The position numbers and the translations under genes were made by a program. A DNA stretch of 58,061 nt. Source: Hyphomicrobiales bacterium. GTDB taxonomy: Bacteria > Pseudomonadota > Alphaproteobacteria > Rhizobiales > Aestuariivirgaceae. The stretch spans positions 1 to 58,061 of the forward strand of contig JANYLQ010000059.1 in assembly GCA_025363755.1 (NCBI GenBank). The letters are read 5' to 3'. The notes beneath the pieces are model-generated. The model was not told the origin of the DNA and made no database searches. It was given only the letters and a program-made list of their open reading frames with translations. Every line of letters begins with the position of its first letter. Position 1 is the stretch's first letter. This document shows, piece after piece, positions 1 through 58,061 of this stretch.

Positions 1-1869
1 GGCGCCGCAAAAACCCTAGACGTTACCGCTGCAGGCAAAACTTACACATTAGGCAAAGACCCCGAGCTTACTTCTGCCAACGGAAACTGGATGTTGATGT
101 TGTCAGCTCCTTTGGCAGTGGGTTCTTATGACGTTACCGCAAATGTAACCGATGGCGGCAAGGCCACAGCAGCAGCCGCTGCTCCGGCAAAAATCGTTAT
201 TGAAGCTCCAAAAGCTGCTGAGGCCGCTCCTGCGCCAGTACCAGCAAAACCTGCTGTTATTTTGGCCGCACCAACAGTTACGGCGATCGTAACAAACAAC
301 AATCAACCTACAATAACCGGAACATATCCAACTGAAGCTGCAAAGCTGATAGTCGATTTGGGACCTACAACATATGTTCTAGGTGGGTCACCCGAACTGA
401 CAGCAGACCAAGGCAAATGGACATTGAAACTTGCTGCTGCATTGCCTGATGGTGAGATAAAAGCCATTGCTAAAGTTGAAGATGCAGACGGCAAATCCTC
501 AACATCTTCGGCTCCAGAATCAATCGTAATCGATACCAAAGCCCCCGAACCACCTGCTGTTACGGTTGTGCCAGCGGGTTCAGTTTGGCCTTATGCCATA
601 ACCGGCAAATGGGACGAGATGCCCGGTAATACGCTTGCTATCGATTTGAACAACAAATCATATGCAATGGGCAAGGACAGAGAGCTGATTTCTGATGGCA
701 AAGGCGCATTTACGTTTGTGCCGACAGAGATTTTGCCACCCGGCAAATATGATTTGAATCTGACTGAGACAGATGTTGCAGGCAACATAACCAAAATCAC
801 ACAAAAAGACGCTGTTGTTGTAGAGTCACAAGTACCAGCGCTTGTTGCAGAGCTGACCGCGCCAACGGTTGAAATTTCGAAATCCGATTCGGCTTTACCA
901 ACCGTCAAGGGAACGTGGCCAGCCGGTCTTGCAAAAAGTCTGACCGTTGCAGTCGGTGGCATTACTCACACACTGGGTAAAGACTTCGACCTGCTTTCGG
1001 ATACAAGTGGTAAGTGGACGTTAAAGCCGAAAGCCGAATTGGCAAATGGCACCTATGACGTGGTGACCACCATAACCGACGGTGCTGGCAAGACAATGAC
1101 CGATGCAACCAAAGACGAATTGACGGTCGATGTTGCGCCACCCCCGCCGCCGTCCCCTCCACCGCCTAAGCCAGCAATGGCTCTGGCTGAACCCACCGTT
1201 GAAGCCAGTACAGCCGATTCAGATCGTCCGACGGTAAAAGGCACTTGGCCAGCGGGTGTGGCAAAAACTTTGACGGTCGATCTTGATGGTGTGAAACACA
1301 AATTGGGCACAGATTTTGATCTGTTATCTGATGCGTCTGGCCACTGGACTTTGAAGCCAACAAAACCCGTTGTGAATGGCACATATGATGTTGTGGCTAC
1401 AGTAACGGATGGCGACAAACTATCAGTGTCGGACACCACCAAAAATGAATTGACGGTAAATGTGGCACCTCCGCCACCTGCACCGCCCGGAACTCAAGCT
1501 TATGACTGCGACGCAACACTGGCTCGTATCGCAGCGGTTTTCCCTGTCCGGTTTGATACAAACAAATCTGAAATGAAAACACCATACGATCTTGCGGTAA
1601 ATCAATATGCAGCGCTGCTCAAAGATCCACGCTGTCTGACATTAAAAATTCAAGTTGCGGGTCATGCTGATGAACGCGGTTCTGAGAGTTATAACCAAGG
1701 CCTGAGTGAACGCCGTGCAGCAACAGTCATCGAAGCATTGACCAAAGCTGGAATTGAAGGCGCGCGCCTGACAGGTGTGGGCTTCAGCAAAGATAAACCG
1801 CTCGATCCATCTCACACCGCAGATGCACATCGTAAAAATCGCCGTGCCGAATTTACGGTTATGAAATAA
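1..1869 (+). CDS. OmpA-family outer membrane protein with tandem Ig-like repeats (5' partial)
   Basis: The reading frame is open from base 1, so the N-terminus and any signal peptide lie outside the window. The visible 622 residues begin inside one Ig-like repeat and continue through about four more. Repeat hallmarks are PTVKGTWPAG, a T-L-x-V-D/G strand, G-x-D-F-D-L-L-S-D, W-T-L-K-P and G-T-Y-D-V-x-T-x-T-D-G. The last two repeats (about 850-1140 and 1180-1470) are the most alike, even at DNA level, which suggests recent duplication. They are separated by Pro-rich hinges. The C-terminal ~120 residues are an OmpA/MotB domain with GHADERGSESYNQGLS, the usual peptidoglycan-binding segment. A likely role is a surface or periplasmic protein anchored to peptidoglycan; the ligand of the Ig-like part is unknown. 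The next two genes follow closely and probably share the transcript. Confidence 0.85.
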   Translation, partial: GAAKTLDVTAAGKTYTLGKDPELTSANGNWMLMLSAPLAVGSYDVTANVTDGGKATAAAAAPAKIVIEAPKAAEAAPAPVPAKPAVILAAPTVTAIVTNNNQPTITGTYPTEAAKLIVDLGPTTYVLGGSPELTADQGKWTLKLAAALPDGEIKAIAKVEDADGKSSTSSAPESIVIDTKAPEPPAVTVVPAGSVWPYAITGKWDEMPGNTLAIDLNNKSYAMGKDRELISDGKGAFTFVPTEILPPGKYDLNLTETDVAGNITKITQKDAVVVESQVPALVAELTAPTVEISKSDSALPTVKGTWPAGLAKSLTVAVGGITHTLGKDFDLLSDTSGKWTLKPKAELANGTYDVVTTITDGAGKTMTDATKDELTVDVAPPPPPSPPPPKPAMALAEPTVEASTADSDRPTVKGTWPAGVAKTLTVDLDGVKHKLGTDFDLLSDASGHWTLKPTKPVVNGTYDVVATVTDGDKLSVSDTTKNELTVNVAPPPPAPPGTQAYDCDATLARIAAVFPVRFDTNKSEMKTPYDLAVNQYAALLKDPRCLTLKIQVAGHADERGSESYNQGLSERRAATVIEALTKAGIEGARLTGVGFSKDKPLDPSHTADAHRKNRRAEFTVMK

Positions 1870-1879
1870 AGGGAATCAC

Positions 1880-2011
1880 ATGAACGAGATTTTTAATTTC
1901 ACGAGCTCATCAATTATTTTCCAACATAATTGGGTGTGGTTGGCCTTGGCTTTTCTCATCGGTGCGTGGGTGGGCTACACCACGTGCATTCCGTCGAAAA
2001 AATCGAAATAA
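1880..2011 (+). CDS. Small single-pass membrane protein (43 aa), hypothetical
   Basis: This 44-codon frame starts with ATG 10 nt after the OmpA-family stop. An AGGGA ribosome-binding site overlaps the end of that gene (AAAGGGAATCACATG). The peptide begins MNEIFNFTSS, has one hydrophobic segment of about 20 residues (roughly residues 18-37, rich in W, L, A and G) and ends in a basic tail, SKKSK. This fits a small inner-membrane protein with a cytoplasmic C-terminus. It sits between the OmpA/Ig gene and the helix-hairpin-helix gene, with only 14 nt to the latter, so all three are probably co-translated. I do not recognise the family. Spacing, RBS and composition support a real gene. Confidence 0.6.
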   Translation: MNEIFNFTSSSIIFQHNWVWLALAFLIGAWVGYTTCIPSKKSK

Positions 2012-2025
2012 GGGGCGCGTAGAAA

Positions 2026-2604
2026 ATGGTACACTATCTGATTGAACTCGCGCTTTGGATTTTGGCGGCTTATTTCTTGGGTTGCCTTTTGGGTTGGGCG
2101 CTGCGGAACCTGTTTGGCACCGCCGATCAAACCGTTTCAGCTCCCGCAAAAGTCGTTACTTCACCAGCACCCACTTACGTTGCACCACCCGCCCCAATTG
2201 CTGTTGTTCCACCTCCAGCTCCAAAGCCATTTGTGGCACCGGTACCAATTACCGCTCCAACGCCAACCGATAAAATGGAACGTCCCAAGGGCCTCGCCGC
2301 AGCACGTGGCGGCAAGGCGGATGACTTGCAACGTATCAGTGGCATTGGACCAAAGAACGAGGGCATCCTCCATAATCTTGGTTTCTTCCACTTCGACCAA
2401 ATCGCTGAATGGACCGAAGCCCAAGTTGCTTGGGTTGACGATCATTTACGCTTTGGCGGTCGTATCAAGCGCGAAGAGTGGATCAAACAAGCTGGCCTAT
2501 TGGCTTCTGGTAAAGAAGCAGAGTTCACCAAGCTTTATGGCACAGGCGGATTGCGCAATGCCAAGGGTGAAACTCTTTCAGGATCACGCACACGCAAACC
2601 TTGA
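2026..2604 (+). CDS. Membrane-anchored helix-hairpin-helix (H3TH-like) protein
   Basis: A 192-aa protein with an N-terminal membrane segment (about residues 4-30, containing LALWILAAYFLGCLLGWAL), a Pro/Ala-rich linker (about 45-85) and a C-terminal domain with DDLQRISGIGPKNEGILHNLG. The I-x-G-I-G-P-x-x-E motif is the helix-hairpin-helix of the predicted flap-endonuclease-1-like 5' nuclease family (COG3743-like), which also occurs fused to or beside complex I and ribosomal proteins. The domain continues with W-T-E-A-Q-V-A-W-V-D-D-x-L-x-F-x-G-R-I-x-R-E-E-W, typical of that family. I see no acidic catalytic cluster, so nuclease activity should not be assumed; non-specific DNA or protein binding at the membrane is as likely. 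It is the last gene of the operon, followed by an intrinsic terminator. Confidence 0.75.
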   Translation: MVHYLIELALWILAAYFLGCLLGWALRNLFGTADQTVSAPAKVVTSPAPTYVAPPAPIAVVPPPAPKPFVAPVPITAPTPTDKMERPKGLAAARGGKADDLQRISGIGPKNEGILHNLGFFHFDQIAEWTEAQVAWVDDHLRFGGRIKREEWIKQAGLLASGKEAEFTKLYGTGGLRNAKGETLSGSRTRKP

Positions 2605-2623
2605 TAACTATATTCTAATTGAG

Positions 2624-2652
2624 AAGGGCCGATTGTTGATCGGCCCTTTTTT
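2624..2652 (+). terminator. Rho-independent terminator of the OmpA/Ig operon
   Basis: A 10-bp perfect stem AAGGGCCGAT / ATCGGCCCTT with a 5-nt loop is followed directly by a run of T (six T to 2652). It lies 20 nt after the stop at 2604 and before the convergent slt gene. The reverse orientation lacks a good T-run, so it mainly serves the plus strand. Confidence 0.85.
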
Positions 2653-2664
2653 ATAAAATAATGC

Positions 2665-4758
2665 TCAATTACAAGACGTAACCAAAGCGCCAATCGAACC
2701 ACCCTCGCAGCTCGGTTCAGCCGAAACAGCACCAGTACTGGCAACGGTAATATCAGCTGGCGTTCCGCGTTTTAAATCAACCGTCATCGGACGCACACTT
2801 TCAGGTGCCAAACGGGAGCGATAAACATGCACATTCTGCATTACCTTCTGCACATATTGCCGCGTTTCATTGAACGGAATGCATTCAACCCAATCAATCG
2901 GATCAACTTGGCCACCACGCGGATCACCATATTCATCAACCCATTCACGCGAACGTCGCGGGCCCGCATTATAAGCCACTAACGTCAAAACATATGAGCC
3001 GTTAAAATCAGAAACCAAATCGGCCAAATGTGCTGCACCAAGCTTCACATTGTAAGCCGGATCAGATTTCAAACTGCCGGGATTGAACGCGACGCGGTAT
3101 TGCCGCGCCACCAAACGCGCAGTTCCAGGCATCAGCTGCATCAAACCTTGCGCACCAACCGAGCTGCCCGCATTGGGATCAAACTCGCTCTCTTGGCGTG
3201 AAAGTGCAAACACCAAAGACTTCTCAATCGGCTTTCCAATCTGCGACCAATTTGGAAGCCCGCGTACCGGATAGGACCACGAGTCAATGTCAATGCCGCG
3301 CTGCCCTGCCGCTTTGGCCAAACGCAACGCCCAAGATGTGCCAGCGGTGTTCTGCACAACAGCAGCAACAGCGTTCATCTCATCAGAATTTTTAAACCGA
3401 CTGGCCAAAGACCAAAGGAAAATGTTGAGTTGGTTCTTGGTAGCAACTTGCGCCATGATGCGGAATGCACGAACCACTTCATCCTGATCAACACGCGCCT
3501 GCGCACCAGCAGAAGCAGTGCCGCCATTGATCGATTCAGGCTTGTTTCCAAGCCCAATCTGCTCGCGCGCCAATTGACCGTAATATACAGTTGAATATTG
3601 TGCAGCATCTTTGAAAGCAATTTGAGCCGTGGCTTTATCACCAAGTGCCAAGTAGGCACGGCCAATCCAATAGGCCGCACGCGCTTTATCAGTACGACTT
3701 TCGGCAAGCTCTTGAAGTTTGACAAAGTGCTTCATGCCAATCTCTGGCTTCTTCAAATAGCGAAGCGCCACCCAGCCCGACATAAACTCAGCTTCGATAG
3801 CACTATCGCCAATCACCAATCCATGATTATGCGCAATCTGGTAAGCCGCATTCCAACTGGCTGAATGATTAGGGCCAACAGAATGCAATGTTACAATCTT
3901 GCGCTCCATCCACCACGCTTGCGGGTCACCCATTGCTGAGGCATCACTTGGCACACTCGCCAATATACTGCGCGCCTTGGCATAGAGTTCTTTCTTACGG
4001 TAAAAACGCGTCAGGGCATATTTCATACCCATATCGCTTTTGGCAGCAGAAGACAGCGCATCATATCTTTTATCAGCGCCGTTTTGAAAACTGATCAGGC
4101 TTTGTGCAACTTTGCCCGCATTCACAAAATCGCCACCTAAAAACCGTGCAATACGAATTGCCGCATTTGGTGACTGTGCAAACACGAGTTTTGAAAAACG
4201 TAAACGATGGTCTGAGGTGTTGAGCTGTCCACCAAATTCACCAAGAATTTTTTGTTCAAGCTGCGCATCAACATCAGGGTTGCCCCATGCTTTGCGCAAC
4301 CAAGTTTTACCTTTCGCTGAGTCGCCTGATCCATAATAAGCACGAGCCATTGCAAGCATGCCATATGGAGTAGCTGGAACGCGATCGCTGAAATATTCAA
4401 TTACTGTGGAAGCATTCTGATTGTTTTCGTAAAGCGCTTGTTCCGCACGTTTCAGTAATGTTTCTGTGAGTGGCCATTTTGGCGCGGCGTTTAGAAAATC
4501 ATGAATGCGCTCATAACCAGCTTGCGCTCCGTGATCGCGCAAAAACAACAGTTCAACTAGTTTAATCGCAGCCTGATCTCCAGACTGCTTAGCTATTGCA
4601 CCGGCACCCAAATAATCACCTGTGAGCGCCATTTTTACAGCCTGAACCGCCAAACCTGAAGGCATGGCCAGTGCTGGCGCAGACAAGGGCAGGGAGAACG
4701 CAGCAACGCTACCGATCAACCCGCTCAAAAACATGCGCCGTGAAACCAACTTCGTCAT
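2665..4758 (-). CDS. slt: Soluble lytic murein transglycosylase (Slt/GH23) with Tat-like signal
   Basis: Cleaves the MurNAc-GlcNAc bond of peptidoglycan in the periplasm, giving 1,6-anhydro ends. The C-terminal SLT domain shows ALSRQESEFDPNAGS (catalytic Glu near residue 520), GAQGLMQLMPGTA, and later LVAYNAGP, all hallmarks of family 1 transglycosylases. The long N-terminal part is helical and TPR-like, as in the Slt70 U-domain. The ATG at 4758 is chosen because it places SRRMFLSGLIG and a hydrophobic stretch ending APALA at the N-terminus. This twin-arginine plus hydrophobic core suggests Tat export, with cleavage near residue 30. An upstream in-frame ATG at 4839 would add 27 hydrophilic residues and bury the signal. 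The product is about 697 aa. It is transcribed alone, divergent from dapA. Confidence 0.9.
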   Translation of the reverse strand: MTKLVSRRMFLSGLIGSVAAFSLPLSAPALAMPSGLAVQAVKMALTGDYLGAGAIAKQSGDQAAIKLVELLFLRDHGAQAGYERIHDFLNAAPKWPLTETLLKRAEQALYENNQNASTVIEYFSDRVPATPYGMLAMARAYYGSGDSAKGKTWLRKAWGNPDVDAQLEQKILGEFGGQLNTSDHRLRFSKLVFAQSPNAAIRIARFLGGDFVNAGKVAQSLISFQNGADKRYDALSSAAKSDMGMKYALTRFYRKKELYAKARSILASVPSDASAMGDPQAWWMERKIVTLHSVGPNHSASWNAAYQIAHNHGLVIGDSAIEAEFMSGWVALRYLKKPEIGMKHFVKLQELAESRTDKARAAYWIGRAYLALGDKATAQIAFKDAAQYSTVYYGQLAREQIGLGNKPESINGGTASAGAQARVDQDEVVRAFRIMAQVATKNQLNIFLWSLASRFKNSDEMNAVAAVVQNTAGTSWALRLAKAAGQRGIDIDSWSYPVRGLPNWSQIGKPIEKSLVFALSRQESEFDPNAGSSVGAQGLMQLMPGTARLVARQYRVAFNPGSLKSDPAYNVKLGAAHLADLVSDFNGSYVLTLVAYNAGPRRSREWVDEYGDPRGGQVDPIDWVECIPFNETRQYVQKVMQNVHVYRSRLAPESVRPMTVDLKRGTPADITVASTGAVSAEPSCEGGSIGALVTSCN

Positions 4759-4966
4759 TTCTTTTTCTTTACCAGCTTCACTCAAAAAATTACAATCTAC
4801 AAACGGGCTAGAAGGCAAATGAGACGGAGTTTTGGCCAATTTCAGCCATCCTCATGTCTTGCCGTTCGCCAGCGGGCGGACTATGGTGCCGCTCCCCGTG
4901 GGGCTCGGTCAAACCAGCAACATAGGTGGACATGGTTTCTAACTTCTTACTTTTATGAGGTCTCTC

Positions 4967-5848
4967 GTGCAGTTTAAGGGCTCTATCCCAGCTTTGATCA
5001 CTCCAATGAAGAATGGTGCTTTTGATGAAGCAGCATTCCGCAAATTTGTGGGATGGCAGATTAAACAGGGCAGCCATGGTCTGGTTCCTGTCGGAACAAC
5101 AGGCGAAAGCCCTACTTTAACGCCAGAAGAACACAAAGCTGTCGTCAAAATCTGCGTCGCTGAGGCCGCAGGCAGGGTGCCTGTGATTGCAGGTGCTGGT
5201 TCAAACAACACAGCCGAAGCGATTGAATACACCAAGCACGCTAAAGCGGCAGGTGCTGATGCAGCACTTGTTGTCGTACCCTATTACAACAAACCAACCC
5301 AAGACGGCATTTACGCACATTATAAGGCAATCGCCGAAGCCGTCGACATTCCGATTATTGTTTATAACGTGCCAGGCCGCACAGTTGCCAACATATCAGT
5401 TGAAACTTTGGCGCGCCTTTCGCACGATTTCAAAAACATTGTTGGTACCAAGGATGCATCAGCAGATCTCACACGCCCTTCTAGGCAGCGCTTGATGTCT
5501 GGTGAGAAATTCATCCAGCTTTCAGGTGAAGATGGAACGGCTTTGGGTTTTAACGCACATGGCGGTGTTGGCTGCATTTCAGTTACCGCGAATGTGGCAC
5601 CAAGGCTCTGTGCTGATTTACAAGCGGCTACTCTGAAAGGTGACTATGCAGCAGCCCTTCAACTTCAAGATCGTTTGATGCCACTGCATCATGCTCTGTT
5701 TGTTGAAGCCAGCCCAGGCCCTGTGAAATATGCCGCAAGCCTGCTTGGTCTTTGCGAGGCAGAAACACGTCTGCCGCTTATTCCAGTGATTGATAGTACA
5801 AAGCATTTGGTGCGTGAAGCACTCATCCACGCGGGTCTGCTGAACTGA
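4967..5848 (+). CDS. dapA: 4-hydroxy-tetrahydrodipicolinate synthase
   Basis: Condenses pyruvate with aspartate semialdehyde in the diaminopimelate/lysine pathway; cytoplasmic TIM barrel. Visible motifs are [11 protein letters not shown], the Tyr in VYNVPGRT, and the Schiff-base Lys in [11 protein letters not shown] prefer the GTG start at 4967 (M-Q-F-K-G-S-I-P) because a TGAGG Shine-Dalgarno lies 6 nt before it, and it gives 293 aa, the usual DapA length. The in-frame ATG at 4955 would add four residues (MRSL) and has no evident RBS. smpB follows 1 nt after the stop, and folK 1 nt after that, forming a tight three-gene operon. The dapA-smpB pairing is common in alphaproteobacteria. Confidence 0.95.
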
Positions 5849-5849
5849 T

Positions 5850-6347
5850 ATGTCGTCAAAAGCCGGTGGCGCAAAAGCTTCGCGAAAACAAGACGGCATC
5901 AAGGTGGTGGCTGAAAACCGCCGCGGCCGCTACGATTATGAAATATTGCAAACTTTCGAAGCCGCTATTGAACTGAAAGGTTCGGAGGTTAAATCTCTGC
6001 GCGTCGGCCACATCAATCTGGGTGAATCCTATGCGGCGATGAAAGGTACTGAACTTTTTCTTCTCAATGCAAACGTACCCGAATATCGCGAAGCCAACCG
6101 TTTCAATCACGAACAAAAACGCCCGCGCAAGCTGCTGCTTCACCGCAAGGAGATTGATCGCTTGTCTGTCGGCGTATTGCGCGAAGGCCTGACCATCATT
6201 CCTCTTAAAATGTTTTTCAATCCACGCGGCCGTGTGAAAGTCGATATTGCATTGGCACGCGGCAAGAAGACTGTCGATAAACGTGAGACAATCAAGATTC
6301 GCGATTGGAACCGCGAGAAATCGCGCGTACTGCGCGACCGCGGATAA
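5850..6347 (+). CDS. smpB: SsrA-binding protein (tmRNA partner)
   Basis: Binds tmRNA and delivers it to stalled ribosomes for trans-translation. The 165-aa product has [21 protein letters not shown] and the basic C-terminal tail [14 protein letters not shown], all typical of SmpB. The start ATG follows the dapA stop with a 1-nt gap. folK begins 1 nt after its stop, so the three genes are co-transcribed. The tmRNA gene itself was not found in the window. Confidence 0.95.
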
Positions 6348-6348
6348 A

Positions 6349-6822
6349 ATGATCCTCGTCGCACTTGGCAGCAATAAAAGCGGCCCATGGGGAACACCCG
6401 AACAGACCGTAAAGCGCGCAATGCTTGAACTCAACAGTGGCCCAACAAAAGTCAAAGTCGCATCGTCGCTTATCCAAACAGCACCATTTGGGATCATCAA
6501 CCAACCGAGTTTTGTTAACGCGGTTGCTTGCATCGAAACCGCACTATCACCCAACGCATTGCTACGCCGCCTTCATATGATCGAACGGGTCGCTGGCCGC
6601 AGGCGGGGCAGGCGGTGGGGGCCGAGAACTCTTGATCTCGACTTGATTGACTATAATGGCCAGCAGATTGCCCAGAAAGGACGATTGCAAAAGGCGCTCG
6701 TTCTTCCGCATCCAGGAATAGCCATGCGCTTGTTTGTATTAGAACCAATCGCAGAAATCGCACCTCTTTGGAAACATCCTGTAAACCATAAAACCGCAGT
6801 CTCAATGATTCAGAAACTATAA
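6349..6822 (+). CDS. folK: 2-amino-4-hydroxy-6-hydroxymethyldihydropteridine diphosphokinase
   Basis: Transfers pyrophosphate from ATP to 6-hydroxymethyl-dihydropterin in folate synthesis. The 157-aa protein starts MILVALGSNKSGPWG, has the early GSN motif, SSLIQTAPFG and the HPPK signature GPRTLDLDLI (the two Asp bind Mg), followed by LPHPGIAMR. The frame is open further upstream, but the ATG at 6349, 1 nt after smpB, gives the normal HPPK start and length. Last gene of the dapA-smpB-folK operon. Confidence 0.93.
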   Translation: MILVALGSNKSGPWGTPEQTVKRAMLELNSGPTKVKVASSLIQTAPFGIINQPSFVNAVACIETALSPNALLRRLHMIERVAGRRRGRRWGPRTLDLDLIDYNGQQIAQKGRLQKALVLPHPGIAMRLFVLEPIAEIAPLWKHPVNHKTAVSMIQKL

Positions 6823-6895
6823 GATTTAAGTCAGACTTAAGCCACTTCCTGCATTTTAGAGGGCGGGGACGGATAATCCGTCAGGTGGAAAATAA

Positions 6896-7525
6896 ATGCA
6901 TAAATTATTTCTGCGCGCCAGTTTTGCAGCACTAATGTTTGCGCAAGCGCAGGCAGCACAAATTCAATTTGCTCCAGACACATTCGTTATTCTTGGTGGA
7001 ATCCAAGATACGCAAGTTGCCAGTGCAACAAAGCCAACTGGCCTTCCAACCCAGAAATTTAATGATGATGTTTCGGGCCCAGATCGCGCCATCATAAATT
7101 TTGAAACCACTTTAGCACCCGGTTCAATCTTGGTGCGCACTGCTGAACGCAAACTCTATTTCATTTTGCCAAATGGCCAAGCCATTATGTATAGGGTAGG
7201 GGTAGGCCGCGAGGGCTTTTCTTGGTCAGGAAGGAACGAAATCAGCCGTAAAGCCGTTTGGCCCAAATGGACGCCGCCGAAAGTCATGATCAAGCGTGAG
7301 GCCGAACGCGGTCATATTATTCCAGACTTCATGGAAGGTGGTGCCAACAATCCCTTGGGTGCACGTGCACTCTATATTGGCGGCACAGATTTTCGCATCC
7401 ATGGCACAACACAGCCATGGAGTATCGGTCATGCAGTATCATCTGGTTGTATCCGTATGCTGAATGAGCACGTTATTGATCTTTATGACCGTGTGAAGGT
7501 CGGTGCAAAAATCGTCGTTGAATAA
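6896..7525 (+). CDS. L,D-transpeptidase (YkuD domain), exported
   Basis: Forms 3-3 peptidoglycan cross-links or attaches proteins to peptidoglycan in the periplasm. The 209-aa product has a signal peptide (MHKLFLRASFAALMFAQAQA). Its YkuD domain runs from about residue 75 to the end, with the catalytic motif RIHGTTQPWSIGHAVSSGCI: the catalytic Cys in SSGC and the His in the H-x-V-S-S-G-C pattern. AGGTGG before the ATG serves as RBS. It is separated from folK by 73 nt, which contain a short inverted repeat TTAAGTC-a-GACTTAA near 6826-6840. The next gene is also cell-wall related. Confidence 0.9.
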   Translation: MHKLFLRASFAALMFAQAQAAQIQFAPDTFVILGGIQDTQVASATKPTGLPTQKFNDDVSGPDRAIINFETTLAPGSILVRTAERKLYFILPNGQAIMYRVGVGREGFSWSGRNEISRKAVWPKWTPPKVMIKREAERGHIIPDFMEGGANNPLGARALYIGGTDFRIHGTTQPWSIGHAVSSGCIRMLNEHVIDLYDRVKVGAKIVVE

Positions 7526-7623
7526 TTTTCAAACAATTTTTGTAAAAACGTCCGTCATAAACTCTCCCTTAACCTAAACAACGTATTTATAAACTGAGTT
7601 AGTTTGTATCGGAGTTTGTGAGT

Positions 7624-9129
7624 ATGCGTATCAGCGTGCCTGTTGGCGCCTTTGAGATTTCAAAGGCCAAATTTATCGTCATGGGTTTTGCGGCCTTCAT
7701 GTTGGCTGGTTGCTCCAGCTCCATTGAACGTTTTGCTTCAGACTATTCAAATCCTTCAGATGCGGATCCTGTTTATACTGCTTCAGTTCCGAAAATGAAG
7801 AAAGTCGCATCGCGCCCAATATCTCAGAAATACATTGCACCAAAATATGTGGCTCAAAACGAAGAAGTTATTGTTCAGAGTCCGATTAGCTCTGCTCCAT
7901 TGGTAAAACCAACGGTCCCAGTTTATGATTATACCAAGGCTTATAAGTCTCCAAAACTTGCCTACAATAATGTGCCAGCCCAACCAAATTATGCGGCACC
8001 CGCCTACAAAGCACCTGTTTACAAACAGCCAAATTTCGCTGCACCAGCCGAAGAGACTATCGCTGATTCAACACCAGACGTGCAAGCGCCAGTCTATAAA
8101 CAAGCCGCTGTCAGTAGCGCTAAACCGAAATTCATCTACAAGCAGCCAATGACAGTTGCATCAGGAGCCACTGTAACTGTAGGCCCCGGCATGACAGTTT
8201 ACGGCATTGCCAAAGCCAATCATATGAGCGTTCAGCAACTGGCTGAAGCAAACCGTATGAAAGCGCCTTACACAGTATCTCAGGGCCAACAGTTGCGCAT
8301 TCCTGGCGCACATATGGCTGCCATGCCCGAAACAGTGAAACCGAAATCCGTTTCATTGGCTGAAGAAGAGCAAACCTCAACTCCTGTAACTAAACCGACC
8401 AGAGCAGGCGGTTCATATACTGTGGCATCGGGAGACACACTGTTTTCAATCGGCCGCAAATATAGCGTTTCACCATACACCATCGCTGATCTCAACAAAT
8501 TGCCACACAACAAAGCTTTAGCCCTCGGTCAATCCCTCAAGATTCCCGCCAGCGCAAACGCTTCAGTGGCTCAATCAGACGCGCCACAGCAGGAAGACGC
8601 AAACACAAACGATGCTTCCTCTGCGCAAGTTGCAACGGCTGAAATTCCGACCAAAAAGCCAGGTGCTTTGACACTTCCAAGGGAAACAGCAACTGAGCAG
8701 GTTGCGACTGCTCCAATGCCGATTGATGCTGGATCTAACTTAGCGCTGCGTTGGCCGCTTAAAGGTAAAGTTATTTCAGCATTCGGCGCAAAGCCAAATG
8801 GTTTAAAGAATGAAGGCATCAATATTGCTGTACCGGAAGGCACAAACATTCAAGCAGCTGAAGGTGGTGTCGTTGCCTATGCTGGCAATGAACTTAAAGG
8901 ATATGGCAATCTTGTTCTCGTGCGCCATGCTGGTGGTTATGTAACGGCCTATGCTCATGCTTCACAACTGCTCGTGAAGCGCGGCGACACCGTCAAACGC
9001 GGCGACGTCATCGCCAAAGCTGGTCAAACCGGCGCTGTGCAAAGCCCACAATTACACTTTGAAGTTCGCAAGGGTGCAACAGCACTTGATCCGAACAAGT
9101 TCCTGACGTCGTCAACCGCGTCAAACTAA
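7624..9129 (+). CDS. LysM/M23 (LytM, NlpD-like) lipoprotein, degenerate peptidase
   Basis: An envelope protein of about 501 aa. The N-terminus has a hydrophobic stretch ending in the lipobox LAGC, so it is probably a lipoprotein. A long Pro/Tyr/Lys-rich linker (about 50-175) follows, then two LysM modules (about 180-220 and 258-305) and a C-terminal M23 domain. In the M23 domain the H-x-x-x-D pair of active LytM enzymes is replaced (NEGINIAVPEG). The first His of H-x-H is Gln (PQLHFEVR). Most zinc ligands are therefore missing, as in NlpD and EnvC, which activate amidases rather than cut peptidoglycan. I choose ATG 7624 over GTG 7618 because GGAG (7611-7614) is 9 nt from the ATG but only 3 nt from the GTG. 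A terminator follows the stop. Confidence 0.88.
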   Translation: MRISVPVGAFEISKAKFIVMGFAAFMLAGCSSSIERFASDYSNPSDADPVYTASVPKMKKVASRPISQKYIAPKYVAQNEEVIVQSPISSAPLVKPTVPVYDYTKAYKSPKLAYNNVPAQPNYAAPAYKAPVYKQPNFAAPAEETIADSTPDVQAPVYKQAAVSSAKPKFIYKQPMTVASGATVTVGPGMTVYGIAKANHMSVQQLAEANRMKAPYTVSQGQQLRIPGAHMAAMPETVKPKSVSLAEEEQTSTPVTKPTRAGGSYTVASGDTLFSIGRKYSVSPYTIADLNKLPHNKALALGQSLKIPASANASVAQSDAPQQEDANTNDASSAQVATAEIPTKKPGALTLPRETATEQVATAPMPIDAGSNLALRWPLKGKVISAFGAKPNGLKNEGINIAVPEGTNIQAAEGGVVAYAGNELKGYGNLVLVRHAGGYVTAYAHASQLLVKRGDTVKRGDVIAKAGQTGAVQSPQLHFEVRKGATALDPNKFLTSSTASN

Positions 9130-9156
9130 AAGCACATCGATCCCCTGCAAGGGTAG

Positions 9157-9184
9157 CCTGGGCGTCACCGCCCGGGTTTCTTTT
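9157..9184 (+). terminator. Rho-independent terminator after the LytM gene
   Basis: Stem CCTGGGCG / CGCCCGGG (one G-T pair) with a TCAC loop is followed by TTTCTTTT. It lies 27 nt after the stop at 9129 and overlaps the last bases of the convergent lexA gene. Confidence 0.8.
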
Positions 9185-9896
9185 ATTGATACCTTCGCAA
9201 AAGCCCCACCAGTTTGCCTTGAACCCGCACCCGGTCTGGTCCAAAAATACGCGTTTCATAAGCTGGGTTTGCAGCCTCAAGTGCGATGGAAACCCCTTTA
9301 CGCCGCAAGCGCTTCAAGGTGGCCTCTTCGTCGTCAACCAATGCTACGATAATATCGCCATTGTTAGCTACATCACCTTTGCGGATCACAACTGTATCGC
9401 CGTCAAAGATACCAGCTTCAATCATCGAATCGCCTTTAACCTCCAAGGCAAAGTGCTCTCCACCCCCAAGCATCTCAGGAGGCACCATCACATTAGCTGT
9501 ATGATCCTGAATAGCCGAAATCGGAACACCCGCTGCGATGCGCCCCATCATGGGAATTGAAGCTGCACGGTAACCACCATCATTATTAGCGGAAGGTGCG
9601 GAGTTAGTTCCCTTGCCTAAAGAACCCTCAATCACATTCGGAGTGAAGCCAGACTTCTTCATCGTTAAGCTAGGTGTATGCGAGTCCGGCAATTTGATGA
9701 CTTCAAGCGCACGCGCCCGGTTTGGCATACGTTTTAAAAATCCGCGCTCCTCCAAGGCAACAATCAATCGGTGCACACCAGACTTAGACTGCAGGTTCAG
9801 AGCTTCTTTCATCTCTTCAAAAGACGGCGGCACACCTTCTTCCTTCAAGCGTTCGTTGATGAACAACAAGAGTTCGAGCTGTTTACGAGTAAGCAT
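9183..9896 (-). CDS. lexA: LexA SOS repressor
   Basis: Represses SOS genes and self-cleaves when stimulated by RecA-ssDNA. The 238-aa protein starts [17 protein letters not shown]. The N-terminal winged-helix DNA-binding domain spans about residues 1-65, with a linker to about 120 and a C-terminal S24 peptidase domain. The Ala-Gly scissile bond is in AAGVPIS, the catalytic Ser in KGDSMIEAG and the Lys in EEATLKRL. The frame is open upstream to 9944, but ATG 9896 gives the canonical N-terminus. It lies downstream of moeA on the same strand with a 168-nt gap holding its own promoter and an SOS box, so it is autoregulated. Confidence 0.96.
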
Positions 9897-10017
9897 ATGA
9901 CGTTTTCCTTCGTGAAAGTTCAGAAAATATAGCGATACCATCAACCCTAGGCGATCTTGACTTTCCCAAGAAAAGTCAAAACGCTTACGAGGAGTGAATC
10001 AGAACAAATACAAAACA

Positions 10018-10046
10018 AACATACATGTTCCACTCTCGTTCTGCAA
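10018..10046 (-). promoter_or_regulatory. Predicted sigma-70 promoter of lexA
   Basis: On the minus strand TTGCAG (-35, 10046-10041) and TATGTT (-10, 10023-10018) are separated by exactly 17 nt. The SOS box lies inside the spacer, so bound LexA would block RNA polymerase. The transcript start would be about 115 nt before the lexA ATG. Confidence 0.6.
10027..10041 (-). promoter_or_regulatory. LexA operator (alphaproteobacterial SOS box GTTC-N7-GTTC)
   Basis: On the plus strand the site reads GTTC-CACTCTC-GTTC, a perfect match to the direct-repeat LexA box known from alphaproteobacteria. It sits between the predicted -35 and -10 of lexA, which fits autorepression. No other SOS box was noticed in the window. 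Confidence 0.8.
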
Positions 10047-10064
10047 GTGTATTTGCTATGGACC

Positions 10065-11258
10065 TTAAAAATCCAATAAAATCACAGGCACTAGTGCATC
10101 ATGCGGCACTTCGGGAGCGTTTGGCGGTCGCACAATCAAACAATCCGCATCACGCAAATTGCGTTGCATCGACGAATCTTGTTTTGAAAAAACGTGGACA
10201 GCTCGCGCACCGTCTTCTTCATATCGCAACGTTGCCCGCAAATAATCTTGCCGCTCGTCATTGGCGGGCAGGGCCGCTGCAACCCTCGCCATAACTGGCA
10301 CGTCAGTCATATCTAAACCCAACATCTTACCAATCAAGGGCTTCAAGAATATCCGCGCACAGACCAATGCAGAAACCGGATTGCCAGGAAGACCCAGAAC
10401 AGAAAGTTTGCCCTTCGTTCCAAACATAAGCGGTTTACCAGGTCGCAAAGCGATTTTCCAAAAGCCGATTTTGACTCCAGCACGCCTTAAAGCCTCTTGG
10501 ACATAATCATGATCACCAACCGAGGCTCCTCCGGTGGTCACCAAAATATCGGCGTTCGCGGCTTTTTTGATCGCGGCAATAGTGGCCTTCATATCGTCGC
10601 GCACAATGCCGAGATTCATAACTTCCGCACCCCAAGCTTTCAGCATCGCTGCAAGGGCATGGCTATTCGAAGATAATATTTGATCCGTACGCGGACGATC
10701 CCCCGGCAACACCAACTCGTCGCCCGTCGTAAACAAGACAACACGCGGTCGCTTGCGAACAGAAACAACTGCTGCATTGGCAGCGGCCATCAATCCAATA
10801 TCGCGCGCCGTGACGCGCGTTCCAGCCGAAATCAATACGGCATTCTTTCTAAAGTCCAATCCGCGTGGACGAATATTACGGCCCAGTGCAGGGGACTCGT
10901 GAACGACGAGTTCTTTGCCACTTAACGAAACATTTTCTTGGATAACAATTGTGTCAGCACCCTTGGGCAACGGCGCGCCCGTCAAAATACGAACCGCCTG
11001 ACCTCTTTTGACAGTTCCCTTAAACCGATGACCTGCCGCCGCAATACCAACCAACTTCAGCGGCCCGCCCAAATCTTCATGCCTCGCTGCGTAACCATCC
11101 ATCGCTGAAGATTGAAATGGTGGCTGGTCTCGCTTTGCTTCCAAATCCTTGGCCAGCACACGGCCTATCACATCGTCAAGTTTAATGAACTCAACCCCAA
11201 GCTTTTTACCCGCACCCAGAACTCGTGCCAGCGCTTCATCAACAGGCATCAAAGCCAT
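10065..11258 (-). CDS. moeA: Molybdopterin molybdenumtransferase
   Basis: Inserts molybdenum into adenylylated molybdopterin during molybdenum cofactor synthesis. The 397-aa protein shows SAMDGYA near residue 55, TTGDELV near 190 and VTTGGASVGDHDY near 240, then the C-terminal domain IV. The frame extends to a further Met at 11306, but the ATG at 11258 is 4 nt after the moaC stop, has an AGGCGG site upstream and gives the standard start MALMPVDEAL. It belongs to the trpE-G-D-C-moaC-moeA transcript. lexA follows with its own promoter. Confidence 0.95.
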   Translation of the reverse strand: MALMPVDEALARVLGAGKKLGVEFIKLDDVIGRVLAKDLEAKRDQPPFQSSAMDGYAARHEDLGGPLKLVGIAAAGHRFKGTVKRGQAVRILTGAPLPKGADTIVIQENVSLSGKELVVHESPALGRNIRPRGLDFRKNAVLISAGTRVTARDIGLMAAANAAVVSVRKRPRVVLFTTGDELVLPGDRPRTDQILSSNSHALAAMLKAWGAEVMNLGIVRDDMKATIAAIKKAANADILVTTGGASVGDHDYVQEALRRAGVKIGFWKIALRPGKPLMFGTKGKLSVLGLPGNPVSALVCARIFLKPLIGKMLGLDMTDVPVMARVAAALPANDERQDYLRATLRYEEDGARAVHVFSKQDSSMQRNLRDADCLIVRPPNAPEVPHDALVPVILLDF

Positions 11259-11262
11259 GAAA

Positions 11263-11733
11263 TCAATCCGCCTGAAACAAACCAGACTTGCCGCCTGATT
11301 TTTCAACCACGCGCAAATCTGTAATCTTCATGCCACGGTCGACCGCCTTTAACATGTCATAGATTGTAAGGGAGGCAACAGAACACGCCGTAAGCGCTTC
11401 CATTTCGACACCAGTCTTGCCTTCGACTTTCACAGTGGCTTCAATATCAACAACGCCGTCACCAATTTGAAAATCCACATTCACTTTCGAAATCATCAAA
11501 GGATGACAAAGCGGTATAAGGTCAGACGTTTTCTTCGCGGCCATAATCCCAGCAATCCGCGCTGTGGCCAAAACATCGCCCTTCTTGGCTAATCCATCAC
11601 GCAGCAAAACGACAGTTTCAGCCAGCATTAAAACGCGCGCCCGAGCAGTCGCACTACGCGTTGTCACACCCTTTGCTGATACATCCACCATATGCGCTTG
11701 GCCTTGGTTATCCAGATGCGAAAGCTTGCTCAT
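11263..11733 (-). CDS. moaC: Cyclic pyranopterin monophosphate synthase
   Basis: Converts the MoaA product to cyclic pyranopterin monophosphate, the second half of the first step of molybdenum cofactor synthesis. The 156-aa product begins [19 protein letters not shown] and contains [26 protein letters not shown] and [17 protein letters not shown], all strong MoaC signatures. Its start overlaps the trpC stop by 4 nt (ATGA), which implies translational coupling. moaA is not in the window. Confidence 0.96.
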
Positions 11734-12524
11734 GGCTTCGCCAAAATCTGTTTGGTGGCCAGAGCAACATCATCTTGGCGCATCAGACTTTCACCAATCA
11801 AAAAACTGTTCACACCACTCCGCGCCATTCGGGCTAAATCATGGGCCGTAAATAAGCCGCTCTCGCAAACCACCATACGATCTTTCGGCACCATAGGAGC
11901 CAGAGTTTCAGTCGTCTTGAGCGATGTTTCAAAACTATGCAGATTGCGATTGTTGATGCCGATCATTGGTGATTTCAACAGCAAAGCGCGCTCTAACTCT
12001 GCTTTGTCATGCACTTCAATCAGAACATCCATGCGGTAATGCATCGCCGCATCTTCAAGCTCAGCAGCCAATCCGTCGCTTACCATCGCCATGATGATCA
12101 AAATGCAATCGCCGCCCCAGGCGCGTGCTTCGGCCACTTGATAAGTATCGAGCATAAAATCTTTGCGCAGAGCGGGCAGGACGCAAGCATCCCGCGCCGC
12201 CGCCAAAAACTCAGGTGCACCCATGAATGAAGGGGTATCAGTCAAAACAGAAAGACAAGCGGCCCCACCAGCCTCATAGGCTTTGGCGAGAGAAGGCGGA
12301 TCAAAGTCTTCACGGATCAAACCTTTTGATGGGCTGGCTTTCTTGATCTCAGCAATCAAACCATATTTGCCACTTTGCGCCTTCTTCAGCAAAGCATGGG
12401 CGAAGCCGCGCGCCGGCGAAGCTTTCTTTGCAGCCTCTTCAATTGAACTCAGCGGAAAGCGCTTCTTCGCAACAGTCACTTCGTCGCGTTTGTATTCTGC
12501 AATCTTTTCGAGGATCGTCACCAT
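11730..12524 (-). CDS. trpC: Indole-3-glycerol phosphate synthase
   Basis: Closes the indole ring of CdRP in tryptophan synthesis. The 264-aa TIM-barrel protein has the IGPS signature [16 protein letters not shown] near residue 60, [12 protein letters not shown] near 120, and [12 protein letters not shown] and VVCESGLF further on. It is a stand-alone TrpC without a fused TrpF. Its start overlaps the trpD stop by 1 nt (TAATG), and its stop overlaps moaC by 4 nt. Confidence 0.96.
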
Positions 12525-13537
12525 TAGCTGTTTGAAACCTCAACCAGCCGGGCTAAAGTTTTGAGTGCGGAGCCAGACTTAATCGCATCCTGCGCCAGCT
12601 TCACGCCAGATTTAATATCATTTGCTTTGCCCGCAACCAACAACGCAGCACCCGCTGTCATTGCCGCGGCATCACTGAAAGCAGAGGGCTGGCCATTCAG
12701 AACGGCGCGCAACGCCTTAGCATTATGCTCAGCTTCGCCACCCTTTAAGTCATCAAACTTCGAGCGCTTTAAACCCGCTTCTTCGGGCGTCAACTCAAAG
12801 TTTCTGATCTCGCCATTCTTCAATTCTGAAATCCAGGTCGTTCCTGTCGGCACAATTTCGTCCATGCCACCCTCGCCATGGCAGATCCAGCACACATCAG
12901 AACCCAAATTCTTCAGAACTTGGGCGAGGGGTTTAACCCAAGCCTTTGAAAATACACCCGTAATCTGCCGCGTCACACCAGCAGGATTGGACAGCGGCCC
13001 CAACAGATTAAATATGGTGCGCGTTCCCAATTCCACTCGCGTCGGCCCCACAAATTTCATGGACGAGTGATGCGCGGGCGCAAACATAAACCCGACGCGC
13101 GCTTCATTGATGCACTCTGTGATCTTTTCGGGTGGCAAATCAATCTTCACACCCAGAGCCATCAAGACATCGGCTGCCCCAGACTTGGACGAAAGCGCGC
13201 GATTGCCATGCTTTGCCACTTTCAATCCTGCCGCCGCCGCAACAATGGCCGCACATGTAGATATGTTGTAAGACCCTGAGGCATCGCCCCCTGTGCCCAC
13301 AATATCTATCGCGTCAGCAGGGGCATCAACCCGCAGCATCTTCTCACGCATCACTTCAACGGCAGATGAAATCTCATCGACTGTTTCACCACGCACCCGC
13401 AGCGCCATTAAGAAACCCGCAATCTGTGAAGGCGTGGCATCACCCGACATCATGATGTTAAACGCTTCACGTGCTTCAGCGCGTGAAAGCGGAACGCCAC
13501 TGGCGGCCTTAGCGATCAACGGTTTCATATCGGCCAT
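12524..13537 (-). CDS. trpD: Anthranilate phosphoribosyltransferase
   Basis: Transfers phosphoribose from PRPP to anthranilate. The 337-aa protein has the PRPP loop [17 protein letters not shown] near residue 80, [21 protein letters not shown], and [20 protein letters not shown]. It overlaps the trpG stop by 1 nt and the trpC start by 1 nt, so translation of trpG-trpD-trpC is coupled. Confidence 0.96.
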
Positions 13538-14109
13538 TATTTCGCCCCCGCTTGATCAAGGAAGTTTTTCAAAATCTGGTGACCATGTTCAGACGCGATG
13601 CTTTCAGGATGAAACTGCACGCCATGCACGTTCATGGTCTTGTGTTGCAAGCCCATGATCAGTCCGTCAGTCTCTGCGGTTACTTCCAAACAATCGGGTA
13701 GGGTGGCCCGGTCAACAACCAGCGAATGATATCGCGTTGCCGTAAATTGGTTCGGCACATCTTTGAATACGCCACGCGCGTTGTGCTCAACGCCGGAAGT
13801 TTTGCCGTGCATTTGCGTTGGCGCTCGGACAATTTTGCCTCCAAACGCCTCACCAATTGCCTGTTGTCCCAAACACACGCCAAATATCGGAATCTTGCCT
13901 GCTGCCTGCTTCACCAAATCAACGATGATCCCGGCATCAGCAGGCATGCCAGGACCAGGCGAAATCACAATCGCCGAAGGCCGCGAAGAAATCACCTGGC
14001 CAACACTAATCTTATCATTGCGGTGCACCACAGTGTCAGCACCAAGATCACCCAAAAAGTGAAACAGATTCCACGTAAAGCTGTCATAATTATCAATCAG
14101 AATAATCAT
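13537..14109 (-). CDS. trpG: Anthranilate synthase component II (glutamine amidotransferase)
   Basis: Provides ammonia from glutamine to TrpE. The 190-aa product starts [15 protein letters not shown] and has the catalytic Cys in [16 protein letters not shown] and the His-Glu pair in [16 protein letters not shown] 14109 is chosen over the longer open frame because it overlaps the trpE stop as ATGA and gives the canonical start. TrpE and TrpG are separate proteins here, unlike the fused TrpEG of several rhizobial families. Confidence 0.96.
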
Positions 14110-15623
14110 TGCGCTCTCCCCGCGCGGCCCGCAAAGCGCACGGCCTCTTCGGCGGCACGGAACAAGGCTTTGGCCTTGTTGATGCATTCTTGGTGCTCGT
14201 TTTCAGGTACGCTATCGGCCACCACGCCAGCGCCCGCCTGCACATACATCTTACCATCTTTTACAATAGCGGTGCGGAGAACAATGCAAGTATCCATTTC
14301 ACCATCCGCACCGAAATAGCCCACACATCCGCCATAGATGCCACGCTTGTTCACTTCAAGTTCGTCAATGATCTGCATGGCACGAACCTTAGGCGCACCC
14401 GAAACCGTACCCGCTGGAAAACCCGCCACCATCGCGTCAATCACATCATATTTCGAAGCCAATTTGCCCTCGACATTGGAAACAATGTGCATGACTTGCG
14501 AATAATATTCGAGAATGAATTTATCAGTAACTTTAATTGAGCCTATCTCAGCAACACGCCCAACATCATTGCGGCCCAAATCAAGCAGCATCAAATGTTC
14601 AGCGCGTTCTTTAGGATCAGCGAGCAATTCTTCTGCCAGCGCCTTATCTTCTGTCGGCGTTGCACCGCGACGACGTGTGCCTGCGATTGGTCGAATAGAA
14701 ACCTTACCATCGCGCACTCGTACTAAAATTTCAGGGCTTGAACCGACCACGGCAAATGTATCAAAGTTCAAGTAATATAAAAACGGTGAAGGATTCACGC
14801 GGCGCAAAGCCCGGTAAAGCGAGAAAGGTGGCAGCGCGAATTCAGTTTCAAATCGCTGCGAAAGAACAACCTGAAAAATATCGCCCGCTGCAATATGTTC
14901 TTTCGCTTCGAGCACCATAGCGCGATATTGATCTGGCGAGGTGTTTGACTTAGCCGCTTCAATCATCGGTGCTTCAAGCTCCCGCAGCGCCATATCAATC
15001 GGGCGGTCCAAAGCATCAACCACTTCTGAAAGCCGCTCCACAGCACGCGCATAAGCCGCGCGTGCTGAAACCGTAGCATCGACATAAACCGGCGAGGTCA
15101 CCGTCACCTCATCGCGGACGCTATCAAAAATAGCCATCACAGTGGGCCTAATCATCATGCCGTCGGGCAGCTCAAGAGTATCAGGATTTGGTTCGGCCAA
15201 ATCTTCCATCAAACGCACCATGTCATAACCGAGATAGCCAAACACGCCCGCAGCCATGGGTGGTGCATCTTCGGGCAAGTCAATCCGACTTTCCTTCAAC
15301 AGAGAACGTAAGCTTGAAAGTGGTTCTTCACTCACATCAACAAAGTGGGCATCAGGATCACCAAGCGCTTTGCGGTTAACACTCGCCCGCTTCGATTCTG
15401 TTTTCCAAATAATGTCGGGGTTCATGCCGATAATCGAATAACGCCCGCGAACCGCTCCACCTTCAACAGACTCGAGCAAGAATGAATATCGCGCATTGCG
15501 TGACAGTTTGAGCATGGCTGAAACTGGCGTTTCAAGATCAGCCACAAGCCGCGTTAAAACAACTTGGGGGCGGCCCTGATCGTAAGCCTTGGCAAATACT
15601 TCGTACTCAGGAGATACCAACAT
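14106..15623 (-). CDS. trpE: Anthranilate synthase component I
   Basis: Converts chorismate plus ammonia to anthranilate. The 505-aa protein has the N-terminal allosteric segment SFLLESVEGG (the LLES motif binds feedback tryptophan). It also has the chorismate-binding motifs IAGTRRRGATPTED, LDLGRNDVGRV and AGFPAGTVSGAPKVRAMQII. I use ATG 15623; a TTG at 15629 in frame is an alternative. The gene starts only 12 nt after the ppiD stop. No leader peptide or attenuator is visible, so it is probably transcribed with ppiD and regulated mainly by feedback inhibition. Confidence 0.95.
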   Translation of the reverse strand: MLVSPEYEVFAKAYDQGRPQVVLTRLVADLETPVSAMLKLSRNARYSFLLESVEGGAVRGRYSIIGMNPDIIWKTESKRASVNRKALGDPDAHFVDVSEEPLSSLRSLLKESRIDLPEDAPPMAAGVFGYLGYDMVRLMEDLAEPNPDTLELPDGMMIRPTVMAIFDSVRDEVTVTSPVYVDATVSARAAYARAVERLSEVVDALDRPIDMALRELEAPMIEAAKSNTSPDQYRAMVLEAKEHIAAGDIFQVVLSQRFETEFALPPFSLYRALRRVNPSPFLYYLNFDTFAVVGSSPEILVRVRDGKVSIRPIAGTRRRGATPTEDKALAEELLADPKERAEHLMLLDLGRNDVGRVAEIGSIKVTDKFILEYYSQVMHIVSNVEGKLASKYDVIDAMVAGFPAGTVSGAPKVRAMQIIDELEVNKRGIYGGCVGYFGADGEMDTCIVLRTAIVKDGKMYVQAGAGVVADSVPENEHQECINKAKALFRAAEEAVRFAGRAGRAQ

Positions 15624-15635
15624 GATCAAACAGCC

Positions 15636-17555
15636 TTACTGCGCCTGTTCCGTGTTGGTGTTCTGGCGCCAAAGCGGTTCGTTAATTGTTACGTTCGCAT
15701 TGGCACGCAAAGCTTGAACATAGGATTGGCCGATGTCCTGCGCAAAATTGGCCGCTGAATCAGCTTGCAATTTCTTAATGGTATCAGACGTCGCCATCAT
15801 TGACGGAATCGTATCCTTGGTTACTTGCATCACTCGTGCAGACTTCCCGTCACCTTCCAATGTCCAAGCAAAGCCTTGATCAGGTGCAGCAAACAACGCC
15901 GTCACCGCTGGACCATCAAAATCCGCAGATGCTTCATTGCGCTTGATGCCCGTGGCAGTGTTGACCGATGCCTTGGCCTCTATAGCTAGGCTTTCAATGC
16001 TTGCGCCCGCTTTACCTTTCTCAACAAGCTTTTTGGCTTTTTCGCCAGCAGCACTCCGCATTTTTTCAGCAATGAAATTTTTCTTCACTTCGTCTTTTAC
16101 AGCATCGAGCGGTTTTAACGCCGAAGGAATGACTTGTCGCACTTCATACCAAACAAACCCATCACCAATCGTGAGCGCATCATTATCGAGTCCAACATCG
16201 CTGGCATAAGCTGCTTTCAAAACCTCAGGCTTAGAGGGAACCACTACATCTTTGTTCGTCGGGTCGAGGCCAGCTGCATTCACGGCAGGAATGATCAAAA
16301 GCGGAAGTCCGACATTTTTTGCGATCTCTTCAAACTTCTGCTGTTTACCGCGCGCATCTTCCACATCATTATAAGTAGTCTGAATTTCATCGCGCGCCTT
16401 TTCAAGCTGCAAACGCTTGATGAGCTCAGGCTTGACTTCATCAAGGGTTGATTGTTTTTCAGGAACAACTTTAACGGCTTTCAACAGCGCAATCGCCAAA
16501 CTTCCTTCAACCGGGTCGCTCACTGCGCCTTCTTTCAAAGCGAAAGCAGCGTCAGCAATTTTCCCGTCCAGAAAATCACCCTTGGTTTGGTCTTTCAAAA
16601 GAATATCAGCTTCTTTGGCACCCATCTCAGTGGCGATCTTCATAATATCTTCGCCGCCAGCAATCCGAGCCTTCGCCTTCTTGGCATCATCCAGTGTTTT
16701 AAACACGAGCTGCAAAATATCGCGGTGTTCTGCGGTGAAGTAGTCTGCTTTGAACCTATCATAGCCAGCCGTAATTTCGTCAGGAGTCAAACTAATCTTG
16801 TCTGCAATATCTGCAGGGTCAACTTTCATTACCGCAATGGAACGATACTCCGGTGCAGTATAAACCGAAGGTGCAGCAGCATAAGCTTTCTTCAATTCTT
16901 CGTCAGTTGGTGGCGTGACATCTGCTTCGGTTGCCGTCACCACAAAATATTTAGCATCGCGAGACTGCCCACCAAATTGCGCCAAAGCCAAATCAAATGT
17001 CTTTGGAAGTTTGATCTCGGTCGCTGCCACGGTTGTGACTGCCGAATGAAGCTGGCCTATACGCTCACGCGCCACTAAGCCTGCTTCAGTCAGTCCATTC
17101 TGACTTAAAAATCTCTGCAATATTGTGGCATCAAATTTACCAGCACTATCTTGAAACGCGCGGTTGCTGCGCAAACTTTCACCAATTGAATTATCCGACA
17201 CCGCCAAATTCAATTTCTCGCGCTGTGCATCAATGGCCACATTGGCAATCAAACTATCCAAAACCTGTTTGTCGAGGCCAAGCTTATGCGCTTCATCAAT
17301 GGTCACGTTCTGTCCAGATTGCTGGGATATCAGCTTTAACTGGCGTTGCAACGTGGCGGTATATTCGGTGGCCAGAATCGTCTTTCCCGCAACTTTCACC
17401 AAGTCTTTCGGGCCCCAGCCAAACCATCCAATAATATTATCCGAGAAACTGGAAGACACATCTTTGATGCCCCAAACACTGAAGCTCAAAACCAAAAGCG
17501 CCATGAGAACTTTAGCGACCCAACCTTTGGCCGCATTGCGCATCGTTTCGAGCAT
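15636..17555 (-). CDS. PpiD-like SurA_N / peptidyl-prolyl isomerase, membrane-anchored
   Basis: A periplasmic folding factor of about 639 aa. The N-terminus has a single membrane anchor (AKVLMALLVLSFSVWGI, about residues 14-32), then a SurA_N-like chaperone region (about 35-190), a parvulin-type rotamase segment (about 230-370) and a C-terminal domain with coiled character. The parvulin part is divergent: the usual A-x-H-I-L is replaced by AEHRDILQLVF, so isomerase activity may be weak. ATG 17555 is chosen because AAAGGA lies 6 nt upstream; the Met at 17561 would abut the RBS. Its position upstream of trpE is typical of this order. Confidence 0.88.
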   Translation of the reverse strand: MLETMRNAAKGWVAKVLMALLVLSFSVWGIKDVSSSFSDNIIGWFGWGPKDLVKVAGKTILATEYTATLQRQLKLISQQSGQNVTIDEAHKLGLDKQVLDSLIANVAIDAQREKLNLAVSDNSIGESLRSNRAFQDSAGKFDATILQRFLSQNGLTEAGLVARERIGQLHSAVTTVAATEIKLPKTFDLALAQFGGQSRDAKYFVVTATEADVTPPTDEELKKAYAAAPSVYTAPEYRSIAVMKVDPADIADKISLTPDEITAGYDRFKADYFTAEHRDILQLVFKTLDDAKKAKARIAGGEDIMKIATEMGAKEADILLKDQTKGDFLDGKIADAAFALKEGAVSDPVEGSLAIALLKAVKVVPEKQSTLDEVKPELIKRLQLEKARDEIQTTYNDVEDARGKQQKFEEIAKNVGLPLLIIPAVNAAGLDPTNKDVVVPSKPEVLKAAYASDVGLDNDALTIGDGFVWYEVRQVIPSALKPLDAVKDEVKKNFIAEKMRSAAGEKAKKLVEKGKAGASIESLAIEAKASVNTATGIKRNEASADFDGPAVTALFAAPDQGFAWTLEGDGKSARVMQVTKDTIPSMMATSDTIKKLQADSAANFAQDIGQSYVQALRANANVTINEPLWRQNTNTEQAQ

Positions 17556-17608
17556 CGTCATTCCTTTCAAGTGTTAGAACATGGGCCAAAAACAAATCGC
17601 CCGAAATC

Positions 17609-17637
17609 ATCATAGGTAACCGCGTTTCTTCTCGCAA
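17609..17637 (-). promoter_or_regulatory. Predicted sigma-70 promoter of the ppiD-trp operon
   Basis: On the minus strand TTGCGA (-35, 17637-17632) and TATGAT (-10, 17614-17609) are separated by 17 nt. The start would lie about 45 nt before ATG 17555. The -35 is preceded by an ACTTGC and CATAGCAAACACA context that is shared with the lexA promoter. Confidence 0.6.
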
Positions 17638-17690
17638 GTGCGGCATGTGTTTGCTATGAAGCCCGCCGAACCGAAGAACAAGAGGAAAAA

Positions 17691-18449
17691 ATGGCAACGC
17701 AATCAATTAAGCCAATGGTCGCTGGCAACTGGAAAATGAACGGCACAACCGCAAACTTGAAAGAGCCACGCTTGCTTGCTGGCATGTTGCGCGGCGTAAA
17801 GCTGAAATGCGATGTCATGGTCTGCCCACCCGCAACCCTCATCCGCCGGGTTAAAGCCGTGATGAAGGGCAGCATGATTAAAGCGGGCGGCCAGGATTGC
17901 CACGCCGCCGTTTCTGGCGCGCACACCGGCGATATTTCGGCTGATATGTTGAAAGACGCAGGCGCCACCGCCGTTATCGTGGGCCACAGCGAACGCCGCA
18001 CCAATCACAAAGAAACCGACGCTATGGTGGCCGCCAAAGCCCAGGCCGCCCATAAAGCGGGAATCAATGCCATCATTTGCATTGGTGAAACTTTGGATGA
18101 ACGCAAAGGCGGCAAAACCCTAGAAGTACTCACTTCGCAAATCAAAGCCTCAGTTCCGGCAGGCTGCACAGCGGCCAACACCGTGATCGCCTACGAGCCC
18201 GTCTGGGCCATTGGCACCGGCCTCACGCCAACCGTGGCCGAAATCGCCGAAGCCCACGCCCATATCCGCAAAGAGCTTTCCGCCGTGATGGCCGAAGAGG
18301 GCGCCAAAACCCGTATTCTCTATGGTGGTTCGGTGAAGCCAACCAACGCAGTCGAACTGATGGGCATTGCCAACGTGAACGGCGCGCTTGTTGGCGGTGC
18401 AAGCTTGAAGGCCGTGGACTTCATCGGGATTATTAAGGCTTATATATAA
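17691..18449 (+). CDS. tpiA: Triosephosphate isomerase
   Basis: Interconverts DHAP and glyceraldehyde 3-phosphate. The 252-aa TIM barrel has VAGNWKMNG (Asn and Lys), VGHSERR (electrophilic His) and the signature AYEPVWAIGTG with the catalytic Glu; the phosphate loop is LYGGSVKP and LVGGASLK. AAGAGGAAAAA before the ATG is a good RBS. It is divergent from ppiD. In related genomes secG follows directly; here a 2.2-kb accessory islet separates them. Confidence 0.97.
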   Translation: MATQSIKPMVAGNWKMNGTTANLKEPRLLAGMLRGVKLKCDVMVCPPATLIRRVKAVMKGSMIKAGGQDCHAAVSGAHTGDISADMLKDAGATAVIVGHSERRTNHKETDAMVAAKAQAAHKAGINAIICIGETLDERKGGKTLEVLTSQIKASVPAGCTAANTVIAYEPVWAIGTGLTPTVAEIAEAHAHIRKELSAVMAEEGAKTRILYGGSVKPTNAVELMGIANVNGALVGGASLKAVDFIGIIKAYI

Positions 18450-18474
18450 GTATTTGAAATAGCGTCTTTTGCTA

Positions 18475-18637
18475 GGAAGAGGCCCTCATCCGCCTGTCGG
18501 CACCTTCTCCCATTCCGCTTCGCGAAACGGGCGAAGGCCAATGACGGATGCACCGAACTTAGTGATTATCGCCTTCTCCCGTTTGCCTCTTGGCAAATGG
18601 GAGTAAGGTGCCCGAAGGGCGGATGAGGGCCCTTTGG
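18475..18637. repeat. MITE/REP-like palindromic element, copy 1
   Basis: An element of about 160 bp with terminal inverted repeats GGCCCTCATCCGCC (18481-18494) and GGCGGATGAGGGCC (18618-18631), a perfect 14-bp match. Inside are two hairpins, one around CCGCTTCGCGAAACGG and one around CCCGTTTGCC/TGGCAAATGGG. A copy at 20447-20605 is nearly identical and in the same orientation. It starts 25 nt after the tpiA stop and contains no ORF, so it is non-autonomous. Confidence 0.85.
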
Positions 18638-19024
18638 CAGCCATACGCAATGGCCTCACCTTTAATGCGCTGCGGGATGAAATTTATAAAAACAATTCCT
18701 AAAATATCAAATTAGCACTTGACACCGTACGGCGAGCCTGCTAGTTCTGCATACACTCCACACAACCGCCCAAAATTGACTGCCCACCAACAAGTCTTGC
18801 AAGCTCACGAAGACGACGTTGGGGGGGCAGGGGAGTTGTTTGGTTGGGGAGATAAGGCCAAAGTTCAGTCGGATGAAAATACTTAAAGAAATTTGCGGTC
18901 ATGTGATGTAGGAACAATCATCTTTGCCTGCGTTTTTGAAGTCACTTACTGAACTAACTTGGTAGATTCGACTCTATAAAATTGCGCCTTCAATTGAGTC
19001 ACTAGGATCGAACGGAGTAGGCCT
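18638..19024. other. Gene-free stretch between the repeat and the hypothetical gene
   Basis: About 390 nt with no credible ORF on either strand, no tRNA and no clear terminator. A perfect TTGACA at 18719-18724 has only a poor -10 at the right spacing. A G-run lies near 18822-18837. An ORF shadow on the minus strand (18946-19185) has no RBS and overlaps the next gene. Confidence 0.6.
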
Positions 19025-19372
19025 TTGATCGCCAAATCGAAAATATTTGTAGTCTTGATGTTCATTTTTCCGTGGTTTGCGCTCATCCCGAAGTCCTTTT
19101 GTGACGCAAAACCGAATCTGTCATTTGCTATAATAATCGGCGCCGTCGGACTCATAAATTTGTTTCGTACATTGGTCCAGGACAAGAATGATCTATCGTT
19201 TTATTCTGAAAGAAACGCTCCAGATGAAGACAGCAAAGTTGTTGTGCTATTTCCACCTCCTGGCGGGATGAATGGAAATAAGCGGCTCTTGTTGTATTAT
19301 CCATTCATCGTATTTATTTGTTCGGCTTGTCTAATGATTCCTATTTGGTGTTTGAATTGTTACTGGAGGTAG
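19025..19372 (+). CDS. Hypothetical membrane protein (115 aa)
   Basis: A TTG start with GGAG 7 nt upstream (CGGAGTAGGCCTTTG). The protein has three hydrophobic segments: about residues 6-24 (FVVLMFIFPWFALIP), about 33-50 (LSFAIIIGAVGLINLF) and about 90-112 (YYPFIVFICSACLMIPIWC). Between the second and third is a polar loop (KNDLSFYSERNAPDEDS). It is not a family I recognise. It is more AT-rich than its neighbours and lies in the accessory islet between tpiA and secG, which suggests acquired DNA. Confidence 0.5.
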   Translation: MIAKSKIFVVLMFIFPWFALIPKSFCDAKPNLSFAIIIGAVGLINLFRTLVQDKNDLSFYSERNAPDEDSKVVVLFPPPGGMNGNKRLLLYYPFIVFICSACLMIPIWCLNCYWR

Positions 19373-19431
19373 TTGCAAAAGCGTCTCTTTTCTAAGATCA
19401 GAATTGGCCTGCGGCGTTAGGCGAACTTAAT

Positions 19432-19674
19432 TCATCTGGGTTTGCGGCGCTTTGCTGCGATGAACTTATCCATGCTGAAAGGAGTTGCTGGCCCGCTTTT
19501 TTCGCCTTTGATGATGGTGGCACGCAAATGTTCAATCTTCAGATCTTGCTCCTCAAGCAAACGCAGGCCAGCCCGCATGGCTTCGCTCGCCGAGCCAAAG
19601 CGACCCTTCTTGATTTGGGCCTGAATAAAATGATTTTGTTCTTTACCCAGAACGATGGAGGTATTTTTTGACAT
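19432..19674 (-). CDS. ParD-family antitoxin (CC2985 type), apparently without its toxin
   Basis: An 80-aa ribbon-helix-helix antitoxin. The N-terminal part SIVLGKEQNHFIQAQIKKGRFGSASEAMRAGLRLLEE is the typical ParD DNA-binding region. The C-terminal part (IEHLRATIIKGEKSG, then F-S-M-D-K-F-I-A-A-K-R-R-K) would normally wrap the ParE toxin. GAGGAAACCTC before the ATG is a good RBS. No parE follows: the 57 nt downstream hold no ORF, and beyond them is the plus-strand hypothetical gene. It may act as an orphan antitoxin or anti-addiction protein, or be a remnant. Confidence 0.85.
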   Translation of the reverse strand: MSKNTSIVLGKEQNHFIQAQIKKGRFGSASEAMRAGLRLLEEQDLKIEHLRATIIKGEKSGPATPFSMDKFIAAKRRKPR

Positions 19675-19704
19675 GAGGTTTCCTCGTGCTGTTGATATTA
19701 TCTA

Positions 19705-19733
19705 TTGGTACTTTAGGGCTAGTTTTTTGTCAA
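19705..19733 (-). promoter_or_regulatory. Possible promoter of the parD-like gene
   Basis: On the minus strand a perfect TTGACA (19733-19728) lies 17 nt from TACCAA (19710-19705), a weak -10. The following GATAATATC could be part of an autoregulatory site. The start would be about 25 nt before the ATG. Confidence 0.35.
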
Positions 19734-19798
19734 ATGTTGATAAAGGAGTTTGAGATTGTGGTGTCATCCCGCCGAATTGATTTCGGAACTCGTGGCTA

Positions 19799-19920
19799 GG
19801 GACCTCATCCCCGGCGTTGCCGGACCTTCCCCAGAGGGGAAGGGAGAAGTTTGGCACGGTGTCCAACTTCACGCTTCTCCTCTGGAGAAGCTGTCACGAA
19901 GTGACTGATGAGGTTCCTTG
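19799..19920. repeat. Second type of palindromic element (~120 bp)
   Basis: Terminal inverted repeats GGGACCTCATC (19799-19809) and GATGAGGTTCC (19907-19917) match with one difference. Internal hairpins are CCTTCCCC-AGA-GGGGAAGG, CTTCTCC-TCT-GGAGAAG and GTCAC-GAA-GTGAC. The organisation resembles the elements at 18475 and 20447 (T-I-R containing CTCATC/GATGAG), but the interior differs. It lies just upstream of the ATC-hydrolase-family gene, and the frame of that gene reads through it without being coding. Confidence 0.75.
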
Positions 19921-19978
19921 GCCCCAAGCTCATACATGCACTTGCCGCCCACCCCATTCCCCGTCTAACCTCGACCCC

Positions 19979-20446
19979 ATGACCGAACTCCCCACCCTCA
20001 TCAAACGCAAACTCCAAGCTCAAGTCATCGGCCCCATCTATGCTGAGATGGTGGAGCAGCTGGGGGAGCAGAGGGCAGGGGAGATTTTGGATTCAGCTAT
20101 TAAAAAAGCGGCTATTGCTGAAGGGAAATCATTTGCTGATAAGGCGCCGGGTGGCGTTACGTCTATGGCGGATTTTATTAAGCTCTATGAGAATTGGACG
20201 GCGGATGGGGCGCTTGAAATTGATGTGTTGAAGTCTGATGACAAGACCTTCGACTTTAATGTGACTCGCTGCAAATATGCTGAGACCTATAGGGAAATGG
20301 GGCTGGGCAAGATTGGGCATTTGATGTCTTGCAACCGCGATGGCACGTTTTGTGAGGGTTATGATCCGAACATCAAGCTGGAGCGGGCGCAGACGATTAT
20401 GGGTGGGGCGAGCTGTTGTACGTTTCGGTATCGGTATGAGGGGTAG
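19979..20446 (+). CDS. L-2-amino-thiazoline-4-carboxylic acid hydrolase family protein
   Basis: A 155-aa protein of the ATC hydrolase family (PF14196 type), whose founding member opens the thiazoline ring in cysteine production by Pseudomonas. Most relatives have no tested substrate. Family hallmarks are FNVTRCKYAETYREMGL, HLMSCNRDGTFCEGYDP and GGASCCTFRYRYEG, with conserved Cys and Arg residues. The frame is open 54 codons further upstream, but that part is a palindromic element, so ATG 19979 is chosen. The gene lies between two repeat elements, with the downstream one starting at the base after the stop codon. This suggests movement or capture as a unit. Confidence 0.8.
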   Translation: MTELPTLIKRKLQAQVIGPIYAEMVEQLGEQRAGEILDSAIKKAAIAEGKSFADKAPGGVTSMADFIKLYENWTADGALEIDVLKSDDKTFDFNVTRCKYAETYREMGLGKIGHLMSCNRDGTFCEGYDPNIKLERAQTIMGGASCCTFRYRYEG

Positions 20447-20605
20447 GGAAGAGGCCCTCATCCGCCTGTCGGCACCTTCTCCCATTCCGCTTCGCGAAAC
20501 GGGCGAAGGCCAGTGTGGATGCATCGAACTAAATGATTATCGCCTTCCCCCGTTTGCCTCTTGGCAAATGGGAGAAGGTCCCGAAGGGAGATGAGGGCTC
20601 TTTGG
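20447..20605. repeat. MITE/REP-like palindromic element, copy 2
   Basis: About 159 bp, nearly identical to 18475-18637 in the same orientation. The left half matches almost base for base; differences and a few missing bases lie in the middle and right end, and the right terminal repeat is GGAGATGAGGGC instead of GGCGGATGAGGGCC. It begins at the base after the TAG of the ATC-hydrolase-family gene. Both copies are preceded by a TAG trinucleotide. Confidence 0.85.
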
Positions 20606-20692
20606 CTCCCAACCACCCCCATCCCTTGAACACCAGTTGCCAGCGCCCCATCTAATGGCTAAAGCAGCGCAAAATCAGTTTGGATATATGAC

Positions 20693-21055
20693 ATGCAATC
20701 AGTTTTACTCGCCGTCCACCTCGTCGTCGCCTTGGCCCTTATCGGCTTGGTGATGCTTCAGCGCTCCGAAGGCGGCGCGTTGGGCATTGGCGGCGGGGGC
20801 GGTGGCAATTTGTTTTCCTCGCGCGGCGTGGGCAATACTTTAACCCGCGCAACGGCCATTTTGGCCGCATGCTTCTTTGCCACTTCAGTGGCGCTGACCA
20901 TGCTGGCCAATCATAAATCTGGCACGACGTCGATCATCGATACGGGTGCCGCCTCGCAAACGGCTCCTGCAGGCGGGACGGCTCCAGCGGCACCTTCGGG
21001 CGAAGGCTTGTTGCCAAAGCTTGACCCATCCAAGCCAGTGGTTCCGACCAACTGA
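20693..21055 (+). CDS. secG: Preprotein translocase subunit SecG
   Basis: A 120-aa inner-membrane component of SecYEG. Two membrane segments are seen: about residues 3-22 (VLLAVHLVVALALIGLVML) and about 52-74. Between them is the cytoplasmic loop QRSEGGALGIGGGGGGNLFSSRG, with the typical Gly-rich segment. The tail is Ala/Pro-rich and poorly conserved, as usual in alphaproteobacteria. pyrG follows 104 nt downstream, past a strong hairpin. Confidence 0.95.
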   Translation: MQSVLLAVHLVVALALIGLVMLQRSEGGALGIGGGGGGNLFSSRGVGNTLTRATAILAACFFATSVALTMLANHKSGTTSIIDTGAASQTAPAGGTAPAAPSGEGLLPKLDPSKPVVPTN

Positions 21056-21061
21056 TAAGCT

Positions 21062-21088
21062 GCTGTGAAACATTGCATGTTTCACAGC
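21062..21088. other. Strong hairpin between secG and pyrG
   Basis: A perfect 11-bp inverted repeat GCTGTGAAACA / TGTTTCACAGC with a 5-nt loop starts 7 nt after the secG stop. No T-run follows, so it is not a standard terminator. It could protect the secG mRNA 3' end, attenuate transcription into pyrG or be a protein-binding site. Confidence 0.6.
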
Positions 21089-21159
21089 TATCCACAAAAT
21101 TAAACGTAAGCTCAAACTTTGCTTCGAATCGGGGGCAAGGCGAGTTAGGGTGATTTCCC

Positions 21160-22788
21160 ATGGCGCGATATATCTTCATAACAGGCGGCGTGGTTTCATC
21201 CCTCGGCAAAGGTCTAGCATCAGCAGCACTTGGCGCGCTGTTGCAAGCCCGTGGCTATAAGGTGCGGCTGCGGAAATTAGACCCCTATCTCAATGTCGAT
21301 CCCGGCACGATGAGCCCTTATCAACATGGCGAAGTGTTTGTGACCGATGATGGCGCCGAAACTGATCTTGATCTTGGTCATTACGAGCGCTTTACGGGCC
21401 GCCATGCAAATAAGCTCGACAACATCACCACTGGTAAAATTTATCAGGAAATTATTGCCAAGGAACGTCGCGGTGATTTTCTCGGCGGCACGGTGCAGGT
21501 GATCCCGCATGTGACGGACGCAATCAAAGATTTCGTGAAAGCCGATTCAGACGGCGCGGATTTCGTTTTGGTCGAAGTCGGCGGCACGGTGGGTGATATT
21601 GAAGGCTTGCCATTTTTCGAAGCCATTCGCCAATTTGGCCAAGAACAACCGCGCGGCAATTGCATTTATATCCATCTCACCTTGATGCCTTACATTCCAA
21701 CGGCAGGCGAGCTGAAGACCAAACCAACGCAACATTCTGTCAAAGAACTCCGTTCCATCGGCATTCAACCCGATATTCTACTCTGCCGGGCTGACCGCGA
21801 AATTCCAGCAACTGAACGTAAAAAAATCGCGCTATTCTGCAATGTTCGCCCGAGTGCGGTTATCCAAGCCTTAGACGTGGCCAACATCTATGATGTGCCA
21901 CGCGCATATCACGCTGAAGGCCTCGATGATGAAGTACTTGCCGCATTCGGAATCGCTGACGCCAAACAGCCAAATCTCGCCGTTTGGGACGACATCCAAG
22001 ACCGCATTGCCCATCCGGAAGGCGAAGTCACAATCGCCGTGGTCGGCAAATATACGGGCCTTCTTGACGCTTATAAGTCTTTGAAAGAAGCCTTGGTGCA
22101 TGGCGGCATCGCCAACCGGGTTAAGGTGAATGTCGAATGGATTGAATCCGAGATATTCGAAAAAGAGGATCCAGCGCCTTATCTTGAAGGCGTGCACGGC
22201 ATTCTGGTTCCCGGTGGTTTTGGTGAACGCGGCGCTGAAGGCAAAATCAAAGCTGCCACTTTCGCCCGCACCAAGGAAGTTCCCTATTTCGGAATTTGCT
22301 TTGGCATGCAAATGGCCTGCATCGAGGCCGCCCGCAATTTGTGTCATATCGAAAATGCATCCTCCACAGAGTTCGGCGATACGAAAGAACCCGTTGTCGG
22401 CACAATGACCGAATGGATGAAGGGTAATGAACTTGAAATCCGCAAACAAGGTGGCGACCTTGGCGGCACGATGCGCCTCGGCGCATTTGATGCAACGCTT
22501 GAAAAAGACAGCCGCATCGCTGAGATCTATGGCGACACGCATATCTCAGAACGCCACAGGCATCGTTATGAAGTCAATACCGCTTATCGCGCTAGACTTG
22601 AAGGATCAGGTCTGAAATTTGCAGGCATGTCGCCTGATGGTTTGCTGCCGGAAACCGTTGAATACCCTGATCATCCATGGTTTATCGGTGTGCAATATCA
22701 CCCTGAGCTTAAATCCAAACCCATGGCACCGCACCCGCTTTTCTCGTCATTCATAAAAGCGGCCATCGTGCAAAGTCGTTTGGTTTAA
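21160..22788 (+). CDS. pyrG: CTP synthase
   Basis: Makes CTP from UTP, ATP and glutamine. The 542-aa protein starts [20 protein letters not shown], which carries the amidoligase P-loop-like region. The linker leads to a class I glutamine amidotransferase domain (about residues 295-540), with the catalytic Cys in [10 protein letters not shown] and the His/Glu in [12 protein letters not shown]. The length is standard. The MscS gene starts 1 nt after its stop. Confidence 0.97.
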
Positions 22789-22789
22789 A

Positions 22790-25147
22790 ATGAAAATTGG
22801 CCCCATCATCAGGGCCTTGAGCATCGTTGTTACGATGCTGTTCTCAGCAATGACGGCCCATGCCTTCGATGATGCGACATTGAACAATGCCGAAGCCGCT
22901 GCTCAATCGACCCGTTCCGACCTCGAGCGTGTCCAAAACGCAATATCGCAAGCTGATGTCGCAGATGATCAATTAGCGACCCAGCGCAATATTATTGAAA
23001 AACTCCGCTTGGATGCGCTAGCTCAGGTGAGTGCTCTAAACGCCCCACTCAAAGACTTCACCCAGCAACTCAATCAACTAGGGCCTGTTCCAACGCAAGA
23101 CCACGGTGAAACCAGCGCCATCGCAACCCAACGTCAAACATTAAACAATGCAGTGGCCAGGCTTTCAGCGGCCCAGAAACAATTTGAACTTCTCAGCATT
23201 GAAGCCGAACAAACGACGGGAAAAATTTCGGCGCTCCAAAGAACGCAATTTTTGCAGCGCGTTTTCAAGCCTGACAAATCAATCTTCAACCCACAATTAT
23301 GGATTGATACCGCCACAGGTGTGGCAACTCTTGGAACAAGACTTTCCAGCTTGGTTTCCGGTTGGTGGCAAAGTCAAAGTCCTATGGCGCAGTGGACTGG
23401 CCTTGGACTGCTACCTGCATTTTTTTTAATTCTTGCAATCGTCTATCGTTTTGCAAAACGCATGATGGGTCGCTGGCTGGGTATAGCCACTGCACCGGAG
23501 ATAGCTTATTCACCTTTGCGCCGTCTCGGGCGCGTTGTCGGCAGCATCATATTTATTTCTATAATTTTACTCGTTTCCAACTTTCTTCTCAGCACGTCAA
23601 TCGGACTGGCTGGACTTTCAACGCCGCGGTTTGATCTCCTTGTAACGGCTTTCGTTGGCATCGTTATTCCAGTCGTTTTCCAATCATCTGTCGCGTATCT
23701 GATCTGCGCACCCGGCAAACCAGAACTCAGATTAGTTGCCATTGATGAGGCTGCTGCGCGCACGGTGCCGTTTTTTGTAGCACTCTGTTCAATAGTCCAA
23801 AACGTGAGCAGCCAGATTTCGTTTTTGAGTGATCAGTTATTGTTGCCTTTAAGTCTTGTGGCTGGGCAATCGGCACTCGCCTCAACCGCTCTTATTTTCT
23901 TGGTGGGACTCTTATTGCTGATCCTTAAACAGCAATCGCGAGAAGTCCCCAACAATGTTCCAGAGCCACATTATCTAACCTGGTTTGTGCAAGTCAGCGT
24001 CTTGCAATGGCTGTTCTTAATCATCGCCGTTTTCGGATTGGTCTTTGGTTATTTGGCACTGGCCTATTTCATAGCGAGTAAAATTCTCGATACCTTACTG
24101 GTCATCATTCTCATGGTGCTTGTTCACCATTTGGTGGACGCCTTTGTCGAAGCGCTGCAAGACAAAGATCAAACCGTTGGTAAACGCGTAAGAGCCCTTA
24201 GTGGAATTTCTGAGCGTGGCATTGGTAGAATGGCTCTGGCCATTCGCACATTGTCAGATATTCTCGTCGTCATTCTTGGCATACCTTGGTTGTTTGCCAT
24301 TTGGACGCTGACATGGATCAGCTTCAAATCACTGTTAAGCAGCGCAATTGTCGGCGTTCGCTTTGGCAATTTTTATATCTCGCCGATCAATATTTTGGGC
24401 CTGATTGCGTTGTTCGCTGTTGGTGTCCTGATCACCAAATTCATCACCAGCTGGCTTGATCGTCGTGTCTTGACCCAAACCAAATTAAACAAAGGTGTAC
24501 AGAACTCCGTCAAAACCGGTGCTAATTATTTTGGTTATATTCTGGCAGCAGCATTGGCCTTAAGCGCCGGTGGGTTTGACTTTTCGAGCTTCACCATTAT
24601 TGCTGGCGCACTTGGCGTGGGCATCGGCTTTGGTTTGCAGTCCATCGTCAATAATTTCGTGTCAGGCCTGATATTGCTTGCTGAAAGGCCTGTGCGAGTA
24701 GGGGACTGGGTGGTTGTGGCGGCAGGCGAAGGCATTGTGAAAAAGATCAATGTCAGATCAACTGAAATCGAAACCTTCGATAACTGCACAATCATTGTGC
24801 CGAATTCATTATTGATCACAGAGGCCGTTCGCAATTGGACGCATCGCGATACACTTGGCCGGTTTTTAGTGACCGTCGGCGTAGACCATAGTATCGACGC
24901 AGAACACATCACCCAGGTGTTAAAAGAACTGGTCGTAGCCAACTCTAAAGTGCTGCGCTACCCACCCCCAATCGTGCAACTTGCCCGATTTTCGCCTGCA
25001 ACTTTGGATTTTGAAATCAGGGGCCACGTGGCTGATGTGTTCGAAGGCCCTCAAGTGGCCAGTGATATTCGAATGGCCATCACGAAGAAATTTTCGGAAC
25101 TCAAAATTATAATCCCCACCTACTTAGAGCTACCCGTTCGCAAATGA
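22790..25147 (+). CDS. MscS-family mechanosensitive channel with DUF3772-type N-terminus
   Basis: A large 785-aa channel. A signal peptide (about 1-25, ending AHA) is followed by a periplasmic coiled-coil region (about 26-160) resembling DUF3772, then about 9-11 membrane segments. The C-terminal MscS core (about 560-780) has GVGIGFGLQSIVNNFVSGLILL, the Gly/Ala-rich pore helix, then ERPVRVGDWV and the beta domain with GIVKKINVRSTEIETFDN. It releases solutes on hypo-osmotic shock. It starts 1 nt after pyrG and overlaps the following thioesterase by 4 nt, so translation is coupled. Confidence 0.9.
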   Translation: MKIGPIIRALSIVVTMLFSAMTAHAFDDATLNNAEAAAQSTRSDLERVQNAISQADVADDQLATQRNIIEKLRLDALAQVSALNAPLKDFTQQLNQLGPVPTQDHGETSAIATQRQTLNNAVARLSAAQKQFELLSIEAEQTTGKISALQRTQFLQRVFKPDKSIFNPQLWIDTATGVATLGTRLSSLVSGWWQSQSPMAQWTGLGLLPAFFLILAIVYRFAKRMMGRWLGIATAPEIAYSPLRRLGRVVGSIIFISIILLVSNFLLSTSIGLAGLSTPRFDLLVTAFVGIVIPVVFQSSVAYLICAPGKPELRLVAIDEAAARTVPFFVALCSIVQNVSSQISFLSDQLLLPLSLVAGQSALASTALIFLVGLLLLILKQQSREVPNNVPEPHYLTWFVQVSVLQWLFLIIAVFGLVFGYLALAYFIASKILDTLLVIILMVLVHHLVDAFVEALQDKDQTVGKRVRALSGISERGIGRMALAIRTLSDILVVILGIPWLFAIWTLTWISFKSLLSSAIVGVRFGNFYISPINILGLIALFAVGVLITKFITSWLDRRVLTQTKLNKGVQNSVKTGANYFGYILAAALALSAGGFDFSSFTIIAGALGVGIGFGLQSIVNNFVSGLILLAERPVRVGDWVVVAAGEGIVKKINVRSTEIETFDNCTIIVPNSLLITEAVRNWTHRDTLGRFLVTVGVDHSIDAEHITQVLKELVVANSKVLRYPPPIVQLARFSPATLDFEIRGHVADVFEGPQVASDIRMAITKKFSELKIIIPTYLELPVRK

Positions 25148-25620
25148 CAGTTTCAGACATAGAGAAGGCCAAAATCGCATTTTCAAATTTTAATGAACTC
25201 TCAGGTCTCGAGTTGATGGAAAAATTGTTGGGCGAGGGCGACCAATCACCTATGTCCCAAACTATGGGATTCAAAATAATATTTGTGGCCGACGGCGAAG
25301 TAAAAATTTCAGCCATGCCGCTGGCTAAATTTTACAATCCTATGATGCGTATCCATGGCGGATTCACAGCAGCACTCATTGATAATTGCATGGGCTCGGC
25401 AGTGCTTACAAAACTGGCCGCCGCCACAGGTGTAGGCACCGTCGTGCTCAATGTTAATTATATCCGCAAGATTGATATCGAAACCGGTGAACTTATCGCC
25501 ACAGGCACCGTGCTCCACACGGGCCGCACTATGTTAACGGCCGAAGCTAAAGTGACAGACCAGGCAGGGAAACTTTATGCTCACGGCACAGGCACGTTTC
25601 TAGTCTATCCAAATGGTTAG
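25144..25620 (+). CDS. PaaI-family hotdog thioesterase
   Basis: A 158-aa single hotdog-domain protein, probably an acyl-CoA thioesterase. The region [19 protein letters not shown] is the typical H-G-G-x-x-x-x-x-x-D pattern at the active site, followed by [19 protein letters not shown] and [22 protein letters not shown]. Substrate unknown. It overlaps the MscS stop by 4 nt and the ung start by 8 nt. Confidence 0.87.
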
Positions 25621-26290
25621 TCTGAACGAAAGTTGGTTGACGCCGTTGCAGCCGCAATTTGATTCAAGCTATATGGCCAACCTCAAAGCGTTCCTTTTGG
25701 CGGAGAAAAACGCGGGCAAAGTGATATATCCTAAGGGTGCTGAATGGTTCGCGGCACTTGATGCAACGCCTCTCGAAAATGTCCGAGTGGTGATCCTCGG
25801 CCAAGACCCGTATCACGGCGAGGGCCAAGCGCACGGGCTTTGCTTTTCCGTTCAGCACGGCGTGCGCCCGCCGCCCTCACTTTTGAACATCTACAAGGAA
25901 ATCAAAACCGATCTGGGCCTCGACCCTCCAAATCATGGCAATCTCAAAACTTGGGCGGAGCAGGGTGTTCTACTGCTGAATTCAGTTTTGACAGTTGAGG
26001 CAGGTAAAGCAGCCTCGCATCAAGGCAAAGGTTGGGAGCGGTTTACCGACGCTGTAATCCAACTGGTGAACGATCAGGCACATTCCGTAGTCTTTATTTT
26101 GTGGGGCAGTTATGCGCAAAAGAAAGCTGCTTTCGTCGATCAATCCAAGCATCTGGTGTTGAAGTCGGTTCATCCATCACCGCTTTCGGCCCATAATGGA
26201 TTTTTTGGGTCAAAGCCCTTTTCACGAGCGAATGCGTTTTTGAAGTTGAAGGGCCGTGGCCAAATTGATTGGTCTCTACCTCCAACATAA
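25613..26290 (+). CDS. ung: Uracil-DNA glycosylase
   Basis: Removes uracil from DNA as the first step of base excision repair. The 225-aa family 1 enzyme has [20 protein letters not shown] (the Asp activates water), [11 protein letters not shown], and the C-terminal [13 protein letters not shown] loop with the catalytic His. The start overlaps the thioesterase stop by 8 nt. No SOS box was seen upstream. Confidence 0.96.
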
Positions 26291-26320
26291 TTTGCTTTTT
26301 GGTCGCCTAAGAATTACACC

Positions 26321-27478
26321 ATGGTCATGGGCAAAATTCGTATTCTAGTTTTGGCGTTCGCTTGCATGCTTGGTCTTGCCAAAGCGCAGGATGCTCCGAT
26401 TTTTGAAAGCAAGGCAGCGCAGGCAATTTTGATTGATGCCAAATCAGGCATCGTGCTTTACGAAAAAGATGCTGATACAGCTGTTCCGCCTGCTAGCATG
26501 AGCAAGCTCATAACGCAAACAATTGTATTTGATGCGTTGAAGGCTGGCACCCTGAAGCTCGATCAAGAGTTTATCGTAAGCACTGACGCTTGGAGACGCG
26601 GTGGCGGGGCGGCTGGTGGTTCAACCATGTATGCCGAGGTCAATTCGCGCATCAAAGTTGATGATTTGATCCATGCCGCCATCATCCAATCGGCCAATGA
26701 TGCCTGCATTGTTTTAGCTGAAGGCATGTCGGGGTCGGAACAAGCTTTCACTCAGCGTATGGCCAACAAGGCAAAAGAGCTGGGCCTCAAGAATAGCACA
26801 TTTGCCAATGCCACCGGGCTTCCCGATCCAAACCACAAGATGAGCGTGCGCGACCTTTCAATAGTGGCGCGTTACATCATCACGAATCATCCTGATTATT
26901 ACAAAATTTATGGCCAACCCGAATTCCTATGGAACAAGATCAACCAGCAAAACCGCAATCCGCTGCTGAAAGATTATCCCGGTGCAGACGGTATGAAGAC
27001 GGGTTATACGAAAGAGGCAGGCTATGGCTTGGTGGGCTCGGCATTGCGTGACGGCAGGCGTTTGATTTTGGTTGTTGCGGGATTGCCTTCGATCAATGAC
27101 CGCAAAGCCGAGGCGCAGAAGCTCATGGACTGGGGCTTTGGGCAGTTCAAGGTGATCGACGTTTATGGCCAAGGCGAAATCGTATCGCGCGCCCGTGTGT
27201 GGGGCGGCGCGGAGCATTGGGTTAATCTTGTGGTGCATGATGCGATGAAGGTGGCTTTATCGCCCGCTGAACAAGACAGAGCGGAAGTGAAAATGAGTTA
27301 TTCCGGCCCGTTAATGGCACCCGTGAAAGCGGGGCAGGTGGTGGGAACAGTGCGGATTTTGATTGATGGCAAGGCCGTTGCCGATGCGCCTTTGGAAGTG
27401 GCTGAGGATGTTCCAGCCGTCGACAACATGTGGAAAAAAGCCTGGGACAGCGTTTTGATCATGGCGTTTGGCGGCTGA
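26321..27478 (+). CDS. D-alanyl-D-alanine carboxypeptidase (PBP5/6 family)
   Basis: Trims the terminal D-Ala of peptidoglycan pentapeptides. The 385-aa precursor has a signal peptide ending AKA-Q (about residue 22). The three penicillin-binding motifs are SMSK (in PPASMSKLITQ), SAN (in IIQSANDACIV) and KTG (in GMKTGYTKEAGY). A C-terminal PBP5 domain is followed by an amphipathic end (MWKKAWDSVLIMAFGG) that could anchor it to the membrane. The stop overlaps the tmk start by 1 nt (TGATG). Confidence 0.93.
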   Translation: MVMGKIRILVLAFACMLGLAKAQDAPIFESKAAQAILIDAKSGIVLYEKDADTAVPPASMSKLITQTIVFDALKAGTLKLDQEFIVSTDAWRRGGGAAGGSTMYAEVNSRIKVDDLIHAAIIQSANDACIVLAEGMSGSEQAFTQRMANKAKELGLKNSTFANATGLPDPNHKMSVRDLSIVARYIITNHPDYYKIYGQPEFLWNKINQQNRNPLLKDYPGADGMKTGYTKEAGYGLVGSALRDGRRLILVVAGLPSINDRKAEAQKLMDWGFGQFKVIDVYGQGEIVSRARVWGGAEHWVNLVVHDAMKVALSPAEQDRAEVKMSYSGPLMAPVKAGQVVGTVRILIDGKAVADAPLEVAEDVPAVDNMWKKAWDSVLIMAFGG

Positions 27479-28086
27479 TGTTTATAACTTTTGAAGGTGG
27501 TGAAGGCAGCGGAAAATCGACGCAGATCAAGCTATTGGCCGAACGTCTTGAAAGTTTAGGTAAACCTGTGGTCTCCACTCGGGAACCCGGTGGAACGCCT
27601 GATGGTGAAGCGGTTCGTGCTTTACTCGTAACAGGCGAGGCAGGGCGTTGGACTGCGGAGGCGGAAACCCTTTTGAATTATGCCGCGCGCGACAATCACT
27701 TGAACAAGATCATCAGGCCAGCGCTCATCAACGGCCAGACAGTTCTTTGCGACCGTTTCATGGATTCAACACGGGCCTATCAGGGTTATGCGGGCGCGTG
27801 CACATTTCATTTGATAGATGAACTGGAACTCTCGATTGTAGGTGCAACCAAACCTGACATAACTTTTATCTTTGATCTAGATCCAATAATCGGTTTAAAA
27901 CGAGCGACCAAGCAGGGCAAAGGCAAAGAAGATCGATACGAACGCATGGGGCTGGCCTTTCATCAACGATTGCGTGATGGTTTTTTGGAAATTGCCGCGC
28001 ATAACCTAGAGCGATGCCGTGTGATTAACGCAGCAGATCCAATTGATATTGTTGCCCGCACAATTTGGAACCACATTAATGGCTGA
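27478..28086 (+). CDS. tmk: Thymidylate kinase
   Basis: Phosphorylates dTMP to dTDP. The 202-aa protein begins MFITFEGGEGSGKSTQ with the P-loop GGEGSGKST, then TREPGGTPDGE and the DRx motif in CDRFMDSTRAYQGYAG. The upstream in-frame Met at 27430 lies inside the carboxypeptidase gene; ATG 27478 gives the usual start. It overlaps the carboxypeptidase stop by 1 nt and holB by 8 nt. Confidence 0.95.
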   Translation: MFITFEGGEGSGKSTQIKLLAERLESLGKPVVSTREPGGTPDGEAVRALLVTGEAGRWTAEAETLLNYAARDNHLNKIIRPALINGQTVLCDRFMDSTRAYQGYAGACTFHLIDELELSIVGATKPDITFIFDLDPIIGLKRATKQGKGKEDRYERMGLAFHQRLRDGFLEIAAHNLERCRVINAADPIDIVARTIWNHING

Positions 28087-29056
28087 AGTGAGCGAGGACC
28101 CGCGCGAAGCGGCTTGGCATCCGCGCTTTGCGCCGTTGGTTGTGGGCCATGAGGGCGCGCAGGCGCATTTTGCTCGAGCTTTCGCTGCTGATAAACTTCA
28201 CCATGCTTGGTTGATGACGGGAGCTAAAGGCATTGGAAAAGCCACTTTGGCTTATAAATTTGCTGCTCAGATTTTGGGTCAAAAGAACTTCGCCCAAACT
28301 GAGCGCTGGATCGCCGCCCGCGCGCATCCAGATTTATTTGTGCTTGAGCGGCAGTTGAATGACTCAAAGCCCCGCAAACTGAAAGCCGAGATTTCGGTTG
28401 AGAATGCGCGTGGCCTCTCGGAGTTTTTCTCGCATACGTCTTCTGGCGGTTGGCGCGTGGGGATTGTAGATGCGGCGGATGACTTGAGCGGTGAATCGGC
28501 CAACGCACTTCTTAAATTGGTTGAGGAACCGCCAGCTAACTGCTTGTTATTGCTCGTCTGCCACAACCCCGGCAGGTTGCTACGCACCATGAAATCCCGC
28601 TGTTCAAGACTGGTGCTTAAAGGCATTTCGACGGCTCAAGTGGTGGACGTGGTTGCAACCCTGCCACTCGAAAAACCACCGGAACGGGACGAACTGGAAA
28701 TGGCTGCCCGTTTAAGTGCAGGCAGCCCGGGCAGGGCGCTTCAACTTTTATCGTCAGACGGAGCAAAGGCATTTGATGCCTATTTAAAAACCACCAAATG
28801 GAACAGTTCAGTGATCGCCGCCTTGGGGGGCAAGTTTGGTGGACGCGCCGCGACGGTTGATGATTTCAATTTGTTTGGCGATTTACTGCTGAATTGGGTG
28901 GGTGATCAGGCCGCCGCAAAGACCCATGCCAAGCTGGCCGAAGCGCATGCCAAGATTGCCGAAAACATTCGGCTCACCATCGCCTTTAACCTTGATCGCA
29001 GGCAGGCAGTGATTGCGGCCATTAGTCTGGTGAATGATGCCTTGAAGGCGGCGTGA
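28079..29056 (+). CDS. holB: DNA polymerase III subunit delta'
   Basis: Part of the clamp loader. The 325-aa AAA+ protein has LMTGAKGIGKATLAYKFA (P-loop), VDAADDLSGESANALLKLVEEPP (a Walker B-like/sensor region) and KSRCSRL, the SRC arginine-finger motif. The usual four-Cys zinc module is not obvious. It overlaps tmk by 8 nt and is followed by metG after 21 nt, the usual tmk-holB-metG order. Confidence 0.92.
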   Translation: MAEVSEDPREAAWHPRFAPLVVGHEGAQAHFARAFAADKLHHAWLMTGAKGIGKATLAYKFAAQILGQKNFAQTERWIAARAHPDLFVLERQLNDSKPRKLKAEISVENARGLSEFFSHTSSGGWRVGIVDAADDLSGESANALLKLVEEPPANCLLLLVCHNPGRLLRTMKSRCSRLVLKGISTAQVVDVVATLPLEKPPERDELEMAARLSAGSPGRALQLLSSDGAKAFDAYLKTTKWNSSVIAALGGKFGGRAATVDDFNLFGDLLLNWVGDQAAAKTHAKLAEAHAKIAENIRLTIAFNLDRRQAVIAAISLVNDALKAA

Positions 29057-29077
29057 TTCCTTGGCATTGATGCCGCT

Positions 29078-30631
29078 ATGAGCAAAATTCCTTATTTGAT
29101 TTCGACTGCAATTCCATATGCCAACGGCGCGCCGCATATCGGTCATGCCTATGAACGCATTGCAACGGACGTTTTAGCACGTTTCAAGCGCTTAGATGGT
29201 GCTGATGTTTTGTTCATTACCGGCATGGACGAACACGGCCAGAAGATGCAGCAGACTGCGGCGCGTGAAGGCATTACCCCGCAAGAATTGGCTGACCGAA
29301 CTGCAGCGCAGTTTCAGACTATGGGTGAGCAGTTGAATGCCAGAACCGATGATATTGTGCGCACCACGTCAGAACGCCACAAAGCGTCCGTTACTGAAAT
29401 GTGGAAACGCATGGAAGCGAACGGCGATATTTATCTGTCGAAATATGCGGGTTGGTATTCGGTGCGTGACGAAGCCTATTACGATGAAGATGAGACCGAG
29501 GAGCGCGATGGCAGGCGGTTTTCAATCAAAACCTCAACACTCGTGGAATGGGTTGAAGAAGAAAGCTATTTCTTCCGCCTCTCGGCATATGAAAAGCCGT
29601 TGCTTGAATATTACGAAGCCAATCCAGACTTCATCGTGCCTGATCAATATCGCAGCGAAACTCTTTCTTTTGTGAAGCGTGGACTTAAGGATTTTTCGAT
29701 CAGCCGCACGACATTTGATTGGGGCATTCCGGTGCCGGGCAATCCAAAGCATGTGATGTATGTTTGGGTTGATGCTCTGACCAACTATATCACAGCAACA
29801 GGTTTTCCTGACACTGCTGGCCCCAAGGCGCATTATTGGCCAGCCTCGGCACACGTGATCGGCAAAGATATTACGCGCTTTCACGCCATTTATTGGCCTG
29901 CGTTTTTAATGTCTGCCAAGTTGCCGTTGCCTGCGCATATTGTGGTTCATGGTTTCTTGTTCAACAAGGGCGAGAAAATGTCGAAGTCCACTGGCAATGT
30001 GGTGGGCCATACGGATTTGATTGAGCGTTACGGCCTCGATGCTGTGCGCTATTTCATGATGCGCGAAGTGCCGTTTGGGCAAGATGGCAGCTTTACACAT
30101 GAGACGATTGTAGCGCGGATGAATGCTGATCTTTCAAATGATCTCGGCAATCTGGCGCAACGTTCACTTTCAATGGTCAACAAGAATTGCGGTGGCGTCG
30201 TCCCAAAATGCGGTGTGCTTACCGATGCGGATAAAGTGATGTTGGTGCAAGCCAATGCGATGCTTGAGGAAGTTCGTGCGCACCATGATACCTACGCCAT
30301 CACCAAAGCTATGGATGTGATCTGGCGTTGCGTGGCCGAGGCCAATCGATATTTCGCCGGGCAGGAGCCTTGGGCGTTGAAGAAAACAGGTCCTGCTCGG
30401 ATGGAAACTGTGCTTTATGTGACGGCAGAAGTGGTACGCATGATCGGCATTCTTATTCAGCCTTATGTGCCGCAATCAGCTGCCAAGCTGCTTGACGTGT
30501 TGGCCATTCCTGTTGATCAACGCAACTTTGATGCCATCAGTAATCGATTAGTATCGGGCACCGCTTTGCCTGCACCCACGCCGATCTTCCCTCGCTTTGT
30601 GGAGGAGGCGGAAACGCCTGCCAAAGCCTGA
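29078..30631 (+). CDS. metG: Methionyl-tRNA synthetase
   Basis: Charges tRNA-Met. The 517-aa class I synthetase has the HIGH motif in [20 protein letters not shown], and KMSKS in [10 protein letters not shown] near residue 300. There is no C-terminal tRNA-binding EMAP domain, and I see no four-Cys zinc knuckle. This is the shorter type common in alphaproteobacteria. Its stop overlaps the tatD start by 1 nt. Confidence 0.96.
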
Positions 30632-31428
30632 TGCATAAAATCGTCGATAGCCACTGCCATCTCGATTATGAAGGACTAGCCGAAGATTTGCCTTCCATGC
30701 TCAAGCGCTGTGAAGATGCTGGCGTTGGCCTCATGCTATCGATCTCATCACGCGTGAAAAACTTCCCCGGGCTTTTAGTCATTGCTGAGACATATGAAAA
30801 TGTGTTTTGCACCGTAGGCACACACCCACACAATGCCCATGAAGAACTCGACATAACCACAGCGGATTTGGTGAAGCTCACGCATCATCCAAAGGTTGTC
30901 GGCATTGGCGAAGTGGGCCTTGATTATCACTATGACAACTCGCCACGCCAAGCGCAGATGGACGGCTTTCGCAGCCATATCGCCGCCGCGCGGGAAACTG
31001 GATTGCCATTGGTGATCCACACGCGCGAGGCCGAAGATGATACGATCCGCGTGCTTGAAGACGAGATGGGGAAGGGCGCTTTCAAAGCCCTGCTCCATTG
31101 CTTCACGTCAAAGCAATATCTGGCAGAACGTGCAGTGGAACTGGGCCTTACGGTTTCATTTTCAGGAATCCTCACTTATAAATCTGCGCAAGAATTGCGC
31201 GTCACTGCCAAGGCGCTGCCACAAGACCGCCTGCTTGTGGAAACCGATGCGCCTTTCTTGAGCCCCGTGCCCTATCGCGGCAAATCCAATGAGCCATCCT
31301 TCGTCGTAAAGACTCTTGAAACACTGGCACATACGCGTGGTGTTTCGGTGGATGAGATGGCCAAAATCACCAGCGATAATTTTTTCAACCTCTTCAGCAA
31401 AGTGCCGCGCCCAGCGGTTTTTGCATGA
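30631..31428 (+). CDS. TatD-family metal-dependent hydrolase
   Basis: A 265-aa TIM-barrel DNase-type hydrolase. The metal-binding motifs are DSHCHLDYE near the N-terminus, GEVGLDYHYD (Glu), LVIHTRE (His), LHCFT (His) and LVETDAPFLSP (Asp). It lies between metG (1-nt overlap) and the MBL gene (4-nt overlap), as in most alphaproteobacteria. The physiological substrate is uncertain. Confidence 0.93.
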   Translation: MHKIVDSHCHLDYEGLAEDLPSMLKRCEDAGVGLMLSISSRVKNFPGLLVIAETYENVFCTVGTHPHNAHEELDITTADLVKLTHHPKVVGIGEVGLDYHYDNSPRQAQMDGFRSHIAAARETGLPLVIHTREAEDDTIRVLEDEMGKGAFKALLHCFTSKQYLAERAVELGLTVSFSGILTYKSAQELRVTAKALPQDRLLVETDAPFLSPVPYRGKSNEPSFVVKTLETLAHTRGVSVDEMAKITSDNFFNLFSKVPRPAVFA

Positions 31429-32219
31429 CAGTTAAATTTACCATATTGGGCTGTGGCTCATCTGGCGGCGTGCCACGCATTGGCAATGACTGGGGTGCGT
31501 GTGATCCAACCAACCCGAAAAACCGCCGTCGTCGTTGCTCGATCATGTTAGAACAAACTATAGGTCAAGGCAGCACGCGCGTAATCATTGACACATCGCC
31601 CGACATGCGCGAGCAAATGTTGAGTAACAATGCCAGCGCCATTGATGGCGTGTGGTATACTCATGAACATGCTGACCACACGCACGGCATCGACGAGCTG
31701 CGCGTATTCTACCTCCGCCAACGTCAACGCATTCCCATATGGGCAGATATAACAACGGCGGAAATGTTGATGCACAGATTCGCCTATTGTTTCATCTCGC
31801 CCCAAGGCAGCGATTATCCACCCATCGTTGAGCATCATCTGATCCAAGACGGGCGCAAAATTGAAACCCAAGGGCAGGGCGGCACCCTATCCTCTTTGCC
31901 ATTCAAAGTTCACCACGGCAACATTGACGCGCTGGGATTTCGGATCGGCGACGTAGCCTATACACCAGATGTCAACGGTATTCCGGATTCAAGCGTTCAA
32001 CACCTCGAAGGCCTCGACGTCTGGATCATCGACGCGCTGCGCTATAAGCCACATCCCAGCCATTTCTCTTTGGCTGAGACGCTCGAATGGATTGCGCGTA
32101 TGAAACCCAAGCAAGCCATCATAACCAACATGCACATTGATCTGGATTACGAAACCTTACGCAAAGAACTGCCGTACAACGTTACACCAGCTTTCGACGG
32201 CATGACATTCGAAGCCTAG
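31425..32219 (+). CDS. MBL-fold metallohydrolase (PhnP/RNase Z-like)
   Basis: A 264-aa metallo-beta-lactamase-fold protein. Motifs are TILGCGSSGGVPRIGNDWG, the metal site YTHEHADHTHGIDELR (H-x-H-x-D-H) and a conserved YTPDVNGIPD. It resembles PhnP cyclic phosphodiesterases and tRNase Z relatives, but no phn genes are near. It is the last gene of the tmk-holB-metG-tatD run. In related genomes mazG would come next; here a surface-protein gene intervenes. Confidence 0.9.
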   Translation: MTVKFTILGCGSSGGVPRIGNDWGACDPTNPKNRRRRCSIMLEQTIGQGSTRVIIDTSPDMREQMLSNNASAIDGVWYTHEHADHTHGIDELRVFYLRQRQRIPIWADITTAEMLMHRFAYCFISPQGSDYPPIVEHHLIQDGRKIETQGQGGTLSSLPFKVHHGNIDALGFRIGDVAYTPDVNGIPDSSVQHLEGLDVWIIDALRYKPHPSHFSLAETLEWIARMKPKQAIITNMHIDLDYETLRKELPYNVTPAFDGMTFEA

Positions 32220-32485
32220 CTCAAGCTGAAGCAAAGTATCAGCAGCGCACCACAACACACTGATGGTGCCAAGTTATCCAGATTGAACACTAACTGTATA
32301 ACGGACTAAAATATTCCATAATATATATTATACGAACGAAATATCAAAACTTGAATGCTTAGTCGATTGTGGTTACTACCGCTCCAACCCACAGACCTAG
32401 GCCCGTTTATGCCGCTACGGCCTTTGGTGCAAACGACGTGAAACGGCGGGTTAGTTCTTACATCCGCGTTTAATGTCTTACCCAA
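32220..32485. other. Intergenic region holding an AT-rich palindrome
   Basis: 266 nt without a gene. It contains a perfect 14-bp palindrome ATAATATATATTAT (32318-32331). The adjacent 32390-32480 is unlike the genes on either side. In the frame of the minus-strand surface-protein gene it stays open for about 60 codons beyond that gene's stop, but shows no DUF11-like sequence. Confidence 0.5.
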
Positions 32486-35400
32486 TCAGCCATTATCAAT
32501 CTCGGCCTGAGTTACAACATGAGCATAAGTGAATGTGACAGTAGCTCCGGGCGCCAGTGTGGTCCAAATACCATCATTTGCGGTCGTGTCCGGGGACGCT
32601 CCGGCACCAAGTGGGCCTGCTGTTGTTAGGGTTTCATTTTTAACTCCGGTGCCACCCGTTGGAACAATTACAGCCGGGGTTCCATGCAAGTCACTAATCT
32701 TTACATTCTGCACTGGTACGTTGCCAATGTTGGTAACCACATAACTGTAGGTGATCGCCTGCCCCAGCACGACCGGAGTGGTGGACGTTGAAAACGTCTT
32801 GCTGATGGACAGATTAGGCGTCGGTGTGCCGTTATTGGTGATCGTACAACTTATCGCGTCACCACCCTTGGCCGTGAAAGCGATGGGCAACGCATTAATG
32901 GATGCCACATTTGTACCGACCGCGTTTCCGTTGCTGCACACCACAGTTTTTGAATAGGCGGTGATGAGCGAAGTTGAGCCGGCGGCCATTGCTTCATTGA
33001 GTGTATATGCAGAGTTGGTCGTACCAGTAAAACTGAGAGCTGCTGAAGTAACGGTAGCGGCTGTGCCTGTGGTAACAACAGCACCTGGCGCTCCTGTACC
33101 AGTGGCACTTAAAGAAAACTGATCGGCAGCCGCCAATCTGCCAGATGCAGCCAATGCTTTCTGAAGACTGATCGTTGGTGCTTTGCCAGCGTTGGTGAAA
33201 ACGCAATTGATCTGCGCCGCTGGCAATACATTGGCAGCAGGAATTGCAATCAACAAGCCCGTCAATGTGCCAAAGCTAGCAGGATTACCTGTCACCGCAG
33301 AGTTGGCATCCGTACAGCTCGCGCTTGCGATCGTGAAAAATGAGTTTGTGCCTTCGGAGATCTGCACGATTGAGTTTAAGGTTCCCACGTTGGCTGACGT
33401 CGGCGCCGCTGGCGCCGCCGACCCAATTGTTGATGTCGTGATGGCAGCCGGCGCAGAAGCGATATTCGAGACCGCAAAGTTAAATGGCCCCCCTAGCCCG
33501 CCCGTGGTAATTTTTTGAACGGCAACAGTTGCTGGCTTTGCCGTGTTAGTTATCGTGCAGTTGATTTGAGCAGCGGGCAAAACATTAGCCGCAGGGACAG
33601 TCAACACATTGGCTGCAAGGCTGCCGAAGCTTGCGGGGTTGCCCGTAAAACTCGAATTCGCATCGCTGCAAGTTGCCGCTGTCGCCGTGAAGCTAGCATT
33701 AGCAGCCTCGGTAATTTGAACTTGGGTGTTTGCTGTCGTCACTTGAATTGCAGCGGGAGATGCAGGTGTGGCTATAGCTGCTGCAACGGTTGTGATGTTG
33801 GCTGGATTTGAAGCCAGGTTGGTTGCGGTGAATGTGAATGGACCACCGAAGGAACCGGATGTGATTTTCTGCAAAGCCAGAGTTGCTGGCTTGGGCGAAT
33901 TGGTGAAGGTGCACACGATCTTTGAGAAAAGCTTCAAATTTATCGCGGGCACTGTGATAATGCTGCCTGCCAAAGTGCCAAAGCTTGCTGGATTGCCCGT
34001 CGTGCCTGAATTCGTGTCGGTGCATGTGCCGATCGCCAGCGTGAAGTTGACGTTAGCGGCCTCCGTCAAAGTTACGGGATTAGCGCTATTTGTTACCGTG
34101 TTATTGATTGGCGTAGTTGGCGCTGCTGTTCCCGCAACAGTGGTGGTGATGTTTGGCGGCAATCCCGTCAAATTTGTAGCAGTGAAACTGAAGGGCCCAC
34201 CCGTAATTCCGGTGGTAATTTTCTGGATTGCAACCACGGGAATGGCGGGGTTGACTGTGTTGGTGATCGTACACGTGATCTGTGCTTTGGCGCGAATATT
34301 GGTGGCGGGAATTGTGAGAACCGTGCCCGCGAAAGTTCCAAAGCTACCTGCAGGGTTGCCGGAAGCCGCCGCATTTGCGTCGGTGCAGCTTGCTGCCGTG
34401 AGTGTAAAGTTGGTGACGGCAGGTTCGGTGATGGTGACCGCTGTGCCTGTGGCACTGGCTAAGATTGGTGGGGGAGCAACTGGGTAAGCTGTGGCAGTAC
34501 TTGCGGTCGTAATCGCCGCTGGATTTGACGCTAAGTTGGTGGCTGTGAACGTAAACGGGCCTCCAGCTGCGCCCAGCGTGATTTTTTGAACGGCCACAGT
34601 GGCCACGGCGGCCGTGTTGACGGCGTTGGTAATAGTGCATTTGATTTGAGCAGCAGCGACAACATTAGCCGCTGGAATGGTCAAGACATTACCTGTGAGC
34701 GAGCCAAAGCTTGCTGGGTTTCCTGTTATGGCGGAATTTGCGTCGGTACATGTTGCGGCCGTCGCGCTAAAATTGGTGGCAGGCGTTTCGGTGATTGTGA
34801 CGGCAGTATTGTAGGCAGTCACGTTGATGGTTGCTGGCGATGCTGGTGTGGCCGTGCTGGCTGCCGTTGTTGTTATAGCCGTTGGGTTAGAAGCCAAGTT
34901 GGTTGACGTGAAAGTAAAAGGGCCACCGATTGCGGCGGATGTAATTTTTTGCAATGCCACAGTCGCTGGCTTGGGCGTGTTGGTGAAGGTACAAGAAATT
35001 GCATCGCCATAAGCCGTTGAACCAAAATTGAAGGTGGTGATTGGTTGATTGGAAGGCAGCGGTGTTGGGGAGCCACCAGCACCATTGGTGCAATTCATGT
35101 TTGTGGTATATTGCGTCAAACTACTGACGCTACCCGCCGCCATCTTCTCGCTCACCGTTACGCCCACGCCAGAAGACAATGTCGCCACTGCAGCACCAAA
35201 TGGACCAAGCCCCGCGCCAGATGAGGTTACGGATGAAAGGATCGCGGCATTGCTGGTTGCTTGTGCGCCGTAAGTGAATTGATCAGCGCTATTTGCGCGG
35301 CCACCGCTAATTACTTTGTTTGCAGTCACCGTTGAATATTGCAATGCAAGCATTACACCTTGCAAACCGCCAGAGACCAGTTGCACATTCACAGTAGTCG

Positions 35401-36061
35401 GACTTAAACTACCAACTATGAAGGCGCCGACAGTTCCGGCCACGCCTGTTTCGGAAAAAGTTGCGGTGCCAGCACCAGCAGCTGTTGGGTAAAGCGCTCC
35501 TGAAATCGGCGGAACCTGGTCGACAAGTGTCCAGGCGCCACCGTTCGTGACGAAACTTAAGGATTCGCCATTATTGGTGGACTCTGCATCGGCAACTACA
35601 AATTTGAATTGACCCGATGCAACAACGCCGTTTGGTGGTGTAACAATAATGTTGGACATCGTTAAGTTGATTGTACCGCCTGCATTTGAATAAAGGATAG
35701 GATTACCCGGGATGCCGAGGAACGCGGTATTACCAACCGCGGCCCCGCTCCAGGCAGGTGCTGGTTTGGCGACTATGATGCCAGCATTGGAGGAATTCCC
35801 GGTCAATAGAAATGAAAGAATTGAGCCGTCTGACAGCGTGATTGAAAAGGTCTGACCTGCGCCGAACACCGTCGCACTGTTATACGAGCTCATGTCAATC
35901 CAGCAGTAGGTTTGCCAAGATGCAGGTGCGGTGCCCTGCGACGTTGCTGGGGCACAAGTTGCAGAGAAGGCCTCTGACAAAAAGGCAAAACTAAACAGGG
36001 CAATCGCCAACAGCGAAAGCCTAACAATATATCTATATAGTTTTCCGAGAATCGTAACCAT
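32486..36061 (-). CDS. Large secreted repetitive protein with a terminal DUF11-like domain
   Basis: About 1191 aa. ATG 36061 begins MVTILGKLYRYIVRLSLLAI, a signal peptide with cleavage near SEAFSA. The first ~360 residues are a non-repetitive beta-rich region. Five tandem repeats of about 100-115 aa follow, each starting with (V/L)A(V/L)QKIT and G-G-P-F-x-F, then T-I-T-E, C-T-D-A-N and ending A-Q-I-x-C-T-I-T-N. After these comes a distinct segment (LQKALAASGRLAAADQFSL) and a DUF11-type domain (ISKTFSTSTTPVVLGQAITY). The protein stops at TQAEIDNG, inside what is normally a continuing DUF11 motif, so it may be truncated. Composition is rich in Thr, Ala and Asn. Function is unknown; a surface or adhesin role is inferred. 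It splits the MBL and mazG genes. The alternative GTG start is 36076. Confidence 0.82.
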   Translation of the reverse strand: MVTILGKLYRYIVRLSLLAIALFSFAFLSEAFSATCAPATSQGTAPASWQTYCWIDMSSYNSATVFGAGQTFSITLSDGSILSFLLTGNSSNAGIIVAKPAPAWSGAAVGNTAFLGIPGNPILYSNAGGTINLTMSNIIVTPPNGVVASGQFKFVVADAESTNNGESLSFVTNGGAWTLVDQVPPISGALYPTAAGAGTATFSETGVAGTVGAFIVGSLSPTTVNVQLVSGGLQGVMLALQYSTVTANKVISGGRANSADQFTYGAQATSNAAILSSVTSSGAGLGPFGAAVATLSSGVGVTVSEKMAAGSVSSLTQYTTNMNCTNGAGGSPTPLPSNQPITTFNFGSTAYGDAISCTFTNTPKPATVALQKITSAAIGGPFTFTSTNLASNPTAITTTAASTATPASPATINVTAYNTAVTITETPATNFSATAATCTDANSAITGNPASFGSLTGNVLTIPAANVVAAAQIKCTITNAVNTAAVATVAVQKITLGAAGGPFTFTATNLASNPAAITTASTATAYPVAPPPILASATGTAVTITEPAVTNFTLTAASCTDANAAASGNPAGSFGTFAGTVLTIPATNIRAKAQITCTITNTVNPAIPVVAIQKITTGITGGPFSFTATNLTGLPPNITTTVAGTAAPTTPINNTVTNSANPVTLTEAANVNFTLAIGTCTDTNSGTTGNPASFGTLAGSIITVPAINLKLFSKIVCTFTNSPKPATLALQKITSGSFGGPFTFTATNLASNPANITTVAAAIATPASPAAIQVTTANTQVQITEAANASFTATAATCSDANSSFTGNPASFGSLAANVLTVPAANVLPAAQINCTITNTAKPATVAVQKITTGGLGGPFNFAVSNIASAPAAITTSTIGSAAPAAPTSANVGTLNSIVQISEGTNSFFTIASASCTDANSAVTGNPASFGTLTGLLIAIPAANVLPAAQINCVFTNAGKAPTISLQKALAASGRLAAADQFSLSATGTGAPGAVVTTGTAATVTSAALSFTGTTNSAYTLNEAMAAGSTSLITAYSKTVVCSNGNAVGTNVASINALPIAFTAKGGDAISCTITNNGTPTPNLSISKTFSTSTTPVVLGQAITYSYVVTNIGNVPVQNVKISDLHGTPAVIVPTGGTGVKNETLTTAGPLGAGASPDTTANDGIWTTLAPGATVTFTYAHVVTQAEIDNG

Positions 36062-36240
36062 CGAGATTCTAACCACGCTGGAACTGGACTAGTGTGTTTA
36101 TGGTTAGCGAAAAGTTAAAAAGGCCAACATTACGAGATTTCTGGGGTGAAAACCTCACCCCCAAGATTTTTGCGTTCTTTCAGTCTATCACTTCCGTATA
36201 TATTGAAATAAATTTCTGCCGCTGAATTGGACAACCTAAA

Positions 36241-37038
36241 ATGTCAGACCCCACTGCCATGGATCCGCGCAACATTGCCACCCTCCGCGCCATCATGTCC
36301 GCACTGCGAACCCCCATCACTGGTTGCCCATGGGATTTGGAGCAAAATTTCGCGTCCATAGCACCATATACAATCGAGGAAGCTTATGAGGTGGCCGATG
36401 CCATAGCGCGCGGAAACAAGGTTGACCTGTGCGACGAGCTGGGCGATCTGCTGCTGCAACCCATCTACCACGCCCAAATGGCCGCCGAGGAAGGAAGCTT
36501 CACCTTTGATGATGTGATCGAAGCCGTGGTCACCAAAATGATCCGCCGCCATCCACATGTGTTTGGTGATGCTGAGGCAAAGGTTGCGGGCGTTGCCAAA
36601 GGTTTCTGGGAAGCCAACAAAGCCAAAGAACGCCAGGGCCAACCCAAGCAAGGCTTACTCGCCTCAGTGCCCATCGCCCTGCCCGGCTTAACCAGAGCCG
36701 TGAAACTGCAATCCAAGGCCGCCAAAGTCGGCTTCGATTGGCCATCGGTTGAGAATGTCTACGACAAAATCACCGAAGAAATAACCGAACTCCGCGCCGC
36801 CGATGATGCGGATAAAGCAGGCGAATTTGGCGACGTGCTCTTTGCTCTGGCCAATGTGGCCAGGCATTTAGGCATCGACCCCGAAGCCGCATTGCGCGCC
36901 ACAAACGAAAAGTTCACGCGGCGCTTTAGATTTATTGAAACTGAACTGGAAAAGCGAGGCAAGCAGCCGAAGGATTCTGATTTGGCAGAGATGGACGCAC
37001 TGTGGAACCAAGCAAAGGAATTTGAGAGAAGTCTTTGA
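36241..37038 (+). CDS. mazG: Nucleoside triphosphate pyrophosphohydrolase
   Basis: Hydrolyses (d)NTPs to NMP and PPi as a house-cleaning enzyme. The 265-aa protein has two MazG modules: the first with ITGCPWDLEQNF, YTIEEAYEVADAI and CDELGDLLLQ (the E-x-x-E plus E-x-x-D metal site), the second with TEEITELRAADDAD and EFGDVLFALANVARHLG. It faces hflX, with 9 nt between their stops. It is preceded by a 164-nt gap and the inserted surface-protein gene. Confidence 0.95.
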   Translation: MSDPTAMDPRNIATLRAIMSALRTPITGCPWDLEQNFASIAPYTIEEAYEVADAIARGNKVDLCDELGDLLLQPIYHAQMAAEEGSFTFDDVIEAVVTKMIRRHPHVFGDAEAKVAGVAKGFWEANKAKERQGQPKQGLLASVPIALPGLTRAVKLQSKAAKVGFDWPSVENVYDKITEEITELRAADDADKAGEFGDVLFALANVARHLGIDPEAALRATNEKFTRRFRFIETELEKRGKQPKDSDLAEMDALWNQAKEFERSL

Positions 37039-37047
37039 CTTTTCCCC

Positions 37048-38409
37048 CTACCGCTTTTCCTTCATGGCCTTGCCAAACTTCGCTTCCGCCTGCCCTGCTG
37101 TGTCACCATCTAAACGCACCGTCAGCAAAGTGCGACCATCTTCAAAATTCTTCGTCTCAAACACTTCGCCGCGTTGATAGAGCCAAGCGAGGCCCTTGCC
37201 GTCTGATGGATCAATGGTGATGTTATAAAGTGTGCTCGACTTGCCGAGCCGGTTCTCAACAGCGTCGAGCAGACGGTCTATGCCATCGCTCGTGAGGGAT
37301 GACACTAGAACCACATCCTCGCGGCGCTGGGCGATGGCTTTGCGGTTGGCCAGCTCTGTGTCGTCCAATAAATCGGACTTGTTCCACACTTCGATGATCA
37401 GGCTGCGGCGCTGTTCATCAATGCCCAGTTCCTCAAGAACCAACTTCACATCCTGCCCCTGCGCTTCAGTTTCCTTGTGGTTGATGTCGCGCACATGCAA
37501 AATTACATCCGCTGCCAGCACCTCTTCGAGCGTGGCGCGGAACGAAGCGATCAACTTAGTCGGCAGTTCAGAGATGAAACCCACCGTGTCAGACAAGATG
37601 ATCTTACGCCCACTTGGCAGCGTGATGTTGCGCATCGTTGGGTCAAGCGTTGCAAACAGCAAATCTTTGGCCAGCACATTGGCATCGGTCAACTTGTTGA
37701 ACAGCGTGGACTTGCCAGCATTGGTATAACCTACCAGCGCCACGATCGGATAAGGAATGCGCTCCCTGCCCTTGCGGTGCAGATCACGCGTCTTGACCAC
37801 GGTTTCAAGTTCGCCTTCAATCTTGGTCACGCGCTCTTGGATCAAGCGCTTGTCCATTTCCAATTGACTTTCGCCTGGGCCGCCTAAAAAGCCGAAGCCG
37901 CCGCGTTGCCGTTCCAAATGGGTCCAGGAGCGAACGAGGCGCGACTTCTGATAATTCAAATGCGCCAGTTCGACTTGCAGAATGCCTTCCTTGGTGGTCG
38001 CGCGTCGACCGAAGATTTCGAGAATGAGGCCCGTGCGGTCGAGAACCTTGCAGCCCCATTCGGTTTCGAGGTTGCGCTGTTGAATAGGTGAAAGCTGGGC
38101 GTTGACGACAACCAGTTCGACTTCGGTTTCTTCAACAAGCTTGGCAATTTCCTTGGCCTTGCCGCTGCCGATATAGAGGGCCGGATTTGGCTTCAACAGT
38201 GGCGCTATAACTTTGTCAACGATTTCGAGATCGATAGCTTGAGCGAGGCCTATGGCTTCTTCAAGCTTGCTCTTAGCATCGCGGTCGAATGAATTAACGA
38301 GGCTGCGTGATTTGCGTTCGACGTGAAGAACGATAGCCCTTGTGGCCACCGGTCCTTCCATTTGCAAATCGACACCACCGCCTGCCTTAACGTGTTTTTT
38401 GATCGTCAC
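37048..38409 (-). CDS. hflX: GTPase HflX
   Basis: A ribosome-associated GTPase that splits stalled or heat-damaged ribosomes. The 453-aa protein has an N-terminal HflX domain with [16 protein letters not shown] coiled region follows ([21 protein letters not shown]), then the G domain with G1 [14 protein letters not shown]3 [10 protein letters not shown] and G4 NKSD. The start overlaps the hfq stop by 4 nt, the classic hfq-hflX pair. Confidence 0.96.
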
Positions 38410-38651
38410 GCGCCCTGCGCCTCATCGTCAAACAGGCTGATTGGGCCACCAGGCATGATCGTTGAAATCGCGTGTTTATAGACAAGTTGTGAAACACCGT
38501 CGCGACGCAACAGCATGCTGAAATTATCAAACCAAGTGATGATGCCCTGAAGTTTCACACCATTCACCAAAAATACCGTAACGGGCATTTTAGTTTTGCG
38601 AAGGTGATTGAGGAAAGTGTCTTGTAGATTCTGTTGTTTTTCTTGCGCCAT
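38406..38651 (-). CDS. hfq: RNA chaperone Hfq
   Basis: Forms a hexameric ring that pairs sRNAs with mRNAs. The 81-aa protein has Sm1 ([33 protein letters not shown]) and Sm2 with the YKHAIS motif, the hallmark of Hfq. The C-terminal tail is short (FDDEAQGA), as usual in alphaproteobacteria. It is transcribed with hflX, downstream of ntrX. Confidence 0.97.
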
Positions 38652-38741
38652 GATGTGTTCCGCTTGTTGTTCTGTTATTGGGGGACGTAGCGATTACGAA
38701 ACACATAACATAAAACTTATTGTGGCAAAAGCATGCTTTGT

Positions 38742-40121
38742 TTAACTTTCCTCACTATCTTTGCCAGTTAAGCCCAACATCTTGATTTTACGGTGCAAAG
38801 CAGACCTTTCCATGCCAATAAACGTTGCTGTGCGCGAAATATTTCCCCCAAACCGCGACAGCTGAGCGGAAATATAATCTCGCTCAAAAGCATCACGCGC
38901 TTCACGCAAAGGCATGGCCAGCAAATGTTCGCCGCCCAAGCTTGGTGCAGCTGAGGAATTGACAGCATCTGAGTTGAGATGTGCTGTTGTAATTTCCTCT
39001 GAAATATCGCCCGAAGTAACAATCATCACGCGTTCAACATTGTTGCGCAATTCGCGAACATTGCCGGGCCATTCGCGGGTTTGCAGCATCGTCATGGCAT
39101 CGGCGGCAAATTTTTTATAGGGCTGGCCAGAGGCAGACGAATATGATTTTGCGAAATAGTCGATCAGTTCTGGCACGTCCTCGCGCCGCTCATGCAGAGC
39201 TGGAACACGAATAGGAACCACACCGAGGCGGTGGTAAAGATCCTCTCTGAATTTTTGTTCTATGATCATTTGCGGCAAGTCTTTCGCGGTCGAAGTGATC
39301 ACGCGTACATCGACCTTTACCTTTTTGACGCCTCCCACACGTTGAAATGTTTGATCGACCAAAACGCGCAAAACCTTTGCTTGGGTCTCTAAAGGCATGT
39401 CAGCAATTTCGTCAATATAAAGCGTTCCGCCATGAGACTCTTCGAGTGCACCAATGCGCAAGGATTGACCCGCTGTTTCGACACCAAACAATTCTTCTTC
39501 CATGCGCTCAGGTGCCATTGATGCAGCACTCAAAACAACAAATGCTCCATTTGCCCTAAGTGACAAGGCATGGAGCGCACGCGCCGTCATTTCTTTGCCA
39601 GATCCCATTGGACCCGTGATCAGCACGCGACTATTTGTGGGTGCAATCTTTTTCATCAATTGCCGCAACTGCCGCATGGCAGCCGAGTTTCCAATGAGGT
39701 CCGCATCAAGGCCCGAGCGGCCTTTCAGTTCGCTATTTTCACGAATGAGACGAGAGGTTTCGAGTGCGCGACCAACCACCAGTATCAGTCGGTCAGCGTT
39801 GAATGGCTTTTCAATGTATTCATATGCACCGCGCTTAATCGCTGCGACAGCCGTTTCAATATTGCCATGACCGGAAATAATAACAATCGGCAGTGTCGGG
39901 TGGAGTTGTTTGATTTCCAGAAGCAAATCCAAACCATCCAGCTTGGAACCCTGTAACCAAATATCGAGGATAACCATCGATGGTTTGCGCTGGGCGATTT
40001 CGGACAAGGCCGCATCAGAGTTATGCGCAAGTCGCGTCTCATAACCTTCGTCTTGCAAAATCCCTGATACCAATTCACGGATATCAGCTTCGTCGTCGAT
40101 GATTAGAATATCAGCTGCCAT
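38742..40121 (-). CDS. ntrX: Response regulator NtrX (sigma-54 activator type without GAFTGA)
   Basis: Response regulator of the NtrY/NtrX pair, linked to nitrogen and redox control. The 459-aa protein has a receiver domain (DILIIDDEADI; phospho-Asp in VILDIWLQ), an AAA+ domain (Walker A GPMGSGKEMTARAL, Walker B GGTLYIDEIADMP) and a Fis-type HTH (RTATFIGMERSALHRKIKML). The sigma-54 contact loop GAFTGA is absent: after ELFG comes VETAGQSLRIGALEE. Direct sigma-54 activation is therefore doubtful; it may act as a DNA-binding regulator of other promoters. The ntrY stop is 11 nt upstream. Confidence 0.93.
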   Translation of the reverse strand: MAADILIIDDEADIRELVSGILQDEGYETRLAHNSDAALSEIAQRKPSMVILDIWLQGSKLDGLDLLLEIKQLHPTLPIVIISGHGNIETAVAAIKRGAYEYIEKPFNADRLILVVGRALETSRLIRENSELKGRSGLDADLIGNSAAMRQLRQLMKKIAPTNSRVLITGPMGSGKEMTARALHALSLRANGAFVVLSAASMAPERMEEELFGVETAGQSLRIGALEESHGGTLYIDEIADMPLETQAKVLRVLVDQTFQRVGGVKKVKVDVRVITSTAKDLPQMIIEQKFREDLYHRLGVVPIRVPALHERREDVPELIDYFAKSYSSASGQPYKKFAADAMTMLQTREWPGNVRELRNNVERVMIVTSGDISEEITTAHLNSDAVNSSAAPSLGGEHLLAMPLREARDAFERDYISAQLSRFGGNISRTATFIGMERSALHRKIKMLGLTGKDSEES

Positions 40122-40132
40122 GGTGTTCCAAT

Positions 40133-42331
40133 TTAAGCCAGTTGCTCTGTTAAATTATGGTTAGGTGCAAAAAAAAGTGTGACACTCGCGCCCTGCCCGC
40201 CAGGTGCGTCCTCAAGGCGCAACCTTCCGCCATGCTCTTCCATAATGCGTTTGACGATTGCGAGGCCGAGGCCAGTGCCTTTTTCACGCGTTGTCATATA
40301 GGGTTCCGCTAATCGGTTGCGATTTTCTTGTGGCAGGCCGATGCCATTATCGATTACAGCGACATAGGGCATATCGTTGCTTGTTCCAGTGATAACATCA
40401 ATTTTACCATGTTCGGATTCGTCTTCGCGTGCTTCGATCGCTTCGCGAGCATTTTTAACGAGGTTTGTGATGGCTTGGGTGAGAAGTCTGCGGTCAAATG
40501 AAAACTGCAACGGCGGCTCTGCAAGTTTCAAATTAATTTCAATGTCACCTGCCGAAACACGCTGCAAAACAGTTGCATCGCGCACGACGTCGTTAAGGTT
40601 GTTAGGCTCCGGCACAGCTGAAGGCATGCGCGCAAAGGAAGAAAACTCGTCAACAATTCTGCCTAAATCACCAACCTGTCTGATAATTGTGTCGGTGCAT
40701 TGTTCAAAGACCGCTTTGTCCGAAGTGATCTCTTTCAAATATTTACGCTTCAGACGTTCAGCAGAAAGCTGGATTGGTGTCAGTGGGTTTTTAATTTCAT
40801 GAGCAATACGTCTCGCAATGTCTGACCAAGCCGAATTGCGCTGAGCTGACACTAACTGGGTAATATCGTCAAAGGTCAAGACATAGCCATGCTCAGCTTC
40901 GTCACCACGCTCGGTCGTAATGCGCACGATAAAACTGATCTCTTGGTTGTTGATCTTCATATCAACCTGCCCTTCTGCAGCTCCAGAAGGGCGCGATAAC
41001 GCCAGTGCGTAGATTGGAGCCATGTCAGGAAGTTTATCTTCGATTAGCTGGCCTAAAAACTCTGCTTCTGGTCTTCCCAGCAAAATTAATGCCGAACGAT
41101 TGATCAGTGAAATGCGGTGGTCTGGATTAATACCAATAACGCCAGCACTAACACCTGCTAGCATCGCCTCTGTAAAGCGACGCCGATCATCCAGCTGTTC
41201 ATTTGTTTCCACCAACTGATCTTGATGAAACTTAATCTGGTCGGTCATCATGTTGAACGTTCGCGAAAGCGTCATCAAGTCACCGGGGCCGTCGATTACA
41301 TTGACCTTAGCATTAAAATCTCCTTTGGCGACTTCTCGCGAAGCGGTGAGGAGACGTACGATTGGAGCAACAAGACGATCCGAGAACCACATGCCTGCCC
41401 AAATTGAGGCCAGCAAAAAAATCAGCGCTACGACAGCGTAGACCGTTCCGAATGTCAGCTGCACGCCTACGCGCTGTTTAAGCAACTGATCATACTCCGC
41501 CTTTGCATCTCGGGTTTTAGTGAGCTGGTCAATCACCACCGGTGACACAATTCTGTAGATGTAAAGAAAGTGCGACGGATAACCTTGAAGCTTAATAAGA
41601 GCGCGAACAAGGTTGCCTCCGCGACCTGGCTGCAAAACTACCAATTCGCCCTTGTCGGCTTTCTCGATTGCTTCGGGCGGCGGAGCGATGAACTTAATTC
41701 GCTCATCAGCAGTAACGTTGGCTTGTATCTGTTTTGTTGAGCCATCAAATACATAAGCCGCTGCAAGGTTACGGAGTGCCACATGGCGCGCGATCCGTTT
41801 AAGATATGTTGGGCGATCATTGTTAAAGTCGTTAAGTTGCTGAACCAAGTCTGCGGCAATGTTAGCTGTATCAGTGCGGGTCGCCTCCGAAGCATTTGTC
41901 AAATATGCGTCGGCAACTGTACTTGCCGTATCAACAATTGCTCGTGTTCGATCCGAGAACCAAGTGTCGAGACCGCGATTAAGTGTAACCGTTGCAAAGA
42001 CTGCAACTAATATGGCTGGTACAAGTGCAATGATACTGAAGAGTGAAATCAACCTAATATGCAGTCCCGTGCCAGCTGTTCCACGTCTGCGCTCCAAGAG
42101 GAGATGTAACATTTGTGCGCCGATCATTATCAACATCAGTATGACCAAGACGGAATTTGCCAGCAAAAGATCGTAGGTCAATTCACTGGTCGGCTTTATT
42201 GGTGTTGCACCTGTCAGTAATAAAAAAGTTGCGAACCCTGTTAGAGTTCCAACAATAACAAGGGTCAAAGCTGCCCAGCCAGAAAGGCCGCGCAGTCTGG
42301 CAGAAACGAGTCGCTCTGGAGACTTAGACAT
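40133..42331 (-). CDS. ntrY: Sensor histidine kinase NtrY
   Basis: Membrane sensor kinase, partner of NtrX. About 732 aa. Four hydrophobic segments occur before about residue 320: ALTLVIVGTLTGFATFLLL, LVILMLIMIGAQMLHLLL, IALVPAILVAVFATVTL and AVVALIFLLASIWAGMWF. These enclose a periplasmic domain of about 150 aa. Then come HAMP, PAS, HisKA ([20 protein letters not shown], with the phospho-His) and HATPase (NLVKNAREAIEA, GTGLGLAIVKRIMEEHGG). ATG 42331 is preferred over the TTG at 42367. Confidence 0.95.
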   Translation of the reverse strand: MSKSPERLVSARLRGLSGWAALTLVIVGTLTGFATFLLLTGATPIKPTSELTYDLLLANSVLVILMLIMIGAQMLHLLLERRRGTAGTGLHIRLISLFSIIALVPAILVAVFATVTLNRGLDTWFSDRTRAIVDTASTVADAYLTNASEATRTDTANIAADLVQQLNDFNNDRPTYLKRIARHVALRNLAAAYVFDGSTKQIQANVTADERIKFIAPPPEAIEKADKGELVVLQPGRGGNLVRALIKLQGYPSHFLYIYRIVSPVVIDQLTKTRDAKAEYDQLLKQRVGVQLTFGTVYAVVALIFLLASIWAGMWFSDRLVAPIVRLLTASREVAKGDFNAKVNVIDGPGDLMTLSRTFNMMTDQIKFHQDQLVETNEQLDDRRRFTEAMLAGVSAGVIGINPDHRISLINRSALILLGRPEAEFLGQLIEDKLPDMAPIYALALSRPSGAAEGQVDMKINNQEISFIVRITTERGDEAEHGYVLTFDDITQLVSAQRNSAWSDIARRIAHEIKNPLTPIQLSAERLKRKYLKEITSDKAVFEQCTDTIIRQVGDLGRIVDEFSSFARMPSAVPEPNNLNDVVRDATVLQRVSAGDIEINLKLAEPPLQFSFDRRLLTQAITNLVKNAREAIEAREDESEHGKIDVITGTSNDMPYVAVIDNGIGLPQENRNRLAEPYMTTREKGTGLGLAIVKRIMEEHGGRLRLEDAPGGQGASVTLFFAPNHNLTEQLA

Positions 42332-42417
42332 CAGCCGATTATGCCCGAAACTGTGGCATAAATTCAACAGTACCGTGGTAATTGGGGTACATCCTCATCG
42401 GACTAATAAACCAAAAT

Positions 42418-43860
42418 TTAAAGAAAACCCCTTAAAGGTTTGATTTCACGTTCTTTTAACTTAGCACGCAAAGTGTTTCGGTTGATCCCTAAAACATCGG
42501 CCGCCTTTAATTGGTTGCCTCTTGTTGCTACTAAAATAGCCCTTAACAACGGCGGTTCGATCTCGGCAAGAATGCGTTCATACAACCCGTTGGGTGGCAA
42601 TTTGTCCCCAAAATCAGAAATATATTTGGCAAGATGTTGCTCCATAAAATCGGAAATGCGATCAATCGATCCGACTACTGCATCAGGAGAGCCTGACAAT
42701 TGATTGCTTGCCAGTTCCCGTTTTACTGAATCTTGTGAAATCGTATCGTCGACTTCCATTGCAATTAGGCGCTTCACCAAATTTTCAAGTTCGCGGACAT
42801 TGCCAGGCCAGCGTTGAGTCTTAAGCTCTTCCATTGCGGCAGGTGACATGTCTTTATGCGGCAGGCCCTCTTGCGTGGCGCTTTCAAGAAAGTGCCTAAT
42901 TAAATCTGGAATATCCTCTGTCCGATCTCGCAAGGGCGGCAAACGAAGTGGGACCACATTAAGACGGAAAAAAAGATCCTCACGGAATTGGCCTTGGGTT
43001 ATCAGGTGCCTTAAATCGCGGTGAGTTGCAGCGATTATTCGAACGTTTGTTTTAATCGGTGCGTTGCCACCGACGCTTGTGTATTCACCCTGTTGTAAAA
43101 CACGCAGCAGACGCGTTTGAGCCTCCAAGGGCATGTCGCCAATCTCGTCAAGAAAGAGGCTACCACCTTCTGCCTGTTCAAAGCGACCAGCCATGCGTGC
43201 GTTTGCACCCGTGAAAGAGCCTTTCTCATGGCCGAAGAGTTCGGATTCGATGAGTTCACGCGGAATTGCCGCCATATTTACGGCCACGAATGGGCCCTTG
43301 CGACGTTTGCTGAAGTCATGCAGAGCGCGCGCGACAAGTTCTTTACCTGTACCACTTTCACCAATGATTGTTACCGTAAGATCAGTCTGGGTAAGCCTTG
43401 CAATCATGCGGTAAATTTCCTGCATAGCAGCAGACCGTCCAATAATTGGCAAACTCTCGCCAGTCTCGATAACCTTTGTCGTCGTTTTTACCGATTGATC
43501 CGCAGCACGACCTACAGTTTGTACAAGCACATTCAAATCGAATGGCTTTGGAAGATAATCGTATGCACCCAATTCGGTGGCACGAATGGCCGTCATAATA
43601 GTGTTCTGCGCACTCATCACAATCACGGGTAATTTGGGTCTGGATTTTTTGATACGCGGCATGACGTCGAAAATATTTTCGTCCGGCAGCACGACGTCGG
43701 TTACCACAATATCACCCTGCCCTTCAGCGACCCATCGCCACAAAACATTGGCGGTGGAAGTTGACCTAACCATATAACCAGCACGCGTTAGGGCTTGTGT
43801 TAAAACAGTGCGTATCGCACTGTCATCATCGGCCAAAAGGACAGTTTTAACATTCATCAT
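42418..43860 (-). CDS. ntrC: Nitrogen regulation protein NR(I), NtrC
   Basis: Sigma-54-dependent activator of nitrogen-assimilation genes, phosphorylated by NtrB. The 480-aa protein has a receiver domain ([11 protein letters not shown]; phospho-Asp in [10 protein letters not shown]), an AAA+ domain with Walker [16 protein letters not shown], the sigma-54 loop GSFTGA and Walker [14 protein letters not shown], and a C-terminal Fis HTH ([19 protein letters not shown]). The start overlaps the ntrB stop (ATGATGA). An 86-nt gap separates it from ntrY. Confidence 0.96.
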
Positions 43861-44969
43861 TTAGGTTCCCTGATTGGGTTTTGCGAAGTGCGCAGAAGTG
43901 GCAACAAGACTCGAAATGTTGTGCCAACATCCCGGGATAAGCATTCAACGACACCGCCGTGGTCAGCTACGATCTTAGCAACCAAAGCAAGGCCAAGCCC
44001 TCTACCTTGTGGTTTACTGGTCACAAAAGGATCAAAAATATGAGGACGCAGTTCTTCGGAAACACCCGGTCCCGTGTCATGAATGCAAACCTCTAACGGT
44101 AAGGAGACACGCTCGGCTGAACCAGGTGCCATTAGTTTCATGCCTGGCTTGAAAGCTGTCGTAAAAATAATTTCACGCAAGTTTTCGGTTGTCTCAAGGG
44201 CCTCAGCAGCATTTTTAGCTAAGTTTAAAAACACTTGGACGAGCTGATCGTGATTGCCGCTCACTGCAGGCAATGACGGATCATAGTCTTCTTTCAAGAC
44301 GACATCATATTGCGAACTTGCCTGAATCAACTGTTTTACACGGTCGAGTACGACATGAATATTGATTGGCAACCTTTCGAGGGGGCGCTCATCAGAAAAA
44401 ACTTCCATTTGATCAACTAGATCGCGGATACGATCTGTTTCATCGCAAATCAAACGGGCAAGCGGACGGTCCATCTCATCAAGAGTTGGTTCAAGTAATT
44501 GCGCGGCTCCCCTAATTCCTGAAAGCGGGTTTTTGATTTCATGAGCCATCATCGCGGCCATGCTTGAAACGGCTCGTGCTGCACCTTGATGGAAAAGTTG
44601 GGAATCCATTTTATGCGCCATGGATCTCCGCAATAACATTATCATGACAAAGCTTTGATCATCTGCGATAAAGGTTGTCTGTAAATCTACTATGCGTTCG
44701 CCACCCCAGCGCGGTGTACCAACACCGATTGCATATTCATTCACGACGCCGCCAAATTTACGCACTTGGTCTACCGCCTCTAATACCGGACTTGCAAACG
44801 GAACGATGTCATTTAGTTTTTGGCGTTGTAAAACTGCCATGCTGCCCTGAAAGAAATCTTCAGCCGCAGCATTGACGATGCATATTTGGTCGTTGGCATC
44901 GAGGATTAAAAGAGGATTGGGTAGCGTATCGAATATCGCACGCATGCTGGGTAAATTTTCAGTGTTCAT
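43857..44969 (-). CDS. ntrB: Nitrogen regulation sensor kinase NR(II), NtrB
   Basis: Cytosolic histidine kinase controlled by PII that phosphorylates NtrC. The 370-aa protein has an N-terminal PAS domain (about 10-120), HisKA with [20 protein letters not shown] (phospho-His in AHEIKNP) and HATPase ([33 protein letters not shown]). It overlaps dusB by 4 nt and ntrC by 4 nt. Confidence 0.95.
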
Positions 44970-45973
44970 GCAGCGTCACCCAGCTGATCACGGTAAAGCC
45001 TGTCAATCCCTGCTTTCACTTTTTGATTATCGTTTTCGCGTAACAATGTAGCGCGCAAGTGTTCGGCAGTTTCTTGGGTTATTAAATTTCTTTGGTAGAG
45101 TCTTGATATAGTCCAGCCAAGATGTTTTCTAAATGTCCTGTTACCCAGTACTTCGCCATAAAGTGAAAGTGTTTCGATATGCTGGGTTTTCAAGAAATTA
45201 CTTTCAATCTCAAGTGACGGCTCTCTTTCGCCCGACCCCTCTTTCAATTTCTCAGCTATCACCCCCGGCCACCAAGGTCTTCCATAACTACCACGACCAA
45301 TCATTATTCCGTCTGCACCGGATGCTGCCATCATTACTTGTGCATCCTCAACGGTTTGGCCATCACCGTTCGCAACCAGTGGAATTTTTATTGCATTGCG
45401 TACCGCACGTATCGCGTTCCAATCCGCTTTGCCGGTATAGAATTGGCAGCGCGTGCGGCCATGAACTGTGATGAGCGCTATACCTGCAGCTTCTGCTCTT
45501 TTTGCCAATTCTGGAGCATTAAGCATGTTCTCGTCCCAACCTAATCTCATTTTGAGTGTGACAGGAACTTTTGCTGCAGCGACTGTAGCTTCGATCAGGG
45601 TAAGCGCATGATCCAAGTCACGCATCAGTGCCGAACCGGATAGACCTCCAGTCACCTGGCGCGCGGGGCAGCCCATATTTATATCGATAATATCCGCGCC
45701 CATATCCTGAGCGACGCGTGCGCCTTCGCTCATCCATTTGGACTCCCGTCCAGCTAGCTGCATCACAAATGGTGAGAGATTTTTTTGACCTTTTGCGCGG
45801 CGCATCATGTCAGAGCGTCCTCGCACCAGTTCTTCACTGGCTACCATTTCGGATACCACGAGCCCCGCTCCAGCTTGGTGAGCGGCTGCGCGAAATGGCT
45901 CATCAGTAACACCTGACATGGGAGCCAAAAACACATTATTACGTGTTTCGAGGTTGCCAATTTTAATGCCCAT
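44966..45973 (-). CDS. dusB: tRNA-dihydrouridine synthase (DusB/NifR3)
   Basis: FMN-dependent reduction of uridine in tRNA. The 335-aa protein begins MGIKIGNLETRNNVFLAPMSGVTDEPFR, typical of the NifR3 family. It has the catalytic Cys in NMGCPARQVTGGLSGSALM and VHGRTRCQFYTG. The dusB-ntrB-ntrC linkage is a long-known feature of alphaproteobacteria. It is the first gene of the ntr operon and has a promoter just upstream. Confidence 0.96.
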   Translation of the reverse strand: MGIKIGNLETRNNVFLAPMSGVTDEPFRAAAHQAGAGLVVSEMVASEELVRGRSDMMRRAKGQKNLSPFVMQLAGRESKWMSEGARVAQDMGADIIDINMGCPARQVTGGLSGSALMRDLDHALTLIEATVAAAKVPVTLKMRLGWDENMLNAPELAKRAEAAGIALITVHGRTRCQFYTGKADWNAIRAVRNAIKIPLVANGDGQTVEDAQVMMAASGADGIMIGRGSYGRPWWPGVIAEKLKEGSGEREPSLEIESNFLKTQHIETLSLYGEVLGNRTFRKHLGWTISRLYQRNLITQETAEHLRATLLRENDNQKVKAGIDRLYRDQLGDAA

Positions 45974-46010
45974 ATATTAAGCAGTCCAAAACATCGATTA
46001 ATTTTTAACC

Positions 46011-46038
46011 ACTTTACGCTGCACTGCAGCAAGGTCAA
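46011..46038 (-). promoter_or_regulatory. Predicted promoter of the dusB-ntrB-ntrC operon
   Basis: On the minus strand TTGACC (-35, 46038-46033) and TAAAGT (-10, 46016-46011) are 16 nt apart. The start would be about 30 nt before the dusB ATG. A short palindrome CTGCAGTGCAG lies in the spacer and could bind a regulator. Confidence 0.5.
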
Positions 46039-46093
46039 GGACAAAATACTGTTCGCCATTCTCATTTGTCCGTGAATAGATTAAGGCAGATGC

Positions 46094-47266
46094 ATGACAG
46101 TAGCAGCAGTGATTGTTGCAGGCGGAAGCGGCCTGCGCGTCGGGGGCGAGATACCCAAACAATATCAATTGATCGGTGGCAAACCGGTGATTTGGTGGAC
46201 TTTAAGGGCGTTTCTCGAACACCCTACTGTATCATTCGTTCAATGCGTTATTGGGGCCGGCCACGAGGCCTTGTTCAAATCAGCTACACAAGGATTAGCC
46301 TTCACATCAGCTGTGGTTGGTGGTTCAACGCGACAGGAATCATGCAGACTCGGAGTTGAGGCTTGTGTTTCTGCAAAGCCGACAAAGGTTTTGGTTCATG
46401 ACGCGGCACGGCCGTTCATTTCAGCTGAATTGATCAGCGAAGTTATTGCTGAACTGGAACATGCCGACGCCGTTATCCCAGGTTTGCCGGTGGCAGATAC
46501 AATGAAGTTTGCGCCGGGTGGTGTGATCACAAAAACAGTTGATCGTTCGGCCATGTGGTTTGTGCAGACGCCACAGGGATTTTCATTTCCGAAAATCCTA
46601 GAGGCGCACCGAAAAGCTGCGCGCGAGGAGCAGAGTGGTTTAACAGATGATGCCGCCGTTGCTGAATTTGCGGGTATGGAAGTTAGGATTGTGACGGGCG
46701 AACAGCGGAACAAAAAATTGACGACGAAGGCAGATGTTGAAGCGGCTAATGCGGAATTGAACATGCGGTTGTTTGTGGATCGGCCTGATGTTCGCGTGGG
46801 CCAAGGGATTGATTTTCACACATTTGAAAAGGGCAAGATTGTTACTTTGGGTGGTGTTGAGATTCCGCATTCCCATAAACTGAAAGGACACTCTGATGCA
46901 GATGTGGCCATGCATGCATTGACTGATGCTATCTTGGGCGCGATTGGTGAAGGCGATATCGGTACGCATTTTCCACCAAGCGATATGCAATGGAAGAATG
47001 CGGCCTCTTCGATATTCTTAAAAAAAGCGATGAGTTTGTTATCGGCGCGGGGCGGTGTGCTTTCGAACGTCGATATTACGATATTGGCCGAGGCGCCAAA
47101 AATCAGCCCACATATTGCTGCAATGAAAGCAGTGCTCGCACCCCTGCTCCAAATCTCGCACGATCGGATTGCAATTAAAGCGACGACGACGGAAAAAATG
47201 GGTTCGATTGGGAGGAAAGAAGGTATGGCCGCATATGCGACGGCTACTGTTCGGTTGCCGTTATGA
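46094..47266 (+). CDS. ispDF: Bifunctional IspD/IspF (MEP pathway)
   Basis: Fusion of two enzymes of isoprenoid synthesis: MEP cytidylyltransferase and MECDP synthase. The 390-aa protein starts MTVAAVIVAGGSGLRVGGEI with the CTP loop and K-Q-Y-Q. IspD occupies about 1-225, with VHDAARPF and TPQGF. IspF (about 232-388) has GQGIDFHTF (metal Asp and His) and LKGHSDADVAMHALTDAILGA. Fusion is usual in alphaproteobacteria. AAGG upstream serves as RBS. It overlaps the cinA start by 4 nt. Confidence 0.96.
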   Translation: MTVAAVIVAGGSGLRVGGEIPKQYQLIGGKPVIWWTLRAFLEHPTVSFVQCVIGAGHEALFKSATQGLAFTSAVVGGSTRQESCRLGVEACVSAKPTKVLVHDAARPFISAELISEVIAELEHADAVIPGLPVADTMKFAPGGVITKTVDRSAMWFVQTPQGFSFPKILEAHRKAAREEQSGLTDDAAVAEFAGMEVRIVTGEQRNKKLTTKADVEAANAELNMRLFVDRPDVRVGQGIDFHTFEKGKIVTLGGVEIPHSHKLKGHSDADVAMHALTDAILGAIGEGDIGTHFPPSDMQWKNAASSIFLKKAMSLLSARGGVLSNVDITILAEAPKISPHIAAMKAVLAPLLQISHDRIAIKATTTEKMGSIGRKEGMAAYATATVRLPL

Positions 47267-47745
47267 GCATCGTCGTCGAGGTTATAGAGCTTCTGCGCAC
47301 CAAGGGTTGGAAGTTGGCCACTGCTGAGAGCTGTACCGGAGGAATGGTTGCTGCTGCAATGACCGATGTGGCTGGGTCTTCTGATGTGTTTGATCGTGGA
47401 TTTGTGACATACTCAAATTTATCAAAAGCCGAAATGCTGGGCGTGGTGCCAGCACTTATTGCAACTCATGGTGCCGTGAGTTCGCAAGTGGCTAGAGCAA
47501 TGGCCGAGGGCGCGTTAATGTATTCAAAAGCGCAGATTTCTGTTGCAATCACGGGTGTTGCGGGGCCTGGTGGTGGAAGTACTGAAAAGCCAGTTGGTTT
47601 GGTGCATTTTTCTGTTGCAACAAATGGACTTCCAACCGCCCATATTGAAATGAAGTTTGGCGATGTTGGAAGGTCACAAGTCAGATCAAAAGCCCGGGAT
47701 TCAGCTCTTCAAATGGTGCTCGATCAACTCAAAGCTTTGCCATAA
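47263..47745 (+). CDS. CinA-family protein (C-terminal, PncC-like)
   Basis: A 160-aa single-domain CinA homologue, like PncC, which deamidates nicotinamide mononucleotide. Motifs are ATAESCTGGMVAAAMTDVAG, FDRGFVTYSNLSKAEMLGV and ITGVAGPGGGSTEKPVG. The start overlaps ispDF by 4 nt; the 3' end overlaps the convergent coq10-type gene by 22 nt. Confidence 0.9.
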   Translation: MSIVVEVIELLRTKGWKLATAESCTGGMVAAAMTDVAGSSDVFDRGFVTYSNLSKAEMLGVVPALIATHGAVSSQVARAMAEGALMYSKAQISVAITGVAGPGGGSTEKPVGLVHFSVATNGLPTAHIEMKFGDVGRSQVRSKARDSALQMVLDQLKALP

Positions 47746-48191
47746 AGCGCTTTGCCCCGATCTTCAAAGGCTTGCATGATTTTTTGGGTCGCAAAATCTG
47801 CCAAACCACCGGCCATGATCTGCAACATCATGTTCTTCATTGTGTAGTCTACGGTGATTGATACATCGGCTTTACCATTTTCTGCAGCTATTATTCTCCA
47901 AACAGCTTTGAGTGCCTTCATTGGGCCATCGGATGATCTGGCTGTAACAGTGTGGTCTGCCGTGTTGGTGGTAACTTGGCTGGTGAAAGTTTCGCGCAGG
48001 CCCAATTTTTCAAATGCCACCTGCAAATCTGCATCGAATGTTTCGACATCACCAATGCGCTTTTTTTTACCGCGGATAACAGAGCGTTTCAGCAATGGAA
48101 GAAAATCTTTATATGAGCCGACATCGGCAGCAATTGCGAATGCTTGTTCAACGGTTAGGTTGACGCGGCGCGTGGTGGAAAATTTTGGCAA
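47724..48191 (-). CDS. Coq10/RatA-like SRPBCC polyketide cyclase family protein
   Basis: A 155-aa START-like (SRPBCC) protein. The N-terminus MPKFSTTRRVNLTVEQAFAI, followed by A-D-V-x-x-Y-x-x-F-L-P, is typical of the Coq10/RatA group. The Coq10 family binds ubiquinone; RatA is the E. coli relative. In alphaproteobacteria it usually follows lipA, as here, with adjacent stop and start. The C-terminal 22 nt overlap the convergent cinA-type gene. Confidence 0.9.
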   Translation of the reverse strand: MPKFSTTRRVNLTVEQAFAIAADVGSYKDFLPLLKRSVIRGKKKRIGDVETFDADLQVAFEKLGLRETFTSQVTTNTADHTVTARSSDGPMKALKAVWRIIAAENGKADVSITVDYTMKNMMLQIMAGGLADFATQKIMQAFEDRGKALYGKALS

Positions 48192-49130
48192 TTATTGTTT
48201 TGCTCTTGCGGCTTGGAGTTTGGCGAAGTCTTCTCCAGCATGATGCGACGAACGTGTGAGCGGAGAAGACGATACCATTAAGAAACCTTTTGAATAAGCG
48301 AGGGTTTCATAAGACTTGAATTCATCAGGTGTCACAAACCGATCAATTGCTGCGTGCTTACGCGTTGGTTGCAGATATTGCCCGATGGTAATGAAATCAA
48401 TATGGGCTGAACGCATATCATCCATCACTTGCATCACTTGTTCCCGGGTTTCGCCAAGGCCAACCATAATCCCAGATTTAGTAAACATAGTGGAGTCAAG
48501 CTCTTTTACGCGTTCGAGCAATCGCAGCGAATGGAAATAACGCGCACCGGGGCGAATTTTAAGATAGAGGCCGGGCACGGTTTCGAGGTTGTGATTAAAC
48601 ACATCGGGCTTAGCTTCGACCACCAATTCAAGCGCACCATCTTTTTTTAAAAAGTCAGGTGTTAAAACTTCAATTGTGGTTTTTGGTGAGGCCTTGCGAA
48701 TTTCGCGAATAACTTCCGCAATATGAAATGCGCCACCATCAGATAAGTCATCACGGTCAACTGAAGTTATGACTGAATGCGAAAGCCCCATACGCGCCAC
48801 GGCATTGGCCACACGGGCAGGCTCACCCACATCAAGTGCTTCGGGCATTCCGGTTTTAACGTTGCAGAAAGCGCAAGCCCTTGTGCAAGTGTCACCCATC
48901 ACCATGAAGGTGGCATGTTTCTTTGACCAGCACTCGCCGATATTTGGGCACCCTGCTTCTTCGCACACTGTGACCAACTTGTTTTCACGCACAATCTTTT
49001 GCGTTTCCGCATAGATCGCAGAACCCGGTGCCTTTACCCTGATCCAATCCGGCTTGCGCAGGATTGGTGTTTCAGGGCGGTTAGCTTTTTCCGGGTGACG
49101 CGGCCTAAACGTATCGAGAACGGTGGTCAT
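48192..49130 (-). CDS. lipA: Lipoyl synthase
   Basis: Radical-SAM enzyme that inserts two sulfurs into octanoyl groups of E2 proteins. The 312-aa protein has the auxiliary-cluster Cys in [13 protein letters not shown], the radical-SAM CxxxCxxC in [13 protein letters not shown], and the C-terminal R-S-S-Y-like segment [15 protein letters not shown]. It supplies lipoate to PdhB and PdhC lipoyl domains nearby. Confidence 0.96.
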
Positions 49131-49137
49131 TCAAATG

Positions 49138-49422
49138 CTAACGACGGCCGCGTAAAAGTTTAATCACGAGCAGCAAGATGATAGCGCCCACCGCCGACAC
49201 AACAAGATTGCCCAAGAACCAACCGTGGAAAATTTCTCCAAGTTGAATATGAGCAGCATTGGCGATAAAGAAGCCAATCCACGAACCAATGATGCCGATG
49301 ATCAAATTCATGATCAGGCCCATATTCGAACCCGTCACCTTTTCAGCAATCCAGCCGGCCAAAACGCCGATTAAAATCGTGCCCCAAAAACCAACACTTC
49401 CAATATCCATAATACCTTGCAT
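49138..49422 (-). CDS. GlsB/YeaQ/YmgE-family small membrane protein
   Basis: A 94-aa transglycosylase-associated family protein with three hydrophobic segments: about 10-25, 35-56 and 68-90. G-x-x-x-G motifs (GVLAGWIAEKVTG, NLIIGIIGSWIGFFI) and a basic C-terminus (KLLRGRR) are typical. GGGAG lies 6-7 nt before the ATG. Probable stress-related inner-membrane protein; function unknown. Confidence 0.85.
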   Translation of the reverse strand: MQGIMDIGSVGFWGTILIGVLAGWIAEKVTGSNMGLIMNLIIGIIGSWIGFFIANAAHIQLGEIFHGWFLGNLVVSAVGAIILLLVIKLLRGRR

Positions 49423-49435
49423 CTTAATCTCCCAC

Positions 49436-49684
49436 TCAATGTAAAACTCTGGCGATGATCATAACAATAATCGCGCCAATTGTCGCCGTCGCAATATCGC
49501 GACCGATTTCATTACGAATGCCTAAGTTGATTTTGGCGGCATTCAAAGCATAGGAGCCAACGAAAGACCCCAGCACACCGCTGATCAAATATTGTACGAT
49601 GCCGTAGCCGCCAACAACCCAGCTCGCCAGCCAACCTGCAGCAATACCCATGATTACGGCGATAACAATGTTTTTGGTGTCCAT
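49436..49684 (-). CDS. Second GlsB/YeaQ-family small membrane protein
   Basis: An 82-aa protein (MDTKNIVIAVIMGIAAGWLA) with three membrane segments and the G-x-x-x-G pattern of its neighbour, so the two are tandem paralogues. The reading frame is open to 49789, but that extension encodes S-F-P-R-K-R-E-S and D-S-R-F-R-G-N-D. This is the known translation of a palindromic repeat, not protein, so ATG 49684 is used. Confidence 0.82.
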   Translation of the reverse strand: MDTKNIVIAVIMGIAAGWLASWVVGGYGIVQYLISGVLGSFVGSYALNAAKINLGIRNEIGRDIATATIGAIIVMIIARVLH

Positions 49685-49695
49685 TTCCACAACCC

Positions 49696-49767
49696 CGTCA
49701 TTCCCGCGAAAGCGGGAATCTCTGTTTAATTCAGTTAACGCAGATTCCCGCTTTCGCGGGAATGACG
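49696..49767. repeat. Inverted repeat of the GTCATTCCCGCGAAAGCGGGAATC type
   Basis: Two 26-bp arms (49696-49721 and 49742-49767) are perfect inverted copies with a 20-nt spacer. Each arm is itself a hairpin, TTCCCGC-GAAA-GCGGGAA. This repeat type is widespread in proteobacteria and is often mis-translated as FPRKRES and DSRFRGND. It lies between lpdA and the GlsB pair and may act as a transcript-end hairpin for lpdA. Confidence 0.9.
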
Positions 49768-49799
49768 TATGTAAGGTGCGGAACTTCATATTTCAATTG

Positions 49800-51239
49800 T
49801 CACATATGAATGACGCGGCCATATGCATCCAGCACGCTTTCATGCATCATCTCTGATAGAGTAGGATGTGGGAATACCGTGTGCATCAGTTCTTCTTCAG
49901 TGGTCTCAAGGCCCATGGCGATGACGAACCCTTGGATTAACTCAGTCACTTCTGCGCCCACCATATGCGCGCCAATGAGGCGACCGGTCTTGGCATCAAA
50001 AATAGTTTTGATCAGACCTTGGTCTTCCCCCAATGCAATTGCTTTACCGTTTGCCAGAAATGGGAACCGACCAATTTTGAGTTCAAAGCCTGCGGCCTTG
50101 GCTTTGGCTTCGGTGAGACCGACAGAAGCCACTTGTGGGTGGCAATAGGTACAGCCCGGGATTTGTTCTTTCTTCATCGGATGCGTATCAAGGCCTTTGA
50201 TTTTCTCAACACAAATGACGCCTTCATGCTCGGCCTTATGCGCCAACATTGGTGGTCCGGCCACATCACCAATGGCATACAATCCAGCAACATTGGTGCG
50301 GCCATAACCATCAATGACAACGCAACCTTTTTCGGTTTTCACACCCAAAGCTTCGAGGCCAAGATTTTCGATATTGCCCACAACGCCTGTTGCAGCGATC
50401 ACCCGGTCAACTGTGATCTCTTCCTTGTTCGTGCCCTGCTCTATTGTGGCGGTCACATTGTTCGCGCCTTTTTTAAGCGATGCAACTTTTGCAGAAATAC
50501 GGAATTTGATGCCCTGCTTTTCCAATTGCTTTTGCGCGATTTTGGAAATCTCGATGTCTTCCACCGGCATGATCTGATCCATGATTTCCACAACCGTCAC
50601 ATCAACGCCCATGGAATTATAGAAGCTGGCAAACTCAATGCCGATAGCACCGGAACCGACGACCAAAAGTGACTTCGGCATTTCCTTTGGCACCATGGCC
50701 TCGAAATAGCTCCACACCAATTTGCCATCATGTTCAAGACCAGGCAGCACGCGAGGCCTTGCACCTGTGGCAATGATGATGTGTTTGGCTGTGTAAGTGC
50801 CTGCACCCAGTGTGCCTTTTGGCGGCGGGTTTTGTGGTTCGTAAATATGTTTTTTTGTATCAGCCACCACGACTTCGCCGGGCTTAGTGAGCTTGGCTTC
50901 GCCCCAGATAATTTGGACTTTGTTCTTTTTCAACAATCCACCCACACCCATGGTGAGGCGGGCTGATACTGCACGCGAGCGGGCCACAACTTTTGTTGGG
51001 TCGAAGCTTATATCTTTAGCCGACAAGCCATAGTTTTCGGCGTGGTTCATATAGTGGAAAATTTCAGCCGAGCGCAGCAGCGCCTTGGTGGGGATGCAAC
51101 CCCAGTTGAGGCAGATGCCGCCCAAATGTTCGCGCTCAACTAAAGCGACTTTGAACCCAAGTTGCGCTGCACGAATGGCTGTCACATAGCCGCCGGGGCC
51201 AGCGCCGATAATCAGAATGTCGAAATTTGTGTCGGCCAT
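49800..51239 (-). CDS. lpdA: Dihydrolipoyl dehydrogenase (E3)
   Basis: Reoxidises dihydrolipoyl groups of E2 with NAD. The 479-aa flavoprotein begins DILIIGAGPGGYVTAIRAAQLG and has the redox disulfide GGICLNWGCIPTKALL, the NAD site VVGSGAIGIEFASFYNSMG and the C-terminal His-Glu pair in HTVFPHPTLSEMMHE. Unlike PdhB and PdhC it has no lipoyl domain. It is the E3 of the adjacent pyruvate dehydrogenase. Confidence 0.97.
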   Translation of the reverse strand: MADTNFDILIIGAGPGGYVTAIRAAQLGFKVALVEREHLGGICLNWGCIPTKALLRSAEIFHYMNHAENYGLSAKDISFDPTKVVARSRAVSARLTMGVGGLLKKNKVQIIWGEAKLTKPGEVVVADTKKHIYEPQNPPPKGTLGAGTYTAKHIIIATGARPRVLPGLEHDGKLVWSYFEAMVPKEMPKSLLVVGSGAIGIEFASFYNSMGVDVTVVEIMDQIMPVEDIEISKIAQKQLEKQGIKFRISAKVASLKKGANNVTATIEQGTNKEEITVDRVIAATGVVGNIENLGLEALGVKTEKGCVVIDGYGRTNVAGLYAIGDVAGPPMLAHKAEHEGVICVEKIKGLDTHPMKKEQIPGCTYCHPQVASVGLTEAKAKAAGFELKIGRFPFLANGKAIALGEDQGLIKTIFDAKTGRLIGAHMVGAEVTELIQGFVIAMGLETTEEELMHTVFPHPTLSEMMHESVLDAYGRVIHM

Positions 51240-51240
51240 T

Positions 51241-51879
51241 TTAAATCTCCAAAATCTTCTTCACCACAGGCACCAACGCATCACCGATGGCCCGCGTTCC
51301 TGCAACATCTAAATGCCCACCATCGACATCGCTGGCCTTTGCTACTGAACCCGCATCAAAGAAATGAATATCCAATTCTTTCGCAATTCGAGAATAATGA
51401 TGGGCGAAGAGTTTTGACTCTTCAATCGCATGGCCCCACAAATCATTGAACCATTCATTTTGTGTGGGCACCAAGGCAGGTGGCGACATGATGAGAATGG
51501 GCGGGCAGATATATGTGCCAGACCAGTTATGGTTACGTGTCAACTTCACCAAACGCTCCATACCCATGGAAGCATCAAAGGCGCGGCAGCGGCTGGCGTA
51601 TTTAATATCATTGGTGCCGAGCATGATGATGACAAGATCAAGCGGCTGATGCGATTTCAGCACAATTGGCAGGCCCACAGCACCATTGCGATTTTCTTCT
51701 GTGGTCGGATCATCAAACACAGTGGTACGCCCGTTCATGCCCTCTTCGATGACGCGGGCTTCGTTGGAAAGGCCAGCCGCCAAAACATTTGGCCAGCGAT
51801 CCTCAAAGGCCATGCGCATTCCAGTGGAAGCGTTATAACCCCACGTAAGCGAGTCACCAAATGCAAGGATGGTTTTCAT
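51241..51879 (-). CDS. SGNH/GDSL-family hydrolase
   Basis: A 212-aa esterase-type hydrolase, cytoplasmic by appearance since no signal peptide is seen. Blocks are I AFGDSLTWGY (nucleophile Ser), II EEGMNGRTTVFDDP (Gly), III MLGTNDIK (Asn) and V DGGHLDVAGTRAIG (Asp/His). It resembles arylesterase and TesA-like enzymes. It starts within the last 4 nt of the unknown exported protein gene, and lpdA starts 1 nt after its stop. Confidence 0.88.
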   Translation of the reverse strand: MKTILAFGDSLTWGYNASTGMRMAFEDRWPNVLAAGLSNEARVIEEGMNGRTTVFDDPTTEENRNGAVGLPIVLKSHQPLDLVIIMLGTNDIKYASRCRAFDASMGMERLVKLTRNHNWSGTYICPPILIMSPPALVPTQNEWFNDLWGHAIEESKLFAHHYSRIAKELDIHFFDAGSVAKASDVDGGHLDVAGTRAIGDALVPVVKKILEI

Positions 51880-52304
51880 TTCAGCAACATGGCCCCATTT
51901 TCAAACTTTAAATTGATAAACGGGCTGTCAGGACCAAGTTTTGTAGTGATCAACTCAAAAAGCGTCCGGCAGTACCAATCTTTCCGATTGCCACTAATCT
52001 TGGCAGCTTTGAAGGTCAAATCTAATAATACCTTGTTGTTCTCGACGTATGCTTTTGAATACCGGTCGTTCGCAGCAAAACCGCCCTTCACCAATTCAAG
52101 GCGCCACATTCCCTCGAGTTCAACGGCTTTGCCTCCGTCAATCACCACACTCGGACCACAAGAAGATAAAACCAGATCAAACATTGAAACCTTGTCAGCA
52201 AGGCTTTCGATGGTTTCGTCAGCTTTAGACAGGCCCACATTCAAAAACGACAACGCGAGAACTGTGCTGCTCAAAATCAATGTCCTGCAAACAAGCTGAT
52301 TCAT
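51876..52304 (-). CDS. Exported protein of unknown function
   Basis: A 142-aa protein with a signal peptide (MNQLVCRTLILSSTVLALSF, cleavage near SKA-D). The rest is soluble, with two Cys (SSCGPSVV, DWYCRTLF) that might form a disulfide. I do not recognise the family. A GTAGGA site lies inside the pdhC stop region just before the ATG, so it is co-transcribed with the pdh genes. Confidence 0.72.
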   Translation of the reverse strand: MNQLVCRTLILSSTVLALSFLNVGLSKADETIESLADKVSMFDLVLSSCGPSVVIDGGKAVELEGMWRLELVKGGFAANDRYSKAYVENNKVLLDLTFKAAKISGNRKDWYCRTLFELITTKLGPDSPFINLKFENGAMLLK

Positions 52305-52306
52305 TC

Positions 52307-53644
52307 CTACACCAACATCAATCCCGGTTCTTCGAGATACATCTTAATAGCCCCGAGGAACTCGGCACCCAGCGCACCATCCACAGCCCGATGATCAGTC
52401 GATAGAGTCACACTCATCAACTGCTCAATCACAATGTCATTGCCCCGTACCACAGCGCGGCGCTCTCCGGCTCCCACAGCAAGGATCGTGGCTTGCGGTG
52501 GGTTCACGATAGCTTGGAAGTTTTTCACACCCATCATCCCCATGTTGGACACTGAGCAAGAGCCGCCCGTATATTCTGATGGGTTGAGTTTGCGAGATTT
52601 GGCGCGGGCCGCATAATCTTTCATCTCAATCGAGATTTGCGCCAGACCCTTGGTTTCGGCTTTGCGTACAATCGGCGTGATCAAGCCGCCGGGGATCGAC
52701 ACAGCCACGCCCACATCGGCGTGGTGGTGTTTTACCATGTTGTTTTCGGTCCAGCTCACATTGGCATCAGGCACTTTGATCAGCGCCATGGCCATGGCCT
52801 TGATCACGAAATCATTGACCGAGACTTTCCATGCAGGCTTGCCGTCTTTGTCTTTTGGCGCTTGCAGGTTGAGGCGCTCACGCAAGGCCAGCAAGTTTTC
52901 AAGCGAAATATCAACGGTCACATAAAAATGCGGAACGGTTTGTTTGGATTCGGTGAGGCGGCGCGCGATGGTCTTGCGCATGCCATCATGCGGCACGAGA
53001 TCGTATGACCCACTTTCGAACAATTTAAGAACGGATGCTTCGGAAATGGACGATGCGGCCACGTTCGCCCCCGAACTTGTGGCCGCACCTCGCGCGCCGA
53101 CTGTTGATTGGGGAGCAGTCTGCGACGTCTCTATATCTCTCGCGAGTATACGACCATACGGGCCTGAACCCGCAACGGATTGCAGACTGATGCTTTTTTG
53201 TGCAGCAAGGCGGCGGGCTAGCGGCGTAGCGAAAATACGACCGCCCTCTCCTGTCGCAACTTTCGTTGCGACTGTCTCTCCAGCGGGGGGAGAGACTTGG
53301 TTTGGTGTAGGCAATTGCGCTTTCTGAGTCTCTCCCTTCACGGGAGAGACAGGAGCTTTAGCGCCAGGAGAGGGCTGTGCAGCCACATCACTCAGCTTCT
53401 CACCCTCGCCCAAAATCACAGCAATTGGCGCGTTCACCAACACATCTTCTGTGCCTTCAGCTACAATAATCCTGCCCAAGGTACCTTCATCAATGGCTTC
53501 AATTTCCATTGTGGCTTTATCGGTTTCGATTTCGGCCAGAACATCACCTGATTTAACCTTATCGCCCTCTTTCTTGAGCCATTTGGCAAGCTTGCCCTTT
53601 TCCATGGTGGGTGAAAGAGCGGGCATGAGGATGGTGACGGGCAT
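52307..53644 (-). CDS. pdhC: Pyruvate dehydrogenase E2, dihydrolipoyl acetyltransferase
   Basis: Core of the pyruvate dehydrogenase complex. The 445-aa protein has an N-terminal lipoyl domain (about 1-78, lipoyl Lys in IETDKATME), a linker of about 45 aa encoded by a palindromic element, and a peripheral-subunit-binding domain (FATPLARRLAAQKS). A catalytic CAT domain follows, with HxxxD-type STDHRAVDGALGAEFL near the C-terminus. The linker ([13 protein letters not shown] and onwards) replaces the usual Ala/Pro/Lys-rich linker. AGAGAGG is the RBS. It is downstream of the DUF5076 gene. Confidence 0.96.
   Translation of the reverse strand: MPVTILMPALSPTMEKGKLAKWLKKEGDKVKSGDVLAEIETDKATMEIEAIDEGTLGRIIVAEGTEDVLVNAPIAVILGEGEKLSDVAAQPSPGAKAPVSPVKGETQKAQLPTPNQVSPPAGETVATKVATGEGGRIFATPLARRLAAQKSISLQSVAGSGPYGRILARDIETSQTAPQSTVGARGAATSSGANVAASSISEASVLKLFESGSYDLVPHDGMRKTIARRLTESKQTVPHFYVTVDISLENLLALRERLNLQAPKDKDGKPAWKVSVNDFVIKAMAMALIKVPDANVSWTENNMVKHHHADVGVAVSIPGGLITPIVRKAETKGLAQISIEMKDYAARAKSRKLNPSEYTGGSCSVSNMGMMGVKNFQAIVNPPQATILAVGAGERRAVVRGNDIVIEQLMSVTLSTDHRAVDGALGAEFLGAIKMYLEEPGLMLV
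53243..53375 (-). repeat. In-frame palindromic element in pdhC
   Basis: A 133-bp element inside pdhC, with perfect 11-bp terminal inverted repeats GCCCTCTCCTG (53243-53253) and CAGGAGAGGGC (53365-53375). On the coding strand it holds hairpins GTCTCTCCC-GTGAA-GGGAGAGAC, GTCTCTCC-CCCCGCT-GGAGAGAC and GTCGCAACGAAAGTTGCGAC. It is open through all its codons and encodes the linker after the lipoyl domain. A related 127-bp element lies in pdhB. Confidence 0.88.
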
Positions 53645-53658
53645 GGTTTTGCCTCTCT

Positions 53659-53994
53659 TTACTTGTTGTTCAGAACCGAGCTTTGGGCAGCAGCCTTGGC
53701 CAGATCTTCGGTCAAAGCTTTGCGAATAGCATCGAGATTGGCAGACACTGTGCCGTGGCCCATTTCAGCGCAAGCGCCTGCCACTTGTTGGGCAATGCCA
53801 GCTAATGCGTGACCCCACACATCTGCTTTACCAAATGCCATGGCATGAAGTGAGAGACTGAGTTGGCCTTTGGTAATCCAAACACGGGCAATTTCTCCAG
53901 CACCTGAATCATGAAACACTTCATGCGGCGGTTGGAGCTGATGGGGATGGTTTTCGTGGGAATGGTCGTGGTGATGGTGATCGTGGTCAGACAT
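53659..53994 (-). CDS. DUF5076 domain protein with His-rich N-terminus
   Basis: A 111-aa protein starting [19 protein letters not shown], a His-rich stretch likely to bind metal. The rest matches the DUF5076 pattern ([33 protein letters not shown]). Genes of this family are regular neighbours of pdhB/pdhC in alphaproteobacteria, but their role is unknown. ATG 53994 has an AAAGGAG site within the end of pdhB and overlaps its stop by 8 nt. Confidence 0.85.
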
Positions 53995-55378
53995 AGAGAA
54001 CTCCTTTGACGGCGGCCACAACATCATCAACGTTGGGCAACGCCAGTTTTTCTAAATTAGCAGCGTAAGGCATCGGCACGTCTTTACCTGCTACTCTTGC
54101 CACCGGGGCATCGAGATAATCAAAAGCATGCGTCATAATTTCGGCAGCAAGTTCCGATGTAACCGAGAAGCGCGGGAAACCTTCTTCCACGCAGACACAG
54201 CGATTGGTTTTCTTCACGCTGGCAACCACGGTTCCAATATCCATAGGGCGAATGGTGCGCAAATCGACCACTTCACATTCAATACCCTCAGCGGCCAACT
54301 TCCCAGCAGCTGCGAGCGCGTAAGTCATGCCAATACTGAAAGATACGATTGTCACATGATTGCCCGCGCGGGCAATGCGGGCTTTGCCGATGGGCACAAT
54401 CCAATCATCAAGCTTTGGCACCTCAAAGGACTTGCCATAGAGGATTTCATTTTCGAGGAAAATAATGGGGTTTGGATCGCGAATGGCGGCTTTCATCAAG
54501 CCTTTGGCATCAGCGGCAGAATATGGGGCAACCACTTTAAGTCCGGGGATTTGTGAATACCACGCCGTATAGTCTTGGCTGTGTTGTGCGCCCACGCGGG
54601 CTGCGGCACCATTAGGGCCACGGAACACAATGGGGCAACCCATTTGCCCACCGGACATATAAAGTGTTTTGGCAGCGGAGTTGATGATATGGTCAATGGC
54701 CTGCATGGCGAAGTTGAACGTCATGAATTCAACGATGGGTTTGAGGCCCGCAAAGGCCGCACCTGTGGCAATGCCAGTGAAGCCGTGTTCGGTAATCGGC
54801 GTATCAAGAACCCGCTCAGGGCCAAATTCATCTAGCATACCTTGCGAGATTTTGTAAGCACCTTGGTACTGGCCCACTTCCTCGCCCATCAAGAACACAT
54901 CCTTGTCGCGGCGCATTTCTTCGGACATAGCAGATCGCAAGGCTTCGCGTACTGTCATAGTGATCATTTCCGTGCCAGCGGGTATTTCGGGGTCGGAGAG
55001 GAGACTGCCCTCTCCTGCCGTGCTGCGCACGACTGTCTCTCCCGCGAGGGGAGAGACTTGAGGTGAAGGTGTCGCAACTTTCTGAGTCTCTCCGCTTGCC
55101 GGAGAGACAGGCGCCTTTGCGCCAGGAGAGGGCTGTGCCGAAGCCTCACCAATCACCGCAATTGGCGCATTCACTTTCACGCCCTCAGTTCCTTCCGGAA
55201 CCATAATCGCCGTAAGCACGCCTTCATCGATAGCTTCAATTTCCATTGTGGCTTTATCAGTTTCAATCTCGGCCAAAACATCGCCAGACTTTACTTGATC
55301 ACCGACTTTCTTAAGCCATTTGGAAAGCTTGCCCTCTTCCATGGTTGGGGATAGGGCGGGCATGAGGATGGTTGGCAT
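53987..55378 (-). CDS. pdhB: Pyruvate dehydrogenase E1 beta, with N-terminal lipoyl domain
   Basis: Beta subunit of E1. The 463-aa protein has an N-terminal lipoyl domain (about 1-77, IETDKATME), an element-encoded linker (about 80-125), and then the transketolase-type core: [30 protein letters not shown], and the C-terminal domain with [20 protein letters not shown] lipoyl domain on E1 beta is known in alphaproteobacteria. The linker has the same element family as pdhC. It starts 12 nt after the pdhA stop with a GGAG RBS. Confidence 0.96.
55007..55133 (-). repeat. In-frame palindromic element in pdhB
   Basis: A 127-bp element inside pdhB with the same 11-bp terminal inverted repeats, GCCCTCTCCTG (55007-55017) and CAGGAGAGGGC (55123-55133), as in pdhC. 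On the coding strand it has hairpins GGCGC-AAAG-GCGCC, GTCTCTCCG-CAAG-CGGAGAGAC (one base shared) and GTCTCTCCC-CTCG-CGGGAGAGAC. The frame stays open and encodes the linker after the lipoyl domain. Confidence 0.88.
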
Positions 55379-55390
55379 GGTTAGTTCTCC

Positions 55391-56449
55391 TCAAGCCACT
55401 TTGTAAATATCAGTGTAAAGTTCACTCGCATCAGGCTGAGCATCAGCCACTGCAAAATCCGCTGCCGCTGTCACGATCTCGCGAATGTCCGCATCCATCT
55501 TTTTCAAATCATCTTCCGAAGCGCGATTGGATTTCAGTAGCCGGGCTTTCACCTGTTCAATGGGATCATGCTCCTCGCGCATTTTCTGCACTTCTTCTTT
55601 GCTGCGATATTTCGCGGGGTCAGACATGGAGTGACCACGGTAACGATAGGTCATCATTTCCAATATATAAGGCCCCTCGCCTGACCGGCAATGTTCCATG
55701 GCGCGGTCGGCTGCATCTTTCACAGCGCGAACGTCCATGCCGTCGACTTGTTCAGACGGAATGCCAAACGCTTCGCCGCGCGCTCCTAAATGATCAGAAG
55801 CTGCAGTTGAACGTGTGGCCGATGTGCCCATCGCGTAGCGGTTGTTTTCGATCACGAATATGCAAGGCAATTTCCAGATGGAGGCCATGTTGAAGGTTTC
55901 ATAAACCTGTCCTTGATTGGCTGCGCCATCACCAAAATAGACCATCGATACATTCTTATTGCCGCGATATTTATTAGCAAAGGCAAGCCCTGCTCCCAAT
56001 GGCACTTGTGCTGCTACAATACCGTGGCCGCCGTAAAATTGTTTTTCAACGCTGAACATGTGCATGGAGCCGCCCTTACCTTTGGACAATCCGCCCTGAC
56101 GGCCAGTGAGTTCAGCCATCACACCCTTGGCTTCCATTCCGCAGGCCAACATATGGCCATGATCACGATATGATGTAATGCGTTGGTCACCTTCAATGGC
56201 CGACATTTCCATGCCGACAACAACGGCTTCCTGACCAATATACAAATGGCAAAATCCGCCGATGGAACCCATTCCATAGAGTTGGCCCGCCTTTTCTTCG
56301 AAACGACGAATGAGCAACATATCATAATAAGCTTTCAGTTCTTCGTCTGAACTTAGGCCTGAATTCTTCAAATCAGCTTTCGCTGATGATTTTGTAGATT
56401 TTTCTGCCTTGGCGGCTTTGCGTGCCAAGTATGCTGAGCTGACGGCCAT
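55391..56449 (-). CDS. pdhA: Pyruvate dehydrogenase E1 alpha
   Basis: Decarboxylates pyruvate with thiamine diphosphate. The 352-aa protein has YYDMLLIRRFEEKAGQLYGMG, the TPP-binding motif GDGAANQGQVYETFNMA and IENNRYAMGTS, and the phosphorylation-type loop YRYRGHSMSDP. The first 30 residues are Ala/Lys-rich and non-conserved. It opens the pdhA-pdhB-DUF5076-pdhC cluster, with a 109-nt gap after the FtsB-like gene. Confidence 0.96.
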   Translation of the reverse strand: MAVSSAYLARKAAKAEKSTKSSAKADLKNSGLSSDEELKAYYDMLLIRRFEEKAGQLYGMGSIGGFCHLYIGQEAVVVGMEMSAIEGDQRITSYRDHGHMLACGMEAKGVMAELTGRQGGLSKGKGGSMHMFSVEKQFYGGHGIVAAQVPLGAGLAFANKYRGNKNVSMVYFGDGAANQGQVYETFNMASIWKLPCIFVIENNRYAMGTSATRSTAASDHLGARGEAFGIPSEQVDGMDVRAVKDAADRAMEHCRSGEGPYILEMMTYRYRGHSMSDPAKYRSKEEVQKMREEHDPIEQVKARLLKSNRASEDDLKKMDADIREIVTAAADFAVADAQPDASELYTDIYKVA

Positions 56450-56558
56450 TCGGCTTTCTCCCGTTTTCTGAGATAAGACTAGCAGTAAACGGCTGTAGAT
56501 GCTTGCGAAAAAGCATATTAACTGGATTTTGGTTTAGCGCACGGATTCTGTTCAGAAT

Positions 56559-56864
56559 TCAGTTTGAAAAGTGAACAACTATTTGGTCGGGAGAAACGAA
56601 ACCGAGGTTCTTTCGCGCCATTTCGTCCAAGAGATCGGGATCTATCGCATCGGGACGAAGTTCAGCGACGCGAGCCTCCAAGATGCTATGATCACCCCTG
56701 ATCGTTTCAAGTTGCGCCGTCAATTTTTGCAACTGTTCGGTCAGGTTTTTTTGATACGTGAAGCCACGTGGGCCTCGCTCTGCTTGCCAAGCAAAATAGC
56801 CAAGCATTGTGAGGCAACCAATACTGACCAAAAACTCGAATCTCTTGAATCGGAACAATCGCAT
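56559..56864 (-). CDS. FtsB/DivIC-family septum formation initiator
   Basis: A 101-aa bitopic division protein. A short basic N-terminus (MRLFRFKRFE) is followed by one membrane segment (FLVSIGCLTMLGYFAW) and a coiled coil (about 38-70, LTEQLQKLTAQLETIRGDHSILEARVAEL). The C-terminal part DPDLLDEMARKNLGFVSPDQIVV is the typical A-R-x-x-L-G-x-x-x-x-x-E-x-V segment, with Gln for Glu. It normally links eno and pdhA, as here. Confidence 0.9.
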   Translation of the reverse strand: MRLFRFKRFEFLVSIGCLTMLGYFAWQAERGPRGFTYQKNLTEQLQKLTAQLETIRGDHSILEARVAELRPDAIDPDLLDEMARKNLGFVSPDQIVVHFSN

Positions 56865-56915
56865 GCAATGTTCATGGTTCAGTTCCGTTAAGGTTTTGCT
56901 AACGCAGGTGATAAA

Positions 56916-56944
56916 TTGATTAGGGCTTGATTTTTAGGTATATA
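56916..56944 (+). promoter_or_regulatory. Predicted promoter of the Rrf2 gene
   Basis: TTGATT (-35, 56916-56921) and TATATA (-10, 56939-56944) are separated by 17 nt. The start would lie about 15 nt before the ATG at 56965, so the leader is very short. An autoregulatory site is likely near it, but none is visible. Confidence 0.5.
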
Positions 56945-56964
56945 GAGCCGATCTAGAGAGCATC

Positions 56965-57381
56965 ATGTTATCAAGTAGCCGATTTGTTGTAGCCGTTCAT
57001 GTCTTGAGCCTTCTTGCGAAAAACGCAGGCAAGGGGCCAATGTGTTCATCTGCAATTGCTGACAGTGTTGGCACCAATCCCGTGGTGATCCGCCGGATGA
57101 TGTCTGAATTGGAAAAAGCCACCTTAGTGACGTCGACGGCTGGCCGGTCGGGTGGTTTTTCGCTCAGCCGTGGAGCATGTGACATTAGCTTGGCGTGTGT
57201 TTACGCTGCTGTGGAAAACGACACTGTGTTTCGCATGCACAAGGTTGATCCGGATGCTGATTGTCCGGTTGCTTGCCAGCTGGGTAAGGTTCTGGCACCA
57301 CGTCTGCGAGAGGCTGAATTGGCTTTGACCAGATCCTTGGCGACAACCAAGCTGAGTGAAGTTGCCACTGCATTGAATTGA
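56965..57381 (+). CDS. Rrf2-family transcriptional regulator (YwnA-like)
   Basis: A 138-aa winged-helix regulator. The HTH is SSAIADSVGTNPVVIRRMMS, the wing follows as STAGRSGGFSLSRG, and the C-terminal segment has HKVDPDADCPVACQLG. The C-x5-C-x7-C iron-sulfur pattern of IscR/RirA/NsrR is missing; the H-x-x-D-x-x-x-x-C-P-V motif is that of the YwnA subgroup, which often senses redox or electrophilic stress through Cys. The gene is alone, between the divergent FtsB-like gene and eno. Confidence 0.88.
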   Translation: MLSSSRFVVAVHVLSLLAKNAGKGPMCSSAIADSVGTNPVVIRRMMSELEKATLVTSTAGRSGGFSLSRGACDISLACVYAAVENDTVFRMHKVDPDADCPVACQLGKVLAPRLREAELALTRSLATTKLSEVATALN

Positions 57382-57386
57382 GTTTA

Positions 57387-57417
57387 GGCGCCTTCCATTT
57401 AAGAAAGGCGCCCTTTT
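57387..57417 (+). terminator. Rho-independent terminator after the Rrf2 gene
   Basis: An 8-bp stem GGCGCCTT / AAGGCGCC with a 10-nt loop is followed by C and TTTT. It lies between the convergent Rrf2 and eno genes and could partly serve eno, though the minus strand lacks a T-run. Confidence 0.75.
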
Positions 57418-57421
57418 CATT

Positions 57422-58061
<640 letters not shown>

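Follow-up and report, generated by a model that had tools for sequence, protein, structure and literature searches.

The DNA examined here, a stretch of 58,061 nucleotides from a Hyphomicrobiales bacterium (hereafter the window), raises the question of how a palindromic element came to lie inside pdhC and to encode the linker between the lipoyl and subunit-binding domains of its product. An earlier note on this DNA had described a palindrome within pdhC with perfect 11-bp ends, three hairpins and an open frame, a description that was confirmed by hairpin, repeat and ORF analysis. The features of the locus are as follows.

52307..53644, minus strand: pdhC (E2, dihydrolipoamide acetyltransferase), 445 amino acids, from ORF and Pfam; Pfam domains Biotin_lipoyl at residues 4-77, E3_binding at 137-172 and 2-oxoacid_dh at 214-444
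53244..53374, minus strand: palindromic element in pdhC, 131 bp, encoding residues 91-134 (...GE)
53243..53253, plus strand: terminal inverted repeat GCCCTCTCCTG, 11 bp, from repeat and hairpin search
53253..53272, no strand: side hairpin of the pdhC element, 8-bp stem, its sequence varying among element copies
53274..53296, no strand: main hairpin 1 of the pdhC element, GTCTCTCC..GGAGAGAC, 8-bp stem
53328..53350, no strand: main hairpin 2 of the pdhC element, GTCTCTCCC..GGGAGAGAC, 9-bp stem
53365..53375, plus strand: terminal inverted repeat CAGGAGAGGGC, 11 bp, from repeat and hairpin search

The ends GCCCTCTCCTG and CAGGAGAGGGC are perfect inverted repeats. The pdhC frame crosses the element without a stop, and residues 91-134 fall between the lipoyl and E3-binding domains recognized by Pfam, which bears out the role of linker proposed in the note. 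In an AlphaFold2 model of PdhC built on a 16-row alignment (whole-model mean pLDDT 63), residues 91-130 have a mean pLDDT of 24-27, a low-confidence, disorder-like value, and the second PdhC linker (residues 176-199) is also below 50. Low predicted confidence across the element-encoded residues is what would be expected of a disordered linker.

The symmetry of the element was compared with several shuffled controls. The 151-nt gene strand of the element folds with −77.9 kcal/mol (z −7.3), and none of 200 dinucleotide shuffles folded as well. The fold z of the window pdhC linker is −4.55 when its codon order is shuffled and just −1.54, a weak value, when synonymous codons are resampled from a pool that included element-bearing linkers. 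A search of Rfam gave 0 matches at gathering scores across 8 loci.

The window's own genome (G000; 3.23 Mb in 64 contigs) carries six full copies and one half copy of the window family, including a second copy in the window within pdhB that the earlier note had missed. The further copies, with the gene and hairpins of the pdhB copy, are as follows.

53987..55378, minus strand: pdhB (E1 beta, with an N-terminal lipoyl domain), 463 amino acids, from ORF and Pfam
55008..55132, minus strand: second copy, 125 bp, in frame behind the lipoyl domain of pdhB (...GE)
55035..55057, no strand: main hairpin of the pdhB copy, from stem-pattern search
55086..55108, no strand: main hairpin of the pdhB copy, from stem-pattern search
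C47:32135-32277: full copy, one of a pair enclosing a DUF559 gene
C47:32603-32739: full copy, the other of that pair
C45:60493-60621: full copy, intergenic
C57:35039-35164: full copy, intergenic
C49: half copy

The pdhB and pdhC copies are 81% identical across 113 aligned columns. The layout shared by the copies is end, side hairpin, main hairpin, spacer, main hairpin, side hairpin and end, within 125-143 bp, and the sequence of the side hairpins is not constant among them. The copies on C45 and C57 sit past the ends of gyrB-like and cysN/C-like frames, and both C47 copies lie between cysS-like and citramalate-synthase-like genes with the DUF559 gene enclosed (neighbours other than DUF559 were named by eye from translations). 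The open frame of that DUF559 gene (218 amino acids, stop to stop) traverses both elements, the right copy of which would give a C-terminal tail. Five of the six full copies are open in the frame used by pdhC and pdhB (frame +0), the copy on C57 having a stop; the reading of this frame starts with PSP and ends with GE in four of the open copies and ends differently in the one on C45.

Could the pdhC linker be an ordinary linker of the Ala/Pro type whose symmetry arose by chance? The position and length of the element fit the usual E2 linker, and the weak synonymous-codon z of the window linker would agree with such an origin. However, none of the dinucleotide shuffles matched its fold, none of the 66 pdhB linkers parsed from genomes outside the genus has a codon-order z below −1.84, and full copies are dispersed in the genome, two of them intergenic and two next to a DUF559 gene. 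At 11 sites of the 3.23-Mb genome the stem pattern GTCTCTCC-N3-12-GGAGAGAC is found, against 0 for the reversed control. It is this repetition across the genome that decides the matter against chance. The chance reading falls because of the dispersed copies, and we regard it as exceedingly improbable. The earlier note had held that an element confined to pdh genes would be an ordinary linker, and the copies beyond those genes remove that ground for doubt.

We therefore consider it highly probable that a dispersed palindromic repeat entered pdhC and pdhB in frame and that its copies today code for their flexible linkers. One copy of the repeat would have entered pdhC between the lipoyl and subunit-binding domains, and a sister copy would have entered pdhB likewise. 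The frame used appears to read as a flexible peptide rich in Pro, Ser, Gly, Glu and Lys (PSP..GE), so that copies arriving in this frame within disordered linkers may have been tolerated and kept. Older linker sequence would have been lost after arrival, so that the length of the linker stayed about constant, and movement would have proceeded without target duplication, with a DUF559 nuclease as the candidate partner.

The loss of an older linker is suggested by comparison with relatives. Of 61 genomes, 57 gave a PdhC match, among them 34 of the 37 genus members, and some of these matches are second E2 genes. The linkers were parsed from open frames, which for the genus yielded 28 from pdhC and 21 from pdhB, the remainder being cut at contig ends or unparsed, and no PdhC match listed has an internal stop. 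Elements, judged by eye from hairpins and reading and unblinded, are present in 10 of the 28 pdhC and six of the 21 pdhB linkers. The element-free linkers of the genus are of the ordinary Ala/Pro type and nearly equal in length, with means for element versus ordinary linkers of 54 versus 47 codons in pdhC and 53 versus 43 in pdhB. Since length is nearly equal with and without it, the element (some 42 codons) appears to replace the ordinary linker and not to be added to it. No clean empty site was found in the pdhC of relatives, where ordinary linkers of similar length stand instead, and for this reason we infer insertion at pdhC rather than observe it; either an insertion after which the old linker was lost or recombinational replacement would account for the element there.

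Shuffling of codon order separates the two kinds of linker, with z from −3.05 to −9.45 in 15 of the 16 element linkers (the exception being the pdhC element linker of genome G016, at −0.47) and from −1.65 to +1.92 in the 33 ordinary ones. Outside the genus, element-like palindromes are present in two of 71 parsed pdhC linkers, both from Rhodopseudomonas (L050 and L101). The linkers of the second E2 genes, which we assume to be of the sucB type, had no element visible by eye in the 17 parsed of 20 regions, that of the own genome not being among those parsed, so such linkers have not all been struck; two of these linkers with no visible element have z of −2.67 and −3.40. Three Rhizobium pdhC linkers (L042, L061 and L086) have a common reading, PRDE/PQDE..PEVP, with little palindrome (z −0.7 to −1.6), and are possibly one common insert that has eroded.

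The elements at the pdhC and pdhB linkers belong to several families, which have like anatomy and different ends and stems; the families in relatives were missed in the earlier note. Dispersed copies were searched over the genus for three of these families, those of the window, of G036 and of G002. The window family has matches in two of the 37 genus genomes at E 1e-4, and, with both strands counted, the pdhC element of G036 was matched 37 times in G036 itself, 34 times in G016 and 24 times in G021. The G002 family is complete in both the pdhC and the pdhB of G002 (83%), at G003:C44, where a DUF559 gene adjoins, and at G021:C232, and is elsewhere mostly in halves. The second pdhC linker of G016 and of G002 also holds half elements. 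On a PdhC tree of 32 rows that left out the first linker and had 29 inner branches (16 starred, nine open), the minimum numbers of changes are at least five for presence and at least eight for family, the outgroup row L050 being counted, and for pdhB at least five changes of family are required over 20 rows. As judged from these sequence comparisons, elements probably replaced the older linker and then turned over.

Repeated arrivals would be unnecessary if one ancestral element had diverged in place, or if gene conversion had acted between pdhB and pdhC. Such a history would explain why the pdhB and pdhC copies of G000 and of G003 share a family and some residues, why in G013 and G002, too, the two genes carry a common family, and why some pdhC element is present in all five genomes of one clade. 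However, the families at the linker are unlike in ends and stems, and those of the window and of G036 are dispersed in their own genomes, although that of G002 is there found mostly as half matches. Moreover, the pdhB and pdhC elements of G016 belong to different families, G005 has an element in pdhB alone and G034, G029, G007 and G012 have one in pdhC alone. Divergence in place or conversion is thus rather unlikely, and we favour repeated arrival of the repeats.

In-frame insertion was also seen in other enzyme genes. Among 38 copies and half copies inspected in context, most of them from the G036 family, ten are spanned by a frame of 80 amino acids or more, and six of these frames were tested for protein families. 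Three of them gave a recognized family above the cut-off, namely a CobN-like chelatase (in G036 and G016) and an OHCU decarboxylase (in G021). An insert of ∼37 codons is present in one and absent from 12 of the OHCU decarboxylases (13 of 30 loci aligned). In CobN (28 of 30 loci aligned) the sister G036 family is present in three, other inserts in six and none in 19. A few residues flanking the OHCU and CobN inserts differ from the empty sites. In-frame insertion with empty sites in relatives is thus shown, by sequence alignment, for the sister family in both enzymes. Five of the other CobN inserts (L306-L310, from G018, G001, G031, G019 and G011) are at the same place, two of them (G001 and G031) with paired hairpins and three without. 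Those of G018, G001 and G031 read alike (..RASF/ASS..KDR.VKPG..). The CobN of G008 (L311) has an insert reading SPLRRQGSRFGT..KRDSHLRGNDE upstream of the common place, in which a hairpin of at least 7 bp was not found.

The earlier note had further proposed a frame-preserving insertion with a 2-bp target duplication, and this part did not hold. The pdhC and pdhB copies measure 131 and 125 bp, and the bases just outside the 11-bp ends are mismatched, being CC/TG in pdhC and CT/TG in pdhB. None of 34 dispersed copies has the same 2 bp on both sides of its BLAST ends. Flanking direct repeats of at least 5 bp were likewise absent from all 34 copies, most of which are of the G036 family, compared with a rate of 4.6% for random placements. 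A scan for duplications of 3-10 bp in the six own copies gave a 4-bp repeat for pdhB alone, with the ends shifted. Target duplication of 2 bp or of 3-10 bp is thus unsupported by the flank scans. The end pattern CCCTCTCCTG has 12 sites in the own genome, 11 of which are ends of the six elements. When this genome was searched for a transposon bounded by such ends, no transposase was noticed within the 3 kb around the sole lone CCCTCTCCTG site. Beside that result, the elements do flank DUF559 genes, a neighbourhood that the earlier note did not mention.

PF04480 (DUF559) has 79 matches in 32 of the 37 genus genomes, of which 70 were examined; 64 of these had flanks long enough on either side. 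Any perfect-stem hairpin (at least 8 bp) within 250 bp was found on both sides of 36, on one side of 21 and on neither side of seven of these 64 loci, compared with 1, 3 and 21 of 25 OHCU genes and 3, 75 and 322 of 400 random placements. Counting only hairpins with the C-rich stem motif of the elements, which was chosen after the hairpins were viewed, gave 30, 21 and 13 of 64 (51 of 64 in total), compared with 0, 0 and 25 of the OHCU genes and 0, 7 and 393 of the random placements; at 1000-1250 bp from 20 genus DUF559 loci with long flanks the counts were 0, 0 and 20. The association recurs across the Alphaproteobacteria, where PF04480 is present in 68 of 289 genomes. Among 29 new loci picked by score, one per genome, 28 were usable (one was too short), with any hairpin on both, one or neither side of 12, 15 and 1 and farther away 0, 6 and 22. 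The motif counts for the class were 9, 13 and 6 (22 of 28 in total) and farther away 0, 0 and 28. The any-hairpin controls reach 16-21%, and the motif count is sharper yet lowers the DUF559 totals from 57 to 51 of 64 and from 27 to 22 of 28.

Within a DUF559 locus the left hairpin resembles the right more closely than hairpins of different loci resemble each other (similarity 0.878 versus 0.732; 0 of 500 permutations; 51 loci), with a similarity of at least 0.9 in 31 of the 51, and part of this likeness could be explained by genome composition. All 11 genomes with a pdh element have DUF559, as do 12 of the 17 that lack one (Fisher p 0.12). Across the 37 genomes the number of DUF559 genes correlates with that of G036-family matches (rho 0.65, both strands counted and kinship uncorrected), in part by construction because DUF559-flanking elements enter the count.

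Vsr-like nucleases serve in the homing of introns and inteins. The pattern FrRQ...DF...E-D-G...H is kept across 94 DUF559 rows, and the DUF559 protein of the own genome matches an endonuclease-like protein (PDB 3hrl, E 9e-25). According to the available text of PMC12907096, the Caulobacter DUF559 protein VsrA is a proposed Vsr-like endonuclease; 'palindrom' occurs 0 times in that text, and no report of DUF559 together with palindromes was found in the literature searched. From association and not from mechanism, we tentatively propose that DUF559, as a putative nuclease, is the mobilizing partner of the palindromes. It is also conceivable, if somewhat doubtful, that element-DUF559-element units are autonomous and solo palindromes non-autonomous members of an unnamed class of mobile elements in Alphaproteobacteria, which would spread by nicking and repair copying without target duplication and whose PSP..GE frame would rebuild disordered linkers. 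The chances are about even that the DUF559 genes are instead passive cargo or a hotspot for palindromes that another enzyme moves. In favour of that reading, the motif hairpin is absent at 13 of 64 genus and 6 of 28 class loci, and, of the three DUF559 genes in the own genome, that on C1 has no hairpin within 250 bp and that on C2 has one on one side only. Against passive carriage stand the two-sided motif hairpins of the genus loci (30 of 64, with none at the 25 OHCU genes or the 400 random placements), the likeness of left and right hairpins within a locus and the recurrence of the association across the class.

The likeness to Rickettsia palindromic elements (RPE) drawn in the earlier note is apt as a matter of behaviour. 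In the portions of the accounts consulted, RPE are short, fall into several families and occur both between genes and in frame within enzyme genes (PMC10969869, PMC6649704). The elements described here are likewise palindromic repeats of ∼100-150 bp in several families that occur in frame within protein genes with empty sites, the latter for the sister family, as pdhC itself shows replacement only. Unlike RPE, they have a Hyphomicrobiales host, one linker is re-occupied by different families and linker length is kept; in those same portions RPE have no nuclease partner, unlike the DUF559 link found here. Repetitive extragenic palindromes (REPs) inside genes have also been described, with insertions in flexible linkers or loops suggested to be neutral in the part of PMC3733652 available. 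The present elements resemble such intragenic GTAG/CGTC REPs in these respects, but they are longer and composite with terminal repeats, have DUF559 genes nearby and have no tag common to the six own copies, only one GTAG/CTAC (pdhC) and one CGTC/GACG (C47b). They are like MITEs, going by excerpts of PMC10969869 and PMC2759123, in being short repeats with terminal inverted repeats able to enter genes in frame, and unlike them in that target duplication was not found; nor was a transposon sharing their ends noticed in the own genome. Br-REP1 and Br-REP2 of Bradyrhizobium, in the section of PMC5082802 at hand, are multi-stem-loop palindromic repeats of the same order that change fast between relatives; they are described there as intergenic, whereas the present elements are partly in genes and have other sequences.

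As RPE and intragenic REPs behave alike, in-frame palindromic elements are already known as a kind. What is new to us is that different families have repeatedly occupied a single linker position, that linker length has been conserved and that DUF559 genes are associated with the elements. One central enzyme whose swinging-arm linkers have apparently been rebuilt several times from different palindromes provides natural replicates, so that the origin and tolerance of disordered linkers become directly testable.

GANTC sites, which we take to be of the CcrM type, are present in the window at 53326-53330 and 55084-55088 and were found in four of the six own-genome copies.
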